Source: Winogradskyella schleiferi
GTDB taxonomy: Bacteria > Bacteroidota > Bacteroidia > Flavobacteriales > Flavobacteriaceae
Length of the DNA: 64,000 nt
Direction of reading: 5' to 3'
Assembly (NCBI RefSeq): GCF_013394655.1
Contig: NZ_CP053351.1
Coordinates: 3,512,001 to 3,576,000, forward strand
The notes under the pieces are model-generated. The model worked only from the letters and a program-made list of their open reading frames with translations, did no database searches and was not told the origin of the DNA. Position 1 is the first letter of the stretch; each line of letters begins with the position of its first letter. Positions 1 to 64,000 of this stretch are shown here, piece after piece. The translations under genes and the position numbers were made by a program.

Positions 1-90
1 TATGATGTTTTCAATTTTAACAACCTTACGTTCACTTTACATCTGGATTCCAAAAAAGGAGGCTATAAACCTTCAAGAATTAACGGATAA
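1..90 (+). CDS. C-terminal end of an unidentified protein (partial)
   Basis: Frame 1 is open from the window edge to a TAA at 88-90 and encodes 29 residues, ending ..GGYKPSRING. I do not recognise the protein. The alternation of hydrophobic and polar residues (NLTFTLHLD) resembles a beta strand. The start lies outside the window, so the assignment as coding rests only on the open frame, and it could be chance. Confidence 0.3.
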   Translation, partial: YDVFNFNNLTFTLHLDSKKGGYKPSRING

Positions 91-191
91 CTTATGCAAT
101 ATACTTATCAATGGTATTACCAATAAATCATGACTTTACACGCGATTTGTAGCCAATTAACATATTAACAAAATCTTTAGAATTAATTTTA

Positions 192-223
192 TAACTTTGT
201 CATGCAAACTAACAAGTGTTAGT
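192..223 (+). promoter_or_regulatory. Candidate paa operon promoter and palindromic operator
   Basis: TAACTTTG at 192-199 matches the Bacteroidota -7 consensus TAnnTTTG. No good -33 TTTG is visible 19-20 bases upstream. Just downstream, ACTAACA-AG-TGTTAGT (208-223) is a perfect 7-bp inverted repeat with a 2-bp spacer. It would overlap or just follow the transcription start, where a repressor would act. Phenylacetate operons are commonly controlled by phenylacetyl-CoA-responsive repressors (PaaX or TetR-type PaaR). No regulator gene is visible here. Confidence 0.45.
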
Positions 224-231
224 CACCTGTT

Positions 232-285
232 CCTACAAGCTTTCGTTTTGGTGACTGAGCTTAGTCGAAGTCAAAACCTTGTAGG
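232..285. repeat. Nested inverted repeat in the paa leader (family I core)
   Basis: CCTACAAG (232-239) is repeated inverted as CTTGTAGG (278-285). Inside lies GACTGAGCTTAGTCGAAGTC, a member of the same short repeat family found inside paaA (1731-1750) and at 47458-47487. It occupies the untranslated leader between the candidate promoter and paaE, and would fold into a hairpin in the mRNA. Confidence 0.55.
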
Positions 286-364
286 TATAATTAAAAGTCG
301 AATTTGTTTTAAAAGACATCCGAGTACAATTTAAAAAGATACCACGCTCAAGGTGTGGCACAAG

Positions 365-1438
365 ATGGCAGAATTTCACAAATTAAAAGTTGCAGACATA
401 TATAAGGAAACCGAAGACACTTCGGTGATCACTTTCAATGTACCTTCAGAATTACAGAACGAATTCAAATTCCGTCAAGGGCAACATTTAACACTAAAAG
501 CAGATATCAATGGTGAAGATGTGCGACGTTCATATTCACTATGTTCAAGCCCAAATGAAAATGAGTGGAAGGTCGCGGTAAAATTAATTCCTGACGGAAA
601 ATTTTCTAGCTACGTTAACAACGAGCTCAAAACCAATGACGACATTGAAGTGATGTCGCCAAGTGGAACCTTCGGTGTTGAGGTCAACGCAGAAAAAGCC
701 AAGAATTATTTATTTTTTGCGGCTGGAAGTGGCATTACACCTGTCCTATCCATGGTAAAAGCACATTTACAAGGTGAACCAAATTCAACTTGCAAACTAT
801 TTTACGTCAATAAAACCGCAAAATCCATTATCTTTAAAGAAGAATTGGAACAACTGCGGAACACCTATTTTGGAAGATTGGAAATCTATTATTTCCTAAC
901 CAAGGAACGACGGGATATAGAATTGTTTAACGGACGTTTCGATGATGACAAGATGAAAGTTCTTACAAAAACCTTCATCGATATTCCAGACACCAGCGAA
1001 GTATTTCTCTGTGGTCCAGAAAAAATGATCAACTATGTCAGCTCCTATTTAATAGAAGCAGGCTTACCAAAAGAATTAGTGCATTTTGAGCTGTTCGTAA
1101 AAGGCCTTTCAGATGAAGATATCAAGCGAGCAGAACGACTGGCACAACAAAATGTAGAAGGCACAAAAATAACAATCGTAGATGGCGGAAAAGAATTTTC
1201 CTTCACTATGACCAAAGAATACGACAACATTCTAGATGCAGCCTTGGGCGCTGGAGCCGATTTGCCATTTGCCTGCAAAGGAGGCGTTTGCAGCACCTGT
1301 AAATGCGAAGTAAAAGAAGGTGCTGTAGAGATGAAAATCAACTATGCATTAGACGAAAAAGAAGTGTCGCAAAATTTAGTGTTAAGCTGTCAATCTGTAC
1401 CAACATCAGACAAAGTCGTGGTCGATTTTGACGTTTAA
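365..1438 (+). CDS. paaE: 1,2-phenylacetyl-CoA epoxidase, reductase subunit PaaE
   Basis: PaaE passes electrons from NAD(P)H through FAD and a [2Fe-2S] cluster to the PaaA di-iron centre. The N-terminal FR-type FAD domain carries RRSYS (about residues 54-58), followed by the nucleotide-binding segments AAGSGITP and CGPEKM. The C-terminal plant-type ferredoxin domain has the ligand set CKGGVCSTC plus a distal Cys in LSCQS. The frame is open from a GTG at 353, but the ATG at 365 gives the expected MAEFHKL start and a 357-residue protein. It is the first gene of the operon; in many bacteria paaE comes after paaABCD, so the order EABCD is a local trait. Confidence 0.95.
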   Translation: MAEFHKLKVADIYKETEDTSVITFNVPSELQNEFKFRQGQHLTLKADINGEDVRRSYSLCSSPNENEWKVAVKLIPDGKFSSYVNNELKTNDDIEVMSPSGTFGVEVNAEKAKNYLFFAAGSGITPVLSMVKAHLQGEPNSTCKLFYVNKTAKSIIFKEELEQLRNTYFGRLEIYYFLTKERRDIELFNGRFDDDKMKVLTKTFIDIPDTSEVFLCGPEKMINYVSSYLIEAGLPKELVHFELFVKGLSDEDIKRAERLAQQNVEGTKITIVDGGKEFSFTMTKEYDNILDAALGAGADLPFACKGGVCSTCKCEVKEGAVEMKINYALDEKEVSQNLVLSCQSVPTSDKVVVDFDV

Positions 1439-1447
1439 TTAAACGAT

Positions 1448-1467
1448 CCTGTAAGGTTTTCAAAACC
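1448..1467. repeat. Family H palindrome (CCTGTAAGGTTTT..), partial copy
   Basis: CCTGTAAGGTTTTCAAAACC resembles the better copy at 18268-18294 (CCTGTcAGGTTTT / AAAACCTtACAGG). Only the inner arm is kept here. It sits ten bases after the paaE stop codon. Confidence 0.5.
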
Positions 1468-1494
1468 AGACCGGTTTAGAATTAATAATAATTT

Positions 1495-1590
1495 GGGCGT
1501 TACTCTACTTCGCTAAAGAGCTTCGTAGAGTCGGGCTTTCCGCTATATCTTTTTTGATAAAAAAAGGAGCCGCTACAATCCCTAACGCAC
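1495..1590 (+). repeat. Family G structured repeat, copy 1 (possible structured RNA element)
   Basis: The element starts GGGCGTTAC and ends CCCTAACGCA, giving inverted ends GCGTTA/TAACGC. Hairpin 1 is a TCTAC/GTAGA stem, followed by the conserved linker GTCGGGCTTTCCGCTA. Hairpin 2 is CTTTTTT/AAAAAAG, then GCCGCT..ATCCCTAACGC. A second copy lies on the minus strand at 30529-30638. It shares the ends and linker, while both hairpin sequences differ yet remain paired. The copy lies in the 263-bp paaE-paaA gap. Confidence 0.75.
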
Positions 1591-1660
1591 TTGTCTGCCA
1601 ACAATAGGCAATATCAGAAACCTTTAATTATTTGCTAAGGTTTAAAAAGAAGTTCAACAA

Positions 1661-1692
1661 GCTGAAGGCTAAAAGCCAACAGCTAAAAGCTT
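1661..1692. repeat. AGCT-rich short repeat before paaA
   Basis: The stretch GCTGAAGGCTAAAAGCC followed by AACAGCTAAAAGCTT contains overlapping short inverted and direct repeats (GGCTAAAAGCC, AGCTAAAAGCT). It ends about ten bases before the paaA start. It is low-complexity in character and looks like another small interspersed repeat. No function can be read from it. Confidence 0.4.
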
Positions 1693-1701
1693 AGAAAAAA
1701 A

Positions 1702-2682
1702 ATGAGTGAAGAACAAATAAAAAATTTAGAGGCTGAGCACAGTCGAAGTCTAGAAGAACAATTCGAGGCACGTATCGCAAGAGACGAAAAAATCGAACCG
1801 AAAGATTGGATGCCAGAAAAATATCGTAAGACACATATTCGTCAAATGTCGCAACATGCACATTCCGAAATTGTAGGTATGCTTCCCGAAGGCAATTGGA
1901 TAACGCGCGCACCTTCATTACGACGAAAAGTAGCGTTATTGGCAAAAGTGCAAGATGAAGCTGGTCACGGTTTATATTTATATTCAGCAACCGAAACTTT
2001 AGGTATTTCGCGCGATGAAATGTACGAGCAACTGCATACAGGAAAAGCAAAATATTCGTCCATTTTCAACTACCCAACCATTACATGGGCAGATATGGGA
2101 GCTATTGGCTGGTTAGTAGATGGCGCAGCAATTATAAATCAAGTACCATTGTGCAATACGTCTTATGGACCATATGCTAGAGCTATGATTCGTGTATGTA
2201 AGGAAGAAAGTTTTCATCAACGTCAAGGCTATGAAATTATGATAAAATTGGCCAACGGAACACCCGAACAAAAGGAGATGGCTCAAGACGCTTTAAACCG
2301 TTGGTGGTGGCCAAGCCTAATGATGTTAGGTCCAACAGATGCCGAATCTATTCACACAGAACAATCCATGAAATGGAAATTAAAGCGAAAGTCTAATGAC
2401 GATTTACGTCAACAATTTATAGACCAAACCGTTCCACAAGCCGATTTAATCGGACTCACAATTCCAGATCCAGATTTAAAATGGAACGAAGAAAAAGGAA
2501 GTTACGATTTCGGGGAAATTGATTGGGATGAGTTTTGGCAAGTAGTAAAAGGTCATGGTCCAATGAACAAAGAACGCATGAAAGCAAGAGTAGGCGCATG
2601 GGAAGAAGGCGAATGGGTTAGAGATGCCGCAATGGCATATGCTGAAAAGAACCAAGAAAGAAAAGAGAAACAAGCAATTTAA
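1702..2682 (+). CDS. paaA: 1,2-phenylacetyl-CoA epoxidase, catalytic subunit PaaA
   Basis: PaaA is the di-iron catalytic subunit that epoxidises the ring of phenylacetyl-CoA. The ferritin-like fold carries the iron-ligand motifs DEAGH (85-89) and EESFH (168-172), and the family sequence from [20 protein letters not shown] onward is intact. The 326-residue length is close to the family norm. The N-terminus contains EAEHSRS (residues 10-16), which is a translated copy of a genomic repeat (1731-1750) and appears to split an ancestral SLEEQF-like start. It lies downstream of paaE and upstream of paaB in one transcription direction. Confidence 0.96.
1731..1750. repeat. Family I repeat translated in frame inside paaA
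   Basis: GGCTGAGCACAGTCGAAGTC is the same family as GACTGAGCTTAGTCGAAGTC in the leader (253-272) and, inverted, CTTCGACTGCACTCAGC at 47459-47475. It encodes most of A-E-H-S-R-S near the PaaA N-terminus, keeping the frame. The flanking codons NLE and SLE look like a small duplication around it. Confidence 0.65.
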
Positions 2683-2688
2683 CTTTCA

Positions 2689-2736
2689 TCGTCAGTTCGA
2701 GTAAAATTGCTTTTTCTGTAATTTTGTATCGAGAAC
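2689..2736. repeat. Family D repeat, single arm, paaA-paaB gap
   Basis: GTCAGTTCGAGTAAAATTGC .. GTATCGAGAAC matches one half of the longer palindromes at 20269-20370 and 21454-21560. It fills most of the 76-bp gap between paaA and paaB. Confidence 0.6.
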
Positions 2737-2758
2737 AAGATGAAACAAAACATATATT

Positions 2759-3049
2759 ATGTCAGACAAAAAAAACTGGCCACTTTGGGAAATCTTCGTA
2801 AGAAGTAAAAATGGATTAGAACATAGACATTGTGGAAGCCTTCATGCGACAGATGCTGAAATGGCTTTAGAAAATGCAAGAGACGTGTACACTAGACGAA
2901 ACGAAGGCGTGAGCATTTGGGTTGTAGAATCCAAAAACATAACGGCTTCAAATCCGGAACACAATGGCGAAATGTTTGAGCCAGCTCAAGATAAAGTCTA
3001 CCGTCACCCAACCTTTTACGATTTACCAGACGACGTAAAGCACATGTGA
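2759..3049 (+). CDS. paaB: 1,2-phenylacetyl-CoA epoxidase subunit PaaB
   Basis: PaaB is a small structural subunit that bridges PaaAC dimers in the epoxidase complex. At 96 residues it matches the usual size (about 95). The start WPLWEIFVRSKNGLEHRHCG and the segment YTRRNEGVSIWVV are typical of the family. The gene follows paaA after a repeat-bearing spacer and precedes paaC. No odd features. Confidence 0.95.
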   Translation: MSDKKNWPLWEIFVRSKNGLEHRHCGSLHATDAEMALENARDVYTRRNEGVSIWVVESKNITASNPEHNGEMFEPAQDKVYRHPTFYDLPDDVKHM

Positions 3050-3105
3050 CAAATTCATGCGAACGCAGGAATCTCATAAATTAAAAGAAAACCTATGATG
3101 CTCTG

Positions 3106-3137
3106 GATTGTCCCGTTGAGGGGACTTTAGGGGTGTC
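3106..3137. repeat. Family B repeat, short form
   Basis: GATTGTCCCGTTGAGGGGAC then TTTAGGGGTGTC resembles the outer arms of the family B copies at 4543-4586 and 6366-6410, but lacks their inner palindrome around AGCT. It lies in the paaB-paaC gap. Confidence 0.55.
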
Positions 3138-3149
3138 ACACTAAAAAGA

Positions 3150-3167
3150 TTCCCACTGTCGTGGGAA
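3150..3167. repeat. Family C hairpin TTCCCAC/GTGGGAA, copy 1
   Basis: TTCCCAC-TGTC-GTGGGAA is a perfect 7-bp stem with a 4-base loop, ending seven bases before the paaC ATG. A near-identical hairpin (loop TTTC) sits twelve bases before the paaF ATG at 13655-13672. It would pair within the translation initiation region. Confidence 0.7.
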
Positions 3168-3173
3168 GTGAAA

Positions 3174-3929
3174 ATGAAAAACAAAACCCTATACAACTAC
3201 ATTCTAGGAATCGCAGACAACAGCCTAATTCTAGGCCAACGCATGGGAGAACTATGCGGGCATGGTCCAACGTTAGAAACAGATATCGCCTGCACAAATA
3301 TTTCATTGGATTTGTTCGGACAAGTTCGAAGTTATTTTCAATATGCAGCAAAAATTGCTGGAGATGGAAGAACGGAAGACGATATTGCCATGCTTCGTAA
3401 AGAGCGTGAATACGTTAATGTCTTATTAGTAGAACAACCTAATACCAATTTCGCCTACACCATGGCACGTCAATTCTTGTTCGATGTTTACCATTTTGCA
3501 TTTCTTTCAGAATTAGAGAAAAGTAAAGACTTAACACTTTCGGCCATAGCTAAAAAATGTATAAAAGAAGTCCGTTATCACGAACGATTTTCTTCAGATT
3601 GGATCAAACGTTTAGGCGATGGTACAGCGAAAAGTAAAGCTAAAATGCAAGAAGCTATAAACGACTTATGGACTTACACAGATGAATTGTTTCATCAAAC
3701 AGAAGCAGATAAAGCAATGGTCTCTGAAGGTATAGGCGTTGATGTAACCAAACTAAAAGACAATTATTACAAGAATGTCAATGAAATCTTAGAACAGGCA
3801 ACTTTGGAAATTCCAGAATCGCAATATTTCCAAAAAGGAGGAAAAAAAGGCATTCATACTGAACATTTAGGATACTTATTGGCAGAATTGCAATATATGC
3901 AACGTACGTATCCTAACATGGAATGGTAA
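3174..3929 (+). CDS. paaC: 1,2-phenylacetyl-CoA epoxidase subunit PaaC
   Basis: PaaC is the structural partner of PaaA in the epoxidase, a ferritin-like subunit without the iron site. The start MKNKTLYNYILGIADNSLIL, the segment EQPNTNFAYTMARQFLFD and EVRYHERFSSDWIKRLGDGT are typical. The frame extends to a GTG at 3168, but the ATG at 3174 gives the family start and a 251-residue protein. It is preceded by the hairpin at 3150-3167, which could influence translation, and followed by a nested repeat. Confidence 0.95.
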   Translation: MKNKTLYNYILGIADNSLILGQRMGELCGHGPTLETDIACTNISLDLFGQVRSYFQYAAKIAGDGRTEDDIAMLRKEREYVNVLLVEQPNTNFAYTMARQFLFDVYHFAFLSELEKSKDLTLSAIAKKCIKEVRYHERFSSDWIKRLGDGTAKSKAKMQEAINDLWTYTDELFHQTEADKAMVSEGIGVDVTKLKDNYYKNVNEILEQATLEIPESQYFQKGGKKGIHTEHLGYLLAELQYMQRTYPNMEW

Positions 3930-3932
3930 TAA

Positions 3933-3979
3933 AAAGCCCATCTTTCTCGATAGCTATCGGGATTCCCAAAGGAAAGAAA
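3933..3979. repeat. Family A repeat (inverted) with a nested GATAGCTATC palindrome
   Basis: Read on the minus strand: TTTCTTTCCTTTGGGA, then ATCCCGATAGCTATCGAG, then AAAGATGGGCTTTTT. The outer parts are family A (TTCTTCCC..GGGAAG..GATGGGGCTT). The middle is the same inner palindrome seen in family B at 4543-4586 and 6366-6410. One repeat appears to have inserted into the loop of another. It ends six bases before the paaD ATG. Confidence 0.65.
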
Positions 3980-3984
3980 CTATT

Positions 3985-4521
3985 ATGAGTAAAACGAAAA
4001 ACATACCGCGTCCCAGTGAGAGTTCTTCCCCTTTAGAGAAGGTGGATGGGGCCTTGATTGAGATTTTATCGAGTGTCTCAGATCCAGAAATCCCAGTGCT
4101 ATCCATAATGGATATGGGAGTGGTTCGTTCCGCGATTATTGTTGATGGTATTGTGAAAGTAGAAATCACACCAACCTACAGTGGCTGTCCCGCAATGGAT
4201 GTCATTGGTGATGATATTAAAAAAGCATTGAAAGAAGCAGGATATGATTCAGAAATAGACTTAATTCTGCATCCAGCATGGACAACCGATTGGATTACAC
4301 CAAGAGGGCGACAAGCATTAGAAAATTACGGCATTGCTGCACCATTGGATGCAGACGCAGATAAAGCTGTATTATTGAATGGAAAGCAAATCGTAAAATG
4401 TCCTCAGTGTGGCTCAAAAAACACACGATTAGTAAGTCAATTTGGTTCCACGGCTTGCAAAGCACAATTTCAGTGTGAGGACTGTCAAGAGCCATTTGAT
4501 TATTTTAAATGTTTGAAGTAA
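3985..4521 (+). CDS. paaD: PaaD, DUF59 metal-cluster protein of the phenylacetyl-CoA epoxidase locus
   Basis: PaaD has an N-terminal MIP18/DUF59 domain (about residues 25-110; DPEIPVLSIMDMGVV, YSGCPAMDV). Its C-terminal zinc-ribbon-like part carries CPQC..C..CEDC (about 134-178). It is thought to help mature the Fe-S or di-iron components of the epoxidase. At 178 residues it is slightly longer than usual. Residues 13-24 (SSSPLEKVDGAL) are a translated family A repeat, which accounts for the added length before the DUF59 core. It follows paaC after a nested repeat. Confidence 0.93.
   Translation: MSKTKNIPRPSESSSPLEKVDGALIEILSSVSDPEIPVLSIMDMGVVRSAIIVDGIVKVEITPTYSGCPAMDVIGDDIKKALKEAGYDSEIDLILHPAWTTDWITPRGRQALENYGIAAPLDADADKAVLLNGKQIVKCPQCGSKNTRLVSQFGSTACKAQFQCEDCQEPFDYFKCLK
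4023..4055. repeat. Family A repeat translated in frame at the PaaD N-terminus
   Basis: TTCTTCCCCTTTAGAGAAGG then TGGATGGGGCCTT matches the family A copies at 5385-5419, 19311-19343 and 22021-22055. It is read in frame and supplies SSPLEKVDGAL, the same reading frame of the repeat as in E2 (SSPLGKSDGAS). Confidence 0.7.
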
Positions 4522-4542
4522 AACACAAAAGTTAAATTTTAA

Positions 4543-4586
4543 GATTGTCCCTTTGAGTCCCTATAGCTATCGGGATTAGGGATGTT
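4543..4586. repeat. Family B repeat with inner palindrome, paaD-paaG gap
   Basis: GATTGTCCCTTTGA is followed by the inner palindrome GTCCCTATAGCTATCGGGAT and then TAGGGATGTT. The outer arms (GTCCCT../..AGGGAT) also pair. It ends twelve bases before the paaG start. Confidence 0.7.
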
Positions 4587-4598
4587 AAAAAAATAAAT

Positions 4599-5378
4599 AT
4601 GAGTTCAATCTTACTAAAAATAGAAAACCAAATAGCAACCATAACGCTAAACCGACCAGAAGTCTTCAATAGTTTCAATCGTGAAATGGCCTTGCGCTTA
4701 CAAAGCATTTTAGATGATTGCGAAAACAATGCTGATGTAAGAGCGATTGTTTTAACTGGAAACGGAAAAGCATTTTGTGCAGGACAAGATTTAAAAGAAG
4801 TGACTTCGCCAGATTCAAATCCAGGTTTCAAAAAAATATTGGAAGAACACTACAACCCCATTATTACAAGAATTCGAAACATCAAAAAACCAATTATTGG
4901 CGCCATTAATGGTGTTGCTGCAGGAGCTGGTGCAAATATTGCTTTGGCTTGTGACGTCGTTGTAGCTCATGAAAAAGTGAGTTTCATTCAGGCCTTTAGT
5001 TTAATTGGCTTAATTCCCGATAGCGCAGGCACCTATTTTCTTCCGCGATTAATAGGCTTTCAAAAAGCACAAGCCTTAGCTATGTTAGGTGATAAAATTT
5101 CGGCAGGCGAGGCAGAAAAAATGGGCATGATCTATAAAATGATTCCACTAGAAAATTTTGATGAAGAAGTCAACAAACTAGCTGTAAAATTAGCCAACAT
5201 GCCAACCAAAGCATTAGGAATGATAAAGGAATTGTTCAACAAATCCATGACCAATGATTTAGAATCCCAACTAGCCTTAGAATCTAAGTTACAGATAGAA
5301 GCAGCTCAAAGCGAGGACTATAAAGAAGGCGTTGCTGCATTCATTGAAAAGCGTAAACCAAATTTTAAAGGAAACTGA
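4599..5378 (+). CDS. paaG: 2-(1,2-epoxy-1,2-dihydrophenyl)acetyl-CoA isomerase PaaG
   Basis: PaaG is a crotonase-family enzyme that converts the ring epoxide to oxepin-CoA. It has the CoA-binding and oxyanion-hole segments GKAFCAGQDLKEV and GVAAGAGANIALACDVVVA, and the acidic/glycine stretch FSLIGLIPDSAGTYFLPRL. The 259-residue length is typical. It belongs to the epoxidase half of the operon, directly after paaD. Distinguishing PaaG from PaaF among crotonases is by position and by the AGQDL signature; the second crotonase at 13684 is the PaaF candidate. Confidence 0.88.
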   Translation: MSSILLKIENQIATITLNRPEVFNSFNREMALRLQSILDDCENNADVRAIVLTGNGKAFCAGQDLKEVTSPDSNPGFKKILEEHYNPIITRIRNIKKPIIGAINGVAAGAGANIALACDVVVAHEKVSFIQAFSLIGLIPDSAGTYFLPRLIGFQKAQALAMLGDKISAGEAEKMGMIYKMIPLENFDEEVNKLAVKLANMPTKALGMIKELFNKSMTNDLESQLALESKLQIEAAQSEDYKEGVAAFIEKRKPNFKGN

Positions 5379-5384
5379 GTAGAG

Positions 5385-5419
5385 TTCTTCCCTTTTGGGG
5401 AAGCTAGAAGGGGCTTTTT
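5385..5419. repeat. Family A repeat abutting a start codon
   Basis: TTCTTCCCTTTTGGGGAAGC then TAGAAGGGGCTTTTT ends exactly at the base before the ATG at 5420. The TTCCC..GGGAA arms form a hairpin in the translation initiation region of the PLP-dehydratase gene. Confidence 0.7.
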
Positions 5420-6355
5420 ATGATTAGACAAATTCTCATACAAACACACAACAGAATAAAACCTTTTATTCACAAAACACCTGTATTAACGTCACAATTA
5501 TTAAACAAAGAAGCAGGATGTCATTTGTTTTTCAAATGTGAGAACTTTCAAAAAATGGGTGCCTTTAAAATGCGAGGCGCAATAAACGCCATTCTTTCAC
5601 TTTCGGAAGAAGAAAAACGAAAAGGCGTCGTTACGCATTCCTCAGGAAATTTTGCCCAAGCCGTTGCTCTTGCCGCTCAGAATCTTGGAATTAAGGCTTA
5701 TATTGTTATGCCTGAAAACGCGCCTCAAGTTAAAAAAAATGCAGTCAAAAATTATGGTGGCGAAATCATTGAATGCGAATCGACCCTAAAAGCAAGAGAA
5801 GACACAGCAAACCGTATAAAAGCAGAAAAAGACGCATCGTTTTTACATCCTTCCAATCAAGATGAAGTGATTTATGGAAACAGCACAGCAACTATTGAAT
5901 TGTTAGAAGACTATCCAGATTTAGATATCATCTTAACACCTGTTGGAGGTGGTGGATTAATAGCAGGAACAGCCTTAGCTGCATGTTATTTTTCAAAAAA
6001 CTGCAAAGTCATTGGAGCTGAACCCATGCAAGCAGATGATGCGTATCGCTCTTTAATTTCTGGTCAAATAGAAACCAATGAATTTACCGATACCATTGCA
6101 GATGGCTTGCGAACAAATTTAGGAAATCGTAACTTTCCAATTATCAAAAAACATGTCGAAAAGATAATTCGTGTAGAAGAAGATGAAATTATAAAGGCAA
6201 TGCAATTAATTTGGGAACGTATGAAGATTATTGTAGAACCTTCATCGGCTGTACCTTTTGCCGCAGTATTAAAGATTAAAGAAGAATTTAAAAACAAAAC
6301 CGTCGGCATTATTTTGTCTGGCGGAAATGTAGAGGTAACAAACCTTACCTTCTAA
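5420..6355 (+). CDS. PLP-dependent serine/threonine dehydratase-like enzyme inside the paa operon
   Basis: This is a fold-type II PLP enzyme of the threonine/serine dehydratase or serine racemase group. The Schiff-base lysine lies in FQKMGAFKMRGA (about residues 46-57), SSGNFAQAVA is the substrate loop, and VGGGGLIAGTA binds the PLP phosphate. At 311 residues it has no C-terminal ACT regulatory domain, so it is the short catabolic or racemase type. Possible activities are L-threonine or L-serine ammonia-lyase, 3-hydroxyaspartate ammonia-lyase, or racemase. It has no known step in phenylacetate breakdown, although it lies between paaG and paaH. Confidence 0.85.
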   Translation: MIRQILIQTHNRIKPFIHKTPVLTSQLLNKEAGCHLFFKCENFQKMGAFKMRGAINAILSLSEEEKRKGVVTHSSGNFAQAVALAAQNLGIKAYIVMPENAPQVKKNAVKNYGGEIIECESTLKAREDTANRIKAEKDASFLHPSNQDEVIYGNSTATIELLEDYPDLDIILTPVGGGGLIAGTALAACYFSKNCKVIGAEPMQADDAYRSLISGQIETNEFTDTIADGLRTNLGNRNFPIIKKHVEKIIRVEEDEIIKAMQLIWERMKIIVEPSSAVPFAAVLKIKEEFKNKTVGIILSGGNVEVTNLTF

Positions 6356-6365
6356 TTAATTGAAG

Positions 6366-6410
6366 GATTGTCCCCTTGAATCCCGATAGCTATCGGGATT
6401 AGGGGTGTTC
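6366..6410. repeat. Family B repeat with inner palindrome, before paaH
   Basis: GATTGTCCCCTTGA, inner palindrome ATCCCGATAGCTATCGGGAT, then TAGGGGTGTTC. This is the most symmetric copy: the inner 20 bases form a perfect palindrome and CCCCTT/AGGGG form the outer stem. It lies 19 bases before the paaH ATG. Confidence 0.75.
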
Positions 6411-6429
6411 TCAAAATGAAGAATAAATT

Positions 6430-7605
6430 ATGAACATAGGAATAATAGGCTCTGGAACCATGGGAAGCGGCATAGCACAAGTTGCTGCCACTTCAGGTTG
6501 CAAAGTAAAACTATACGACACTAATAAAACTGCTTTGGACAAAGCTAAAGCAAATCTTGAAAAAATTCTAAAGCGTCTAATTGAAAAAGAAAGGATAGAT
6601 TCTGAAGAAAAAAACAGAATCCAATCCAACATTTCTTATGTCAACAACTTAATAGATTTATCAGATTCAAATTTAACCATTGAAGCGATTATAGAAAATC
6701 TAGACATCAAGAAAAAAGTCTTTTCAGAACTGGAAAGCTTGGTTTCAGAGGATTGTATCATCGCGTCCAACACTTCAAGTTTATCAATTGCATCAATTGC
6801 AGCGTCTTTGCAAAAACCAGAACGTTGTATTGGAATTCATTTTTTCAACCCAGCTCCTTTAATGAAATTGGTTGAGGTTATTCCAGCCATTCAAACCTCA
6901 AAGGAAGTACTAGATAAATCCGTTGAAATTATTAAAGACTGGAAAAAAACTGTTGCAGTCGCCAAAGACACACCTGGATTTATTGTCAACAGGGTGGCAA
7001 GACCATTTTACGGAGAAGCATTAAGAATTTACGAAGAGGGCATGGCCGACTTTGCAACAATTGATTCAGCAATGAAAGACATAGGTGGTTTCAGAATGGG
7101 ACCATTCGAACTTATGGATTTTATAGGAAACGATGTCAATTACACCGTAACCGAAACTGTTTTCACAGCATTTTATTTCGATTCGAGATACAAACCCGCA
7201 TTCACTCAAAAACGTTTTGCAGAAGCTGGCTATTTAGGTAGAAAATCTGGAAAAGGTTATTTTACCTATGACAAGAATGGAAAAATAATACCTCAGCATC
7301 CTAAACTAGTTTCAGAAACTCAAAAGAATAAGGTTGGACAACAAATTTTCAATCGTGTTTTAGTGATGCTAATTAATGAAGCTGCAGATGCTTTGTTTTT
7401 AAACATTGCATCAGCAGAAGACATAGATAACGCTATGACTAAAGGTGTCAATTATCCCAAAGGATTATTGGCTTGGGCTGATGAAAAAGGCATCGATTGG
7501 TGTGTCGAAAAATTAGACGAATTATATGACGAATATCATGAGGATAGATACCGTTGTAGTCCGTTGTTACGTAAAATGAACAGAGAAGATATAACATTTT
7601 TTTAG
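6430..7605 (+). CDS. paaH: 3-hydroxyacyl-CoA dehydrogenase PaaH
   Basis: PaaH oxidises 3-hydroxyadipyl-CoA to 3-oxoadipyl-CoA with NAD+. The N-terminal Rossmann motif GIIGSGTMGSGIAQVAA opens the protein, and GIHFFNPAPLMKLVEV carries the catalytic His. The C-terminal dimerisation domain repeats (about residues 185-390) include GPFELMDFIG. The length of 391 is a little shorter than the 475-residue E. coli protein, as is usual in Bacteroidota. Downstream, only 11 bases separate its stop from the left inverted repeat of the four-helix-bundle unit. Confidence 0.92.
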   Translation: MNIGIIGSGTMGSGIAQVAATSGCKVKLYDTNKTALDKAKANLEKILKRLIEKERIDSEEKNRIQSNISYVNNLIDLSDSNLTIEAIIENLDIKKKVFSELESLVSEDCIIASNTSSLSIASIAASLQKPERCIGIHFFNPAPLMKLVEVIPAIQTSKEVLDKSVEIIKDWKKTVAVAKDTPGFIVNRVARPFYGEALRIYEEGMADFATIDSAMKDIGGFRMGPFELMDFIGNDVNYTVTETVFTAFYFDSRYKPAFTQKRFAEAGYLGRKSGKGYFTYDKNGKIIPQHPKLVSETQKNKVGQQIFNRVLVMLINEAADALFLNIASAEDIDNAMTKGVNYPKGLLAWADEKGIDWCVEKLDELYDEYHEDRYRCSPLLRKMNREDITFF

Positions 7606-7616
7606 TTAAAAGGGAG

Positions 7617-8044
7617 TTAGGGATTTGGTATAAGGAATTAGTATGAAAAGTAATTATCATTTTAAATTTGAAGATTTATTGGTGTATCAAAAAGCAATGG
7701 ATTTTGGAGAAATAGTTGATTTATTAGTGAAAGATTTTCCAAACCATGAATTATATGCACTTTCATCTCAATTTAGAAGAGCCGCAGATTCAATCGCACT
7801 AAATATTGCAGAAGTTTACCCAGGTTCGGATGCCCAATTTGTTAAACATATCAATCACTCAATTTACAGTGCAAATGAATGTGTGAGCTGCAGTACTAAA
7901 GCTAGACGTCGATTTTATATTAACTTTGAAAAAGATGAAGAAATCAGAAAACTAATAGCTGAGTTAACAAAAATGATGTCTTCCCTGAGAAGAAAGATTT
8001 TAGAGAGAAACAAGCGTAACTAATCCCTAATACCAAATCCCTAA
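7617..8044. mobile_element. Putative minimal mobile unit: four-helix-bundle gene bounded by 25-bp inverted repeats
   Basis: The left end 7617-7641 (TTAGGGATTTGGTATAAGGA..) and the right end 8020-8044 (..AATACCAAATCCCTAA) are inverted copies matching at 23 of 25 positions by direct comparison. They enclose only the four-helix-bundle gene. The right repeat runs into the A of the paaI start codon. No transposase is present, so movement would need a trans-acting enzyme. No clear target-site duplication abuts both ends. Confidence 0.6.
7643..8023 (+). CDS. Four-helix-bundle (S23/IVP-type) protein
   Basis: This 126-residue protein belongs to the family first seen in intervening sequences of 23S rRNA genes and related to the Avd accessory protein of diversity-generating retroelements. 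The start FKFEDLLVYQKAMDF, the helix-2 motif SSQFRRAADSIALNIAE and the C-terminal SLRRKI helix are characteristic. The usual glycine-rich NIAEGxGR turn is altered here to NIAEVYPGS. Here it is an orphan in the paa operon, enclosed by inverted repeats (7617-7641, 8020-8044). Its molecular function is unknown; nucleic-acid binding is likely because the surface is basic. Confidence 0.88.
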   Translation: MKSNYHFKFEDLLVYQKAMDFGEIVDLLVKDFPNHELYALSSQFRRAADSIALNIAEVYPGSDAQFVKHINHSIYSANECVSCSTKARRRFYINFEKDEEIRKLIAELTKMMSSLRRKILERNKRN

Positions 8045-8454
8045 TGCCTTTAAAAGGAGAAAAAATCCCACATAAAATGCTATCCCAAGACGCCTACAGC
8101 ACGTGGCTAGGAATAGAAATCCTAGAATGTGAAATAGGCAGATGCAAAGTAGCAATGACCATAAGAGAAGAGATGCTCAACAGCATGAACAAAGCCCATG
8201 GAGGCATTAGTTACGCATTAGCAGATACAGCCTTCGGATTTGCAGCAAACACCCATGGAAAATACGCAGTTTCAATTGAAACAAGCATCAATCATATTGA
8301 AGCATTGGAAGAAGGCGATTATTTAACAGCAGAATCGGTTATTGAAAACGTGAAAAACAAACTAGGTTTCAATATTATTGAAGTCAAACGTGGTGAAGAA
8401 TTAGTAGCTTTGTTTAAAGGTGTGGTTTACCGCACTCAAAAAGACTGGACTTAA
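8044..8454 (+). CDS. paaI: Phenylacetyl-CoA-type hotdog thioesterase PaaI
   Basis: PaaI is a 136-residue hotdog-fold acyl-CoA thioesterase that hydrolyses dead-end (hydroxy)phenylacetyl-CoA species and frees CoA. The motif MNKAHGGISYALADTAFGFA holds the HGG turn and active-site Asp, and VSIETSINHIEAL follows. The length is typical. The start codon lies at the right end of the inverted repeat of the upstream mobile unit, so the unit now supplies its entire 5' flank. Confidence 0.9.
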   Translation: MPLKGEKIPHKMLSQDAYSTWLGIEILECEIGRCKVAMTIREEMLNSMNKAHGGISYALADTAFGFAANTHGKYAVSIETSINHIEALEEGDYLTAESVIENVKNKLGFNIIEVKRGEELVALFKGVVYRTQKDWT

Positions 8455-8467
8455 TTACTGCAACTTG

Positions 8468-8486
8468 TACTGAAATTGTTTCAGTA
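8468..8486. repeat. TACTGAA/TTCAGTA hairpin after paaI (family E-like)
   Basis: TACTGAA-ATTGT-TTCAGTA is a perfect 7-bp stem with a 5-base loop, 14 bases after the paaI stop. It resembles the CTGAA/TTCAG cores at 43056, 46165 and 61970. It could weakly terminate or process the transcript, but no T-run follows. Confidence 0.5.
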
Positions 8487-8561
8487 AGGCTTAAGTATTA
8501 TGCATAGTAATAAAGAAACGTATTAAATTGAAAAACACTAACAATTAAACACTAACAAATT

Positions 8562-9422
8562 ATGAAATGGCAAGGTAGAAGAAAAAGCGGCAACCTAGAA
8601 GACCGAAGAGGCATGGGCACCAAAGGTAAACTAGCAGCAGGTGGTGGCGTCATCGCTGTGGTAGTTATACTTTTACAATTGTTTGGCGGAGAAACCGGAC
8701 AGCAATTAGCACCAATCATTGAGCAAGTTGGTGGTAGCCAAACCACACAACAAGTTCAACAACGAGAACTAACCGAACAAGAAGTTGTGATGGGTAATTT
8801 TATGGCAACCGTTTTAGCAGATACCGAAGATATATGGAATCGCCTATTCAGGGAAAATAATCTCGGAGATTATAAGGAACCCAAGATGGTTTTATTTACG
8901 GATGCCGTCAGTACAGCTTGTGGAAACGCTAGTTCTGCTTCAGGTCCTTTTTATTGCCCTGGTGACCAAAAAGTATATATGGACCTTGTGTTTTTCGACG
9001 AATTAAAATCACGGTTCGGAGCCAAAGGTGGCGATTTCGCCATAGCCTACGTAACAGCCCACGAAGTAGGACATCATATCCAGACTATTTTAGGTACATC
9101 GAGCAAAGTAAGACAGTTACAATCACAAAGCAACCAAACCCAAGCCAATAAATTATCCGTGGCACAGGAGTTACAAGCGGATTTTTATGCAGGTGTATGG
9201 GCACATCATAATAAACAATATTTGCAAGCTGGAGATATCGAAGAAGCCATGAGTGCCGCAAACGCTGTTGGAGATGATGCCATTCAACGACGTACCAGAG
9301 GCAGCGTAAATTCCGATAGTTTTACCCACGGTACATCAGAACAACGTATGGAGTGGTTTATGAAAGGCTATAATACAGGCAATATGAGTAATGGCGATAC
9401 ATTTTCGGCGTTGTTAAATTAA
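8562..9422 (+). CDS. YpfJ-type neutral zinc metallopeptidase (membrane-anchored)
   Basis: This belongs to the putative neutral zinc metallopeptidase family of E. coli YpfJ (286 residues, usual size). The N-terminal GNLEDRRGMG signature is followed by a single membrane segment (about residues 22-42, GGVIAVVVILLQLFGG). The zinc site is HEVGH (167-171), with the downstream third-ligand region LQADFYAGVWAH. The substrate is unknown. It sits between paaI and paaJ in the same direction with no obvious catabolic role; the gaps of 107 and 70 bases allow a separate promoter. Confidence 0.9.
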   Translation: MKWQGRRKSGNLEDRRGMGTKGKLAAGGGVIAVVVILLQLFGGETGQQLAPIIEQVGGSQTTQQVQQRELTEQEVVMGNFMATVLADTEDIWNRLFRENNLGDYKEPKMVLFTDAVSTACGNASSASGPFYCPGDQKVYMDLVFFDELKSRFGAKGGDFAIAYVTAHEVGHHIQTILGTSSKVRQLQSQSNQTQANKLSVAQELQADFYAGVWAHHNKQYLQAGDIEEAMSAANAVGDDAIQRRTRGSVNSDSFTHGTSEQRMEWFMKGYNTGNMSNGDTFSALLN

Positions 9423-9451
9423 TAAAATAACAACCCCATAATAGTCGAGCT

Positions 9452-9488
9452 TGGAATCGTTAATCGTAAATCAAAAATCGTAAATTTT
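9452..9488. repeat. Family J short tandem repeat (ATCGTAAATC units) before paaJ
   Basis: GAATCGTTAATCGTAAATC followed by AAAAATCGTAAATT consists of degenerate ATCGTxAAT units and ends a few bases before the paaJ ATG. Related units (CGTTAATCGTCAATCGTC on the minus strand) are translated inside aroA at 32352-32388. Confidence 0.5.
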
Positions 9489-9492
9489 TTTA

Positions 9493-10704
9493 ATGGAAGC
9501 ATACATCATAGACGGCATAAGAACACCAATAGGAAATTACAAAGGTACATTATCTGCAGTTAGAACAGACGACTTGGGCGCATTAGTAATAGAAGAAATC
9601 GTAAAAAGAAATCCAAACATCCCAAAAGACGCTTATGATGATGTCATTATGGGTTGCGCCAACCAAGCTGGAGAGGACAATCGTAATGTAGCGAGAATGG
9701 CCTCTCTTTTGGCAGGATTGCCTTTTACCGTGCCAGGAGAAACCGTTAACCGCTTATGTAGTTCTGGCTTATCAGCGATTATTCACGCCAACAGAGCAAT
9801 AAAATCTAGAGATGGTCACCTTTTTATTTCTGGAGGCGTAGAAAACATGACACGTGGCCCATACGTTATCGCAAAACCTTCTACAGGATTTGGAGGCGAT
9901 TCAAAAATGTACGACTCCACATTCGGATGGCGTTTCATCAATCCTAGAATGCAGGAGATGTATGGTACAGACGGTATGGGAAATACCGCTGAAAACTTAG
10001 TTTCAAAGTATTCCATTTCACGCACGGATCAAGATAAATTTGCATTTTGGAGTCAAATGAAAGCCACCAAAGCGCAAGAAAATGGACGATTAGCAAAAGA
10101 GATTGTAACCGTAAAAATTCCACAACGCAAGAAAGACCCTATCTTATTTTCAAAAGACGAATTCGTCAAACCAAACACCTCATTAGAAGTTTTAGGAAAA
10201 TTACGTCCAGCTTTCAAAAAAGAAGGTGGAAGCGTCACCGCTGGAAATTCATCAGGATTAAACGATGGCGCAGCAGCTACAATCATCGCTTCCGAGGCTG
10301 CCGTAAAAAAATACAATCTCAACCCCTTGGCGAGAATTGTAAGTTCTGCTGTAGTTGGTGTAGAACCACGACTAATGGGAATTGGTCCTGTTGAAGCTTC
10401 AAATAAAGCCTTAGAAAAAGCTGGATTAAACATGGATGACATGGACATCATTGAACTCAACGAAGCCTTTGCCGCACAAGCTTTAGCATGTACACGAGCA
10501 TGGGGAATTGCCGATGACGACCCAAGACTTAACCCAAATGGAGGCTCAATTGCCATAGGTCATCCACTTGGTGTTACAGGAACTAGAATTGCCTATTCTG
10601 CTGCTTTGGAGTTACAGGAACAAAACAAGCGCTATGCATTGGTTACTATGTGTATCGGTGTTGGTCAAGGTTATGCTGCGATAATAGAAAATGTAAATTT
10701 ATAA
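9493..10704 (+). CDS. paaJ: 3-oxoadipyl-CoA/3-oxo-5,6-dehydrosuberyl-CoA thiolase PaaJ
   Basis: PaaJ is a thiolase that cleaves 3-oxo-5,6-dehydrosuberyl-CoA and 3-oxoadipyl-CoA with CoA, yielding acetyl-CoA and finally succinyl-CoA. The nucleophilic Cys is C89 in VNRLCSSGLSAI, and the general-base His and second Cys lie in GHPLGVTGTR and MCIGVGQG. NEAFAAQAL is also present. The 403-residue length is typical. The start DGIRTPIGNYKG matches PcaF/PaaJ-type thiolases. Confidence 0.92.
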   Translation: MEAYIIDGIRTPIGNYKGTLSAVRTDDLGALVIEEIVKRNPNIPKDAYDDVIMGCANQAGEDNRNVARMASLLAGLPFTVPGETVNRLCSSGLSAIIHANRAIKSRDGHLFISGGVENMTRGPYVIAKPSTGFGGDSKMYDSTFGWRFINPRMQEMYGTDGMGNTAENLVSKYSISRTDQDKFAFWSQMKATKAQENGRLAKEIVTVKIPQRKKDPILFSKDEFVKPNTSLEVLGKLRPAFKKEGGSVTAGNSSGLNDGAAATIIASEAAVKKYNLNPLARIVSSAVVGVEPRLMGIGPVEASNKALEKAGLNMDDMDIIELNEAFAAQALACTRAWGIADDDPRLNPNGGSIAIGHPLGVTGTRIAYSAALELQEQNKRYALVTMCIGVGQGYAAIIENVNL

Positions 10705-10710
10705 CGATTT

Positions 10711-10737
10711 GTCATTCCGCACTTGATGCGGAATCCA
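10711..10737. repeat. Family F palindrome TTCCGCA/TGCGGAA before paaZ
   Basis: GTCATTCCGCACTTGATGCG then GAATCC contains the stem ATTCCGCA/TGCGGAAT with a 4-base CTTG loop. It occupies the paaJ-paaZ gap, 16 bases before the paaZ ATG. GTCATTCCGC..GCGGAATCC-type repeats are common interspersed palindromes in many bacteria. Confidence 0.65.
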
Positions 10738-10753
10738 CTATATATTTCTAAAT

Positions 10754-13255
10754 ATGAACAAGATTCAACATTACGTTCAGGGACAATGGACCACAGGAAA
10801 AGAAGAAGGCACACCAATCCTAGATGCCATAACAGGCGAAGCATTTTCAAGCGTTGCTACTGAAGGCTTGGATATTCCCGAAATTCTAAACTACGGAAGA
10901 ACCAAAGGAGGCGAAAAACTTCGTAAAATGACCTTTCAGGAAAGAGGAAGCATGCTAAAAAAATTGGCATTCTACCTTACCAAAAGAAAAGAAGCTTTTT
11001 ATGAGTTAAGTTACAGAACTGGAGCCACACGAGTGGATAGCTGGATAGACATCGAAGGTGGTTTTGGAAACTTATTTGCCAATGCATCTTTAAGGAAGTT
11101 ATTCCCTAACCAACCCTATCACGTCGAAGGTGAGGCTATCGATTTGTCTCGTGGCGGACGCTTTATGGCACATCATATTATGGTGCCAAAAAAAGGCGTT
11201 GCTGTTCATATCAATGCTTTTAATTTTCCGGTTTGGGGCATGTTAGAAAAATGTGCGGTTAATTGGATGGCAGGTGTTCCTGCTGTGGTGTTGCCTGCAC
11301 CTTCATCGTCCTATTTAGCGGAAGCCGTAGCACGGGAAATTATTGCTTCGGGAATTTTACCCGAAGGCGCACTACAAATCATCAACGGAACGGTTAAAAC
11401 CATTTTAGATACCGTAGAATCCCAAGATGTCGTCACATTCACAGGTTCTGCAAAAACAGGACGTTTGCTCAAAGCGCATCCAAGATTAATACAAGAATCG
11501 GTTCCTTTTACGATGGAAGCTGATTCCCTTAATGCATCCATTTTAGGAGAAGATGCCGTTCCTGGAACACCAGAATTTGATTTATTCATCAAAGAAGTTA
11601 GAAAAGAAATGACCGTAAAATGCGGTCAAAAATGTACGGCTATTAGACGAATCATTGTTCCTGAAAATTTGGTTGAAGATGTTCAAATTCAATTAGGAAA
11701 AGCATTGGATAAAGTAACTATTGGAGACCCAAGATTGAAAGAAGTCAGAATGGGTTCTTTAGTAAGTCAGCAACAAGTGCAAGCGGTTAGAGATTCGGTA
11801 AATGATTTAGCTAAAGAAGCACAAATTGTGTATGGCGATTTAGATAAAATTGAAACCATTGGTGCAGATGCTACAAAAGGTGCATTTATGAGCCCGATTT
11901 TACTGAGGTCAGACCATCCATTTCAAAATACAATCATCCACGAACGTGAAGCATTTGGTCCAGTAAGTACCATTATGCCTTATAAAAACTTAGACGAAGC
12001 GATAACTTTAGCACAAATGGGTAAAGGGTCTTTGGTATCTTCCATTGCAACTTACGATGACAAAATTGCTAAAGACTATGTTATAAATGCCGCATCACAT
12101 CACGGACGCATCTTAGTAATTAATCGCGAAATGTCCAAAGAAAGTACAGGTCATGGTTCGCCTCTACCCTATTTGGTTCATGGTGGTCCAGGTCGTGCTG
12201 GTGGTGGAGAAGAAATGGGAGGCATGCGTGGAATTAAACATTATTTACAACGTACAGCCATTCAAGGTTCGCCAACAACACTAACAGAAATTACAGGTAT
12301 TTATCAACAAAACGCAACATACAAAGAAGCAGAACAACATCCATTTAAGTACCATTGGGAAGACATTCAACCAGGCATGTCCATGAAAACCCATAAGCGC
12401 ACTTTAACCGATACCGACATTATCAATTTTTCCAATTTAACTTGGGATCATTTTTATGCGCACACAGATATTACCTCATTAGACGGCAGTATTTTCGAAA
12501 AAAGAACGGCTCATGGTTATTTCATAATTTCGGCTGCAGCCGGATTGTTTGTCTATCCAAATAAAGGACCAGTTTCTGCAAATTATGGACTGGAAGATTG
12601 TAGATTCCTGCGTCCCTTGTATCACAATGATACTATTTACGTACGTTTAACGTGTAAACAGAAAGTGAATAGAGATGTTGCTTCGGCAGAACATCCAAGT
12701 GGAATCGTAAAATGGTATGCCGAAATTTTTGATGCTAACAATGATGAGAAAGTAGCCTTTGCAACGGTACTTACAATGGTTCAGAAAAAGCAAGACGTTT
12801 TTACTGAAATGACTGAAGAAAAAATAGAAGAATTACTTTCAAAACTTAAAGAAGACACCAAACCAAAATGGGGTATCATGACACCTCAACACATGATTGA
12901 ACATTTGGAATACACCTATAAAATTACTTCTGGAGACATTCAGGATTTTGAAATTGCTACACCAGAAAAAATTCTAGAAAAAGTACATGCGAGTTTATAC
13001 AACTATGATAAGTTTCCAAAAAACTCTCAGTTTCCACAATTGGAAAAAGACAAATTAGATGATTTAAAACATCCTGATTTAGAAACAGCGATTGAAAAAT
13101 TTAAAGCACAAAGAGAAAAATATTTAGAGTATTTTAAAGAATATCCAGATGCTAAATTGAAGAATTTGGTATTTGGTGAGTTGAACAGATATGAATCGTA
13201 TTTATTGGAGCGGAAGCACCTGAATCATCATTTTGAACAGTTTGATTTGCTATAG
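10754..13255 (+). CDS. paaZ: PaaZ bifunctional ring-opening enzyme with a C-terminal DUF1569/DinB-like fusion
   Basis: PaaZ hydrolyses oxepin-CoA and oxidises the resulting semialdehyde. The N-terminal aldehyde dehydrogenase domain spans about 1-520, with catalytic Cys 294 in KCGQKCTAIRR and FTGSAKTG nearby. A MaoC-like hydratase domain (about 530-675) contains NLTWDHFYAHTDI. E. coli PaaZ ends near residue 681, but this one has 833. The extra 155 residues (WGIMTPQHMIEHLEYTYKI .. VFGELNRYESYLLERKHLNH) match the DUF1569/DinB-like pattern, including the HLNHHFEQF end. The last seven codons form half of a 42-bp palindrome. Confidence 0.93.
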   Translation: MNKIQHYVQGQWTTGKEEGTPILDAITGEAFSSVATEGLDIPEILNYGRTKGGEKLRKMTFQERGSMLKKLAFYLTKRKEAFYELSYRTGATRVDSWIDIEGGFGNLFANASLRKLFPNQPYHVEGEAIDLSRGGRFMAHHIMVPKKGVAVHINAFNFPVWGMLEKCAVNWMAGVPAVVLPAPSSSYLAEAVAREIIASGILPEGALQIINGTVKTILDTVESQDVVTFTGSAKTGRLLKAHPRLIQESVPFTMEADSLNASILGEDAVPGTPEFDLFIKEVRKEMTVKCGQKCTAIRRIIVPENLVEDVQIQLGKALDKVTIGDPRLKEVRMGSLVSQQQVQAVRDSVNDLAKEAQIVYGDLDKIETIGADATKGAFMSPILLRSDHPFQNTIIHEREAFGPVSTIMPYKNLDEAITLAQMGKGSLVSSIATYDDKIAKDYVINAASHHGRILVINREMSKESTGHGSPLPYLVHGGPGRAGGGEEMGGMRGIKHYLQRTAIQGSPTTLTEITGIYQQNATYKEAEQHPFKYHWEDIQPGMSMKTHKRTLTDTDIINFSNLTWDHFYAHTDITSLDGSIFEKRTAHGYFIISAAAGLFVYPNKGPVSANYGLEDCRFLRPLYHNDTIYVRLTCKQKVNRDVASAEHPSGIVKWYAEIFDANNDEKVAFATVLTMVQKKQDVFTEMTEEKIEELLSKLKEDTKPKWGIMTPQHMIEHLEYTYKITSGDIQDFEIATPEKILEKVHASLYNYDKFPKNSQFPQLEKDKLDDLKHPDLETAIEKFKAQREKYLEYFKEYPDAKLKNLVFGELNRYESYLLERKHLNHHFEQFDLL

Positions 13256-13273
13256 CAAATCAAACTGTTCAAA
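13232..13273. repeat. Perfect 42-bp palindrome across the paaZ stop codon
   Basis: The half-site at 13232-13252 (TTTGAACAGTTTGATTTGC-TA, codons F-E-Q-F-D-L-L) is followed with no spacer by its exact inverse at 13253-13273, which begins with the TAG stop. All 21 positions match. The mRNA would end in a roughly 19-bp hairpin containing the last sense codons. Confidence 0.9.
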
Positions 13274-13274
13274 G

Positions 13275-13292
13275 CACCCGAGAAATCGGGTG
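13275..13292 (+). terminator. CACCCGA/TCGGGTG hairpin after paaZ
   Basis: CACCCGA-GAAA-TCGGGTG is a perfect 7-bp, GC-rich stem capped by a GAAA (GNRA) tetraloop, immediately after the 42-bp palindrome. No T-run follows, so intrinsic termination is doubtful. Protection or processing of the paaZ mRNA end is equally possible. Confidence 0.45.
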
Positions 13293-13347
13293 TCTCGTCT
13301 AATGAATCTATACGTTAGTTAAATCATTATTAATTCTATGAGTTACT

Positions 13348-13635
13348 ATGAAACATTACGTCTATATTATTACAAACAAAAAGCATGGCGTTTTGTACAC
13401 TGGAGAAACTGTTAGATTAAAGAAAAGAATATATCAACATAAAACAAAGGCGCATCCAAATTCTTTTTCAGCGAGATATAATTTAAACAAACTTGCTTAT
13501 TTTGAAGAACATAAGACCGAATCCGAAGCTAAAAAACGTGAAATACAGATGAAGAAATGGAACAGAAGTTGGAAAATAGATTTAATAGAAAAAATGAATC
13601 CTGATTGGAAGGATTTATATAATCAATTAAAATAA
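13348..13635 (+). CDS. GIY-YIG nuclease family protein (UPF0213/YhbQ-like)
   Basis: This 95-residue single-domain protein has the family opening YVYIITNKKHGVLYTGET (the GIY-YIG pair reads VYI..LYTG), the catalytic Arg region LKKRIYQHKTK, and the ending KKWNRSWKIDLIEKMNPDW. Such orphans are abundant and often multi-copy in Flavobacteriaceae, and their function is unknown. It sits between paaZ and paaF with repeats on both sides (13232-13292 and 13655-13672), so it may have been inserted. I cannot define clear terminal repeats. Confidence 0.9.
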   Translation: MKHYVYIITNKKHGVLYTGETVRLKKRIYQHKTKAHPNSFSARYNLNKLAYFEEHKTESEAKKREIQMKKWNRSWKIDLIEKMNPDWKDLYNQLK

Positions 13636-13654
13636 AGTATAACCATTAATAAGA

Positions 13655-13672
13655 TTCCCACTTTCGTGGGAA
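13655..13672. repeat. Family C hairpin TTCCCAC/GTGGGAA, copy 2
   Basis: TTCCCAC-TTTC-GTGGGAA is preceded by AAGA exactly as in copy 1 (3150-3167). It lies between the GIY-YIG gene and the paaF ATG, in the 5' untranslated region. Confidence 0.7.
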
Positions 13673-13683
13673 CGTTAAAAAAC

Positions 13684-14436
13684 ATGAGTAATCCTTACGT
13701 AAAATTAAATATTGAAAACAAAATAGGCTACATAGAATTCTTCCATCCTGCACATAATTCCTTACCAGGTGATGTTTTAGCCAAACTAGCCAAAACCATA
13801 ACCGAAGCAGGAAAAAACGACGACATCAAAGTCATCGTACTAAAAAGTGGAGGGGACAGAACATTCTGCGCAGGCGCCAGTTTTAACGAACTCATAAATA
13901 TCAACGATGCAGCTACAGGGAAAGTATTCTTTTCAGGTTTCGCCAATGTGATTAACGCCATGCGAAAGTGTCCAAAATTCATCATTGGTCGCATCCAAGG
14001 AAAAACCGTTGGTGGTGGTGTTGGATTGGCCGCTTCAACCGATTATTGTATGGCTACTAAGTTTGCATCCATCAAACTAAGCGAATTAAATATTGGAATT
14101 GGGCCTTTTGTTGTTGGGCCAGCCATAGAACGTAAAATGGGATTAAGTGCCATGTCACAAATCGCCATTGATGCCAACACATTTTACCCACCAGAATTCG
14201 CAAAACAAAAAGGCTTATATACGCATGTTTTCGATACAACGGAAGCCTTAGACGACGCCGTCAAGGCAACAGCGGAACACTTATGTACTTACAATACAGA
14301 AGCTATGCTTGAAATGAAAAAAGTCTTCTGGAAAGGTACAGATGATTGGGATGACTTATTAGCAGAGCGCGCCGAAACTAGCGGAAGATTGGTTTTGAGT
14401 GATTTTACTAAAGAAAAATTAAAAGGGTTTAAATAA
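13684..14436 (+). CDS. paaF: Enoyl-CoA hydratase/isomerase family protein, probable PaaF
   Basis: This crotonase-fold protein is expected to hydrate 2,3-dehydroadipyl-CoA in the lower phenylacetate pathway. The oxyanion-hole segments are DRTFCAGASFNELI and GKTVGGGVGLAASTDYCMA, followed by KLSELNIGIGPFVVG with the catalytic-position Glu. The frame opens at a GTG at 13666, but the ATG at 13684 gives MSNPYVKLNIENKIGYIEF, the natural start, and 250 residues. The assignment to PaaF rather than PaaG is by elimination and position, so it is moderately secure. Confidence 0.82.
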   Translation: MSNPYVKLNIENKIGYIEFFHPAHNSLPGDVLAKLAKTITEAGKNDDIKVIVLKSGGDRTFCAGASFNELININDAATGKVFFSGFANVINAMRKCPKFIIGRIQGKTVGGGVGLAASTDYCMATKFASIKLSELNIGIGPFVVGPAIERKMGLSAMSQIAIDANTFYPPEFAKQKGLYTHVFDTTEALDDAVKATAEHLCTYNTEAMLEMKKVFWKGTDDWDDLLAERAETSGRLVLSDFTKEKLKGFK

Positions 14437-14579
14437 AAACAGTCAGATTAGCAAATTTTTTTAGTGAGCGGTGTGTTTTTTTTAGTAAAAGTGCTTTAGC
14501 TAAAAAGCGCACCTTCTAACGATTCTATTTTGCTGTAATATAACTACTTACGAAATTAGCTATTACTAACCACCACGTT

Positions 14580-17543
14580 ATGAGAGCTTTTTTTGTTATT
14601 ATTTTCATTCTTATTAATTGTTTTATAAGTCTAGCCCAAAATATAGATTACACTACTAGAATTGTCAGGTTTTATGCGGGTAACTGTTCGACTGAATTCG
14701 GTACTGAAGAACATACCTGGCAAGGCTGGTTGAGTGATAATGTTAATACTGCTGAGACCTATTCTGGTTGTATCCAAAGAAATTATAATGGTTCTGTAAT
14801 TCAATCGGGATCATACGCTCTTAGAACAAGAAATAATACTAACGCAACCCAATTGCGCGCAAGAATAGATGCTTGGGAAGATGATACTGGAAGTAGATGT
14901 ATGTATGATCCTGGAAATATTTTTACTGGTGGAGACGACTGCCGTGTATCTCAAATTTCTTACTTCAATTTCACTAATCCATTAGAATATCAGTATATTA
15001 ATAATACTGTAACCGTTGGTACTGGCGATTATAACATGAGCGTGTTTTATCAATATCGTTATAGTATGACAACATTACCAGCTGCTACTGAATACAATGT
15101 TACTAATTTAATTACTGGTGGAACTAGACCATTCTGGGGCTGTAGGGGCAATTGGGCTGCTGTAGGGTCAGACTGTGCGGCATCAGGAACTATAGGTAAT
15201 AACCAAACATCTTCTTTTACAACTACCGTAAGTTGTCAATCACAAGTAAGTTTTAGATGGCGCGTAAGTAGTGAGGCGAATTATGATTTTCTAAAAGTTT
15301 ATGTGAATGGTGTTGAACGTACGTCAATAAGTGGAACAGTTGGTTGGACATTAGTAACCCTACCTTTAGACTACGGTAACAATACCGTAGAGTGGCGTTA
15401 TGAGAAGGATGGAAGTGTCTCTTCGGGTTTAGATCGTGGTTTTATAGATGACATAAGTTTTACAAATGCTACCTCTGTCGATCCTGGATCAGTGACTGGT
15501 GGAGAAACCTTTAATATTATTGGTAATCCTGGAAATTTAGTAAACGTCGCAAATGGCCAAGCATACAGTGCTAGTCTAAATTATCAATGGCAATATAGTA
15601 ATGATGGTATTACAAGTTGGTTCAATATTGGTGGTGCTACAGGATCATCTTACAATCCGCCAGCAGATCTTACCACAACTAGATATTATAGAAGAAGAAT
15701 TCAAGATCAGTGTGGTAATTTAGACTACTCTAATATTTTACAAGTAGAGATACTTCCGCAATTTGTTTATGATTCTGGATACTGGGATCCTTACGATCCA
15801 GGCACAACGTCGTTTCCAAGCAATACCACACACTCCGTAATTATAAGAGAAAATACTACTCAGACTAATTCATTCTTAACAGGTAATCTAATTATTGATC
15901 CAGGCGCATCGCTTACAGTATCTGGAGATATAGGGCTTAGTGTTTTCTACCAAGTTGAACTAAATGGAATTTTAGATCTAGGTGAGAATGGCCAACTCAT
16001 ACAATCCAATTCCTCTGCTTTGATCTTAGGTGCAAATGGAGCGTTGAGAAAAACAAGAAATGGAAACCCTAACCTCTATCGTTATACCTATTGGGGAAGT
16101 CCTGTCTCTAATCCTGGAGCAACAGCAAATTCAGGGCATAATATCAGCAGCGTAATGAATGATGGAACAACAGGTATTCCAAGACCACTAAATTTTACAG
16201 CATCTAATGTAAATGATGGAATTCCAGGAGATATTTCTACACCAGCAACTATTTCAAGTAAATGGCTTTATGCCTTTAGAAATCTCACTAATGATTATTC
16301 TAACTGGGAACAAATAACACCAGGTACCATTCTGTCATCTGGACAAGGCTTTACTATGAAAGGTACGCAGACAGCCACAGGTACACAACCATTTATATTT
16401 GTAGGTACACCCAACAATGGTGATATTACCTTGGGTATAACAGCAAATAACAATTATCTAATTTCCAATCCTTATCCAAGTGCCATTGATTCGCATCGAT
16501 TTTTGTTAGATAATCCAGATTTAGATGGTACACTCTACTTTTGGGAACATTACGGAGGAGATACACACATACTTTCTGGTTATCAAGGTGGTTATGCCAC
16601 TTATAATTTTTCTGGAGGCGTTGGTGCTCCTTCAATTGCCTCACCAGATCCAGAAGTTTCGGGAGATGGTACTCCTGTCAAGATTCCAGGTAGGTACATT
16701 CCTGTAGCACAAGGTTTTTTCGTAGAGGCGACCACTACGGGTTCTTTTACCTTTGGTAATAATCAGCGTGCTTACGTTTCAGAATTACCAACACAAAGTG
16801 TATTTGTTCGATCTGCGAATGCAACTAGTTCAGAGAATGTTCAACCAGATAACAGAACAAAAATTAGACTTGGTATGACAAGTCCTGACTTCGGTCATAG
16901 ACAATTATTACTTACTGTAGATCCAGCTGCTTCTTATGGTGTTGATAAATATTATGATGGACCATCTTTTGAAGTTTTGCCTAATGATTTCGCCTTCTTC
17001 TTAAATAATGGACATTATGGTATTCAAGGTATTCCATCTATAAATTTAAATGATGATATTCCCTTGGTAATAGACATTACTGATACAGGACTTTATAATA
17101 TAGGATTAGATGAATTGGAGAATTGGGATGAAGATCAAAACATCTATCTTTATGATAGTGCATCAGCTATCTATTACGACCTTAGAGTAGCTGACGCAAA
17201 TATTAGTTTAACAAATAATCAATATATTGGACGATTTTCTTTAAGGTTTAACAATTCAACATTATCTGCAACTATTAACGAAGCCATTGAAGATGTATTA
17301 TCAGTCTATCAACCTAAGAATAGGAATAGAATTGTTATCCAGTTAAGTTCTCAAGGTTATCGCTTAGAAAAAGTAAACCTGATTAATGTTAATGGAAGGG
17401 TTATTCTTAATGCAAAATCCAATGTGTTATTAAACAGAGATAATCAATGGTTGGTTTCTACAGATGGATTGTCGTCTGGTGCTTATATCTTACAAATGAA
17501 GATTAATGGAACCTATCACACGAGAAAGTTAATTATTAAATAA
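14580..17543 (+). CDS. Large secreted protein with type IX secretion sorting domain
   Basis: The protein has 987 residues with an N-terminal signal peptide (FFVIIFILINCFISLAQ) and beta-rich modules. Among them is an Ig-like unit at about 310-395 (NYQWQYSNDGITSWFNIGGA .. TTRYYRRRIQDQCGN). The C-terminal type A T9SS sorting domain covers about 905-987 (LINVNGRVILNA, LSSGAYILQMKI). It would be exported by the T9SS and attached to or released from the surface. No catalytic domain is recognised. It lies between paaF and paaY but has 143- and 47-base flanks, so a separate promoter is likely. Confidence 0.85.
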   Translation: MRAFFVIIFILINCFISLAQNIDYTTRIVRFYAGNCSTEFGTEEHTWQGWLSDNVNTAETYSGCIQRNYNGSVIQSGSYALRTRNNTNATQLRARIDAWEDDTGSRCMYDPGNIFTGGDDCRVSQISYFNFTNPLEYQYINNTVTVGTGDYNMSVFYQYRYSMTTLPAATEYNVTNLITGGTRPFWGCRGNWAAVGSDCAASGTIGNNQTSSFTTTVSCQSQVSFRWRVSSEANYDFLKVYVNGVERTSISGTVGWTLVTLPLDYGNNTVEWRYEKDGSVSSGLDRGFIDDISFTNATSVDPGSVTGGETFNIIGNPGNLVNVANGQAYSASLNYQWQYSNDGITSWFNIGGATGSSYNPPADLTTTRYYRRRIQDQCGNLDYSNILQVEILPQFVYDSGYWDPYDPGTTSFPSNTTHSVIIRENTTQTNSFLTGNLIIDPGASLTVSGDIGLSVFYQVELNGILDLGENGQLIQSNSSALILGANGALRKTRNGNPNLYRYTYWGSPVSNPGATANSGHNISSVMNDGTTGIPRPLNFTASNVNDGIPGDISTPATISSKWLYAFRNLTNDYSNWEQITPGTILSSGQGFTMKGTQTATGTQPFIFVGTPNNGDITLGITANNNYLISNPYPSAIDSHRFLLDNPDLDGTLYFWEHYGGDTHILSGYQGGYATYNFSGGVGAPSIASPDPEVSGDGTPVKIPGRYIPVAQGFFVEATTTGSFTFGNNQRAYVSELPTQSVFVRSANATSSENVQPDNRTKIRLGMTSPDFGHRQLLLTVDPAASYGVDKYYDGPSFEVLPNDFAFFLNNGHYGIQGIPSINLNDDIPLVIDITDTGLYNIGLDELENWDEDQNIYLYDSASAIYYDLRVADANISLTNNQYIGRFSLRFNNSTLSATINEAIEDVLSVYQPKNRNRIVIQLSSQGYRLEKVNLINVNGRVILNAKSNVLLNRDNQWLVSTDGLSSGAYILQMKINGTYHTRKLIIK

Positions 17544-17590
17544 CTTTAAATTATATATAATTTAGGCTTATATTAAATTACTTTTGTGTA

Positions 17591-18190
17591 ATGGCAATTT
17601 ATTCATTCAAAGGTTACATTCCTGTAATACATAAAACTAGTTTCGTACATCCATTAGCTGCAGTAACCGGCAACGTCATCATCGGCAAAAATTGTTACAT
17701 TGGACCAGGCGCAGCCATTCGTGGTGATTGGGGACAAATTATTTTGGAAGATGGCGTGAATGTGCAGGAAAATTGTACAATTCACATGTTTCCAGGAAAG
17801 TCCATTACACTAAAAGAAAGTGCTCATATTGGTCACGGAGCCATTATTCATGGCGCAAATTTGGGCAAAAATTGTCTTATAGGAATGAACACCGTAATCA
17901 TGGATGATGCCGAAATAGGCGATGAATGCATTATAGGCGCCATGTCTTTTGTAAAAGCCGAAACTAAAATTCCGTATAGAAGTTTAGTCGTTGGCAATCC
18001 TGCAAAAGTGATACGAGGAATTACTGATGAAATGATTGCATGGAAAACCAAAGGCACACAACTATATCAACAATTACCAAGAGATTGTCATGAAACTTTA
18101 AAAGAAGTTGAGCCACTTCGAGAAGTTCCAGAACACATGAAAGTTCAAGAGGCTACTTATCAAACACTTCGAGACACTTTTAAAACGTGA
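17591..18190 (+). CDS. paaY: PaaY, hexapeptide-repeat (gamma-carbonic-anhydrase-like) protein
   Basis: A left-handed beta-helix protein of 199 residues with successive hexapeptides such as GKNCYIGPGAAIRG and GDECIIGAMSFVKAE. Metal-ligand-type histidines appear in IHMFPGKSITLKESAHIGHG. PaaY has been assigned thioesterase or gamma-carbonic-anhydrase-like roles in phenylacetate loci. The length equals the E. coli protein (about 196). It closes the paa region and is followed by the palindrome at 18268, beyond which genes run the other way. Confidence 0.88.
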   Translation: MAIYSFKGYIPVIHKTSFVHPLAAVTGNVIIGKNCYIGPGAAIRGDWGQIILEDGVNVQENCTIHMFPGKSITLKESAHIGHGAIIHGANLGKNCLIGMNTVIMDDAEIGDECIIGAMSFVKAETKIPYRSLVVGNPAKVIRGITDEMIAWKTKGTQLYQQLPRDCHETLKEVEPLREVPEHMKVQEATYQTLRDTFKT

Positions 18191-18267
18191 GTAACTTTAT
18201 GAATAGTGATTCTGTATTTCATCGTTATTTATCTAGAAGTCATATTTTCGAGCCTGAAAGTTAGAGA

Positions 18268-18294
18268 CCTGTCAGGTTTTAAAAACCTTACAGG
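18268..18294. repeat. Family H palindrome between convergent paaY and lrp
   Basis: CCTGTCAGGTTTT-A-AAAACCTTACAGG forms a long stem with one mismatch per arm. It lies between the paaY stop and the lrp stop, so it may serve as a bidirectional terminator. A partial copy is at 1448-1467. Confidence 0.65.
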
Positions 18295-18295
18295 A

Positions 18296-18772
18296 TTACA
18301 AAACCCGACTCAAATCAATCGCATTAGTTTCTTTACTTGTGGATAAAGCAATCAAACTCTGCACATTTCCCAAGTATGGAAGCAACGTTAATTTGGAAAT
18401 GATAAAGGTTTCGTAAGCTTCAATATCTTCCACCACTAACTTCAGTAAATAATCAAAATTCCCACTTACTCTGTGACATTCTATAACTTCGGGAAAATTG
18501 TTTATTTCCTTGACAAATTTTTCTAAATAACTGCGTGTGTGGCCTTGCAAGGTAATCCCAATAAAAACGGTAAGTTTTAGACCTATCTTTTTATTGTTCA
18601 AAACAGCAACATATTTTTCTATATAACCTTCTTTTTCAAGTTTTTTAATCCGTTCAAAAATTGGAGAGGTGGTCATTCCAAGTTCAGCAGCAATACTTTT
18701 TGTTGTACGATTACTGTTTTCTTGAAGTATTTCGAGAATTTTAGTGTCAATTTTATCAAGAATATGAGCCAT
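18296..18772 (-). CDS. Lrp/AsnC family transcriptional regulator
   Basis: A 158-residue feast/famine regulator. The N-terminal winged helix-turn-helix (about 5-60; TKSIAAELGMTTSPIFERIK) is followed by a C-terminal RAM effector-binding domain (about 65-145; VIECHRVSGNFDYLLKLVV). It is divergent from the E2 gene across a 170-bp AT-rich spacer, and the next genes degrade or transaminate branched-chain amino acids. Control of that cluster in response to leucine-type amino acids is therefore a reasonable inference. Confidence 0.93.
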   Translation of the reverse strand: MAHILDKIDTKILEILQENSNRTTKSIAAELGMTTSPIFERIKKLEKEGYIEKYVAVLNNKKIGLKLTVFIGITLQGHTRSYLEKFVKEINNFPEVIECHRVSGNFDYLLKLVVEDIEAYETFIISKLTLLPYLGNVQSLIALSTSKETNAIDLSRVL

Positions 18773-18942
18773 GAGAAAAAATTATTTTATACCTACTCAA
18801 AATTAAACAATAAAAGCATATAAAACTTATGTAAATAAGTATTTAAGAATAATATTCTTTTTAAGATTAAATTAAAAGATTTTAACAAACCTCAAATTCA
18901 AGTTATATTATCTTTAATTCTTGAAATTAAAATTATTGCATA

Positions 18943-20262
18943 TTGAAAAATTTCGAATTAAAAATGCCCAAAATGGGCGAAAGCATAACCGAAGGAACGA
19001 TCATCAATTGGTTAATTGACGAAGGAGATGCATTCGACGAAGGCGACATCATACTTGAAGTAGCGACTGATAAAGTCGATAATGAAGTACCTGCACCAGC
19101 ATCAGGAACTTTAGTAAAAACGCTATTTAAAGCAAAAGATGTGGTTCCTGTTGGAGAGGTTATGGCAATTCTTGAAATTTCAGAAGAAACAACATCTTCA
19201 AAAAAAGAAAATGTTATTCAAAGCGAAAGTGAAAAATCAATTCAAAAAAAAGAAATACAAAAACCGAAATCAAGGACAGACATTTCTAAAGTTAGTGAAG
19301 TCAAGAGTGTTTCTTCCCCTTTGGGGAAATCAGATGGGGCTTCATTCTTTTCCCCATTAATCATTTCAATCGCTAAAGAACAACACATCAGTTTTGAGGA
19401 ATTAGCGCGAATTCCAGCCACAGGACACGAAGGCAGATTACGCAAAAGTGACTTATTTCACTATATAGAAGAAGGACGGCCTTATAAATTTGCACAACCA
19501 GTTACTCAAGACCCAACGGCATTCAGAATTCCGCAATTATCATTCGACAAAGGCAAGGGCAAAGTCATCGAAATGGACCGCATGCGCCAAATGATTGCAG
19601 ACCATATGGTGTATTCAAAACATACCTCTCCTCATGTAACAGCTTATGTGGAAGCGGATTTAACAAACATAGTCAACTGGCGAAATGCCAACAAAAAAGC
19701 CTTTCAGGAAAAGTATGGTGAACGATTAACTTTTACCCCCTTATTCGTAGAAGCCGTTGCAAAAGCAATCAAGGATTTCCCAAATATCAACGCTTCCGTA
19801 GATGGCAACAACATCATCGTAAAAGAAGATATCAATATTGGCATGGCCACCGCCTTACCAAGCGGTAACTTAATCGTTCCTGTTGTAAAGAATGCAGATT
19901 CGAAAGATTTAAAACAAATTGCAGCGAACGTAAACGCATTGTCTGCAAAAGCACGAGAAAATATATTGGCTGGCGATGATATAAAAGGAAGCACCTTCAC
20001 AATTTCTAACGTTGGAACTTTTGGAAGCGTTATGGGAACACCAATTATTAATCAGCCTGAAGTTGCCATTTTAGCCTTAGGAATTATCAAAAAAAGACCA
20101 GAAGTTATTACGACCGAAAAAGGAGACGAAATCGCTATTAGAAGCATGATGTATTTATCCTTGTCTTTTGACCACAGAGTTGTGGATGGTTTTTTAGGCG
20201 GAAGCTTCGTGAGACGCGTAGCTGATTATTTTGAACAATTTGATGTTAATAGAGAAATATAA
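18943..20262 (+). CDS. Branched-chain 2-oxoacid dehydrogenase E2 (dihydrolipoyl acyltransferase)
   Basis: E2 transfers acyl groups from E1 to CoA. It has an N-terminal lipoyl domain (about 1-80) with the lipoyl lysine in EVATDKVDNEV, a linker, a peripheral-subunit-binding domain (about 137-180, PLIISIAKEQHISFEELARI), and a catalytic domain with SFDHRVVDG near the C-terminus. The start is a TTG at 18943, which gives the family opening KNFELKMPKMGES; the next ATG would cut into the lipoyl domain. The linker contains a translated family A repeat (19311-19343). The ilvE and E1 neighbours favour branched-chain substrates. Confidence 0.9.
   Translation: MKNFELKMPKMGESITEGTIINWLIDEGDAFDEGDIILEVATDKVDNEVPAPASGTLVKTLFKAKDVVPVGEVMAILEISEETTSSKKENVIQSESEKSIQKKEIQKPKSRTDISKVSEVKSVSSPLGKSDGASFFSPLIISIAKEQHISFEELARIPATGHEGRLRKSDLFHYIEEGRPYKFAQPVTQDPTAFRIPQLSFDKGKGKVIEMDRMRQMIADHMVYSKHTSPHVTAYVEADLTNIVNWRNANKKAFQEKYGERLTFTPLFVEAVAKAIKDFPNINASVDGNNIIVKEDINIGMATALPSGNLIVPVVKNADSKDLKQIAANVNALSAKARENILAGDDIKGSTFTISNVGTFGSVMGTPIINQPEVAILALGIIKKRPEVITTEKGDEIAIRSMMYLSLSFDHRVVDGFLGGSFVRRVADYFEQFDVNREI
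19311..19343. repeat. Family A repeat translated in frame in the E2 linker
   Basis: TTCTTCCCCTTTGGGGAAAT then CAGATGGGGCTTC is read as S-S-P-L-G-K-S-D-G-A-S (residues 124-134). It lies in the flexible linker between the lipoyl and subunit-binding domains, where extra residues should be tolerated. Confidence 0.75.
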
Positions 20263-20268
20263 ATCGTA

Positions 20269-20370
20269 ACGTCACTTCGAGTAATTCCGATTTTCGGAAT
20301 TGTATAGAGAAGCCTTAAAAAAAGTACTTGATAAAAATTTCAAAAAAGCAATTTCACTCGAACTGACGGA
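20269..20370. repeat. Family D palindromic repeat, left of ilvE
   Basis: GTCACTTCGAGTAATTCC .. GTATAGAGAAGCC at the left and GCAATTTCACTCGAACTGAC at the right pair over the ends (TCGAGT/ACTCGA). The centre contains TTCCGATTTTCGGAA. It fills the E2-ilvE gap and ends 13 bases before the ilvE ATG. A related copy lies right of ilvE. Confidence 0.75.
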
Positions 20371-20382
20371 AATAATAAAACT

Positions 20383-21450
20383 ATGAAACCTAACATTTCA
20401 ATTCAAAAAGTAGAACATTCGAAAGTTGAAAACATCGATTTCAACAATATTCCATTAGGCACCACATTTACAGACCACATGTTTATATGTGATTACGATA
20501 AAGGCGAATGGCTTAACCCGAGAATTGTCCCAATGGGATTAATCCCAACGCATCCAGCAGCCATGGCTTTGCATTATGGACAAGCTATTTTTGAAGGCAT
20601 GAAAGCCACGGTTGATGCAGAAGGCAACCCTATGTTATTTCGGGCAGATAAAAACGCAGCACGCTTAAATAAAAGTGCAGACCGAATGGGAATGCCTCAT
20701 TTTCCAGAAGATTTATTTGTGGAAGGCCTAAAACAATTGGTAGATTTAGAACGCAATTGGATTCCGCCTAAAGATGGAAGCGCACTCTATCTACGACCAT
20801 TTATGTACGCAGACGAACCGTTTATTGGTATGCGTGCAGCCACACATTTCAAGTTTATCATTATGGCTTCACCAGCTGGACCGTTTTTCAGTAAGCGCAT
20901 TAAACTTTGGGCGGAAAAACAATATATAAGAGCTGCCAATGGTGGTACTGGCGAAGCTAAAGCTGCAGGAAATTATGCGGCAGCTATTCGACCAACGGAA
21001 TTGGCGAAAGCAAAAGGTTACGATCAGGTTTTATGGTTAGATGCCGTTGAGCATAAATACATTCAAGAAGTTGGCACCATGAATATTTTCTTTAAAATCG
21101 ATGGAAAATTTATCACGCCAAAACGCGATGGTTCCATATTAGATGGCATCACACGACTTAGTGTTATCGATATTTTACAAGATAAAGGTTATGAGGTTAT
21201 TGAACGTCCAATAACGATTGATGAAATCATAGAGTCTTCAAAAAACGGTATTTTAGAAGAAGCATTCGGAACAGGAACAGCTGTCGGAATCGCCTATATA
21301 CAAGAGATTGGTATTGAAGACGAAACCATTCATGTTTCTGACGAAAGTCCTGTTGGGCTAGAAGTGAATAAAACCCTTAATGCTATAAAAACAGGGAAAA
21401 TTGAAGATAAATTCAATTGGATGATTAAAATTGAAAATGAATTGGTTTAA
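20383..21450 (+). CDS. ilvE: Branched-chain amino acid aminotransferase
   Basis: A fold-type IV PLP aminotransferase interconverting Leu/Ile/Val and their 2-oxoacids. GQAIFEGMKA, RPFMYADEPFIG, the PLP-lysine region GGTGEAKAAGNYAAAI and QEVGTMNIFF are characteristic, and 355 residues is the usual length. It supplies 2-oxoacids to the flanking E1/E2 dehydrogenase, which supports a catabolic role. It is enclosed by two family D palindromes in the same orientation (20269-20370 and 21454-21560). Confidence 0.95.
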   Translation: MKPNISIQKVEHSKVENIDFNNIPLGTTFTDHMFICDYDKGEWLNPRIVPMGLIPTHPAAMALHYGQAIFEGMKATVDAEGNPMLFRADKNAARLNKSADRMGMPHFPEDLFVEGLKQLVDLERNWIPPKDGSALYLRPFMYADEPFIGMRAATHFKFIIMASPAGPFFSKRIKLWAEKQYIRAANGGTGEAKAAGNYAAAIRPTELAKAKGYDQVLWLDAVEHKYIQEVGTMNIFFKIDGKFITPKRDGSILDGITRLSVIDILQDKGYEVIERPITIDEIIESSKNGILEEAFGTGTAVGIAYIQEIGIEDETIHVSDESPVGLEVNKTLNAIKTGKIEDKFNWMIKIENELV

Positions 21451-21453
21451 AAG

Positions 21454-21560
21454 ACAACTTCACTTCGAGTGTTTTTTTTGGCACGCCTATTTTGTATCGA
21501 GAAGCTCTTAAAACGTTCTCGATACAACATTGCAAAGTAGCAATTTCACTCGAACTGACG
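21454..21560. repeat. Family D palindromic repeat, right of ilvE
   Basis: CTTCACTTCGAGTG .. TTTGTATCGAGAAGC .. GTTCTCGATACAA .. GCAATTTCACTCGAACTGAC. The inner stem is TTGTATCGAGAA/TTCTCGATACAA and the outer ends are CTTCGAGTG/CACTCGAA, forming a near-complete cruciform of about 107 bp. It ends 12 bases before the E1 ATG. Confidence 0.8.
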
Positions 21561-21572
21561 AAAAGATTAAAC

Positions 21573-23660
21573 ATGAAAAAGAATATTTTAGAAAAAGGAT
21601 TTTCAAAACTCTGCACAGCAAAAGCGATGGCAGAATTATACGAAGTAAATTTCAAACAAGTTTCAAAATACGTGCATGCCACATCTCGTGGACATGAAGC
21701 GATTCAAATTGCATTAGGGTTACAATTATTACCTCAAGATTATGCGTTTCCGTATTACAGAGATGATGCCATGTTATTAGCCTTCGGTTTAGAACCTTAT
21801 GATTTAATGTTACAATTATTGGCCAAAAAGGATGACCCGTTTTCTGGTGGAAGGACCTATTACTCGCATCCAAGTTTAAAGGACGATGATAAACCAAAAA
21901 TTCCACATCAATCATCTGCGACTGGTATGCAAGCAATTCCTGCAACTGGTGTTGCGATGGGACTTCAATATTTAGAAAAACAAGGTTTAAAAAATTCAGT
22001 TACGAGTAATCACGTATCGGCTTCCTTCCCTTCGGGAAGGACTGAGGATGGGCTTGTAGTGTGTTCTCTAGGCGACGCCTCAGTAACCGAAGGCGAAATA
22101 GCCGAAGCCTTCCAAATGGCAGCCTTAAAACAAATGCCAATTTTGTATTTAGTGCAAGATAACGGTTGGGATATTTCGGCAAACGAGGCAGAAACGAGAG
22201 CTCAAAATGCGTTTGAATACGCGCAAGGTTTTCATGGATTGGAAGCTATTTCTATTGATGGCGCCAACTTTACCGAGAGTTACGAAGCTTTGGAAAAAGT
22301 CATAAAAACAATACGAGAGGAACGACGACCGTTTTTAGTGCATGCTAAAGTGCCTTTGCTAAATCATCACACTTCTGGAGTACGCATGGAGTGGTATCGC
22401 GATGATTTAGACGACGCACGTTCTCGCGATCCATATCCAGTTTTAAAACAACAATTATTGGATGCTGGTTTTTCAGAAAAGGAAGTTGAGTCCATAGAAG
22501 ATTCCGCAAAATCAAAAGTACAATCCGATTTTGAAAAAGCATTAAAAGCAGAAGACCCAAAACCAGAAGATTTATTCACTAACGATTTCGCACCAACACC
22601 GATTACAGAAGAAAAAGGCACACGAGCACCAGAAGGCGCAGAAAAAGTGGTGATGGTAGATTGCGCTTTATTCGCAGTCGAAGAACTGATGAAAAAACAT
22701 AAAGAATGTCTGCTCTACGGACAAGATGTCGGCGGACGATTAGGCGGTGTTTTTAGAGAAGCGGCAACTTTAGCTCAAAAATTTGGAGATGATAGAGTCT
22801 TTAATACACCAATTCAAGAAGCTTTTATTGTTGGTTCAACGGTTGGCATGAGTGCCGTTGGGTTAAAGCCCATTGTTGAAGTTCAGTTTGCCGATTATAT
22901 TTGGCCTGGACTCAATCAACTGTTCACTGAAGTGAGTCGCAGTTGTTATTTGAGTAACGGAAAATGGCCAGTGAGTATGATTCTAAGAGTTCCAATTGGT
23001 GCTTATGGAAGTGGTGGTCCGTACCATTCTTCTTCTGTGGAAAGTATAGTCACAAATATAAGAGGAATAAAGATTGCCTACCCAAGTAATGGAGCGGATT
23101 TAAAAGGCTTGATGAAAGCAGCTTATTATGATTCAAACCCTGTAGTTATTTTAGAGCACAAAGGGTTGTATTGGTCTAAAGTGCCAGGTACTAAAGGAGC
23201 AACTTCTATTGAGCCCGCTGAAGATTACATCTTACCTTTTGGAAAGGCTTGGGTACTACAAGAAATTTGGAAACAAGATAATGTAGAAACCCTAACCATT
23301 GTCACCTACGGAATGGGAGTTCATTGGGCATATAATGCTTCGGGCGAATTGAACATGAGAGATCAAATTGAAATCATTGATTTGCGAACCTTATTTCCAT
23401 TAGATGAAGACACAATCATGAAATCAGTTAAAAAAACCGGTAAATGTTTAGTGGTTACCGAAGAACCTTCGAATAATAGTTTTGCAAGGGCTTTGGCAGG
23501 AAAAATTCAGGAAGAATGCTTCAAATATTTAGATGCACCAGTAATGACCATTGGAAGTGAGAATATGCCAGCCATTCCTTTGAATTCTACTTTAGAGGAA
23601 ACGATGATTCCTTCCACAGAAAAAGTAAAAGCTAAGATTGAAACGTTATTGAATTATTAG
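21573..23660 (+). CDS. Branched-chain 2-oxoacid dehydrogenase E1, fused alpha and beta subunits
   Basis: This is a thiamine-diphosphate-dependent decarboxylase with the alpha subunit (about 1-360; TPP motif GDASVTEGEIAEA) and beta subunit (about 365-695; GQDVGGRLGGVFREA, VPIGAYGSGGPYHSSSVES) in one polypeptide, a common Bacteroidota arrangement. The frame is open upstream, but translation there would read through the family D repeat; the ATG at 21573 gives the family start. Residues 150-161 (ASFPSGRTEDGL) are a translated family A repeat just before the TPP motif. Confidence 0.93.
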   Translation: MKKNILEKGFSKLCTAKAMAELYEVNFKQVSKYVHATSRGHEAIQIALGLQLLPQDYAFPYYRDDAMLLAFGLEPYDLMLQLLAKKDDPFSGGRTYYSHPSLKDDDKPKIPHQSSATGMQAIPATGVAMGLQYLEKQGLKNSVTSNHVSASFPSGRTEDGLVVCSLGDASVTEGEIAEAFQMAALKQMPILYLVQDNGWDISANEAETRAQNAFEYAQGFHGLEAISIDGANFTESYEALEKVIKTIREERRPFLVHAKVPLLNHHTSGVRMEWYRDDLDDARSRDPYPVLKQQLLDAGFSEKEVESIEDSAKSKVQSDFEKALKAEDPKPEDLFTNDFAPTPITEEKGTRAPEGAEKVVMVDCALFAVEELMKKHKECLLYGQDVGGRLGGVFREAATLAQKFGDDRVFNTPIQEAFIVGSTVGMSAVGLKPIVEVQFADYIWPGLNQLFTEVSRSCYLSNGKWPVSMILRVPIGAYGSGGPYHSSSVESIVTNIRGIKIAYPSNGADLKGLMKAAYYDSNPVVILEHKGLYWSKVPGTKGATSIEPAEDYILPFGKAWVLQEIWKQDNVETLTIVTYGMGVHWAYNASGELNMRDQIEIIDLRTLFPLDEDTIMKSVKKTGKCLVVTEEPSNNSFARALAGKIQEECFKYLDAPVMTIGSENMPAIPLNSTLEETMIPSTEKVKAKIETLLNY
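22021..22055. repeat. Family A repeat translated in frame next to the E1 TPP motif
   Basis: CTTCCTTCCCTTCGGGAAGG then ACTGAGGATGGGCTT encodes A-S-F-P-S-G-R-T-E-D-G-L (residues 150-161). It is read in a different frame of the repeat than in PaaD and E2, yet the gene stays open. It begins seven codons before the GDASVTEGE metal/TPP-binding motif. Confidence 0.75.
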
Positions 23661-23716
23661 ATTATGATATGCTAAAAGGTTCGATATTTTTAGCATCTTT
23701 TACATTCCCATAACAC

Positions 23717-23752
23717 AAAAAAGCCTTAATCCATAAACAGATTAAGGCTTTT
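23717..23752. terminator. Bidirectional intrinsic terminator between E1 and the minus-strand barrel gene
   Basis: AAGCCTTAATC (23721-23731) pairs perfectly with GATTAAGGCTT (23740-23750), with an 8-base loop. The stem is flanked by A-rich sequence on the left and TT on the right. It lies between convergent genes and suits termination from both sides. Confidence 0.85.
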
Positions 23753-23773
23753 AACACTCAAAAATTGATTGAT

Positions 23774-24883
23774 TTAGTCCATATCAAATCGCAATCCGAC
23801 AGATATATTATTTTGATCTACAACTTGATTTTTAAACAAAGGATTAAGGTCATATTTTACATATAAGGCAACATCTCCTAAAGCCACATAACCGCTTAGT
23901 CCATAAACAAACTCACTAACTTCAAATTGATCGCGTTGTTTGTCCTTTTCGCGCTCTCCATCTTCCTTGTATTTTATTTTTTGCATATTCCCTAGATTCA
24001 ATCCTGCATATCCGCCTAAACCTACTTTTAATTGCTTAACCGTTGAATACCTAAAATAGTCTTCTTTTTCGATTTTTTTGGAAGGCCCGAATTCTAAGTG
24101 CATTGGGATGACAAGGTTTGTCGTTCTAAATTTTACCTTATCGGCATCTATTGGGTATTCCTGTAAAGATATATCGCCATTTGTATTGACTAAATAGTTG
24201 TTATCCTTAATCTTTAATTTATTCCATTGAAAAGAGAACCCGTATTTTAATCTCCAAAAATTAGTATTTTCAAAAATTCTTGTTTTCCAAGCGTAGCCAA
24301 GTTCCAGAAATCCAGAGCCACCCAATTTGTATGGCGAATCCTCTAAATCTTGTCCATCTATAAGTGTATTGTTAAGTCCGAAAGCAAAAACAATATCAGT
24401 AGTGGTACGTCGGTCGTATTTTCTAGGTTTATCTTCAGATTTTTTACCCAAATAGATGAGGCTCTCATTTTGCTCTTCGTCACCGCCTCCTATTCTGAAA
24501 ATAAAAAGATCATCTTCTGAATCATCGGTTCCGTATTCATAAGCATCATAACCATTCCGTTGCAACAAAGCTATTTGCTTATCTATGATTTCTTTTCGAT
24601 TTTGAATATTAAGAACTGCGGTTTGTGCTTCTTCCTTTTTTAAATTTTCAGCCTCCTCTGCTGTAATTTCTTTAGCGTCTAAACGCTCATTGATTTTTTC
24701 AATTTTTAATTTTAAGATTGTTTTTTCATTGTCTTCAATTATAGCTCTATCTTTTTCCAAAAGACTAATTTTAGAATTTACTTTTTCTTTATGAATAGAA
24801 TCTAATTGTTTGGTTTGCGCTTGAAGATTAGAAAATGTTAGGCTTATTATTAAGCATGCTAATAGTTTTGTAATTGTGTTCAT
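23774..24883 (-). CDS. Periplasmic coiled-coil plus outer-membrane beta-barrel-like protein
   Basis: The protein has 369 residues with a signal peptide (LLACLIISLTFSNLQAQ) and a charged helical coiled-coil region at about 24-110 (KEKVNSKISLLEKDRAIIED). A beta-rich C-terminal part (about 165-369) ends in GLRFDMD, with alternating aromatic strands like small OmpA/PorT-type barrels. It lies downstream of an ECF sigma factor and a putative anti-sigma gene and is probably co-transcribed with them. I do not recognise a named family. Envelope sensing or stress is inferred only from context. Confidence 0.7.
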   Translation of the reverse strand: MNTITKLLACLIISLTFSNLQAQTKQLDSIHKEKVNSKISLLEKDRAIIEDNEKTILKLKIEKINERLDAKEITAEEAENLKKEEAQTAVLNIQNRKEIIDKQIALLQRNGYDAYEYGTDDSEDDLFIFRIGGGDEEQNESLIYLGKKSEDKPRKYDRRTTTDIVFAFGLNNTLIDGQDLEDSPYKLGGSGFLELGYAWKTRIFENTNFWRLKYGFSFQWNKLKIKDNNYLVNTNGDISLQEYPIDADKVKFRTTNLVIPMHLEFGPSKKIEKEDYFRYSTVKQLKVGLGGYAGLNLGNMQKIKYKEDGEREKDKQRDQFEVSEFVYGLSGYVALGDVALYVKYDLNPLFKNQVVDQNNISVGLRFDMD

Positions 24884-24947
24884 GACTGTTCGTTTTTTGA
24901 TTAATGATGATTTGATTTTGATGATAATATTTTAATTTATTGTCTAT

Positions 24948-25733
24948 TTAATTATTACGATCTGCAACGGCTGTTTTTACGGTTTCGTAACTATCCTTTA
25001 AAGCTTCGAAAACTTTAGTTCTAAAGGATTGTCCCATTTCGTCTTCAACGCTCATTAACAATGCGTCAGCATCCGTTAACTTAATTGTTTCTTTTTTCAA
25101 ATTTTCCTTAAACAATTCTTTACTTGCTATTTTTAATAAGGAATCTATTTCTCGGTCTGTAACGGAACTGTTTTCTGACTTTAGAGTTTTCATAGCTGCC
25201 GTAACAGCGTTTTTTAGGATAAGGTCATCGATTTCTAATTGCAATTCATTATTAACCGTTTCGTCCTTAATAATAGGAATTTCGTTTTTATCTGTTTCGT
25301 TGATTTCAGCTAGTTGAATTTTTGACTCAGTATTTTTAATTTTTTCGCTTTTACGGACAAAGGTTTTTGATTCTTTTGGCATTGGCACAATCTCTTCCTT
25401 CTCTTCTACCCTATTTTCTTCGTTTACTAATTCAATAGATTCTTTTTGATCTGGTTGCTCCGTTTTTATATTTATTTGTTCTTTTATTATACCCTCTTCT
25501 ACTATTTTAGGCATTAATTCCTCAGCATCATTAGTGTTAAAAAACTGAATTGATATCGCCATCATAATCAATAATCCAGCTGCTATACTCAACCACCAAA
25601 ACATTGATTTTTTTGATTTCTTTTCATCATCATCTAAACGACCCGATAGTTTAGACCAACTTTCCGATGTTGGAGACAAGGTTCGTTTTTCGAGCTTATC
25701 TTTTATATTTTCTTCAAATTTAATTGGAGCCAT
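24948..25733 (-). CDS. Single-pass membrane protein, putative anti-sigma factor
   Basis: The protein has 261 residues. A cytosolic N-terminal segment of about 40 residues (IKFEENIKDKLEKRTLSPTS) is followed by one membrane helix at about 44-65 (MFWWLSIAAGLLIMMAISIQ). The rest is an acidic, Lys/Glu-rich extracytoplasmic region. Its start overlaps the end of the sigma factor gene by 14 bases, indicating translational coupling. That arrangement and topology are typical of Bacteroidota anti-sigma proteins, but no conserved ZAS zinc motif is visible. Confidence 0.65.
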   Translation of the reverse strand: MAPIKFEENIKDKLEKRTLSPTSESWSKLSGRLDDDEKKSKKSMFWWLSIAAGLLIMMAISIQFFNTNDAEELMPKIVEEGIIKEQINIKTEQPDQKESIELVNEENRVEEKEEIVPMPKESKTFVRKSEKIKNTESKIQLAEINETDKNEIPIIKDETVNNELQLEIDDLILKNAVTAAMKTLKSENSSVTDREIDSLLKIASKELFKENLKKETIKLTDADALLMSVEDEMGQSFRTKVFEALKDSYETVKTAVADRNN

Positions 25734-26283
25734 AACTGTTGTTATTTAATTCTTTAATTTTTTTCTGAAGCATTTGTCGTGCTTTGAATAGTTGCGATTT
25801 TGAGGTGCCTTCAGAAATCTTTAATAATTCCGCAATTTCTTGATGTTTGTAACCTTCTATCGCATACATTACAAAAACCATTCGGTATCCTTCTGGTAAA
25901 CTATCGATGAGCAATTGTATTTCTGCTACTTCGATATTGGTATTGATGTTGTTAGACGAATCGTGTTCTAAATAATCGTCTTCAACCGCAAATTCAATTT
26001 TCTTTTGTTGTCTTAAATAGGAAATAGATTCACGCACCATTATTCGTCTTACCCAACCTTCGAAACTACCTTCATTTTTATACGATTTTAAATATTTAAA
26101 TACTTTGAAAAAGCCATTTAACATCACTTCTTCCGCCTGATGAACATCTTTCACATAATATCTGCAAACGCTCAGCATTTTTGGTGCATGCAACTCATAC
26201 AAAACATGTTGTGCTTCACGATTTTGTTTCGCAGCACTCTGTATGAGTTTGGTTTCATTGTTATGAAGTTGAATAACTTTCAT
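25720..26283 (-). CDS. ECF-type RNA polymerase sigma factor
   Basis: A 187-residue group IV sigma factor. Region 2 (about 20-90; HAPKMLSVCRYYVKDVHQAE, FEGWVRRIMVRESISYLR) and region 4 (about 125-180; LPEGYRMVFVMYAIEGYKHQ, EIAELLKISEGTSKSQLFKA) are both intact. It heads a three-gene unit with the overlapping putative anti-sigma gene and the barrel protein. Its targets are unknown. Confidence 0.93.
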   Translation of the reverse strand: MKVIQLHNNETKLIQSAAKQNREAQHVLYELHAPKMLSVCRYYVKDVHQAEEVMLNGFFKVFKYLKSYKNEGSFEGWVRRIMVRESISYLRQQKKIEFAVEDDYLEHDSSNNINTNIEVAEIQLLIDSLPEGYRMVFVMYAIEGYKHQEIAELLKISEGTSKSQLFKARQMLQKKIKELNNNSYGSN

Positions 26284-26419
26284 TCTAAGTTTTAAATTCT
26301 GAACGTTCTCAAAAGGCTTTCTATTTATAAAGACGCAATATTGTAACCAAAGGTTGCCTGGTGAAGTAAAAAAAATAATAATAAATTATTTAACAGACTG
26401 TATAACAGTGTTTTAAAAA

Positions 26420-27397
26420 TTACTTTTTTCGATCAATCACATAATCGACCATAAGCTGAAGTGATGCTTTATATGGTGTTTCTGGATAATTTGCCAAAAT
26501 AGTTAGGGCTTCTTCTTGAAATGCTTTCATTTTAGAAACGGCATAGTCCAAGCCTCCATTCGCTTTTACAAAAGTGATGACCTCCTTGACGCGATTTTTG
26601 TCTTTATTATGATTTTTAACCGAATTAATCAACCAAGACTTTTCTTTTTTGGTACAATTATTCAATACATATATTAAAGGCAAGGTCATCTTTTGTTCCT
26701 TAATATCAATACCAGTTGGTTTGCCAATGGCCTCTTGTCCATAATCAAACAAATCGTCCTTAATCTGAAAGGCCATACCAATTAATTCACCAAATTTTCG
26801 CATAGTCTCTACTTCGGGAGAATTTGGTTTGACGGAAGCAGCGCCCAAACTACAACAAGCAGCAATTAATGTGGCTGTTTTTTGCCTTATGATCTCGTAA
26901 TAAATAGCCTCCGTAATATCTAATTGTCTGGCTTTTTCAATTTGAAGTAACTCGCCTTCACTCATTTCCCGCACGGCAACTGAGATAATCTTGAGTAAAT
27001 CGAAATCATTATTGTCTATAGAAAGCAAGAGTCCTTTTGACAACAGAAAATCTCCAATAAGCACAGCGATTTTGTTTTTCCAAAGCGCATTGATTGAGAA
27101 GAAACCACGTCTGCGATTACTGTCATCCACCACATCATCATGAACCAATGTAGCAGTGTGAATTAACTCTATAACCGAAGCGCCTCGATAGGTACGCTCG
27201 CTTACCTCACCATTGTTCATCATTTTAGCTACTAGAAAAACGAACATTGGTCGCATTTGTTTCCCTTTACGATTTACAATATAATGCGTAATCCGATTAA
27301 GTAGTGCGACCTTACTAGCCATAGAGAGTTGAAACTTTTGCTCGAAGAGTTCCATTTCATAAGCTATGGGTTGTTTTATTTGCTCGGTTATTTTCAT
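26420..27397 (-). CDS. Polyprenyl diphosphate synthase
   Basis: A trans-type prenyltransferase of 325 residues that elongates isoprenoid chains, probably for the menaquinone side chain. The first aspartate-rich motif is in LVHDDVVDDSNRRRG and the second in QIKDDLFDYG; GKQMRPMFVFLVAKM is also diagnostic. It is likely IspB-like (octaprenyl- or heptaprenyl-forming), but chain length cannot be read from sequence by eye. It is transcribed divergently from the T9SS protein gene at 27541. Confidence 0.92.
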   Translation of the reverse strand: MKITEQIKQPIAYEMELFEQKFQLSMASKVALLNRITHYIVNRKGKQMRPMFVFLVAKMMNNGEVSERTYRGASVIELIHTATLVHDDVVDDSNRRRGFFSINALWKNKIAVLIGDFLLSKGLLLSIDNNDFDLLKIISVAVREMSEGELLQIEKARQLDITEAIYYEIIRQKTATLIAACCSLGAASVKPNSPEVETMRKFGELIGMAFQIKDDLFDYGQEAIGKPTGIDIKEQKMTLPLIYVLNNCTKKEKSWLINSVKNHNKDKNRVKEVITFVKANGGLDYAVSKMKAFQEEALTILANYPETPYKASLQLMVDYVIDRKK

Positions 27398-27540
27398 TTA
27401 AAATCTAAATGATGACTTATTTTGCAAAACTACAAATAATGATGGTTGTTTATTGAGAAAAAAGGAATATTACATTTTTAACTTTTTCTACTCAGAAATA
27501 TTTGTAACTTTAGGCAATTAATCTAAAAATTATAAAACAC

Positions 27541-29220
27541 ATGAAAAAAATTACATTATTAATTTTTACTTTGTTTGCATTTTCATTCAGCAATCAAGTA
27601 AATGCACAGTGCACCGACTTTTCAGGAGGTGGACCTTACACTAATTTCAATTCAGCCTTTGGTGGAGCACCTTGTGACGACGGCACTGGCTGTCCTTTTA
27701 ACGAAATTAGCACTTTTGAAGCATGGGCAGACGAATCTTATCTTATGGACAATGTTGTAACCGGACACACTTATACATTTAGTTTATGTAATGGTCCAGG
27801 TGCAGGTACATGGACACCAAGTTTTTCAATTATTGCTCCTTCTGGAGCTATTGATGCTTTTGGATTAGACGCAGGCTCTACTTGTGCCTTAACTTGGACA
27901 GCTACTGAAGATGGCACATATACCATTGGTATTTCTGAAGCAGGTATACCTTGTGACACCTCTACAAATACTACTACAAACAACGGTTTTCCTGCTATTA
28001 CTTGTACAGATGGAGATACTTGCCCTGTATGTACATTAACAGCTGCTCCAGATGCAGCAACCACTCCTACACCTGCAGATGGTGCTACAGATGTTGTTTT
28101 AGTAGATGGAACAGACGTTCAATTTTTTTGGGCTGAACCTACTACTGGAGAACTAGTGGAAAGTTACACCTTTAGCATTGGTACGACTTTAACTGCTGAT
28201 GATATTGGCGTATTAGAAGATGTAGCTAGTGGCGATGTGACTTTAACCGCTCAATACAATACCACTTATTTTTGGAAAGTTGAATCTGTGAACTGTTTTG
28301 GAACTACATCAAGTCCGATATGGAGTTTTACCACTGGAGCTTGTTCTGAACCTATTACAGATGCCATTACAACGCCTTCTCCTGCCGATGGAGCAACTGG
28401 TGTAGAAATTGCTTATGGTAGCGCTAATAATCTTGTTGGACCTTTTGAATGGACACCTGCAGCTACTGGAGGTGAGGTAGAAAGTTTTAATCTAAATTTA
28501 GGTATTACTTTAACTGGAGATGATATTGGTACATTAACTGACTTTGATAGCGGTGGATCTGTACTATTTAATTTTCAACCAAGTACAACGTATTTTTGGT
28601 CAATTGATGCCGTAAATTGCGCTGGTACTACCACAAGTCCAGTATTTAGTTTTACTACAGCTGCATGTACAGAAACAGCAGCACCTGCTATGGCTAGTGC
28701 TCCTGTGCCTGCTGACGCGGCAGTTAATGTAACTTTACAAGCACCTGATGCTACTGCAACGTTTAGTTGGGCAGCTACTGCACCTGGTGACAGCTATACT
28801 CTTAATATAGGAACAGCAAATCCACCAGCAACACCTTTGAGTGATTTTGAAAATGGAGGAGAATTATCATTAGCATTAAACACCACTTATTTTTGGAGTA
28901 TTGATGTCGGTAATTGTTTTGGAGTAACTCCTGGACCGGTTTGGAGCTTTACTACTGATTCCACATTAGGCATTGACGATAATACATTAGAAACATTTAG
29001 TGTATATCCAAACCCTACGTCTAGTATTTTAAACATTCAATCATCACAAGATGTTGATAATGTTACCATATTTAATTTATTAGGTCAAAGCGTAGCAAAT
29101 TTCACTAAGAATGAAATTACTAATTCGTCTATTGATATGTCTGATTTATCTCAAGGACTTTATTTAGTTAAGATTTCTGTTGGAGACAAATCTCAAACTT
29201 TAAGAGTTACAAAAGAGTAA
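27541..29220 (+). CDS. Secreted protein with three fibronectin-like repeats and a type IX sorting domain
   Basis: The protein has 559 residues with a signal peptide (LLIFTLFAFSFSNQVNAQ) and a Cys-rich N-terminal module (about 22-160). Three homologous repeats of about 105 residues follow (starting near 165, 270 and 375). Each begins PADGAT- or PADAAV-like and ends TTYFW..V..NCFG-like then WSFTT. The C-terminal type A T9SS sorting domain runs about 480-559 (VYPNPTSSILNIQSS, LSQGLYLVKISVG). It is a surface or released adhesin-like protein; no enzymatic domain is seen. Its terminator is at 29244-29272. Confidence 0.88.
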   Translation: MKKITLLIFTLFAFSFSNQVNAQCTDFSGGGPYTNFNSAFGGAPCDDGTGCPFNEISTFEAWADESYLMDNVVTGHTYTFSLCNGPGAGTWTPSFSIIAPSGAIDAFGLDAGSTCALTWTATEDGTYTIGISEAGIPCDTSTNTTTNNGFPAITCTDGDTCPVCTLTAAPDAATTPTPADGATDVVLVDGTDVQFFWAEPTTGELVESYTFSIGTTLTADDIGVLEDVASGDVTLTAQYNTTYFWKVESVNCFGTTSSPIWSFTTGACSEPITDAITTPSPADGATGVEIAYGSANNLVGPFEWTPAATGGEVESFNLNLGITLTGDDIGTLTDFDSGGSVLFNFQPSTTYFWSIDAVNCAGTTTSPVFSFTTAACTETAAPAMASAPVPADAAVNVTLQAPDATATFSWAATAPGDSYTLNIGTANPPATPLSDFENGGELSLALNTTYFWSIDVGNCFGVTPGPVWSFTTDSTLGIDDNTLETFSVYPNPTSSILNIQSSQDVDNVTIFNLLGQSVANFTKNEITNSSIDMSDLSQGLYLVKISVGDKSQTLRVTKE

Positions 29221-29243
29221 TTTTTTAGTTCATATATATTCAA

Positions 29244-29272
29244 AGAAAAAGCGGCAATTGCCGCTTTTTTTT
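29244..29272. terminator. Bidirectional intrinsic terminator, T9SS gene / rlmN
   Basis: AAAGCGGCAATTGCCGCTTT (29248-29267) is a perfect 20-bp palindrome flanked by A and T runs, between convergent genes. It is a textbook intrinsic terminator on both strands. Confidence 0.9.
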
Positions 29273-29291
29273 ATGTTTAAACTTTAATAGT

Positions 29292-30332
29292 TTAACTTTT
29301 ATTTGCCAACTGTCCGCAAGCCGCATCAATATCTTTACCTCTACTTCTCCTAACAGTAACCGTGATGTTATTAGCCTCAAGCATATCAACATACATATCA
29401 ATGGCTTTTGATTTGGCTTGTTGAAATTCGCCATCATCAATAGGGTTGTATTCTATAAGATTCACTTTACTTGGTGCGAATTTGCAAAACTCCACTAAGG
29501 CTTCAACATCCTTTCGCTTATCATTGATGCCATCCCAAACCACATATTCGTAGGTAATCCTATTTTTTGTAACTGCGTACCAATATTGGAGTGCTTCTCT
29601 TAAATCTTGAAGTGGAAATGTTGCGTTAAATGGCATTATGGAGGTACGAATCTCATCTATAGCCGAATGTAACGATACTGCTAACTTAAACTTTACCTTA
29701 TCATCAGCCATTTTTTTAATCATTTTTGGTACTCCTGATGTAGATACCACAATACGCTTAGGCGACATACCCAAACCTTCTGGTGATGTAATTTTTTCTA
29801 TGGCTTTAAGTACGTTATTGTAGTTCATCAATGGTTCTCCCATTCCCATAAATACAATGTTGCTTAAGGGTCTGTTATGGTATAACCGACTTTCATTATC
29901 TATGGCCACCACTTGATCGTAAATTTCATCGGGATTAAGATTTCGCATGCGTTTTAATCTTGCTGTGGCACAAAATCTACAATCAAGACTACAGCCTACT
30001 TGAGATGACACACAGGCGGTGGTTCTCGTTGCTGTTGGAATGAGGACAGATTCTACAATTAAATCATCATGCAATCTTACGGCATTTTTAATCGTACCAT
30101 CAGCGCTACGTTGCATCTGATCTACTTTGATATGGTTAATGACAAAGTTATCTTCGAGCATTTGCCTAGTTTCCAACGATAGGTTAGTCATATCCTCAAA
30201 ACTATGAGCTGACTTTTGCCACAACCACTCGTAAACCTGATTACCTCTAAAGGCTTTGTCTCCTTGACTTACGAAGAAATCCCTGAGTTGTTCTTTTGTA
30301 AGTGCTCGTATGTCTTTCTTTTTGGTTTCCAT
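29292..30332 (-). CDS. rlmN: 23S rRNA (A2503-C2) / tRNA A37 methyltransferase RlmN
   Basis: A radical-SAM methylase with the cluster motif CSLDCRFC, the upstream TACVSSQVG segment and the C-terminal catalytic Cys in DIDAACGQL. The frame extends to a TTG at 30341, but the ATG at 30332 (METKKKDIRALTKEQ) is the better start, giving 346 residues, the normal length. Its 5' flank contains three tandem TTTGTGG units (about 30354-30374, plus-strand reading). Confidence 0.95.
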   Translation of the reverse strand: METKKKDIRALTKEQLRDFFVSQGDKAFRGNQVYEWLWQKSAHSFEDMTNLSLETRQMLEDNFVINHIKVDQMQRSADGTIKNAVRLHDDLIVESVLIPTATRTTACVSSQVGCSLDCRFCATARLKRMRNLNPDEIYDQVVAIDNESRLYHNRPLSNIVFMGMGEPLMNYNNVLKAIEKITSPEGLGMSPKRIVVSTSGVPKMIKKMADDKVKFKLAVSLHSAIDEIRTSIMPFNATFPLQDLREALQYWYAVTKNRITYEYVVWDGINDKRKDVEALVEFCKFAPSKVNLIEYNPIDDGEFQQAKSKAIDMYVDMLEANNITVTVRRSRGKDIDAACGQLANKS

Positions 30333-30353
30333 CTTTTGCAAAAGTAGTGAAAT

Positions 30354-30374
30354 GTTTGTGGTTTGTGGTTTGTG
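30354..30374. repeat. Short tandem repeat, three GTTTGTG-type units
   Basis: Three consecutive TTTGTGG heptamers lie 22 bases upstream of the rlmN ATG (minus strand reads AACCACAAACCACAAACC). Similar text, ACCACAAACCGTTGAACC, occurs inside aroA around 32580-32610. Such low-order repeats are prone to slippage and could vary the rlmN leader. Confidence 0.5.
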
Positions 30375-30528
30375 GTTAAATATAAAACGCGTTCATATTT
30401 TGTAGTACAGTTTAAAATAACAATATGTCTTTTGAACATTGGTTATAAATCTGTTTTTTGATGTCATGCTTTTTAATCAAAATTTGGTCTTCAATAAGGC
30501 TAGTTCCTATTAATTGACCATTGGAAAT

Positions 30529-30638
30529 TGCGTTAAGGATAGTAGTGAAAAGCCCGCAGCAATTCTGATTTTTTTATCAGAATTATGAGGACTTGTAACG
30601 GATAGCCTGACCCTGACTTTTTCGTCAGGGTAACGCCC
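30529..30638 (-). repeat. Family G structured repeat, copy 2
   Basis: Read on the minus strand: GGGCGTTAC, hairpin CCTGAC/GTCAGG, the linker GTCAGGCTATCCGTTA, hairpin AATTCTGAT/ATCAGAATT, GCTGC, then ATCCTTAACGCA. The ends and linker match copy 1 (1495-1590); the two hairpins share no sequence with copy 1 but are perfectly paired. It lies in the 366-bp gap between queA and rlmN, after the queA terminator. Confidence 0.75.
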
Positions 30639-30648
30639 AAAAAATGAT

Positions 30649-30676
30649 AAAAAAAAAGCCTCAATGAAGAGGCTCT
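30649..30676 (-). terminator. Intrinsic terminator of queA
   Basis: On the minus strand GAGCCTC-TTCATT-GAGGCTT is followed by a run of T residues. It lies 23 bases after the queA stop and just before the family G repeat. Confidence 0.85.
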
Positions 30677-30698
30677 TAACTATTTGACTTACTTCTTA

Positions 30699-31748
30699 CT
30701 AGATAATGAGCATAGCATCACCATAAGAATAGAATTTATATTTTTCCTTTACGGCTTCCTCATAAGCTTTTTTCATAAAATCATGACCTGCGAAAGCCGA
30801 CGTCATCATCAACAAGGTTGATTTTGGCGTGTGGAAGTTGGTAATCATACAATTCGCAATACTGAACTCATAAGGTGGAAAGATGAACTTATTGGTCCAG
30901 CCTTCAAATTCATTTAATCTGCCGTTGGAAGACACTGAACTTTCTATAGTTCGCATCGATGTTGTACCAACTGCACATACACGTTTTTTGTTTTCTATTC
31001 CTTTATTTACAATGTCGGCAGCGCTTTGAGAGATTATAATTTCTTCACTATCCATTTTGTGCTTAGACAAATCCTCTACTTCAACTGGATTAAATGTACC
31101 CAAACCAACGTGTAAAGTTACTTCTGCGGTTTTTACGCCTTTGATTTCCAAACGTTTTAACAAATGCCTAGAGAAATGCAAACCTGCTGTTGGTGCTGCT
31201 ACTGCGCCTTCGTTCTTTGCATAGATGGTTTGATAACGCTCTTCATCTTCTGGCTCTACATCTCTATTGATATATTTTGGCAATGGTGTTTCGCCAAGTT
31301 GCGTTAATTTAGTCCTGAAATCGTTATAAGAACCATCGTAAAGAAAACGTAAGGTTCTTCCTCTAGAAGTGGTATTATCTATAACTTCAGCAACTAAAGT
31401 TTCGTCTTCTCCAAAATAGAGTTTATTACCTATTCTAATTTTACGCGCTGGATCTACCAAAACATCCCAAAGACGTTGGTCTTGATTTAATTCCCGCAAT
31501 AAAAACACCTCGATACGTGCGCCTGTTTTTTCTTTGTTGCCATATAAACGGGCAGGAAACACCTTAGTGTCATTCATGATCATCACATCACCTTCATCAA
31601 AATAATCGATAATATCTTTAAATTGTTTGTGTTCAATAGTTTGTTTTTCCCTATTAAGCACCATCAATCGCGATTCATCCCTGTGTTCTGCAGGATGTTC
31701 GGCAAGTAATTCGTCTGGAAGGTCAAAACTAAAGTGTGATAATTTCAT
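30699..31748 (-). CDS. queA: S-adenosylmethionine:tRNA ribosyltransferase-isomerase QueA
   Basis: QueA transfers and isomerises the ribosyl group of SAM to make epoxyqueuosine in t[43 protein letters not shown] and [18 protein letters not shown] are family hallmarks, and 349 residues is normal. It has its own promoter (31775-31806) and terminator (30649-30676). Confidence 0.96.
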
Positions 31749-31774
31749 ATATGTTTGTTGTTTTTAAGAAGTTG

Positions 31775-31806
31775 CAAATATACAATCTCAACATATGCCT
31801 TGTCAA
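31775..31806 (-). promoter_or_regulatory. Promoter of queA
   Basis: On the minus strand TTGAC (31806-31802), a 19-base spacer and TATATTTG (31782-31775) match the Bacteroidota -33/-7 pattern. The start would fall near 31768, about 20 bases before the queA ATG. Confidence 0.6.
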
Positions 31807-31977
31807 GTAAATGAAGGTTTAATTTTATTTGATCGTTTTATTAAAAACTTTGTAACACGGATTTCATGCCTGCAAGTTGGCAGAAAGTGATTTTTACAGA
31901 TTATAATTGGCTTGAAGTGAATCAAAAACAAATGAAACAAATTTCAAGAATCTCTAAATCTAAACTCTAATTGGTTT

Positions 31978-33204
31978 TTAGTCTATTTTGAATCCTATTG
32001 TTTTAAGGTCTTCCCAAAATTGCGGATATGATTTGCTTACAACGTCAGCGTTTTCAATTATAATTGGTGTTTTTAATGCCAAAGGCGCAAATGCCATTGC
32101 CATTCTGTGGTCGTTGTATGTGGCAATTGAGATGTTGCTATTAATGTCTGTTGAGGATTTTAAATGTAAAGTTGCATCCGTAATACTAACTTCGCCTCCT
32201 AATTTTTCCAATTCAGTTTTAAGCGCTACCAAACGGTCGGTTTCCTTAATTTTTAGGGTATGTAAGCCTATCATATAGCATTCTAAACCTAAGCCAAATG
32301 CAGTTACCGCAATAGTTTGTGCGATGTCTGGTGCATGCTTTAAATCTAATTGTATTGACGATTGACGATTAACGGTTGACGATTTTCTCAGCGTCATTTT
32401 ATTATTTTCAAAACGTGTTTCAACCCCAAAATCATTATAAATATTTGCTAAAACAGAATCACCTTGCAAACTTTCTTCTTTGTAGGATGCTATAGTTATT
32501 TCAGTACCTAAAGCACTTAACGCAATGAGACTATAAAAATAGGATGCTGAAGACCAATCTGACTCAACGGTTAAAATTTGTGGCTTAGGTTCAACGGTTT
32601 GTGGTTTCACTGTAATGACATTTTCAACGAAACTAGTTTCTACTCCAATTGAATTCAACAAACTCAAGGTCATTTTGATATAAGGAACCGAAGTTATTTG
32701 ACCTTCTAAATTAAGTTCTAATCCGTTTTCCAGTTTTGAAGCAATGAGTAATAATGCCGAAATGTATTGGCTACTCACATTGGCTTCTAAAGACACTTTA
32801 TTTTTTGCTAGTTGCTTACCTCTAATCTTTATAGGTGGAAAACCATCGTTTTCCAAATAGTTGATATCTGTACCTAAAGTTTTTAAGGCATCGACTAGAA
32901 TTTTAATTGGTCGCTCTTTCATACGAGAAGACCCTGTTATGGTCACTTCCCTATTATTTTGAATAGAAAAATAAGCCGTCAGAAATCGCATTGCTGTACC
33001 AGCATGATGAATATCTATGAGTTCATCAGTTGAATTCAACGCTTTTTGCATCAACACAGAATCATCTGAGTTAGACACATTCTCAATTTGAATTTGGGGA
33101 TACAAAGCCTTTAACAACAATAAACGATTAGATTCACTTTTTGATCCTGTAATCTGAATACTTTGATGGTTTTGAAGCTTTGATTTTTGGATGCTGATAC
33201 GCAT
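31978..33204 (-). CDS. aroA: 3-phosphoshikimate 1-carboxyvinyltransferase (EPSP synthase)
   Basis: AroA adds enolpyruvyl to shikimate-3-phosphate. At 408 residues it is of the short Bacteroidota type. Recognisable segments are TGSKSESNRLLLLKAL, HHAGTAMRFLTAYFS, ESDWSSASYFYS, HAPDIAQTIAVTAFGL, KIKETDRLVALKTELEKLGG and NDHRMAMAFAPLAL. Residues about 272-284 (SSTVNRQSS) are translated from degenerate tandem units (family J) just before the conserved LDLKHAPD motif. It lies 32 bases downstream of the MazG-like gene. Confidence 0.95.
   Translation of the reverse strand: MRISIQKSKLQNHQSIQITGSKSESNRLLLLKALYPQIQIENVSNSDDSVLMQKALNSTDELIDIHHAGTAMRFLTAYFSIQNNREVTITGSSRMKERPIKILVDALKTLGTDINYLENDGFPPIKIRGKQLAKNKVSLEANVSSQYISALLLIASKLENGLELNLEGQITSVPYIKMTLSLLNSIGVETSFVENVITVKPQTVEPKPQILTVESDWSSASYFYSLIALSALGTEITIASYKEESLQGDSVLANIYNDFGVETRFENNKMTLRKSSTVNRQSSIQLDLKHAPDIAQTIAVTAFGLGLECYMIGLHTLKIKETDRLVALKTELEKLGGEVSITDATLHLKSSTDINSNISIATYNDHRMAMAFAPLALKTPIIIENADVVSKSYPQFWEDLKTIGFKID
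32352..32388. repeat. Family J tandem units translated in frame inside aroA
   Basis: On the minus strand CGTCAACCGTTAATCGTCAA then TCGTCAATAC comprises four degenerate CGTxAAtx units, like the ATCGTTAATCGTAAATC stretch before paaJ (9452-9488). It supplies S-T-V-N-R-Q-S-S in a loop ahead of the LDLKHAPD strand. Confidence 0.5.
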
Positions 33205-33236
33205 GAAGACTATTTAAAATAAAATGAATAGCAAAT

Positions 33237-33563
33237 CTACTTTAATTTCTCGTTATTATGGTGTCTATCGTGGTCTCGTTTGCTTTTTTTATCCATTTTT
33301 TTATCGAAAGCTTCCTGCAAATCAATACCTGTTTGGTTTGCTAAACACAAAACAACAAACATCACATCTGACAGTTCTTCGCCTAAATCTTTATCCTTGT
33401 CGCTTTCCTTTTCGCTTTGCTCTCCGTAACGTCTAGCAATAATACGAGCCACTTCTCCAACCTCTTCAGTTAATTGAGCCATATTGGTAAGCTCATTGAA
33501 GTAGCGAACTCCGTGTTCATTAATCCAGTCGTCAACTTCTTTTTGTGCGTTTTTAATGTTCAT
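33237..33563 (-). CDS. MazG-like nucleotide pyrophosphohydrolase
   Basis: An all-alpha NTP pyrophosphohydrolase of 108 residues. The metal-binding helices carry LTEEVGEVARIIAR (EExxE-type) and GEELSDVMFVVLCLAN (ExxD-type). It probably hydrolyses (d)NTPs to monophosphates as housecleaning. It starts two bases after the stop of the DUF3857 protein upstream, so it is co-transcribed with it and with aroA. Confidence 0.9.
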   Translation of the reverse strand: MNIKNAQKEVDDWINEHGVRYFNELTNMAQLTEEVGEVARIIARRYGEQSEKESDKDKDLGEELSDVMFVVLCLANQTGIDLQEAFDKKMDKKSKRDHDRHHNNEKLK

Positions 33564-33565
33564 GT

Positions 33566-35518
33566 TTAAGCTTTTGTTAATACTATCTGTTCGGCTTGTT
33601 TTTCTACAATTCTACCGTAGAATGATTTAAAAGCCTCATAATCCGTGGATAAAATTATCGGATTAATAATATCCATTTGTGTAACCAATTGCAAAAACTT
33701 ACCATTTTGCTTTATATAATAAGTAAACTTTACATTAGCATTATTAAATTCATACACTTCCGACTTAGGCAAGGACTCTACGACATAACCTTCTGGTAAC
33801 ATAATATTTATCCTTTGCTTATCTGAATTAGGTATTATAAAATCTATAGGATACTGACGGTTTTCCAATTTAAACGGGTTTTCTTTAGTTCTTAAAAACA
33901 AAAGCGGCGTAAAATACAGCTTATCTCCAACCTCATCGATTCCATCGGAAAATTCATAGTCGTAGCTCACTTTAATTGGTTCGGTACTATTCTTTAAGTT
34001 TTCAACATTTAGTTCATCTATTTCTAAATCACCTTTATCTTTTTCTAATGATTTAATTTGATCTTCAGTGGTCATATTTACATACTTATCTCTATAAAAA
34101 TAAGCAATATAATCCGTTAACTGTTTAGCGACTTTGCCAGTAAGCGTAAAGTCTTCATTAATTTTAACATTGAGCATTGTTGATTCAACAGACTGTGACT
34201 TAGGCTGTAAATCAACCCACCTTGATACATCATTATCTTGTATTAACCTACCTTGCCAATTTAAGGTGCGCAGAGGCAATACATTATGAGTGCTGTACTG
34301 TTCAGTAGCGTCTATTAATAAATATTGATCATCTTTTTGAACACAGCAAATAACATAATTAAATCCTTCTCGTGTTGGAAAAAGAGGAAAACCATTGTTT
34401 CTGGTGCTTAATACCACTGGATTTGCATTGACGCCATGTGAACGCAACATCGACACAACCATTAGATTAATATCTCCAACATTACCTTTGCCATCTTTGT
34501 AGGCCGAACGTACGCCGTTTTGTGCATACTTACCGTAATTACCATTCCACTTTACTTTAGACTTCACTAACTCCTCAACTAAAAAGGCTTTCTCAAAATC
34601 GTCCTCCACACCAGTTAAAGCTGCTTCCAGGTCGTCTTTATAGATATTGAACTTACTCAACTGTCCTCCAAAATCAGAATTATCGTAAATTGTCTTTGAA
34701 ACTTCTTCCCAGGTTGAAGAAAATGATTTTTCCACAAGCTTTAAATTATTTAAATAAGCTGTAAGTTCCATTGCCATTTTACTTCTGTAATTATTCATAT
34801 TGCCAGCATAGGCTTCTTCTCTAAGAGCTGGAATATCTTCTTCACTTAAAGTACAAACATCGATTTGATAATCAAATGGAATGGTTGTTGTTTCAGAAGA
34901 TTCAACTATTTTTGGTAGATAACTCGCCCTAAGGTTATACTGTTTATTATAGACTAAGTATTCTGGTGTTGCTATTCTTACCTCTAATTTATTTACAGGA
35001 ATGCTATATTGGAAGATAATATCATCAATACTGTACCTAGGCGAAACGATCTTGTATTTATATTCGATGACAGTACCTTCTTTTACATTTGGTAATGTGA
35101 AAGAACTTATCCTTGTGTATTCGTTATGATCGTCTTCAAACTTACCATCACCTTTTAGTTTATCTTTTTCAATTTTACCGTTAACAAGGTTGTATGAAAA
35201 GCCCTTTAAGCCGCTAAGTATTTCTTTCTGACCATTTCCCCTGTACAGATACAATTTTTTGGTAGCCCAATCAAATCCGTCCTTGTTGTAAATCTTTATA
35301 CGCTCATGTACTTCACGTTCTTGCATAAAACCTTCATTTGTAGCATATATGAATTTAATATCCTCATTGCGATATAATATAGCGGCAGAGGTTGCAGAAT
35401 CCTTTGAATGGTATTTTTCTTGAAGTTCTTCTTTCGAAATTTTTCCAAATTTAAAGTTTTGAGCGTTACTGAAATTAGCACTCAAGATTAGGGTGAAAAT
35501 AATTAGTAGATTTTTCAT
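33566..35518 (-). CDS. DUF3857 / transglutaminase-like secreted protein, catalytic residues lost
   Basis: The protein has 650 residues with a signal peptide (LLIIFTLILSANFSNAQ), an N-terminal DUF3857 domain (about 55-230), a transglutaminase-like core (about 280-410) and a C-terminal beta-rich DUF2569-like tail. Compared with the paralog next door, the catalytic-Cys segment reads GKGNVGDINLMVV instead of YADCKGLTN, and the His segment reads FNYVICCV instead of GNHAILCV. Both active residues therefore appear to be replaced. It is probably a non-catalytic periplasmic or binding paralog. It lies 54 bases after that paralog. Confidence 0.85.
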   Translation of the reverse strand: MKNLLIIFTLILSANFSNAQNFKFGKISKEELQEKYHSKDSATSAAILYRNEDIKFIYATNEGFMQEREVHERIKIYNKDGFDWATKKLYLYRGNGQKEILSGLKGFSYNLVNGKIEKDKLKGDGKFEDDHNEYTRISSFTLPNVKEGTVIEYKYKIVSPRYSIDDIIFQYSIPVNKLEVRIATPEYLVYNKQYNLRASYLPKIVESSETTTIPFDYQIDVCTLSEEDIPALREEAYAGNMNNYRSKMAMELTAYLNNLKLVEKSFSSTWEEVSKTIYDNSDFGGQLSKFNIYKDDLEAALTGVEDDFEKAFLVEELVKSKVKWNGNYGKYAQNGVRSAYKDGKGNVGDINLMVVSMLRSHGVNANPVVLSTRNNGFPLFPTREGFNYVICCVQKDDQYLLIDATEQYSTHNVLPLRTLNWQGRLIQDNDVSRWVDLQPKSQSVESTMLNVKINEDFTLTGKVAKQLTDYIAYFYRDKYVNMTTEDQIKSLEKDKGDLEIDELNVENLKNSTEPIKVSYDYEFSDGIDEVGDKLYFTPLLFLRTKENPFKLENRQYPIDFIIPNSDKQRINIMLPEGYVVESLPKSEVYEFNNANVKFTYYIKQNGKFLQLVTQMDIINPIILSTDYEAFKSFYGRIVEKQAEQIVLTKA

Positions 35519-35572
35519 TTTTTAAGTAATACTAAGGTTGATATGATATGATTTTTTATTTGAAATGTAAGC

Positions 35573-37477
35573 TTAGGATTGTATTAAAACAATCTTACTT
35601 TTATCGTATTTAACAATTTGCTTACTAAAGTTTCTAAAGGCCTTATAATCTTCTTTTTCATAATTTCCTTTATTTAGAATATAGGTTCTAGAATATTTTA
35701 ATTTATTGTTTGCTAACGTTTCTATTTTGAAGTTATAACTACCAAACTTGGTTTTGATGTCTTTAGACTCTGTCATAGCTTCCACCTTTAGACCTTCTGG
35801 TATCTGAATAATAAACTCATCCGTATCCTTAAAGCCACGATCAATTTTAAACTCTAATTTTCGATCTGTATATCTCGGTGGAATCTGCGTAACTTTATTA
35901 AACATATTAGGTTGAAAAATAAGTCTTAAACCACTTTTTGAAGCATAATTAGCAAAAGTTAATTGTACCTTTTCATTATATATTATAGCATCCTTATCAT
36001 TCGAAATGCTTATGTTATCGATGCTTAAATTATTAATATTATCCCAATATTCCTTATAATGTAGTTTTTGGTCTCTTTCGGTTTTCTTTTCAATACCTTC
36101 ATGGATATTGTATTGATAACCCGTAGTCGTAATAGCAACGTCTGCAGTAAAACTTCCTGAAGTATCCATAATAATACTTGCCGTTGTGTTTTGAACGCTA
36201 TCATCGGCTTCATATACCTTTGTGTGTACTATTTCCCCACCTTCTGGTTTTACCAATAATACTTTTCTGTCGTCTGTAAAACCTGCGGTAAACCCGAATG
36301 GGTTTGTTTGGCTTGTACATTCCAAGAATATATTTTCATCATCATTTGGAACACATAAAATCGCATGATTCCCTTGAGTGGAAGAAAACTCACTATCTAT
36401 ATCCCTAAGCCCTCGACCTCCATAAACTAAGGTATAATACGAAGGCACGTCCACAGCTTCCAACAATGCCTTTGTATAGTTTGTTAAACCTTTGCAATCT
36501 GCATAACCCAGCTTATCTACATCATTGGCCAACATGGGTTTCCAACCACCAATACCAACCTGAATACTGATATAACGCGTTTTATCTTGCATATACTTGT
36601 AGATTATTTTAGCACGTTCTATTTTGTCATCAACACCTGCTGTAAGTTGTTTTACATGATCTTTTGTGGCTTGTGGAATCTCATCTGTCCCAGTTAATAA
36701 TCTATCATACATCCATTTTCCAAAATCGTTCCAAGTATTGTTTTCTCCTTCAACGCCTACCATTTCAAACTTTTTTAAGGCAACTTTGTAATGAGGGATT
36801 ATGTTTTTCAATTCTGGAGTATAGGCTTCATATTTAATGCCTTGAATATTTTCTGCCACAAAATGGTTTTCAGAAATTTCTTTGATATTATAGCCTTCAA
36901 AATTTACCTTTTTGGCCTTCAAGTCAATATTTGCCGTATTGATGATCTCATAATCCGAATGTTCTACACTAACATAATAATCGTCAATAGGATACCAATT
37001 AGGAAAAAACGCTGTAGATGTATAGACTGTTTCAGCATTAAATTCTACCGTATAAGGATATTTTAAAGGAATATAATCTAGATATTTTACCCGATCATCT
37101 TCATAAATAGAAAAATCACTTACCGCACTGACATCTTTAAAATCTTTTTTCCTTACTTTTTTTATTTCTTCTCCGAAGGCATCGTAAATAAGTGCTTCCA
37201 TTTTATTAATGGATCTACTATTGTCATAGAACAAAACCGCGTTTACATGTTTATTCCCTCTTTTATTATAGACTGTGGTTATTCGTTTTGTAGTTATTTT
37301 AATCTTATCGAGACCTAAAATTTCGACTTGATTCTTTTCAAATCTAACAACGGCATTGGCCTTATCCACTAATTCCTGTGGAACAAATAATGAATTATAG
37401 ACATTTTCGGTTTGAGAAAAACTAAAAGTTGTAAATAAAACAAAAAAGGTAAGAAGCGGAAATTTTAAACGAAACAT
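35573..37477 (-). CDS. DUF3857 / transglutaminase-like secreted protein, catalytic triad intact
   Basis: The protein has 634 residues with a signal peptide (FPLLTFFVLFTTFSFSQ), a DUF3857 domain (about 50-220) and a transglutaminase core (about 270-400). The Cys is in LGYADCKGLTNY, the His in QGNHAILCVP and the acidic residue after LECTSQ. It is predicted to act in the periplasm or on the surface as a papain-like protease or transamidase of unknown substrate. It is the first of two tandem paralogs followed by mazG-like and aroA. Confidence 0.87.
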   Translation of the reverse strand: MFRLKFPLLTFFVLFTTFSFSQTENVYNSLFVPQELVDKANAVVRFEKNQVEILGLDKIKITTKRITTVYNKRGNKHVNAVLFYDNSRSINKMEALIYDAFGEEIKKVRKKDFKDVSAVSDFSIYEDDRVKYLDYIPLKYPYTVEFNAETVYTSTAFFPNWYPIDDYYVSVEHSDYEIINTANIDLKAKKVNFEGYNIKEISENHFVAENIQGIKYEAYTPELKNIIPHYKVALKKFEMVGVEGENNTWNDFGKWMYDRLLTGTDEIPQATKDHVKQLTAGVDDKIERAKIIYKYMQDKTRYISIQVGIGGWKPMLANDVDKLGYADCKGLTNYTKALLEAVDVPSYYTLVYGGRGLRDIDSEFSSTQGNHAILCVPNDDENIFLECTSQTNPFGFTAGFTDDRKVLLVKPEGGEIVHTKVYEADDSVQNTTASIIMDTSGSFTADVAITTTGYQYNIHEGIEKKTERDQKLHYKEYWDNINNLSIDNISISNDKDAIIYNEKVQLTFANYASKSGLRLIFQPNMFNKVTQIPPRYTDRKLEFKIDRGFKDTDEFIIQIPEGLKVEAMTESKDIKTKFGSYNFKIETLANNKLKYSRTYILNKGNYEKEDYKAFRNFSKQIVKYDKSKIVLIQS

Positions 37478-37598
37478 AGAAGCGAATGATTGAGTTAGGG
37501 CTTACAATATAAAAAGTTAATTACGTTCTGCAAATGATTTTTATCATCGATTTCCTACGTGCTTAATAAGTTCGATAAGCTGCGCAATTAAACGTGAC

Positions 37599-38126
37599 CT
37601 ACTCTTTTGTTTTCATTATTTTTTTACTGAAAACAAGTATAGTCAAAACAACTAAGCAAGGAATTCCAATATATTTAAGCTCACTAAGTATGACATTAAT
37701 TCCCCATTCTGAAAAGAATTCTTTTATACCAATCGGAGATACTTTTATGGGTCTAAAAGGAAAGAAAAATCTTGAATTATCCACAGGAATAAAAAACCCA
37801 ACCCCTTTTCCTCCTGAGGTCATAGCATCCAAAAGTCCATGTGATAGCGTTGCTATAAAAAGGACGATTGTAAATATTAGTTTTCTGTTTTTTCCGAATA
37901 CAAAAGCCAATAACACACTCCACAACACAGCAAATAAAATAGAATGTGTAAAACCTCTATGTCCTAAAGGATGCGAATAAGGAATCCCGAATTTAAAAGC
38001 TAAAACGTCTAAATCTGGCAGTATTGCAGAACCAATGGCTAAAAATATAAGTAGTTTATTAGATTTTGAATCCACAACTTTGGAAACGGTATAGGCCACT
38101 AATCCATGACCGAACAATGATGCCAT
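37599..38126 (-). CDS. YdjM-like membrane-bound metal-dependent hydrolase family protein
   Basis: A polytopic inner-membrane protein of 175 residues. The N-terminal HGLVAYTVSKVV, DLDVLAFKFGIPYSHPLGHR and GFTHSILFAVLW carry the His/Asp metal motif, and SHGLLDAMTSGG follows. The biochemical role is unknown. It overlaps the upstream dtd gene by one base (TAATG), so it is translationally coupled to it. Confidence 0.85.
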   Translation of the reverse strand: MASLFGHGLVAYTVSKVVDSKSNKLLIFLAIGSAILPDLDVLAFKFGIPYSHPLGHRGFTHSILFAVLWSVLLAFVFGKNRKLIFTIVLFIATLSHGLLDAMTSGGKGVGFFIPVDNSRFFFPFRPIKVSPIGIKEFFSEWGINVILSELKYIGIPCLVVLTILVFSKKIMKTKE

Positions 38127-38578
38127 TAGTTTCTATTTTCAGAATCGATAATAATGGTCACTGGCCCATCATTTATCAAGTTCACTTTCATATCTGCTCC
38201 AAATTCTCCTGTTTGTATTGGTTTTTCCAATACAGTCTGAAGTATTTCTATAAATTTCTCGTACAACGGAATAGCCACCTCTGGTTTTGCCGCTTTGATA
38301 TAACTTGGTCGATTTCCTTTTTTAGTACTCGCATGAAGCGTAAATTGACTAACCAAAATCACATCGCCTCCAATAGTTTTCAATGATTTGTTCATTACGC
38401 CTTCTTCATCTGAAAAAATACGAAGGTTGATTATTTTATTGCAGAGCCAATCGATATCTTCTTGAGAATCTTCATTTACTATACCGAGTAACACCAAAAG
38501 TCCGTTACCAATTTCGGCAACTTTATGCCCTTCAATTGTTACACTTGCTTCTGAAACTCTTTGAATAACTATTTTCAT
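38126..38578 (-). CDS. dtd: D-aminoacyl-tRNA deacylase
   Basis: Dtd removes D-amino acids mischarged onto tRNA. MKIVIQRVSEASVTIEGHK, VSQFTLHAST (SQFTL) and the cross-subunit motif NDGPVTIIID (GPVT) are the family signatures. It has 150 residues. It lies between rsgA upstream and the YdjM-like gene it overlaps. Confidence 0.96.
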   Translation of the reverse strand: MKIVIQRVSEASVTIEGHKVAEIGNGLLVLLGIVNEDSQEDIDWLCNKIINLRIFSDEEGVMNKSLKTIGGDVILVSQFTLHASTKKGNRPSYIKAAKPEVAIPLYEKFIEILQTVLEKPIQTGEFGADMKVNLINDGPVTIIIDSENRN

Positions 38579-38678
38579 CCCTTTTACTTACCAGTAAGTA
38601 TTATGTTTAAAATCCACAAGATTGGCTAAACTTCGTAGGTTGTAATTTTTAGCTGAGCACTGAGACTGAAAACTGCGA

Positions 38679-39629
38679 CTAATTTTCATCCCAATGATCA
38701 GTTCTATAATGTTCATCTTCGCCTTCTAAAATCTGGACATAACTTTTATATCTTGAATAGGACACCTCATCTGCTTCCAAAGCATCCTTTACAGCACATT
38801 TTGGTTCGTTAAGGTGAATACAATTATTAAACTTACAATCTTGTTTTAGTGCAAAAAATTCAGGGAAATAATCGCCAACCTCTTCACGTTCCATATCCAC
38901 AACTCCAAAACCTTTGATGCCTGGTGTATCTATAATTTTAGCATCGAAACTTAAATCGAACATCTCTGCAAATGTCGTGGTATGTTGCCCTTGACTATGT
39001 TGGGTAGAAATAGCTTTTGTTTTTAAATCAAGAGAGGGTTCGATAGCATTAACCAATGTGGATTTACCGACACCAGAATGACCTGCAAACATACTTACTT
39101 TGCCTACCATCAAGGTCTTTACTTTCTCAATGTTTTTCCCTGTGGTGGCAGAAATATCGATACATTCATAACCAATAGCACGATAAATACTAGCAAGATA
39201 TTTAACCTCCAACATGGTTTCTTCGTCGTAGGTATCTACTTTGTTAAATAATAGTACGGTTTTAATGGAATAGGCTTCTGCCGTCACTAAAAACCGATCT
39301 ATAAACGTAGTAAATGTTGGTGGGTTATCGATAGTGATCAATAAGAAAACCAAGTCGATATTTGAAGCAATGATATGCGTTTGCTTAGAAAGGTTTACCG
39401 ATTTACGTACAATATAATTTTTGCGTTCTTCAATGCGATTGATAACTCCAGTCTCAGTATTGTTTTTCGTTTCCAATTGGAACTCTACGATATCTCCAAC
39501 CGCAATTGGATTGGTACTTTTGATACCTTCCAATCTAAAACGCCCTTTGATTCTGCACTCGTAGAATTTCCCGTTGAAGGTTTTTACTGTGTACCAGCTG
39601 CCTGTAGATTTATATACTGTTCCTGTCAT
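38679..39629 (-). CDS. rsgA: Ribosome small-subunit-dependent GTPase RsgA
   Basis: A circularly permuted GTPase for late 30S maturation. An N-terminal OB fold (about 1-70) precedes the G4 motif LLFNKVDTY, which comes ahead of G1 GHSGVGKSTLVNAI and G3 DTPGIKGFG. The C-terminal zinc finger is CKFNNCIHLNEPKC. The length is 316. Confidence 0.96.
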   Translation of the reverse strand: MTGTVYKSTGSWYTVKTFNGKFYECRIKGRFRLEGIKSTNPIAVGDIVEFQLETKNNTETGVINRIEERKNYIVRKSVNLSKQTHIIASNIDLVFLLITIDNPPTFTTFIDRFLVTAEAYSIKTVLLFNKVDTYDEETMLEVKYLASIYRAIGYECIDISATTGKNIEKVKTLMVGKVSMFAGHSGVGKSTLVNAIEPSLDLKTKAISTQHSQGQHTTTFAEMFDLSFDAKIIDTPGIKGFGVVDMEREEVGDYFPEFFALKQDCKFNNCIHLNEPKCAVKDALEADEVSYSRYKSYVQILEGEDEHYRTDHWDEN

Positions 39630-39713
39630 TAAAAATGTTTACCGTACAACAAAGAAACGACTTTAAACCAAAAAATCCTTAAATTAGTGACTTAATCAAT
39701 AAAATCAACTACC

Positions 39714-40187
39714 ATGAAAAAATACTTATTACTTATCGTATTACTTGTTGCTGGCTTCATTTCATTTTCATTTATCAATGAAGACAAACCAGTTACGGAA
39801 GTTGAATACAAAGTTATTACAAGTATTGAATCTATTGTTTCCAGTGGTTTAGGGCGTTCACGTTTGATTTCTTTTAATGCTGATAAAAATTATGAAGACT
39901 ACACATCAGCACAAACCGAAGACGACAACAGTAGAAACAAATCGAAAAGGAGTGAAATACGCGTAAAGGATTTTGAGGAAACCAAATTATTAAACTTCTA
40001 TAATATTGGTGGTATTCGTTTTCAAAATATTGTTTCTAATGATGCACTTGTAAGTTCCAAATTAACAACCATGGCCGCTGAAGGATGGGAACTTATGTTT
40101 ATTAATAGTGCCGTAGAAAGTGATAGTGGCGAAGGCGATGGTCAAGGTATTTTCATAACGCGTTATACCTTTAAACGGGTGAACTAA
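39714..40187 (+). CDS. Small exported protein of unknown function (DUF4177-like C-terminus)
   Basis: The protein has 157 residues with an N-terminal hydrophobic segment (YLLLIVLLVAGFISFSF) serving as signal or anchor. The central part is charged and polar, and it ends AAEGWELMFINSA..GIFITRYTFKRV. The pattern EYKVI .. GWEL .. YTFKR resembles DUF4177 proteins, but homology is uncertain. It is the only plus-strand gene between 29220 and 46528 and is divergent from rsgA. Confidence 0.6.
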   Translation: MKKYLLLIVLLVAGFISFSFINEDKPVTEVEYKVITSIESIVSSGLGRSRLISFNADKNYEDYTSAQTEDDNSRNKSKRSEIRVKDFEETKLLNFYNIGGIRFQNIVSNDALVSSKLTTMAAEGWELMFINSAVESDSGEGDGQGIFITRYTFKRVN

Positions 40188-40195
40188 TTAGATAG

Positions 40196-40225
40196 AAAGC
40201 CTCGCAAAATGTGAGCCTTTTTTTT
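40196..40225 (+). terminator. Probable terminator of the 39714 gene
   Basis: AAGCCTCGC-AAAAT-GTGAGCCTT forms a stem with one C-C mismatch, followed by a run of T residues. It is nine bases after the stop codon. Confidence 0.6.
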
Positions 40226-40370
40226 AACGCCTTATGGCTTTGATGGACTCTAGTTGTTTTCCATCTGCGAAAATAGCTATGATATAAATTCCTTTAGAAA
40301 ATGAAGATAAATCAATATTAACTTTTTCTCCAAATTTTTGATATGTTGAATTTTGATTTATCCGTTCAAT
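40224..40370 (-). pseudogene. Relic of a T9SS type A sorting domain
   Basis: Minus-strand frame from an in-frame stop at 40371-40373 to TAA at 40224-40226. It encodes KVNIDLSSFSKGIYIIAIFA and DGKQLESIKAIRR, the last two strands of a type A sorting domain (compare IDMSDLSQGLYLVKISVGDK at the end of the 27541 protein). There is no start codon and nothing homologous remains upstream, because pfkA ends ten bases away. It is the decayed 3' end of a lost secreted-protein gene. Confidence 0.7.
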
Positions 40371-40379
40371 TTACAAGAC

Positions 40380-41705
40380 CTACTCCATCGAAAAAGGCTG
40401 ACCAGTACTCTGTAAAACTCCAAACCAGAATTCACCTTCCATATCTATCTTTTTTCGCTTTTTGGTTACATCTGTAATTGGCAGATATACAAATCTATTA
40501 TTAACGCTTCCTACAACAAAATTCGTTTTTCCAGCCATTGCGCCATGAACTGCATGATAAGCCAAACGGTTACAATACAAACTATCGTTAGCATTTGCTG
40601 GAGCACTTCTAATTATATAGCTTGGATCTATGTACTTAATAGTTGTCTCCATGGCTATTTTATTAAAATATTCTTTAATACGCTGCTGAAGAAATAAACC
40701 AATATCTTTATGCTGAATATTTCCAGAAGCATCTTTTACTTCTTCAGTTTCATTTTGAAATAAATGTTGTCCTGCACCTTCTGCAACTACAATAACTGCA
40801 TGCTTTTTCTGTTGTAGCCTAATTTTTAAATTTTCTAAAAATCCGTTTTCACCTTCTAATTGAAAATCCATTTCTGGTACTAAAACAAAATTCACGACTG
40901 GCATAGAAAGTGCTGTTGAAGCCGCAATAAAACCACTATCTCTTCCCATTAATTTTACTATTGCCATACCGTTGAATGCGCCGTTTGCTTCGTTATGTGC
41001 ATCTCTAACTATTGGACAAGCTACGTCGAATGACGTTTCGAAACCAAAGGATTTATCAATCAAATCAACATCATTATCTATAGTTTTTGGAATCCCAGCT
41101 ACTGAGATTTTTAAGCCTCTCTTTATAATTTCAGTACCAATAGCGTTTGCACCTTTTAGCGTGCCATCACCGCCAATGGCAAATAAAATATCAATATTAT
41201 TTTCCAAAAGAGTGTCTACCATCATAGAAACGTCTTGTTGACCTCTTGAAGACCCCAAAATAGTGCCTCCAAACTCATGGATATTTTTTACCTTATCTGG
41301 AGTAAGTTCCATAAATTCATGACCAACTTCAGGATTTAAACCTTCGTAACCATATGGAATTCCGACAACTCGTTTTACTTTATAAAAATAATGTAACGCC
41401 ATTACCAAACTTCGAATAACGTTATTTATACCAGGACAAAGTCCGCCACAGGTTACAATAGCAGCCGTAGTCTTTGCGCCATCAAAAAAAACTTTTTCAC
41501 GAGGTCCTGAGCGCTCATAAGAATCAGGTGGTATTTCGCTTTCTAATGATGCCTCAAGGTTTTTCATTTTAACATCCGCTAAAATCCGCTCACTATCTTC
41601 AATAAAATTAAAAATATTATCACCTTTTGTCTTACTTAGATGTATTGGGGAAGTTTTAGTTGCTTTCCCTAAATTGGTGATTTTAAAGTTGGTGTTTTGC
41701 TGCAT
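40380..41705 (-). CDS. pfkA: ATP-dependent 6-phosphofructokinase (group with G104/K124 signature)
   Basis: The protein has 441 residues. The nucleotide motif AIGGDGTLKGA has Gly at the ATP/PPi-discriminating position (PPi enzymes have Asp). PKTIDND has Lys at the second position, a combination known from ATP-dependent plant-type and Treponema TP0108-type enzymes. The catalytic region is GIPKTIDNDVDLIDKSFGFE, and MGRDSGFIAA binds fructose 6-phosphate. It catalyses the committing step of glycolysis. It ends close to the T9SS relic. Confidence 0.92.
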   Translation of the reverse strand: MQQNTNFKITNLGKATKTSPIHLSKTKGDNIFNFIEDSERILADVKMKNLEASLESEIPPDSYERSGPREKVFFDGAKTTAAIVTCGGLCPGINNVIRSLVMALHYFYKVKRVVGIPYGYEGLNPEVGHEFMELTPDKVKNIHEFGGTILGSSRGQQDVSMMVDTLLENNIDILFAIGGDGTLKGANAIGTEIIKRGLKISVAGIPKTIDNDVDLIDKSFGFETSFDVACPIVRDAHNEANGAFNGMAIVKLMGRDSGFIAASTALSMPVVNFVLVPEMDFQLEGENGFLENLKIRLQQKKHAVIVVAEGAGQHLFQNETEEVKDASGNIQHKDIGLFLQQRIKEYFNKIAMETTIKYIDPSYIIRSAPANANDSLYCNRLAYHAVHGAMAGKTNFVVGSVNNRFVYLPITDVTKKRKKIDMEGEFWFGVLQSTGQPFSME

Positions 41706-41892
41706 TTCGTTTTAATTTGATAGTCTATGAAATCTGATTTCTAATTAACTAATTAATTGTTTTTAGTGTGTCTATAATCGTAAAGTTAAAGATTTACATA
41801 CAGAAGAACAATTGTACAGGTTTCTTTATAATTTAAAAATAGGATCATAACATAGTTATAGATTTAAAGACCTAATAAAAATTCTAAATAAT

Positions 41893-41925
41893 AAAAAAAG
41901 GCGCGCTAATAGCGAGCCTTTTTTT
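41893..41925 (-). terminator. Intrinsic terminator of the aromatic amino acid operon
   Basis: AAAAGGC-G-CGC-TAATA-GCG-A-GCCTTTT with T-runs on both strands lies 18 bases after the DAHP synthase stop (minus strand). The single G-A mismatch is internal. Confidence 0.85.
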
Positions 41926-41942
41926 AATAACATTTTTTTATT

Positions 41943-43025
41943 CTAATGATTAATAATCTTTTCTTGATGATTAATGGATTCTTGATGAATCGCTTTAAAC
42001 ATCCTTAAGATAAACTCTTCACTAAGTCCTTTTTCTTCACCTTCTAAAACCATTTTGCCTAAAATCTCGTTCCATCGTTTGCTCTGTAAAACAGCAACGT
42101 TCTTTTGTTTTTTAAGTGTTCCTATACCATCAGCAACCTTCATACGTTTACCCAACAATTCAATAATTTGATTATCAACCACATCGATCTGAGCTCTTAA
42201 ATTGTTCAATTCTGTGTTGTATTCTGCTTCTGGATCTGATTCTTTTCTAATCTTCAAGTCTTTCATAATCTGAACTAAACTTTTTGGTGTTACTTGCTGT
42301 GCAGCATCACTCCAAGCGTTTTCAGGATCATAATGTGTTTCTATCATTAAACCATCAAAATTAAGATCTAAAGCCGTTTGGGATACATCAAATATCATAT
42401 CTCTATTACCTGTGATATGCGATGGGTCATTGATCAATGGAAGGTCAGGGAATTTATTCTGAAATTCAATAGCGATTTGCCATTCCGGAATGTTTCTATA
42501 TTTCGATTTTTCATAAGTAGAAAACCCTCTATGAATGGCACCAAGATTTTTAACACCAGCCGAATGTAATCTTTCTATGCCTCCTAACCACAATGCTAAA
42601 TCTGGATTTACCGGATTTTTCACTAATACTATTTTATCCGTTCCTTCTAAGGCATCCGCTAATTCTTGCATTATAAATGGACTCACTGTTGAACGTGCGC
42701 CAACCCATAATAAATCCACATCATATTCCAATGCTAATTTTACATGAGCCGCATTGGCAACTTCCGTACAAGTTTTCATGCCTGTTTCTTCTTTTACCTT
42801 TTGCAACCATTTTAAACCTAAAGCGCCAACACCTTCAAAATTTCCTGGACGTGTTCTAGGTTTCCAAATACCTGCTCTGTAGTAATTGACATCGGTATCT
42901 TTTAGCTCGTGTGCTATTTTTAATACTTGTTCTTCAGTTTCTGCGCTACATGGTCCTGCTATTACTAGTGGATGATCTAGTTTCATATCATCTAACCATG
43001 TTCTCATTTCTTTTGTGTTTTTCAT
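41943..43025 (-). CDS. Bifunctional DAHP synthase / chorismate mutase type II
   Basis: The N-terminal DAHP synthase (about 1-260) belongs to the KDO8P-synthase-like type: VIAGPCSAETEEQV, YYRAGIWKPRTRPG, HRGFSTYEKSKYR, PLINDPSHITGNRD and MIETHYDPENAWSDA. The C-terminal chorismate mutase (about 270-350) contains LRAQIDVVDNQIIELLGKRM. It has 360 residues. It feeds and begins to use the shikimate pathway in one protein and is the last gene of the pheA operon. The C-terminal mutase may also confer feedback control by prephenate. Confidence 0.95.
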   Translation of the reverse strand: MKNTKEMRTWLDDMKLDHPLVIAGPCSAETEEQVLKIAHELKDTDVNYYRAGIWKPRTRPGNFEGVGALGLKWLQKVKEETGMKTCTEVANAAHVKLALEYDVDLLWVGARSTVSPFIMQELADALEGTDKIVLVKNPVNPDLALWLGGIERLHSAGVKNLGAIHRGFSTYEKSKYRNIPEWQIAIEFQNKFPDLPLINDPSHITGNRDMIFDVSQTALDLNFDGLMIETHYDPENAWSDAAQQVTPKSLVQIMKDLKIRKESDPEAEYNTELNNLRAQIDVVDNQIIELLGKRMKVADGIGTLKKQKNVAVLQSKRWNEILGKMVLEGEEKGLSEEFILRMFKAIHQESINHQEKIINH

Positions 43026-43055
43026 CTTGCTATTAGTCTAATTATTCTTTTACCC

Positions 43056-43106
43056 GTTCTGGTTTGAGATACTGAATTAAATTCAGCATTAAGCCTTACA
43101 GGAACT
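43056..43106. repeat. Family E nested palindrome, tyrA / DAHP synthase gap
   Basis: CTGAATTAAATTCAG (inner) lies within outer arms GTTCTG .. CAGGAAC. Related CTGAA/TTCAG units are at 46165-46210 and 61970-61990. Confidence 0.5.
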
Positions 43107-43114
43107 TCCTTTTA

Positions 43115-43966
43115 TTATTGTATTCCGTTTAAAATATCTTTTATATGATTTGTATCTTTCATTTCGTTAAAAACCGCATCAAAATCTTCATCTTCCATCA
43201 GCTTTTTAAAATGTTGTAAATTTGAAATATATTCATTTAATGTTTCAATGACATTGGTCTTATTATGTTGAAAAATGGGTGTCCACATGGCTGGTGAACT
43301 TTTTGCCAAACGTACTGTACTTTCAAATCCACTACCTGCCATATCAAAAATATCGCGTTCATTTTTTTCTTTATCGATGACCGTTTTCCCTAACATAAAT
43401 GCACTGATATGTGATAAATGAGACACATAAGCAATATGTTTATCGTGTGCTTTTGGATTCATATATCGAATTCGCATGCCTAAATCCGAAAACAATTTCA
43501 AAGCTTTTTCTTGAAGCTTAAAAGCCGTTTCTTCAACCTCACAGATAATGTTGGTTTTGCTTTTATACAAATTATGAAGCGCTGCTCTTGGACCAGAATG
43601 TTCCGTACCTGCAATAGGATGCGCTGCCAAATAATTTCTGCGTTTGGGATGGTTTTTCACTGCAGCACAAATATCTTCTTTTGTTGAGCCAGCATCAAAC
43701 ACCAAGGCCTCATCTGAAATATGATCCAAAACTTTTGGTAAAACGCTTAGTGTTGCATCCACTGGAATTGCCAAAATGATCAAATCGGCACTTTCTAGAG
43801 CTTCAAACTTAGATTTATGATCAATAATTTTAAGATTTATGGCTTCGTCTAAATGGGTTTCTCTTTTGTCAATTCCATATATATTGCTTTCAGGATATAA
43901 TTTCTTAATATCCAAAGCGAAACTTCCACCGATTAATCCTACTCCTATTATAAAAATGTTATTCAT
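43115..43966 (-). CDS. tyrA: Prephenate dehydrogenase
   Basis: TyrA oxidatively decarboxylates prephenate to 4-hydroxyphenylpyruvate. The Rossmann motif MNNIFIIGVGLIGGSFALDI starts the protein, and HPIAGTEHSGP, AYVSHLSHISAFMLG and DMAGSGFESTVRLAKSSP are conserved. The frame is open upstream to 43996, but those ten codons would be a translation of the family A repeat (43967-44005); the ATG at 43966 fits the Rossmann fold. That gives 283 residues. Confidence 0.94.
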   Translation of the reverse strand: MNNIFIIGVGLIGGSFALDIKKLYPESNIYGIDKRETHLDEAINLKIIDHKSKFEALESADLIILAIPVDATLSVLPKVLDHISDEALVFDAGSTKEDICAAVKNHPKRRNYLAAHPIAGTEHSGPRAALHNLYKSKTNIICEVEETAFKLQEKALKLFSDLGMRIRYMNPKAHDKHIAYVSHLSHISAFMLGKTVIDKEKNERDIFDMAGSGFESTVRLAKSSPAMWTPIFQHNKTNVIETLNEYISNLQHFKKLMEDEDFDAVFNEMKDTNHIKDILNGIQ

Positions 43967-44005
43967 CCCATCTGTCTCTCTGAGACATCTTTCCAAAGGG
44001 AAGAA
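43967..44005. repeat. Family A repeat with a nested TGTCTC/GAGACA insert, abutting the tyrA start
   Basis: On the minus strand TTCTTCCCTTTGGAAAGA, TGTCTCAGAGAGACA, GATGGG and then the ATG. The outer parts are family A and the middle is an independent small palindrome. It ends directly at the tyrA start codon. Confidence 0.65.
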
Positions 44006-44179
44006 TTATCTCTGCTTATATATTTTTCCTTACAACAAAAATCAACTATCATACTGCTAATTTTAAATTTTCAATTCTTAATAGATTTACAACTGTAAAC
44101 CTAATTACTAAACTATGTACTTCTCACTTTGTACTTTTTTATTCAGCATTGACAACTGAGGTTGCGACTGTGAAACTTT

Positions 44180-45322
44180 TCACACTCTCGCAATCGCCTG
44201 TTTCAAAATTTCTTCTGTGGCGCACAATGAAAAACGCACATAACCCTCGCCATTACTCCCAAACACCGTTCCTGGTGTTATAAAAATGGAATGTTCTTTT
44301 AATACCAAATCAGTAAATTCTTCAGATTTTAAATGTGGCGGTAATTTGGCCCAAACGAACAATCCTGTGGCGTCTTTATCATACGTGCATTTAAGATTAT
44401 CTGCCAATTTCCAGATTAATTCCCGGCGCTGTTGGTAAACACTATTCAAACTTTGAAACCACATGTCTGAACATTTTAAAGCCTCGATAGCTCCTTTTTG
44501 AATGCCATAGAACATTCCAGAATCCATATTGCTTTTCACCCGTAAAACAGCATTTACAAATTCGTAATTCCCGACTAACATTCCTACGCGCCAACCAGCC
44601 ATATTAAAGGTCTTACTTAAAGAATTCAACTCTAAACAAACGTTTTTAGCATTTTTATATCTTAAAATACTGATGGGATTGTCATTCAACACAAAACTGT
44701 ATGGATTGTCATTCACGATTAAAATATCATGTCGTTTTCCGAATGCAATGACTTTATCATAGAACAAATTATCCGCATTACTACCTGTTGGCATATGTGG
44801 GTAATTGATCCACATAATTTTTACACGCTTTAGATTCATGCGTTCTAACTCCCCAAAATCTGGCAACCAATTTTGATCGGCCTTTAAATTGTAATAAACA
44901 GGTTTTGCTTCTAGCAATTTTGTTACAGCAGCATATGTTGGATAACCAGGATTTGGAACCAATACTTTATCACCTTTGTTCAAAAACGCCATAGAAATGT
45001 GCATTATTCCTTCCTTACTTCCCATTAAAGGCAACACTTCCGTTTGAGCACTTAAATCTACGCTATAATGTCTTTTATAAAAATTTGAAATTTCTGCTCT
45101 CAATTCTGGCAAGCCTTGATAACTTTGATATTGATGCGCTTTTTCATCCACCAAACAGTCTTGAAGCGCCATTGAAGCTTTTACAGGTGGCTCAAAATCC
45201 GGACTTCCAATTCCTAAATTTATGATTGGTTTTCCTTGCGCTTTTAAAAGTGCAACTTCCCTCAACTTTTTAGAAAAGTAGTATTCTTCTACGTTTTGTA
45301 ATCGTTTGGCTACTTCAATCAT
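44180..45322 (-). CDS. Class I/II PLP aminotransferase of the aromatic operon
   Basis: A fold-type I aminotransferase of 380 residues. The PLP lysine is in ELNSLSKTFNMAGWRVG; GIGSPDFEPP and the tyrosine/asparagine segment WINYPHMPTGS are typical, and RFSLC near the end binds the carboxylate. It overlaps pheA by four bases (ATGA), so it is translationally coupled. Position suggests transamination of phenylpyruvate and hydroxyphenylpyruvate (or prephenate), rather than a general aspartate role. Confidence 0.9.
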   Translation of the reverse strand: MIEVAKRLQNVEEYYFSKKLREVALLKAQGKPIINLGIGSPDFEPPVKASMALQDCLVDEKAHQYQSYQGLPELRAEISNFYKRHYSVDLSAQTEVLPLMGSKEGIMHISMAFLNKGDKVLVPNPGYPTYAAVTKLLEAKPVYYNLKADQNWLPDFGELERMNLKRVKIMWINYPHMPTGSNADNLFYDKVIAFGKRHDILIVNDNPYSFVLNDNPISILRYKNAKNVCLELNSLSKTFNMAGWRVGMLVGNYEFVNAVLRVKSNMDSGMFYGIQKGAIEALKCSDMWFQSLNSVYQQRRELIWKLADNLKCTYDKDATGLFVWAKLPPHLKSEEFTDLVLKEHSIFITPGTVFGSNGEGYVRFSLCATEEILKQAIARV

Positions 45323-46146
45323 CGTCTTCCATTTTTATATTCGCCTAAAACCTTAAAATTTTCTGCCATCAATTTCATAATGGAATTTGCTTTTTCATAA
45401 TCTTTATAAACTTCAAAAGTGACATCCACAAAAAAGGCATATTTCCATGGTGTTTCAATCTTTGGCAAGGATTGTATTTTAGTTAAATTAAGTTTACAGT
45501 CACTCAACACGTTTAAAATCGCTGCTAAACTTCCGCGTTTGTGATCCAATTCAAATTTCAACGACGCTTTATTAATTGTATTTATATCCTTATCCTCATG
45601 ATTTCGTTTTACAATTACAAAACGTGTTTCATTGTGTTTTATAGTCTGAATACTTTCTGCTAAAACATTCAGATGATATAATTCAGCTGCATTTTTACTG
45701 GCAATAGCTGCGATGCCTTTCAATTGTTGCTCTTTAATTTGTTTAGCGACATCTGCCGTGTCCTTAGCTTCCACCAGTTTTATATGTGGATAATTTTTAA
45801 AGAATACTTTACATTGTAACAACGCCATGGGATGCGAATGAACCTCTTTAATATCTTCAATATTCTGATTCGCCAAAGCCATTAAACAATGCTCAATGCC
45901 TAAATAATACTCACCTACGATACTCAACTGATGATTGTCAATAAGTGCATAATTAGGAATTATTGAACCTGCAATGGAATTTTCCAATGCCATAACAACT
46001 TCATCGGTCTGCATTTCCAACAACGAATTTATAACACCATCAAAAGACATGAACTCAACAACCTCAGCATCCGAATTGAAATAATTTTGGGCAACTATAT
46101 GATGAAATGAGCCTTTAATTCCTTGTATGGCTATTGGTTTTTTCAA
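45319..46146 (-). CDS. pheA: Prephenate dehydratase
   Basis: PheA converts prephenate to phenylpyruvate. The periplasmic-binding-like catalytic region (about 1-180) includes IQGIKGSFHHIVAQNYF, ALENSIAGSIIPNYALI and the NETRFVIV (TRF) motif. The C-terminal ACT domain (about 190-275; FELDHKRGSLAAILNVLSDC, KIQSLPKIETPWKYAFFVDV) binds phenylalanine, including an ESRP-like segment read here as SLPK. It has no fused chorismate mutase. It heads the operon and is preceded by the attenuator at 46236-46356. Confidence 0.93.
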   Translation of the reverse strand: MKKPIAIQGIKGSFHHIVAQNYFNSDAEVVEFMSFDGVINSLLEMQTDEVVMALENSIAGSIIPNYALIDNHQLSIVGEYYLGIEHCLMALANQNIEDIKEVHSHPMALLQCKVFFKNYPHIKLVEAKDTADVAKQIKEQQLKGIAAIASKNAAELYHLNVLAESIQTIKHNETRFVIVKRNHEDKDINTINKASLKFELDHKRGSLAAILNVLSDCKLNLTKIQSLPKIETPWKYAFFVDVTFEVYKDYEKANSIMKLMAENFKVLGEYKNGRR

Positions 46147-46164
46147 TTTTTTTTCTTTTTATTA

Positions 46165-46210
46165 GATCCTGAAATACTGAAACAAATTCAGCACTAGTAA
46201 ATTCAGGATC
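46165..46210. repeat. Family E nested palindrome between attenuator and pheA
   Basis: The outer arms GATCCTGAAAT and ATTCAGGATC enclose CTGAAACAAATTCAG. It lies between the attenuator terminator and the pheA start, so it is present only in read-through mRNA. Confidence 0.6.
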
Positions 46211-46235
46211 ATATCAGCTTTTAAAACGTTGCTAT

Positions 46236-46300
46236 AAAAAAAGTCCCGATCAAATCGAGACTTTATAATTTATATTTTAAATAAAACATACTAAGTCTCG
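46236..46300 (-). promoter_or_regulatory. Attenuator of the pheA-aminotransferase-tyrA-DAHP synthase operon
   Basis: On the minus strand the terminator is AAGTCTCG (46263-46256), loop ATTTGAT, CGGGACTT (46248-46241) and a T-run. Upstream, CGAGACTT (46300-46293) is perfectly complementary to the first terminator arm and would form a mutually exclusive antiterminator. The antiterminator has eight Watson-Crick pairs; the terminator has seven plus one G-U. The antiterminator arm starts five bases after the leader peptide stop codon, where a terminating ribosome would cover it. This is the classical ribosome-mediated attenuation layout. Confidence 0.88.
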
Positions 46301-46305
46301 TTCCT

Positions 46306-46356
46306 TTAGCTAAAAAAGAAATAAAACCAGTTGTAATATGTTTTAGATATATTCAT
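46306..46356 (-). CDS. Aromatic amino acid leader peptide (16 residues)
   Basis: ATG at 46356 to TAA at 46306 encodes MNISKTYYNWFYFFFS. Eight of 16 residues are aromatic (three Tyr, one Trp, four Phe), clustered in ten consecutive codons. It precedes the terminator/antiterminator pair upstream of pheA. Shortage of charged tRNA-Phe, -Tyr or -Trp should stall the ribosome and leave the antiterminator arm free. Multi-amino-acid control suits an operon containing DAHP synthase. No Shine-Dalgarno sequence is visible, as is usual in Bacteroidota. Confidence 0.88.
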   Translation of the reverse strand: MNISKTYYNWFYFFFS

Positions 46357-46527
46357 ATTTTTCCACATCGGTGGATATCTGTAATTAAGTGGCTAATGTA
46401 ATTATTATTTTTACAAATCAAAATTGTTGTATTGTTTTTTTAGGTATTATTCTAAAGTTTTAAAGATTTATCAATAATTGCAATACAATATTCGGAATTA
46501 CTTATTTTTGAACAAATTTCTATTTAT
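46357..46527. other. AT-rich intergenic spacer, attenuator / gldA
   Basis: The spacer separates the divergent pheA operon and gldA and must hold both promoters. I see no convincing TTTG-N19-TAnnTTTG pair on either strand, and no repeats. Confidence 0.5.
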
Positions 46528-47421
46528 ATGTCCATCGAAGTTCAGAACATTACCAAATTATATAAAGATCAAAAAGCACTTAATGATGTTTCTTTTAAGG
46601 TAAAAGATGCTGAAATTGTTGGTTTCTTGGGCCCAAATGGTGCCGGAAAATCAACTATGATGAAAATTCTAACGACTTATATTGAAGCTTCTGAGGGCTC
46701 TGCCAATGTGAATGGTTTTGATGTAACTTCAGATAAAAAAAACGTCCAGAGCAGTGTTGGGTATTTGCCGGAACATAATCCGCTTTATACCGACTTATAT
46801 GTCAAGGAATATTTGAATTTCAATGCAAATGTTTATGGCACCCCAAAGTCACGTATTGAAGAAGTCATTCAAATGACAGGGTTAACACCAGAAGCGCATA
46901 AAAAAATCAGTCAGCTATCTAAAGGTTATCGACAACGTGTTGGTTTGGCAAACGCCCTTTTGCATAATCCTGAGGTATTGATTCTAGATGAACCTACTAC
47001 GGGTTTAGATCCCAATCAATTGGTGGATATTAGACATCTAATAAAGACTATTGGTAAAGAAAAAACCGTGTTCCTATCTACGCATATTATGCAAGAAGTT
47101 GAAGCCATGTGCGACCGCGTGATTATTATTAATAAAGGCAAAATTGTTGCCGATAAATATTTAGCGGATTTAAGAGAGGGTCAACAACAAATTGTCATCG
47201 TAGAATTTGACTATAGGGTTGAAGATGCATTTCTTTTGAAACTACCAAAGGTCACTTCCGTAAAAAACACACACGGTTTTATATATGAAATCACGTTTTC
47301 TACTAAAGATGATATGCGTTCCCATGTGTTTGATTTTGCACACGATAATGAGTTAAAGATTCTTCAACTGAATCAGAAAAATGCGAGTTTAGAGAGTTTG
47401 TTTCGGGAATTAACGAGTTAG
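46528..47421 (+). CDS. gldA: Gliding motility ABC transporter ATP-binding subunit GldA
   Basis: An ABC ATPase of 297 residues: Walker A GPNGAGKSTMMK, signature LSKGYRQRVGLANAL, Walker B VLILDEPTTGLDP and H-loop STHIMQEV. The opening MSIEVQNITKLYKDQKALND and GYLPEHNPLYTDLYVKEYL match GldA, which works with the membrane subunits GldF and GldG (not in the window) in flavobacterial gliding. The C-terminal about 80 residues form the usual regulatory extension. Confidence 0.92.
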   Translation: MSIEVQNITKLYKDQKALNDVSFKVKDAEIVGFLGPNGAGKSTMMKILTTYIEASEGSANVNGFDVTSDKKNVQSSVGYLPEHNPLYTDLYVKEYLNFNANVYGTPKSRIEEVIQMTGLTPEAHKKISQLSKGYRQRVGLANALLHNPEVLILDEPTTGLDPNQLVDIRHLIKTIGKEKTVFLSTHIMQEVEAMCDRVIIINKGKIVADKYLADLREGQQQIVIVEFDYRVEDAFLLKLPKVTSVKNTHGFIYEITFSTKDDMRSHVFDFAHDNELKILQLNQKNASLESLFRELTS

Positions 47422-47457
47422 AAAAACCCTTTTGATAACTATGGGAATAGCCTTACT

Positions 47458-47487
47458 ACTTCGACTGCACTCAGCACAAGGTCGAGA
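47458..47487. repeat. Family I repeat, gldA-pta gap
   Basis: ACTTCGACTGCACTCAGC then ACAAGGTCGAG is an inverted-orientation copy of the repeat in paaA (1731-1750) and the paa leader (253-272). Confidence 0.55.
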
Positions 47488-47552
47488 ATGAAATCTTACT
47501 CACATAACTATATTTTATATGGAATGACTAACTTAGCCCTACAAAACTTAAA

Positions 47553-47633
47553 AAAATTGGTTAACCAATTTTAATTCTTATTTTTATACATGACAAATAT
47601 CATCTTTAAAAAATCAAATCCGTATTAAATTTG
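47553..47633 (+). promoter_or_regulatory. Palindromic operator candidate and pta-ackA promoter
   Basis: AAAATTGGTTAACCAATTTT (47553-47572) is a perfect 20-bp palindrome whose core TGGT-TA-ACCA resembles GntR/FadR-type operators. TAAATTTG (47626-47633) matches the -7 consensus, placing the palindrome about 55-80 bases upstream of the inferred start, an activator-like position. The 299-bp gap otherwise holds the family I repeat. Confidence 0.5.
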
Positions 47634-47720
47634 CACGCCACTCTGCCGAATGCAATTGGGTAAAAACGCTTTTATTAATACTACGAAATAACGTATTTTG
47701 ACGATATAACACAAAAATCA

Positions 47721-49811
47721 ATGAGCAAAGGAATTTATGTAGCAACAATAGAACCAAACAGCGGAAAATCCGTTGTGGTTTTAGGACTTATGCGTATGCT
47801 TTTAGGAAAAACCGCAAAAGTGGGATATTTTAGACCCATTATAGAAGACACCAAAAAAGGCGAACTGGATAACCATATAAATACTGTTTTATCGCATTTT
47901 GAACTCGATATAAACTACAAAAAAACATATGCTTTCACCCGAACTGAAACACTCGATTTATACAATAAGGGCAAAGCGGGAAAGGTCATTGACGAAATTA
48001 TAAAAAAATACAAATACCTTGAAGAACGATTTGATTTCATTCTCGTCGAAGGCACCGATTTTTCCAATGAGAATACCAATTTAGAACTGGATATTAATAT
48101 TTTAATCTCTAAAAACCTTGGTCTACCTGTAATCATAGTCGCCAATGGCCATAAAAAGACACAGGATACCATTGTAGAGAATATCCAATTTGCGTACAAC
48201 TCATTTAAAGAAGAGGTTGAAGTCCTATCTATAATTACCAATAAAGTTAATCCTGATGAACTTGAAACTTTAAAACCACGTTTATCAGAGCGCATAAAAG
48301 CAGATACCAATATATCTGTAATCCCAACAATCAAGAGTTTATCATCGCCAACAATCAAGGAAATTGCTAAAGCTTTAAATGGTACTATTCTCTTTGGTGA
48401 AGAAATGATCAATAATCAATCAGAAAACTTTGGTGTTGGCGCTATGCAATTACGAAATTATCTAACCCATTTAAAGGATAATACTTTGGTCATTACACCT
48501 GGTGATAGAGCCGATATTATCTTGGGTGCGTTACAAGCCAATATTTCAAAAAATTACCCAAAAATATCTGGAATTGTGCTTACTGGCGGCTTAATTCCTG
48601 AAAAACCAATTCTAAAACTCATTGAAGGCCTGTCTAGCATTTCCCCCATTGTCAGTGTAAAAGACGGCACTTTTAGCGTTACAAATTCCATTGGTAAAAT
48701 TAAATCTAAAATATACGCTGAAAACATTGAAAAAATAGAAACCTCCATCGCTACGTTTGAAATGCATGTGGATACTGATAAACTCTCTAATGATCTGATC
48801 ACCTTTGAATCTGAAGGTTTTACACCAAGAATGTTTCAATATAATTTATTACAGCAGGCCTTAAAGGACAAGAAACATATTGTGCTTCCTGAAGGTTATG
48901 ACGAACGTGTCTTACGAGCTTCGGCACGATTAATTGATGCTCAGGTGGTAGATTTGACTTTAATTGGCGATAAAGACAAAATTCTAGAACGTATAAAGAA
49001 GTTAGACATTCCTTTAGACACTAAAAAAATCAATATTGTTTCGCCGCAACAATCCGAACATTTTGATGATTACGTGCATACTTTTTATGAATTGAGAAAA
49101 CATAAAAATGTCAACTTAGATATGGCAAAAGATGCTATGTCTGATGTCTCATACTTTGCAACGATGATGATTTATAAAGGTCATGCGGATGGTATGGTTT
49201 CGGGAGCCGCTCATACCACAGCCCACACGTTGCGTCCAGCGTTGCAATTCATAAAAACAAAACCAGGCGTAAAAATTGTATCCTCCGTATTCTTTATGTG
49301 TTTGGAAGATCGTATTTCCATATTTGGAGACTGCGCCATAAACCCAAATCCAAATGCTGAAGAATTAGCGGAAATAGCCATATCATCTGCTAAAACAGCT
49401 GAAGATTTTGGCATCAATCCAAAAGTAGCGTTGTTAAGCTATTCTTCTGGTGCTTCTGGAAAAGGCGAAGAAGTAGATAAAGTAAGAAAAGCTACAGAAA
49501 TTGCAAAAGCACAAGCGCCACATTTAAAAATTGAAGGGCCAATACAATACGATGCTGCAGTAGATATGCGAATTGGAAAAAGTAAATTACCTGATTCTGA
49601 AGTGGCAGGACAGGCAAGTGTTTTGATCTTTCCAGACTTAAACACAGGAAATAACACCTATAAAGCCGTACAAAGAGAAACAGGTGCCTTGGCCATTGGA
49701 CCAATGTTACAAGGCCTAAATAAACCCGTAAACGATTTAAGTAGAGGCTGTACCACAGACGACATCTACAGTACCGTAATTATAACGGCTATTCAAGCCC
49801 AACAATTTTAA
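47721..49811 (+). CDS. pta: Phosphate acetyltransferase (long form with N-terminal P-loop/DRTGG domains)
   Basis: Pta interconverts acetyl-CoA and acetyl phosphate. An N-terminal P-loop-like domain (about 1-210; YVATIEPNSGKSVVVLGLMR) leads to a DRTGG domain (about 215-335) and the catalytic PTA domain (about 370-696; LPEGYDERVLRAS, GDCAINPNPNAEELAEIAI, SYSSGASGKGEEVDKVR). The 696-residue length matches the E. coli long type. Three bases separate it from ackA. Confidence 0.95.
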   Translation: MSKGIYVATIEPNSGKSVVVLGLMRMLLGKTAKVGYFRPIIEDTKKGELDNHINTVLSHFELDINYKKTYAFTRTETLDLYNKGKAGKVIDEIIKKYKYLEERFDFILVEGTDFSNENTNLELDINILISKNLGLPVIIVANGHKKTQDTIVENIQFAYNSFKEEVEVLSIITNKVNPDELETLKPRLSERIKADTNISVIPTIKSLSSPTIKEIAKALNGTILFGEEMINNQSENFGVGAMQLRNYLTHLKDNTLVITPGDRADIILGALQANISKNYPKISGIVLTGGLIPEKPILKLIEGLSSISPIVSVKDGTFSVTNSIGKIKSKIYAENIEKIETSIATFEMHVDTDKLSNDLITFESEGFTPRMFQYNLLQQALKDKKHIVLPEGYDERVLRASARLIDAQVVDLTLIGDKDKILERIKKLDIPLDTKKINIVSPQQSEHFDDYVHTFYELRKHKNVNLDMAKDAMSDVSYFATMMIYKGHADGMVSGAAHTTAHTLRPALQFIKTKPGVKIVSSVFFMCLEDRISIFGDCAINPNPNAEELAEIAISSAKTAEDFGINPKVALLSYSSGASGKGEEVDKVRKATEIAKAQAPHLKIEGPIQYDAAVDMRIGKSKLPDSEVAGQASVLIFPDLNTGNNTYKAVQRETGALAIGPMLQGLNKPVNDLSRGCTTDDIYSTVIITAIQAQQF

Positions 49812-49814
49812 ACC

Positions 49815-50999
49815 ATGCATCAAATATTAGTATTAAACTCTGGTAGTTCTTCTTTAAAATTTCAACTCTTCTTAATGCCTGATGAAACCGTTTTGTGTTC
49901 TGGTATTATTGAACGTATAGGGTTAGATGATGCTAAATTTATCTGCAAAACGGAGGAATCTATAATTGAATTGGTTACTCCAATTGCAAATCATAAAGAA
50001 GCCCTTCAATTATTGGCCAATCAATTATTGAACGAAAAAACAGGAATTATAAAATCTGCCGACGATATTGAAATTGTTGGCCACCGCGTTGTGCATGGAG
50101 GAAAGTACTTTAACAATTACGCAGAGATAACTAATGATGTTAAAGAAAAAATTGCGTCCTTGGAATCACTAGCTCCACTCCATAATCCTGCAAATTTAGA
50201 AGGCATTATAGTGGCAGAAGCCATTTTCAAAAATGCCAAACAAGTAGCCGTATTTGATACCGCTTTTCATCAAACTATACCAGAACATGCTTATAAATAC
50301 GCCTTACCGAATGCGTATTCAGACGAGATAAGAGTCTATGGATTTCATGGTACTAGCCATAAATATGTGAGCGAAAAAGCTATTGACCATTTGGGTAAAA
50401 AAGACACGAAAATTCTTACCATCCATTTAGGGAACGGCTGCAGTATGTCTGCTATAAAAAATGGTAAATGTATTGATCATTCTATGGGATTTTCACCAAC
50501 TAATGGTTTAATAATGGGCACACGATCTGGTGATATTGATTGGAGTGTCATTTTTTATTTAGCTGAAAAATTTGATTTGAACTTTAAAGAGGTCAACAAC
50601 TTGCTCCAAAAGAAAAGCGGTATGTTAGGATTGACTGGCCTTAGTGATTTGAGGGATATTCAAGAAAAAGCCGAAAATGGAGACGAGGCCTGCCAATTAG
50701 CTCTTAAAATGAATGCCTATCGTATTAAAAAATATATCGGAAGTTATGCTGCCATTCTTAATGGTTTAGATGCTATTGTTTTTACCGCAGGAATTGGTGA
50801 AAACTCCAGTTTATTAAGAGCCTCGATTTGTGAAAATCTCGACTTTTTAGGGATAAACTTAGATGTTGAAAAAAATAATGAGCGACTTAGCAGCATTAGA
50901 CCAATAAATACTGAAGATTCAAAAGTAAAAATATTAGTTATACCAACGAATGAAGAATTAGAAATCGCAAAACAATCGTTTAATTTACTGAAAGAATAA
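49815..50999 (+). CDS. ackA: Acetate kinase
   Basis: AckA forms ATP from acetyl phosphate. The ASKHA-fold signatures VLNSGSSSLKFQLF, GHRVVHGGKYF, FDTAFHQTIPEHAY, FHGTSHKYVS, MGFSPTNGLIMGTRSGDIDW and FTAGIGENSSLLR are all present; 394 residues. It is co-transcribed with pta. Its last 15 bases overlap the end of the convergent DUF2807 gene. Confidence 0.97.
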   Translation: MHQILVLNSGSSSLKFQLFLMPDETVLCSGIIERIGLDDAKFICKTEESIIELVTPIANHKEALQLLANQLLNEKTGIIKSADDIEIVGHRVVHGGKYFNNYAEITNDVKEKIASLESLAPLHNPANLEGIIVAEAIFKNAKQVAVFDTAFHQTIPEHAYKYALPNAYSDEIRVYGFHGTSHKYVSEKAIDHLGKKDTKILTIHLGNGCSMSAIKNGKCIDHSMGFSPTNGLIMGTRSGDIDWSVIFYLAEKFDLNFKEVNNLLQKKSGMLGLTGLSDLRDIQEKAENGDEACQLALKMNAYRIKKYIGSYAAILNGLDAIVFTAGIGENSSLLRASICENLDFLGINLDVEKNNERLSSIRPINTEDSKVKILVIPTNEELEIAKQSFNLLKE

Positions 51000-51728
51000 T
51001 TGACCAGTATAGAAACGCTCTACATCTACTATTGAAGGTTGATTGACTGAAATTAAATCACCTGTTCCTCTGAGTTCGCCAGATATGGATTGCCGTGGAT
51101 TGACAACCATATCGTTACCACCACGATGAAAAATAGTAACGTTTTGAGCAATTAAGTTTTCCCCTTCAAAGCGACTTGCTCCAGCATAAAACCCAACAAA
51201 CAAGGTCTCCACTTCGCCATCAATAAAAAAGAATGACAGATTGTTAGACACAATTTTAAGGTTATCGGAGTTAATAGTTAATCTAAAATCGCCAACTGTA
51301 AATTCATTTTCAGCATTAAAATCTTCAGAATACAGGTTTAAAGTGTCATAATTCAAAATACCATCTGATGTTACATCATATTGTGAAGAGGTTCTTATTT
51401 CTATAATATTTGGTGCTTCAATATAAATTTTTGTGATCCCATAATCCCTTACGTAATTACAGGAATTATTATCCGTCAACACCAATTGATTTCCTCTAAC
51501 TTCAACCTCAACATCATTAAGCAAATTTTCACCTGTTTCAACAGTCACTTTATAGTTTGGTGCTTCTTTGATTATTAACTCAATATCCCTATTGACTAAA
51601 ATCCGTTCAAAACTTGAAACTGGAATTTCCTGTTGAATGATATTTCCAGAAGTTTGAAAACAATCGTTGGCATCTTCGCTGTTGCAAGAGACAATTAAAA
51701 GACTCAGTAAGTACACTACTTTTTTCAT
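50985..51728 (-). CDS. Lipoprotein with head-GIN (DUF2807) domain
   Basis: The protein has 247 residues with a lipoprotein signal (VVYLLSLLIVSC, Cys at about 15). A DUF2807 beta-helix domain covers about 35-235 (VPVSSFERILVNRDIELIIK-type opening; repeated short beta turns such as YDVTSDGILNYDTLNLYSED). Such proteins are surface-exposed and sometimes labelled auto-transporter adhesins; their function is unproven. It overlaps the upstream PagL-like gene by ATGA and converges on ackA. Confidence 0.85.
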   Translation of the reverse strand: MKKVVYLLSLLIVSCNSEDANDCFQTSGNIIQQEIPVSSFERILVNRDIELIIKEAPNYKVTVETGENLLNDVEVEVRGNQLVLTDNNSCNYVRDYGITKIYIEAPNIIEIRTSSQYDVTSDGILNYDTLNLYSEDFNAENEFTVGDFRLTINSDNLKIVSNNLSFFFIDGEVETLFVGFYAGASRFEGENLIAQNVTIFHRGGNDMVVNPRQSISGELRGTGDLISVNQPSIVDVERFYTGQLFFQ

Positions 51729-52819
51729 AATCTAACACCGATTCCAAATTCAACGGCTTCCGCTTTTGCGCCATGTGACTTTAAGGTTAATGCTCCAAAC
51801 ATCTTTTTTCCAAAATATCGTTTTAAACCCACTCTTATATAGGTTCGTCCTTCAAAATCATAAGGATAATAAACGTAATAGCCCAATTGCGATACCACTG
51901 ACATTTTATTGATGAACAACTCATGGCCAACAAATATACCGACACGTTTGTAATCCTCCTCTCCAGTGACATCCAATTCAGGATACGCAACAGATTGATA
52001 GTAAATAAGCTCTTTTAAAAACTTAGAAAAAAAAACTTCAGCGCCAAACTGAAGCGCACTTACATGACTTAAGCGTTTATCCGCATAAGCCGAAAAAATA
52101 TAAAACGGAAATTGTTTGCTTCCAATAACATCGCTTTGGTTTATCCCAGATCTAAATGCTAGATTGTATTTTACGGCTTCGGTAAATTTTTCATCATCTA
52201 AATCGCTAATGAATTCTGAATCTTCAGTATCAAGATTATACGTTAAACCTAAATTTAACGCCAAAGTATTGATACTTGTGTTTGGGGCTTTTACATTGGC
52301 ATTGGAATAATGGGTAAACGACAAACCTGTTTGCACACCAAAACGACCAAAGAGTCTTTCTTTCTTGTAATTCAGCATTACATAAGTGGCACTCAAAATA
52401 TCTGACCCGAATGCGATATTTTTCGGATTGTTAATCTTATCATAAGGATTGGTGGTATATGCCAAGCCTTGTGCAATTCGCAGTATCAAATTACGATTTA
52501 AAAAGTAAAAATTATAGTGTGCATAAAGTGCATAATTCACGCCTAATTTTTCACTTTTAAAATCTTGGTATGAAAACGATGCTCCAAAATCTGGATAATT
52601 ATAGCGTTGTTGCCAAGTGTCATTTCCATAAGTTTTCTTATTCCAACTGAAAATAAAACCTTCGGGATGACCTGTAATTAAATGTAGAATATCATTGTTG
52701 TGAAGAGCAATATTGCCGCCGAAATAATTCAGGTCAAAATAAGTATGGGATGGTTTTCCTTCTTGTGCAAAAGACAACAATCCAATTAATATAACTAAAC
52801 GCGTAAGCCAGTACTTCAT
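51725..52819 (-). CDS. PagL-like acyloxyacyl hydrolase (lipid A deacylase family), outer membrane
   Basis: A 364-residue beta-barrel protein with a signal peptide (LVILIGLLSFAQE). The segment FTHYSNANVKAPNTSIN matches the PagL catalytic pattern HxSNA..K.PN, with His and Ser in place. It is longer than enterobacterial PagL (about 170), as is normal for Bacteroidota members. It is predicted to remodel lipid A in the outer membrane. It is translationally coupled to the DUF2807 gene. Confidence 0.82.
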   Translation of the reverse strand: MKYWLTRLVILIGLLSFAQEGKPSHTYFDLNYFGGNIALHNNDILHLITGHPEGFIFSWNKKTYGNDTWQQRYNYPDFGASFSYQDFKSEKLGVNYALYAHYNFYFLNRNLILRIAQGLAYTTNPYDKINNPKNIAFGSDILSATYVMLNYKKERLFGRFGVQTGLSFTHYSNANVKAPNTSINTLALNLGLTYNLDTEDSEFISDLDDEKFTEAVKYNLAFRSGINQSDVIGSKQFPFYIFSAYADKRLSHVSALQFGAEVFFSKFLKELIYYQSVAYPELDVTGEEDYKRVGIFVGHELFINKMSVVSQLGYYVYYPYDFEGRTYIRVGLKRYFGKKMFGALTLKSHGAKAEAVEFGIGVRL

Positions 52820-52876
52820 TTATAAATGGTTGCCCGCAAAAATAGAATAATAAGTTTAGTTTTTATGGATTAAACA

Positions 52877-53761
52877 TTAAGAAGCATCAAATAAGTTAGA
52901 TGACAAATAACGATCACCTCTATCGCAAATAATGGCAACCACCACACCATGATCTATAGTTTTAATAAGTTTTAATGCTGTTGCAACAGAACCACCACTA
53001 CTCATCCCGGCAAATATACCTTCATCTTTCGCTAAGCGCTGTGTCATCAGTTTTGCTTCTGTTTCGTTAATTTCTATTATTTGATCCACTTTGGACCTAT
53101 CGAAAATGCTTGGTATATATTCGGGCGACCATTTTCTAATCCCAGGAATTTTAGACCCGTCTTCGGGTTGCGCTCCAACAATTTGAATCTCTTTATTTTT
53201 TTCTTTTAGAAATGTGGACGTTCCCATAATAGTGCCTGTAGTTCCCATAGCGGAGACAAAATGGGTCACTTTTCCATCAGTATCTCTCCAAATTTCAGGA
53301 CCAGTTGTTTTATAATGAGCGCGCCAATTATCATCGTTTTCAAACTGGTTTAATAGAGTATAGCCGTCTTCATCGCGCATCTTAAAGGCTACATCCCTTG
53401 AACCTTCAATTCCAGAATCTGCCGAAGTTAAAATGACTTCAGCACCATAAGCACGCATGGTTTTTACACGTTCTTCTGTAGAATTTTCCGGCATCACTAA
53501 AGACATTTTTAAACCAAATAATTGAGCGACATAAGCCAAAGCAATGCCTGTATTTCCGCTTGTGGCTTCTACTAAACGGTCGCCTTTCTTTAAGTCACCA
53601 CGTTTTACGGCTTCAGAAATCATATTATATGCAGGTCTATCTTTAACGCTTCCGCCTGGATTATTGCCTTCAAGCTTAAAAAACAGTTTCACATTTGGTT
53701 TAGTTACCAGATTTGTACTTTCAACAAGAGGTGTATTACCAATTTGGTTTAAAATGCTCAT
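52877..53761 (-). CDS. cysM: Cysteine synthase (O-acetylserine sulfhydrylase), CysM type
   Basis: A fold-type II PLP enzyme of 294 residues. The PLP lysine is in NNPGGSVKDRPAYNM; VEATSGNTGIALA binds substrate, and SAMGTTGTIMGTSTFLK and GMSSGGSVATALK hold the PLP phosphate and C-terminal motifs. The CysM class is favoured by the short length and the KDRPA segment. It lies four bases after cysE and takes that enzyme's O-acetylserine product. Confidence 0.93.
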   Translation of the reverse strand: MSILNQIGNTPLVESTNLVTKPNVKLFFKLEGNNPGGSVKDRPAYNMISEAVKRGDLKKGDRLVEATSGNTGIALAYVAQLFGLKMSLVMPENSTEERVKTMRAYGAEVILTSADSGIEGSRDVAFKMRDEDGYTLLNQFENDDNWRAHYKTTGPEIWRDTDGKVTHFVSAMGTTGTIMGTSTFLKEKNKEIQIVGAQPEDGSKIPGIRKWSPEYIPSIFDRSKVDQIIEINETEAKLMTQRLAKDEGIFAGMSSGGSVATALKLIKTIDHGVVVAIICDRGDRYLSSNLFDAS

Positions 53762-53765
53762 TCTT

Positions 53766-54503
53766 TTATCTGTTTGAGATTTTTATATCGGACTTATAAG
53801 TGACTATAGAATTTTTAGGAATGGACTTGGTGATCCAAACATTGGCACCAATTGTACTATGTTCTCCAATAATCACATCACCACCAAGAATGGTTGCGTT
53901 GGCATAAATAGTGACATGGTCTAGAATTGTTGGATGTCGCTTTACGCCTTTCAGTGCTTTTTCTACAGTTATACCACCTAAGGTCACCCCTTGATACAGG
54001 ATGACATTGTCGTGAATAATTGAAGTCTCACCAATTACAACGCCTGTGGCGTGATCTATAAAAAATGAATTACCTATGTCTGCGCCTGGATGGATATCGG
54101 CTCCCGTAATTCCATGTGCATATTCACTTATCATTCTTGGTAAAACAGGAACATCCAATTGCCATAAAATATGACTGATTCGATACATGGTTATAGCGTA
54201 AAATCCTGGATATGCCAAATACACCTCTTTTAAGCTTTTAGCTGCTGGATCATTATCGTAAGCGGCTTTAGCATCTAGATAAAGTATAGGTTTTAATGTT
54301 TTGAGTTGAATTTTAAACTGGTTCCATTTACTCTCACAAAGTCCGCATTCTAAAGCTTCGGAAATTTTAAAAAAAGACAGTTTTATGTTTTGCAATAATA
54401 CGTCTTGGCGCTCTGGAGATTCTAAGACACAATAAAACAATTCTCTCGCCAAATCTTCTACTTGCTCTTTAAATCTTAGAGGAATTTGTAATACTATATC
54501 CAT
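53766..54503 (-). CDS. cysE: Serine O-acetyltransferase
   Basis: CysE makes O-acetylserine from serine and acetyl-CoA. The N-terminal helical domain (about 1-110) is followed by hexapeptide repeats (about 135-245; EYAHGITGADIHPGADIGNS, FIDHATGVVIGETSII, YQGVTLGGITVEKALKG, HPTILDHVTIYANATILGG). His-Asp residues in IDHATG match the active site. It has 245 residues and is likely an EpsC/CysE type with an extended N-terminus. Confidence 0.94.
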   Translation of the reverse strand: MDIVLQIPLRFKEQVEDLARELFYCVLESPERQDVLLQNIKLSFFKISEALECGLCESKWNQFKIQLKTLKPILYLDAKAAYDNDPAAKSLKEVYLAYPGFYAITMYRISHILWQLDVPVLPRMISEYAHGITGADIHPGADIGNSFFIDHATGVVIGETSIIHDNVILYQGVTLGGITVEKALKGVKRHPTILDHVTIYANATILGGDVIIGEHSTIGANVWITKSIPKNSIVTYKSDIKISNR

Positions 54504-54862
54504 AAGTCTCTTTTAGGCTATTATTGATTTGAAATAAACTCAGGCATAAGATTAAATTGCAACTTATTTCAAAATAATGATTATTACCCAAAAATAAGAA
54601 TTGCTTAGTTATAAAAAAAGAGATACAATTAAGGAAACAACCGTTAATACTATTATTTGCACTAAAAATCTAAAATCGGACTTGTACTTTTTAATTAATT
54701 TCATGTCTGAGGGGCTTTTACCAAATTGAACTGCCCATTCAAGTTGGTGTTAATCAAGTGCAAATATCCAACTAAAAGCATACTCTTTTGTTAATTAAAC
54801 CCTAAGAAACGGTTACCGCTATGTATAAAATATACTAAGTTTTTAGAAAAAATGTCTTTTTT
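54504..54862. other. 359-bp intergenic region, cysE / ferredoxin-NADP reductase
   Basis: It contains a possible 31-codon small membrane peptide (54609-54704, minus) and a stem-loop at 54720-54748 (ACCAA-A-TTGAA .. TTCAA-G-TTGGT, one mismatch). The cysE-proximal part carries GAAATAA/TTATTTC arms (54529-54573). No recognised promoter or RNA family was identified. Confidence 0.5.
54609..54704 (-). CDS. Possible small single-pass membrane peptide (31 residues)
   Basis: ATG at 54704 to TAA at 54609. A basic N-terminus MKLIKKYKSDFR is followed by a hydrophobic stretch FLVQIIVLTVVSLIVSLFL long enough to cross a membrane. The frame is also open about 15 codons upstream (HQLEWAVQFGKSPSD) with no ATG. 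The hydrophobic pattern is stronger than expected for random AT-rich sequence, but there is no homology I can name. It could be chance or a gene fragment. Confidence 0.3.
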   Translation of the reverse strand: MKLIKKYKSDFRFLVQIIVLTVVSLIVSLFL

Positions 54863-55912
54863 TTACATAATAGCCTTAACCACTGCTTTTGGTGATTCTT
54901 TTCGAGTGCCATCAAACCCATTGATGCCACTAACCGTTGTATATTTTAGAACAAATTTCTTACCTGGATTCAGTCTTTTATAGGCCGATTGACACATTAA
55001 AGTGGCTTCATGAAAACCACATAGAATCAACTTCAGTTTACCTTCATATGTATTCACATCACCAATAGCATAAATACCAGGAATGTTAGTTTGGTAATCT
55101 AAAGTATCTACTTTAATCGCATTTTTTTCAATCTCAAGTCCCCAATTTCCAATTGGGCCCAACTTTGGCGATAAACCAAAAAGTGGAATGAACTCATCCG
55201 CTTCTATCAGTTCTGTTTGACCTTCTTTGGTCACAGAAACACCTTTAATATTGTTTTCGCCGTGCAGAGCTGTAATTTCCGCTGGTGTAATGATGTTTAT
55301 TTTGTTTAGCAACTTTAACTCTTGCACACGTTCTACAGAATCCAAAGCGCCTCTAAATTCATTTCGTCTGTGTACCAAAGTCACTTCAGAAGCCACATCA
55401 GCAAGGAATATACTCCAATCTAAGGCGGAATCACCTCCACCAGCAATCACCACTTTTTTGTTGCGATACACTTCTGGATCCTTAATAAAGTAAGCCACAC
55501 CTTTATCTTCAAAGTTTTCGATGTTTTCCAACTTTGGTTTTCTTGGCTCAAAGCTCCCCAAACCTCCGGCTATAGCAATAATTGGAGCATGATGTTGTGT
55601 ACCTTTATTTGTGGTAACAATAAAACTCCCATCCTCTAATTTTTCAATAGTTTCTGCACGTTCGCCCAGCGTAAAACCAGGCTGAAATTGTTTCCCTTGT
55701 TCTAATAAATTGGAGGTTAAATCGCCCGCCAATATTTCTGGAAAACCAGGAATATCATAAATTGGTTTTTTAGGATACAATTCGGAACATTGTCCACCTG
55801 CTTGAGGTAAGGCATCAATTAAATGACACTTTAATTTTAGCAAGCCCGCTTCAAATACAGTAAATAGACCTGTTGGTCCTGCTCCGATGATAAGTATATC
55901 TGTTTTAATCAT
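54863..55912 (-). CDS. Ferredoxin-NADP(+) reductase, thioredoxin-reductase-like type
   Basis: An FAD/NAD(P)-dependent oxidoreductase of 349 residues. The FAD motif is DILIIGAGPTGLFTVFEAG, the NADP motif VVIAGGGDSALDWSIFL, and the C-terminal FAD motif GIYAIGDVNTYEGKLKLI. It lacks the CxxC of thioredoxin reductases, which marks type 2 FNR. Three bases separate it from cobA. Its placement suggests it reduces ferredoxin for the sulfite reductase encoded two genes upstream. Confidence 0.88.
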   Translation of the reverse strand: MIKTDILIIGAGPTGLFTVFEAGLLKLKCHLIDALPQAGGQCSELYPKKPIYDIPGFPEILAGDLTSNLLEQGKQFQPGFTLGERAETIEKLEDGSFIVTTNKGTQHHAPIIAIAGGLGSFEPRKPKLENIENFEDKGVAYFIKDPEVYRNKKVVIAGGGDSALDWSIFLADVASEVTLVHRRNEFRGALDSVERVQELKLLNKINIITPAEITALHGENNIKGVSVTKEGQTELIEADEFIPLFGLSPKLGPIGNWGLEIEKNAIKVDTLDYQTNIPGIYAIGDVNTYEGKLKLILCGFHEATLMCQSAYKRLNPGKKFVLKYTTVSGINGFDGTRKESPKAVVKAIM

Positions 55913-55915
55913 GAT

Positions 55916-56704
55916 CTATAATTTTTGTACTATTTGTTTTTGTGCATTATGCTTTGCCAAATCAGCTTTTTGATAAATATCTGTGAAATCTACACGTTGA
56001 TTAACAACTTCTCCAATAATGATTATGGCTGGATTTGAAAGTTGTTTTTCTTCCACAATAGATTCAATAGTGGAAATTGTGCCAATACCAACATTTTCAT
56101 CTGGTCGTGTTCCATTTTGGATGATAGCGACAGCTGTTTCCGATTTCCCTTCATTAGAAAATATTTGTACAATTTCTGAAAGTTTACTCATTCCCATTAA
56201 AATCACAACCGTTGCCGTTGACTTTGCTGCCAATGCAATATCACCAGAAATTTTATGTGATTTTGTGGTTCCGGTAATGACCCAAAAACTTTCTGAAGCA
56301 TTGCGTTTTGTCAATGGGATTCCTTGATAAGCTGGTACAGCTGCTGATGAAGATATACCGGGAACAACTCCTACTTCAATGGCGTATTCCTTTGCATACT
56401 CTAACTCTTCCGCACCACGACCAAAAATAAATGGGTCACCACCTTTTAAGCGAACTACATGTCCATATCTTAAGGCTCGTTGTACAATTAATTCATTGAT
56501 TTGATTTTGCTGATAGGCATAACATCCTTTTCGTTTTCCGACGAAAATCAATTCTGCTTTAGGCGATGCATATTCTAGCAATTCTATATTTACAAGGGCG
56601 TCATATAAAATGACATTTGCTGATTTTATAGCTTTAATCGCCTTTACCGTAATTAATTCAACATCTCCTGGACCTGCGCCTACTATGGTTAATCTTGGTG
56701 TCAT
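55916..56704 (-). CDS. cobA: Uroporphyrinogen-III C-methyltransferase
   Basis: SUMT makes precorrin-2, the precursor of the sirohaem used by sulfite reductase. The opening PRLTIVGAGPGDVELITVKA, VRLKGGDPFIFGRGAEELEY and GVVPGISSSAAVPAYQGIPL are signatures. At 262 residues it is the single-domain form without the CysG oxidase/ferrochelatase part, which must be encoded elsewhere. It lies ten bases after the sulfite reductase gene. Confidence 0.95.
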   Translation of the reverse strand: MTPRLTIVGAGPGDVELITVKAIKAIKSANVILYDALVNIELLEYASPKAELIFVGKRKGCYAYQQNQINELIVQRALRYGHVVRLKGGDPFIFGRGAEELEYAKEYAIEVGVVPGISSSAAVPAYQGIPLTKRNASESFWVITGTTKSHKISGDIALAAKSTATVVILMGMSKLSEIVQIFSNEGKSETAVAIIQNGTRPDENVGIGTISTIESIVEEKQLSNPAIIIIGEVVNQRVDFTDIYQKADLAKHNAQKQIVQKL

Positions 56705-56714
56705 AATTTTAGTT

Positions 56715-58802
56715 TTATGCTACAACTTGTGCATCTCTGAACGTTCTTACCTGTTCTAAAAATTGTTGTGCAGTATTTATATAATTGCTGGCAAAGTCTT
56801 CTGTTGGAGGAAACACCTTTATCTGATAAATTAGATCTGAAAATGAAGTTCCTAAATCTATTCTTTTGGTTTCCACAAAAAGTTCATCAAACTGTTTAAT
56901 GATACCAGCCTGTGTATTCGTTTTAATGTCTTCTGAAAGTAAAATGGCTTTTGCCGAATTCACCATAGAACGATAAGCTTCGTAAATAGCACCCGAATAC
57001 ACTTTATTGTGGTAAGCTTCTTTTGCTTCTTCAATTTTTTCATCACTTTCCAAGAAAAGCGTTGCGATTAAATCGATGACCACACCAGCACATTCTCCAA
57101 TTCCAATGGCTTTAACGTACTTTTCTTCTGTTCCCCAATCAATAAAATCTTCTTGGGTCAAATTTTCAATATCTGACAAATCGGTTAGCAATTGATAAAA
57201 GTACTTTTCGCCCTTATCTTTATAATAATCGACAAAAAGTTTTCCGTTGGCATTAGCTTCGAAATCATTTAAAATTCTACGTAATGCTTCTGGTCCTCTT
57301 CTACTTGGAACTTTAACTACTTTATCCGCAAAATGGGCGTTTCCGTTTCCTAAATTTCCACCACCTAAAAGCACTTGGAGTGCAGGCGCAACTAATTTAT
57401 CTTTAGTTCTAATAGACATCCCTTGAAAACCGATATTTGCCATATTGTGCTGTCCGCAAGCATTCATACAACCACTAATTTTTATGACTAAATCATTGTT
57501 TTCTAAATATTGTGGGTATTCAGCTTTGATCACACGTTCCAACTCTTCAGCGATTCCTGTACTACTTGAAATTCCTAAATTACACGTATCAGTTCCTGGA
57601 CATGCGGTAATATCTACAGCTTTGTTATAACCTGCCTCCACAAAACCTAACTTTTCCAATTCGGTGTAGAAAAAAGGCAATAAATCTTCCTTTACAAAAG
57701 GAATTAATATGTTTTGTCTTAAGCTCAATCTTATTTCACCTGCTGCATACTGCTCAACTAAATCCGCTAATAAACGAGCTTTGTCTGTGTAAAAATCGCC
57801 CAACAAAACTTTGATACCAATGGCAACATAACCCTTCTGTTTTTGAGGAATTATATTGGTTGCTTTCCATAAATTATAAGCCTCAGTGTCTTGGATATCT
57901 ACTTTTGGTGCAGATACGGAAACTGGTCTTGATGCCGTATAGTTAGATTCGTCTATAGCGACGGTTTTTAACGCTATCGCATTTTGCTCTTCTTCTACTA
58001 ATTCCTTAAATGCGTCTAATCCAATATCTTTTAATAAGAATTTGAGTCGTGCTTTGGCTCTACTTTTTCGTTCGCCATAGCGATCAAAAACCCTTAAAAC
58101 ACCTTCCATGACAGGGATAATTTTTTCTGCTGGCAAAAATTCATAAAACAAATCGGCATGTCTTGGTTGCGAACCTAAACCTCCACCCAACATGACTTTG
58201 AAGCCTTTGACGCCATTTTCAATTTTAGCAATAAAACCCAAATCGTGCATATAGGACAAACCTGTATCTTCATCTGATGCAGAAAAAGACACTTTGAATT
58301 TTCTACCCATTTCTTGGCAAATCGCATTTCTTAAAAAGAACCTGAATAAGGCATCAGCATAAGGCGATACATCGAAAGGTTCGTTAACATCAATACCTGC
58401 AGTTTCACTTGCAGTGACATTTCTTACGGTATTCCCACAAGCTTCCCTAATGGTAACCTCATCGCGTTCCAATTCTGCCCAAAGTTCTGGTGTTCGGTTT
58501 AAATCTACATAATGAATCTGAATATCTTGTCTCGTGGTAATATGCAAACGACCTCGTGAGTATTCGTCTGAAACTTCCGAAATACGTCGTAATTGATGAC
58601 TCAGAACTTTACCATAAGGCAATTTGATTCTAATCATTTGCACGCCTTCTTGTCGCTGCCCATAAATACCTCTTGCTAAACGCAGACTTCGAAATTTTTC
58701 TTCATCCACGCGTCCATTGTTGAATAGCTCAATTTTATTGGCTAAATCAAGGATGTCCTTTTCTACTACTGGATTTTCTAATTCTGTTCTAAAACTTTGC
58801 AT
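56715..58802 (-). CDS. Ferredoxin-type sulfite/nitrite reductase with a C-terminal HEPN-like extension
   Basis: The protein has 695 residues. The duplicated sirohaem reductase core covers about 1-545; the cluster/sirohaem cysteines are in TACPGTDTCNLGIS and KISGCMNACGQHN. Substrate arginines lie in GRLHITTRQDIQ and LSLRQNILIPF. The remaining about 150 residues (KIEEAKEAYHNKVYSGAIYE .. VNSAKAILLSEDI) look like a four-helix HEPN-type domain, unusual for sulfite reductases generally but recurrent in Bacteroidota. The cysH and cobA neighbours favour sulfite over nitrite. A family A repeat lies just before its ATG. Confidence 0.9.
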   Translation of the reverse strand: MQSFRTELENPVVEKDILDLANKIELFNNGRVDEEKFRSLRLARGIYGQRQEGVQMIRIKLPYGKVLSHQLRRISEVSDEYSRGRLHITTRQDIQIHYVDLNRTPELWAELERDEVTIREACGNTVRNVTASETAGIDVNEPFDVSPYADALFRFFLRNAICQEMGRKFKVSFSASDEDTGLSYMHDLGFIAKIENGVKGFKVMLGGGLGSQPRHADLFYEFLPAEKIIPVMEGVLRVFDRYGERKSRAKARLKFLLKDIGLDAFKELVEEEQNAIALKTVAIDESNYTASRPVSVSAPKVDIQDTEAYNLWKATNIIPQKQKGYVAIGIKVLLGDFYTDKARLLADLVEQYAAGEIRLSLRQNILIPFVKEDLLPFFYTELEKLGFVEAGYNKAVDITACPGTDTCNLGISSSTGIAEELERVIKAEYPQYLENNDLVIKISGCMNACGQHNMANIGFQGMSIRTKDKLVAPALQVLLGGGNLGNGNAHFADKVVKVPSRRGPEALRRILNDFEANANGKLFVDYYKDKGEKYFYQLLTDLSDIENLTQEDFIDWGTEEKYVKAIGIGECAGVVIDLIATLFLESDEKIEEAKEAYHNKVYSGAIYEAYRSMVNSAKAILLSEDIKTNTQAGIIKQFDELFVETKRIDLGTSFSDLIYQIKVFPPTEDFASNYINTAQQFLEQVRTFRDAQVVA

Positions 58803-58805
58803 AAT

Positions 58806-58834
58806 CCTATCCTAACCTTCCCTAAGGGAAGGAA
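58806..58834. repeat. Family A repeat before the sulfite reductase start
   Basis: On the minus strand TTCCTTCCCTTAGGGAAGG then TTAGGATAGG, followed three bases later by the ATG. It is closest to the copy inside E1 (22021-22055). Confidence 0.7.
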
Positions 58835-58850
58835 TTTTTGTTATTAATAA

Positions 58851-59471
58851 TTATTGAAAGTGTATACCACATTCTCTATTAAGCAGCGCTTTTATTGGGT
58901 CGAAATAATAGTGGTTTTTCGTCAACTTATTATCCTCTATATATTGGTCTAAATCGGTATCGCTCCAATAATAAAATGGACTCACTTTAAGAATACCATC
59001 TTTGCTATAACTTAAAATATCTTTCTTGTCTCTATATTCGGTTTGCCTTACCCTAATATTTGTAAACCAGATATCAGGATTTTGCTCTTTTAAAGCGCGT
59101 CTAAACGGTTCAAGCTTTACGGCTTCAGAAAAAACTGCATGATTGTCGTCTTCTAAACTTGGCAATCCGATTGTGGCGTCAATTTCTTCTTTAGTGTATA
59201 AACTTTGATATTTAAAAATATTGAGGTTATACTTTTTAATCAAATTGGAAGCATGTTCATAGGTGCTGGGTTGATTATAAAGCGTATCGCACCAAATCAC
59301 TTTTATGGTGTTATCCAGTTTAGACATTGTACTCAACAAAACCGACGAGTATATACCAAAACTTGTGGTTACAATTTTATTGTCAGATAATTTTAAAGCC
59401 CATTTTGCTATTTCAATAGGCGTTTTATCCTTTAATTTTTTGTTCCAAAAATCAATATCTACGTCTATCAT
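58851..59471 (-). CDS. cysH: Phosphoadenosine-phosphosulfate reductase family protein
   Basis: CysH reduces activated sulfate to sulfite. The PP-loop region is IVTTSFGIYSSVLLSTMSK, the substrate segment is RVRQTEYRDKKDILSYSKDG, and the redox Cys is at the C-terminus in NRECGIHF. It lacks the CC..CxxC cluster of APS reductases. The frame extends to 59495, but the ATG at 59471 forms an ATGA overlap with the upstream gene and gives 206 residues, so I prefer it. The sulfate-activating cysDN or sat genes are not in the window. Confidence 0.85.
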   Translation of the reverse strand: MIDVDIDFWNKKLKDKTPIEIAKWALKLSDNKIVTTSFGIYSSVLLSTMSKLDNTIKVIWCDTLYNQPSTYEHASNLIKKYNLNIFKYQSLYTKEEIDATIGLPSLEDDNHAVFSEAVKLEPFRRALKEQNPDIWFTNIRVRQTEYRDKKDILSYSKDGILKVSPFYYWSDTDLDQYIEDNKLTKNHYYFDPIKALLNRECGIHFQ

Positions 59472-59728
59472 TTTCCCCATTTTATAGAATTCCAAGTACG
59501 TTCGTGAAAAAAGTAAAGCACCATTTTAGACACCAATTCGATGCCACCAATTGAAAATGCCAATGCTAAAGTGCCAGTTATGAGATAAGAAATCGTTACG
59601 GTTGCCAAGGTTCCGACTACCCTCCAACTTACAGTTTTTACAATGCTTCTCTTAATATTTTCTTGAGTGGAATTCAACTCTTGATTTTCGTTTTCTAAAC
59701 TTAAATCTGTTTGTAATACGCTATCCAT
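59468..59728 (-). CDS. DUF2061 membrane protein
   Basis: An 86-residue protein. The DUF2061 opening is SIVKTVSWRVVGTLATVTIS, with two membrane segments (about 37-55 and 55-75), ending HERTWNSIKWGK. It is often found next to sulfate-assimilation genes and is of unknown function; a transport or retention role for a sulfur intermediate has only been speculated. It is the first gene of the operon and overlaps cysH by ATGA. Confidence 0.9.
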   Translation of the reverse strand: MDSVLQTDLSLENENQELNSTQENIKRSIVKTVSWRVVGTLATVTISYLITGTLALAFSIGGIELVSKMVLYFFHERTWNSIKWGK

Positions 59729-59759
59729 ATAATGCTATTAATTTTTTTAATCCTTTTAC

Positions 59760-59790
59760 CCTATCGATTTAATAGGATAATACAAACATA
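59760..59790 (-). promoter_or_regulatory. Promoter and operator of the sulfate assimilation operon
   Basis: On the minus strand TATGTTTG (59790-59783) matches the -7 box TAnnTTTG. CCTAT-N7-ATAGG (59776-59760) is an inverted repeat that would overlap the transcription start. The Rrf2 regulator gene lies just upstream in the same direction and is the obvious candidate repressor. The -33 region is weak. Confidence 0.55.
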
Positions 59791-60012
59791 GGACTTTTAT
59801 TTAAATGAAGCAGCTAATAATTCCGAAAAAATAAGCGCGGAAATTTGAGAATCTGATAATTACACCAATCGAACTTCAAAATAAATACCCATAAAATTGA
59901 AGAAAATAAACCCATGAAATTTACCCGCAACCCAAGTGTAGTTTACAATGAAGTCTGTAATTCATTTTAAATTAAAAAAGAAAAAAACACGTTTCCATCA
60001 GGTATATTCTAT

Positions 60013-60429
60013 CTATTTTGAAATAGATAAATCAGCCAAAGTTGTATTTCGGAAAATTTGAAGTGTATTATCGCGAACTTCAATCATTAATTTATGTACA
60101 GCACAAGCAGTCTCATCCGGACAATCATCGCACTTTTCATAAAAATTGAGGCTCACACAAGGTACCATGGCAATAGGACCTTCCAACAATCGCATAACCG
60201 TGGTCATTGGAATTTCCTTTGGATCCTTCAATAAATAATAACCACCACCTTTACCCTTTTTAGACCCTAAAAGTCCATTTTTTCTTAAGGTCAATAGTAT
60301 ACTTTCGAGAAATTTTTGAGAAATATTTTCAGATTTTGATATTGAAGAAATTTGGACAGGAGTGCGTTCCTCCTGTCGTGCTAAGTACACCAAGGCTTTT
60401 ATTCCGTATTTTGTTTTCTTTGAAAGCAT
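60013..60429 (-). CDS. Rrf2/IscR-family transcriptional regulator
   Basis: A 138-residue winged-HTH regulator. The opening MLSKKTKYGIKALVYLARQE and recognition region ISQKFLESILLTLRKNG are typical. A cysteine cluster (MVPCVSLNFYEKCDDCPDET followed by AC; spacing C-x9-C-x2-C-x5-C) could hold an Fe-S cluster. It sits immediately upstream of the sulfate assimilation operon, so cysteine- or Fe-S-responsive control of that operon is the natural reading. Confidence 0.92.
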   Translation of the reverse strand: MLSKKTKYGIKALVYLARQEERTPVQISSISKSENISQKFLESILLTLRKNGLLGSKKGKGGGYYLLKDPKEIPMTTVMRLLEGPIAMVPCVSLNFYEKCDDCPDETACAVHKLMIEVRDNTLQIFRNTTLADLSISK

Positions 60430-60461
60430 TATGCTATTATAGCTATGTTTGAACTGATGTA

Positions 60462-61667
60462 CTAATTTGAAGTGTGCGTTTTTTCTAAAGCATAAAAAGT
60501 GGCCTGCGCATAGTCATCAGCATCTCCAGAATTGTTCACATGATATACGCCAGCTTTAAAATACATGTATTGTCCACCAACATTAAAGCCACTATTAGCC
60601 ATATTGACAGTATTCACAACATCATCCTTACCTTCTCTGATGATTGTAACCGTTAAATCATCTCCAACGACTTTAATAGTATAGCTAAATTTTTCATCGA
60701 GTGCTATTCCATCAGCAGGATTCGATGCACTACTACTCCTTGAACCTATCATATCATACCATTGTTCAGCACCATTTCCATCAGTAGGTTCGTGGGCAAA
60801 ATAAATAGAACCCAATGCATTGTTTGGTAGTTTTCTATAGTAAATACGAATGGGCTCATCGTTATTCGCGTGAATTTGCCCTATAATTACACGTCCTATA
60901 TGGCTACTACTACCTGTTGTTGTTACATGATTTACCGCAAGTGTAGCATTCATTTCGCCATCATAACCAGCAGCAGCGCTTATATCGGCTGCAGGCGCTG
61001 TACCAAAAACCCAATTGTTTCCATTAACTCCTTGGGTACTTATACTGGTATTGGTGCCTCTGAGCATTTCCCGTAACTCTACTCTCGTGTAACTTGTATT
61101 TACAGAAGTTGTAAAGCCCTCTACTGGACATTTAAAAACCATGCCACCATCGTCGGCCGTATAAAAGTAACTACTATTTTCATAGCCATTGTTAATCTGA
61201 CTAACCGAAATTGTAGTGGCTGTACCATTGCCTTGATTTACCGGAATACTGAGATTCCAAGTCGATAAATTGAAATTTTCTGAAGGCGCTTTATTTGGAT
61301 CTAATGTTCCTGAGGTATTTTCTGCTGCTATTTGTGTAATTGTTAAGTCTCTTGAAACACTGCCACCCGAAACCGTTACAATTCCTGTACGATTATTAAA
61401 AGTTGGGTTTGCCGCTACAGAAACAATTATAGTACCACTATTAGTTCCACTTGAAGGTGTTGTAGAAATCCAGTTGACATTTTCACTTACTGTCCAATCT
61501 AAATTAGAAGTCACCAAAACAGTTTGCAAGCCTTCGTTTGCAGAAAATTCTGAAACTGAAGATATTTCTAAATTTTCTATTGGTTCTTCATCAACCGTAT
61601 CGTTAGAACTACAACTAACAATATTTATAAAAGTGAATAATGTAAAAGCAATGCTTAATGATTTCAT
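60462..61667 (-). CDS. Alginate lyase, polysaccharide lyase family 7, with BACON domain (lipoprotein)
   Basis: The protein has 401 residues with a lipoprotein signal (TLFTFINIVSC, Cys about 19) and a BACON carbohydrate-associated domain (about 40-115; TSNLDWTVSENVNWISTTPS). The PL7 catalytic domain (about 130-400) has the three family motifs RVELREML, IGQIHAN and YFKAGVYHV. It should cleave alginate by beta-elimination at the cell surface. No other alginate-utilisation genes (PL17, susCD) are nearby, so it is an isolated lyase. Confidence 0.92.
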   Translation of the reverse strand: MKSLSIAFTLFTFINIVSCSSNDTVDEEPIENLEISSVSEFSANEGLQTVLVTSNLDWTVSENVNWISTTPSSGTNSGTIIVSVAANPTFNNRTGIVTVSGGSVSRDLTITQIAAENTSGTLDPNKAPSENFNLSTWNLSIPVNQGNGTATTISVSQINNGYENSSYFYTADDGGMVFKCPVEGFTTSVNTSYTRVELREMLRGTNTSISTQGVNGNNWVFGTAPAADISAAAGYDGEMNATLAVNHVTTTGSSSHIGRVIIGQIHANNDEPIRIYYRKLPNNALGSIYFAHEPTDGNGAEQWYDMIGSRSSSASNPADGIALDEKFSYTIKVVGDDLTVTIIREGKDDVVNTVNMANSGFNVGGQYMYFKAGVYHVNNSGDADDYAQATFYALEKTHTSN

Positions 61668-61900
61668 ATAGCTATAATATTAGTTTTTATCCTCGTGGTA
61701 TGTTCGTTTCTGCCCGAGCAAAAGTAGCTTGCAAGTTAGTGATCTTAACTAAGTATACGAAACTTCGTTTTTTGAGGTTGTATATTTTTTATAGTAAAAA
61801 TAATAAAAATCAAGTATAATCATTTAAACCCAAAGAAAACATAAAAAACGCAAAATGAATTCAGATTCCATTTAATTTATATATTTTTGTCCAATCAAAA
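61668..61900. other. AT-rich spacer, alginate lyase / metK, with metK promoter
   Basis: The lyase leader contains TATAGCTATA (61670-61679). TATTTTTG at 61882-61889 (plus strand) matches the -7 consensus and would start the metK transcript near 61896, right at the structured leader. No gene was found in the rest. Confidence 0.5.
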
Positions 61901-62060
61901 TTAAGAGGAAAAATTTGTCTGATTGCAACCTCTCGTGCTGACTTGTTCAGCACCTGTTCTCAAGAACAGATCCTGAAATAAATTCAGGATAAAAAATGCT
62001 AAAGCAGTAAGTTTAGGACTTCTCTAGCGACCCAGCAATCTCAAGTTTTTTTTATAATAA
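61900..62060 (+). promoter_or_regulatory. Structured metK leader, SAM-I-clan riboswitch candidate
   Basis: The leader shows, in order, AGAGGA (61904-61909), a tiny P2-like loop holding CTG, GCAACC (61925-61930), and a variable region of three tandem hairpins (61935-61990). Then follow GCTAAAGCAG (61998-62007), hairpin AAGT/ACTT (62009-62021) and TTCTCT (62020-62025) able to pair with AGAGGA. GCAACC, GCUAAA, a CTG:CAG pseudoknot and the closing stem reproduce the SAM-I layout. A T-run follows at 62046-62053. The exact family is uncertain. Confidence 0.55.
61935..61990. repeat. Three tandem hairpins (family E) inside the metK leader
   Basis: GTGCTGA/TCAGCAC (61935-61953), TGTTCT/AGAACA (61955-61968) and ATCCTGAA/TTCAGGAT (61970-61990) follow each other. 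The third matches the family E arms at 46165-46210. They occupy the place of the variable P3 stem in the proposed riboswitch. Confidence 0.7.
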
Positions 62061-62085
62061 CCATAACCTAAAAACAATAGGAATT

Positions 62086-63339
62086 ATGCCATATTTATTT
62101 ACTTCGGAAAGTGTTTCTGAAGGCCATCCAGACAAAGTTGCAGATCAAATTAGTGATGCTTTAATCGATAATTTTTTAGCTTTCGATCCTGAATCTAAAG
62201 TAGCTTGCGAAACGTTAGTCACCACAGGGCAAGTCGTTCTTGCTGGCGAGGTAAAATCCAACACCTATTTAGATGTACAAAAAATTGCCAGAGATACCAT
62301 AAACAAAATAGGCTACACTAAAAGTGCTTATATGTTTGATGGCAATTCTTGTGGTGTTTTTTCAGCTATTCACGAACAATCGGAAGAGATTAATCGTGGT
62401 GTGGATAGAGCCACAAAAGAAGAACAAGGTGCTGGTGACCAAGGTATGATGTTTGGTTACGCCACAAATGAAACCGACAATTTTATGCCTTTGGCTTTAG
62501 ATTTGTCGCACAATATTTTAAAAGAGTTGGCAGAATTACGTCGCGAAAATAAAGACATTACTTATTTGAGACCTGATTCGAAAAGTCAGGTAACTATTGA
62601 ATATAGTGATGACAATGTACCACAACGCATCGATTCTATCGTAGTTTCTACGCAGCATGACGAGTTTGATACTGATGATGATATGTTGGCGAAAATTAGA
62701 AAGGATATCATTGAGATATTAATTCCTAGAGTCATTGCTAAGTTGCCGGAACATATTCAAAATTTATTTAATGATGACATCACCTATCACATCAATCCAA
62801 CTGGAAAGTTTGTTATTGGCGGACCACATGGAGATACAGGTTTAACCGGTCGTAAGATTATTGTTGATACTTATGGTGGAAAAGGCGCACATGGTGGAGG
62901 CGCATTTTCAGGAAAAGATCCAAGTAAAGTAGATCGAAGTGCTGCTTATGCTACACGGCATATCGCCAAAAATTTAGTTGCTGCCGGATTATGTGATGAA
63001 ATTCTGGTACAGGTCTCTTACGCTATTGGTGTTGTAAAACCAATGGCCATATTTGTTGATACCTACGGTACTTGCCATTTTAATTTAACCGATGGCGAAA
63101 TCGCAAAAACTGTAGAAAAACTATTTGATATGCGTCCTGCTGCTATAGAAAGTCGTTTAAAATTAAGACAACCAATGTATAGCGAAACAGCAGCCTATGG
63201 CCATATGGGAAGACAACATGAAGTGGTCAGCAAATCATTTCAGCAACCCAATGGAGAATCTATTACATTAGATGTAGAGTTGTTTACATGGGAAAAGTTG
63301 GATTATGTTGATAAAGTGAAAGCGGCTTTTGAAATTTAG
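62086..63339 (+). CDS. metK: S-adenosylmethionine synthase
   Basis: MetK makes SAM from methionine and [39 protein letters not shown], the P-loop-like [20 protein letters not shown] and [19 protein letters not shown] are invariant family motifs; 417 residues. The 190-base leader with conserved-looking structure suggests feedback by its own product. The terminator at 63362-63399 follows. Confidence 0.97.
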
Positions 63340-63361
63340 TGAAATAATTAAATTCAGATAT

Positions 63362-63399
63362 AAAAAACACCCTAACTGTTATTGTAGTTAGGGTGTTTT
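63362..63399. terminator. Bidirectional intrinsic terminator, metK / folA
   Basis: AAACACCCTAACT (63365-63377) pairs with AGTTAGGGTGTTT (63386-63398) across an 8-base loop, with A and T tracts. It lies between convergent genes. Confidence 0.92.
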
Positions 63400-63449
63400 A
63401 GTTTAAATAGCCAACATTTAAAATTCAATTATGACAAAAAAACCTGTCA

Positions 63450-64000
63450 CTATTTCCTGATATACGTAATAAATGAAAACGCATACGCATGATTATCATC
63501 GGCATTATGAGTTTTTCTGTTCACTTCTTCCCATTTGGATTTATCAATTTCCGGGAAAAATGCGTCTGCATTTTCGAAGGTGGAATGTACTCGCGTAATT
63601 TCTAGCTTATCCACTAAAGGCATCGCTTGTTTATATATTTCGCCACCACCAATTACAAACGGCTGTTTATCAAATCTAGCTGCATCAAGCGCATCCTCTA
63701 AAGAGTTTACAACAATAACACCTTGAGGAACTTTGTAATCCTTTTGCCTTGTTATGACAATATGTGTTCTATTCGGTAAGGGCTTTGGGAAACTTTCAAA
63801 AGTTTTGCGTCCCATAATAATATGGTGACCATTGGTCAGTGATTTAAAATGTTTAAGATCATCACTTAAATGCCATATCAGACTATTATCTCTTCCGATA
63901 GCATTGTCTTCTCCAGCAGCAACAATAATAGTTAATTCAGAGGTCTTTTTTTTTTCAGAAACTTTAGAAGTTTCCTTCGCTTCATTATAAGCTTGCGTTT
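63450..64000 (-). CDS. folA: Dihydrofolate reductase with an N-terminal extension (5' end outside window)
   Basis: Reads from the window edge to a stop at 63450. The DHFR domain begins TIIVAAGEDNAIGRDNSLIW, then HLSDDLKHFKSLTNGHHIIM, GRKTFESFPKPLPNRTHIVI, FVIGGGEIYKQAMPLVDKLE and ENADAFFPEID; all core motifs are present. Before it the frame stays open with at least 23 more residues (ending SEKKKTSEL) and no ATG. So this is not a short ORF starting at the internal Met of MGRKTFE. Flavobacterial DHFRs with an N-terminal 2TM domain and Lys/Glu-rich linker are known to me, and this extension fits that linker. Confidence 0.9.
   Translation of the reverse strand, partial: TQAYNEAKETSKVSEKKKTSELTIIVAAGEDNAIGRDNSLIWHLSDDLKHFKSLTNGHHIIMGRKTFESFPKPLPNRTHIVITRQKDYKVPQGVIVVNSLEDALDAARFDKQPFVIGGGEIYKQAMPLVDKLEITRVHSTFENADAFFPEIDKSKWEEVNRKTHNADDNHAYAFSFITYIRK

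Follow-up and report, generated by a model that had tools for sequence, protein, structure and literature searches.

A putative ribosome-mediated attenuator with an aromatic leader peptide upstream of the pheA operon in Winogradskyella and other Bacteroidota

The pheA locus and its leader region

The window, that is, the whole 64-kb stretch of DNA from the marine flavobacterium Winogradskyella schleiferi that we analysed, carries on its minus strand the gene order pheA - aminotransferase - tyrA - DAHP synthase/chorismate mutase (Table 1). The aminotransferase is presumed to act on aromatic substrates on account of its place in this operon. Upstream of pheA lies a 16-codon open reading frame, from an ATG at 46356-46354 to a TAA at 46308-46306, in which the codons Tyr Tyr, Trp, and Phe Tyr Phe Phe Phe put 8 aromatic residues within 10 codons. 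Its stop is separated by five bases (aggaa) from an arm, arm 2, whose exact complement, AAGTCTCG (46263-46256), lies within the first strand of an intrinsic terminator spanning 46264-46236, with an 11 bp hairpin (46264-46254 paired with 46250-46240) and seven T. The original prediction had consisted of these parts, a half-aromatic 16-codon leader, an arm five bases on, and a complementary terminator arm with a T-run, and its coordinates proved exact when both strands were read again. The minimum-free-energy fold added a piece absent from that prediction, a 12-bp 1:2 helix between 46345-46334 and 46293-46282; the complete textbook set of 1:2, 2:3, and 3:4 pairings is present at the element.

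Table 1. Features of the pheA leader region and of the operon downstream of it, in the order of transcription.
Feature	Position in window	Strand	Description	Basis
Likely operon promoter	46393..46423	-	TTTTG (46423-46419), 18 bases, TACATTAG (46400-46393)	sequence; predicted
Small hairpin in 5' UTR	46362..46375	-	TCCAC-CGAT-GTGGA, with in-frame upstream ATG (46368)	sequence
Leader peptide ORF	46306..46356	-	MNISKTYYNWFYFFFS + TAA stop	sequence, read on both strands
Arm 1	46334..46345	-	TAAAACATATTA, within the leader (Tyr codons); partner 46293-46282	fold, compensatory changes
Arm 2	46293..46300	-	CGAGACTT, 5' arm of the antiterminator	sequence, swap test, folding
Arm 1 partner	46282..46293	-	TAGTATGTTTTA, directly after arm 2; makes the 1:2 helix	fold, compensatory changes
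Arm 3	46254..46264	-	AAAGTCTCGAT; alternative partners arm 2 (antiterminator, via 46263-46256) and arm 4 (terminator)	sequence, swap test, co-variation, folding
Arm 4 and T-tract	46236..46250	-	ATCGGGACTTT (46250-46240) + T-tract (46242-46236), intrinsic terminator	sequence, co-variation, folding
pheA	45319..46146	-	prephenate dehydratase, TTG start	NCBIfam prephenate dehydratase match, 195.5 bits, below the model cut-off of 219
Aminotransferase	44180..45322	-	overlaps the end of pheA; presumed aromatic aminotransferase	best NCBIfam match, LL-diaminopimelate aminotransferase subfamily, below cut-off
tyrA	43115..43966	-	prephenate dehydrogenase	NCBIfam match, 390 bits, above the cut-off of 295
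DAHP synthase/chorismate mutase	41943..43025	-	DAHP synthase fused to chorismate mutase	both models match, one per part, below cut-offs

The downstream box of the putative promoter differs by one base from the flavobacterial -7 consensus TAnnTTTG, as it is given in the available part of PMC9723704, and TACATTAG or TACTTTAG was picked as this box in 42/50 loci of the genus. The promoter, with a start site near 46389, is likely on this sequence evidence. The palindrome CCAC..GTGG of the small hairpin recurred in 13/50 genus loci. The ATG at 46368, 12 bases upstream of that at 46356, would add MWKN- to the N-terminus of the leader. An in-frame upstream ATG occurred in 15/50 genus loci, and as the other 35/50 have none within 60 bases upstream of the conserved ATG, 46356 is the likelier start.

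The region folds at -30.1 kcal/mol, 4.5 standard deviations lower than its dinucleotide shuffles (mean -16.05, sd 3.11), and none of 200 shuffles reached so low a value. Such an element could nevertheless be a plain intrinsic terminator that happens to follow an aromatic ORF, the hairpin only lowering expression and the ORF sensing nothing. AT-rich DNA yields many Phe and Tyr codons, and on both strands of the window 10 short ORFs have a 10-codon stretch with 6 or more aromatic residues. However, only one of the 10, the pheA leader, has a terminator with a complementary arm behind it. The controls gave no full set of parts, either in 256 reversed regions (5 partial) or in 1280 shuffles (50 partial).

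Distribution of the element among relatives

Regions upstream of pheA were searched with fixed rules, which asked for a leader of at most 45 codons starting with ATG and having at least 6 aromatic residues in 10, a terminator, and an arm of at least 5 pairs. The search for PheA covered 60 genomes of the genus (58 with a match), 120 of the family (107), and 118 of the phylum (102), and upstream regions were examined for 50/58, 107/107, and 30/102 of the matches, the genome of W. schleiferi being counted in each set, so that it belongs to the genus set as well as to the family set. Genus rows G001, G015, G023, G027, G044, G045, G051, and G056, which are incomplete genomes or partial matches, were dropped, and nine loci of the same family from the phylum search (L060-L067, L073), three of them from genomes already in the family set, are outside the final counts.

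The full set of leader, terminator, and arm 2 was found at every Winogradskyella locus (50/50), at 101/107 Flavobacteriaceae loci (leader by the rules in 103, terminator in 102), at 9/12 loci of other families in the class, and at 2/7 loci of other classes; in a separate collection of named loci it was present in 77/80. Among the family misses, L334 and L318 do have leaders, at distances from pheA of about 650 and 1050 bases, outside the 600 bases covered at first. L052 has a leader and a terminator and no arm at the threshold, and at L132 the leader is accompanied by a hairpin that falls short of the threshold. No leader by the rules was found at L143, the sequence of which starts 377 bases before pheA, and L139 showed neither a leader nor operon partners of pheA within the 9.5 kb examined. 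The misses in the named collection were L246, with a GTG start, L220, cut by a contig end with the arms kept, and L253, which corresponds to L334. At L082, from another family of the class, a leader was present and no terminator was found by the rules. Repeat-like DNA of about 0.45 to 0.85 kb lies between the attenuator and pheA at L318 and L334. The original prediction had been staked on the conservation of the leader and the arms in relatives; both are kept far outside the genus, and the arms co-vary.

In two loci of the class set, L068 and L069, pheA is an inner gene of an operon that runs DAHP synthase, two ORFs resembling aroB and aroA (named by eye), pheA, aminotransferase, tyrA. Here an aromatic leader with its terminator and arm is located directly before the DAHP synthase gene. 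As the attenuator precedes DAHP synthase in these rearranged operons, with pheA inside, it appears to go with the operon head. The rearranged order, with DAHP synthase first and the aromatic attenuator at the head, is recorded under L320 and L321; near the edge of L321 there is another ORF that resembles DAHP synthase. In other classes, three of the five leaderless loci had their neighbourhood examined and carry lone or fused pheA, and the two leader-bearing loci have the operon. The PheA proteins of these two, L072 and L076, where the pheA operon comes with an aromatic leader, are 44 and 41% identical to that of W. schleiferi, others of the phylum being lower; transfer of the operon together with its attenuator is possible.

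A covariance model built from 27 near relatives found a single copy of the element in the genome of W. schleiferi (one contig, 4.56 Mb). It matched in only 4/149 genomes of the class and missed G170 and G174, of the same family, in which the leader was seen both by eye and by the rules, and for these reasons the search upstream of pheA was preferred to it.

The amino acids that the leader would sense are the products of the operon, since pheA, tyrA, and DAHP synthase/chorismate mutase lie downstream of it, and DAHP synthase/chorismate mutase was found downstream in 40/40 chosen family loci with a leader. The suggestion that the mix of three aromatic amino acids suits the operon content was put too strongly: the Trp codon does not track DAHP synthase. 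Trp is present in 73/103 family leaders, the other 30/103 having Tyr and Phe only, and as a mark of operons with DAHP synthase it was rejected: the gene for DAHP synthase/chorismate mutase is present in 20/20 chosen operons with Trp-lacking leaders just as in 20/20 with Trp-containing ones.

Selection, geometry, and the predicted switch

Within the genus, the count of loci with an aromatic residue is 49 or 50 of 50 at every one of the 8 positions. Four of these codons vary in their third base, and the changes are synonymous or exchange one aromatic residue for another (Tyr/Phe). Across the family and the class, aromatic residues are kept whereas codons, peptides, and arm sequences change, and the leader is found at the operon head even after rearrangement. 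Both observations speak against an ORF that is aromatic by chance, which we hold to be very improbable.

The arms change together. Arm 2 paired with the arm 3 of its own locus gave a mean of 17.6, compared with 14.3 for the arm 3 of other species (n = 113); own exceeded the swapped mean in 108/113 loci, and in 5000 permutations, which ignore relatedness, none was as high, the highest being 15.35. In a like test, also with permutations that ignore relatedness, arm 1 gave 18.1 with its own partner and 15.1 with swapped ones (n = 112; 0/5000 as high, highest 16.15). Of 36 sequences prepared, 27 were aligned, the nine most diverged listed being left out. In this alignment the 1:2 and 3:4 helices contain 7 pairs with changes on both sides, a number that 0/500 shuffles equalled. 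The 2:3 pairing showed no co-variation above shuffles in this close alignment (174/500), in which its arms are nearly invariant. The compensatory changes that had been proposed as a check were thus found for 1:2 and 3:4 in the alignment but not for 2:3, the evidence for which rests on the wider swap test.

Between the last aromatic codon and arm 2 there are 11 nt in 49/50 genus loci; in the wider set the gap is 9 to 17 nt in 98/112 loci. The position of the stop codon is far from constant: within the genus, the stop precedes arm 2 by 5 or 6 nt in 29 loci, and in the other 21 the arm begins 10 nt before the ORF end; in the wider set the start of arm 2 precedes the ORF end in 108/112. A PheA tree of 77 named loci requires 8 changes of this state, at least 5 of them on well-supported branches. 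The stop codon has moved repeatedly while the spacing between the aromatic codons and arm 2 was kept.

The edge of a ribosome lies about 12 nt past the first base of its A-site codon. With this edge, arm 2 is accessible whichever aromatic codon the ribosome stalls at, and it is covered when the ribosome has reached the stop codon. When the RNA made before arm 4 was folded without the footprint, stalling at Trp or at the last Phe gave an antiterminator of -13.1 kcal/mol, and the stop codon left -2.5 kcal/mol. The geometry had been said to work, and footprint folding indeed returns the predicted switch between a stalled ribosome and one at the stop codon. If no ribosome is placed on the RNA and arm 4 has yet to be made, the minimum-energy fold retains the antiterminator instead of the full 1:2 helix. 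With arm 4 in place, the equilibrium minimum is the terminator in every case, so the antiterminator would have to win kinetically, with timing deciding the outcome, as it does in known ribosome attenuators.

These features suggest the following course of events. A ribosome would begin on the leader close behind RNA polymerase. When Phe-, Tyr-, and Trp-tRNA are ample, it would reach the stop codon and cover arm 2; arm 3 would then pair with arm 4, and transcription would end at 46236-46242. When an aromatic tRNA is short, the ribosome would stall in the codon run and hold arm 1, so that arm 2, just outside the footprint, could pair with arm 3 as the antiterminator, and the polymerase would read on into pheA, the aminotransferase gene, tyrA, and the DAHP synthase/chorismate mutase gene.

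Interpretation and relation to known systems

Taken together, the anatomy of the element, its conservation, the co-variation of its arms, and its geometry point to a ribosome-mediated transcription attenuator of an aromatic amino acid operon, to which we give a probability of roughly 0.93. Its leader is predicted to be translated, and its termination to respond to the supply of Phe, Tyr, and Trp.

A different sensor, such as a T-box, a riboswitch, or a protein-bound leader that happens to contain an ORF, would also account for a structured 5' region conserved in near relatives, and PMC9723704, in its available part, calls the pheA element an original cis-regulatory element with no mechanism given by name. 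Against such a sensor, the locus gave no Rfam match at threshold, and the sole family with such a match in the window, SAM-II, lies elsewhere. Moreover, what is conserved is the type of codon and three mutually exclusive arms rather than one aptamer sequence, and the architecture extends far wider than the few class genomes recognised by the near-relative covariance model. We regard another sensor as scarcely probable, even less so than a chance ORF. No better placed is a conserved short ORF acting mainly by translational coupling or reinitiation into pheA, not termination: leader ORFs shortly before start codons are frequent in Bacteroidetes according to the available part of PMC4833913, but about 160 bases separate the leader stop from pheA, a terminator intervenes in 102/107 family loci by the rules, and the distance from terminator to pheA ranges from 6 to 336 bases in 113 loci.

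On the preferred reading, attenuation by a ribosome on the leader, we lean towards a broader view, drawn from the comparisons above: the element may represent one old class of Bacteroidota attenuators, at least class-wide, that senses the aromatic amino acids together on behalf of a chorismate-pathway operon, follows the head of the operon rather than pheA, and has its stall codons at a constant distance from the antiterminator arm even as the stop codon moves. If this is true, ribosomes of a phylum without Shine-Dalgarno sequences would track RNA polymerase closely enough to control termination, and the element would offer a built-in test of transcription-translation coupling in such bacteria. 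Stop codons that move at a fixed codon-to-arm spacing, and attenuators that head rearranged operons, would serve as natural experiments on what the switch needs. The analysis also resolves a putative attenuator left unclaimed by Rfam at threshold, in a phylum where attenuators are known mostly from predictions in the literature searched.

Other attenuators were sought in the regions of hisG, three chorismate-binding genes, ilvD, and thrA of the same genome. The hisG gene is preceded (L272:1277-1339, plus strand) by a His leader, MTFSQIHHHHFHTCIQASWN, that has both a terminator and an antiterminator arm, with no Rfam match at this locus up to E 0.1. Before a trpE-like gene (L275, minus strand) there is a Trp leader, MNINTNHTWWWNFSNLR, followed by a terminator; this leader has no arm by the rule used, and it matches the Rfam family Bacteroid-trp (RF01692) with 56.5 bits, above the threshold of 49. 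As his and trp leaders are also present, leader-peptide attenuation is probably used more than once in this genome. In the ilvD region nothing passed the rules. Upstream of an 824-codon aspartokinase/homoserine dehydrogenase gene (thrA; L271, minus strand) we noted by eye a Thr/Ile-rich ORF ending in MTISMFFISTIITRLGNL, with a TTACCC..GGGTAA hairpin, no long T-run, and no clear terminator, possibly a Thr/Ile leader of another type. The only Rfam match at threshold in the window is a SAM-II (long loop) riboswitch aptamer (61899-62012, plus strand; 50.3 bits, threshold 44).

The comparative attenuation study of Lopatovskaya and others of 2010 may hold predictions for Bacteroidota. A 2021 study of Flavobacterium psychrophilum (PMC9723704) describes, in its available part, a conserved structured 5' element upstream of pheA, in other genera too, with no Rfam match, and clues of leader-peptide attenuation at amino acid operons. 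This element shares its gene and family with ours, and no leader peptide, arms, or mechanism is given by name in the same part of that text. In Bacteroides thetaiotaomicron, short ORFs in long 5' UTRs are described as reminiscent of attenuation leader peptides, with no arms or aromatic operon described in what is available of PMC7366714. In the open-licence literature, as far as it was accessible, we found no paper describing the leader peptide and arms of the pheA element or its spread outside the family. The original prediction had stressed the value of a clear example where attenuation is known mainly from predictions; the searches did return mostly predictions, but the element is less unreported than that implied. 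Its novelty is limited, since PMC9723704, in its available part, names both the pheA element and leader-peptide attenuation, and Rfam holds a trp leader from Bacteroidota.

That family, RF01692, is a peptide leader RNA of the same phylum (PMC2864571, available part). Unlike the mixed pheA leader it has a run of Trp (WWW) only, and it is absent among the 8 Rfam matches (E up to 10) at 46100-46500. The best match at the locus was RF01859 Phe_leader, which lies over the arms and the terminator and follows the same logic before a phenylalanine gene; with 30.3 bits, the gathering score being 55, membership in this family was rejected.

The E. coli type of ribosome-mediated attenuator is represented by pheL-pheA, trpL, and hisL. 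The Winogradskyella element shares with it a short ORF with many control codons, overlapping 1:2, 2:3, and 3:4 helices, and an intrinsic terminator before the matching biosynthetic operon. It differs in that members of its phylum lack Shine-Dalgarno sequences (PMC6847099, available part), in its mixed run of Tyr, Trp, and Phe codons, in governing DAHP synthase/chorismate mutase, tyrA, and an aminotransferase besides pheA, and in the place of its stop codon, which in some species precedes the start of arm 2 and in others follows it.
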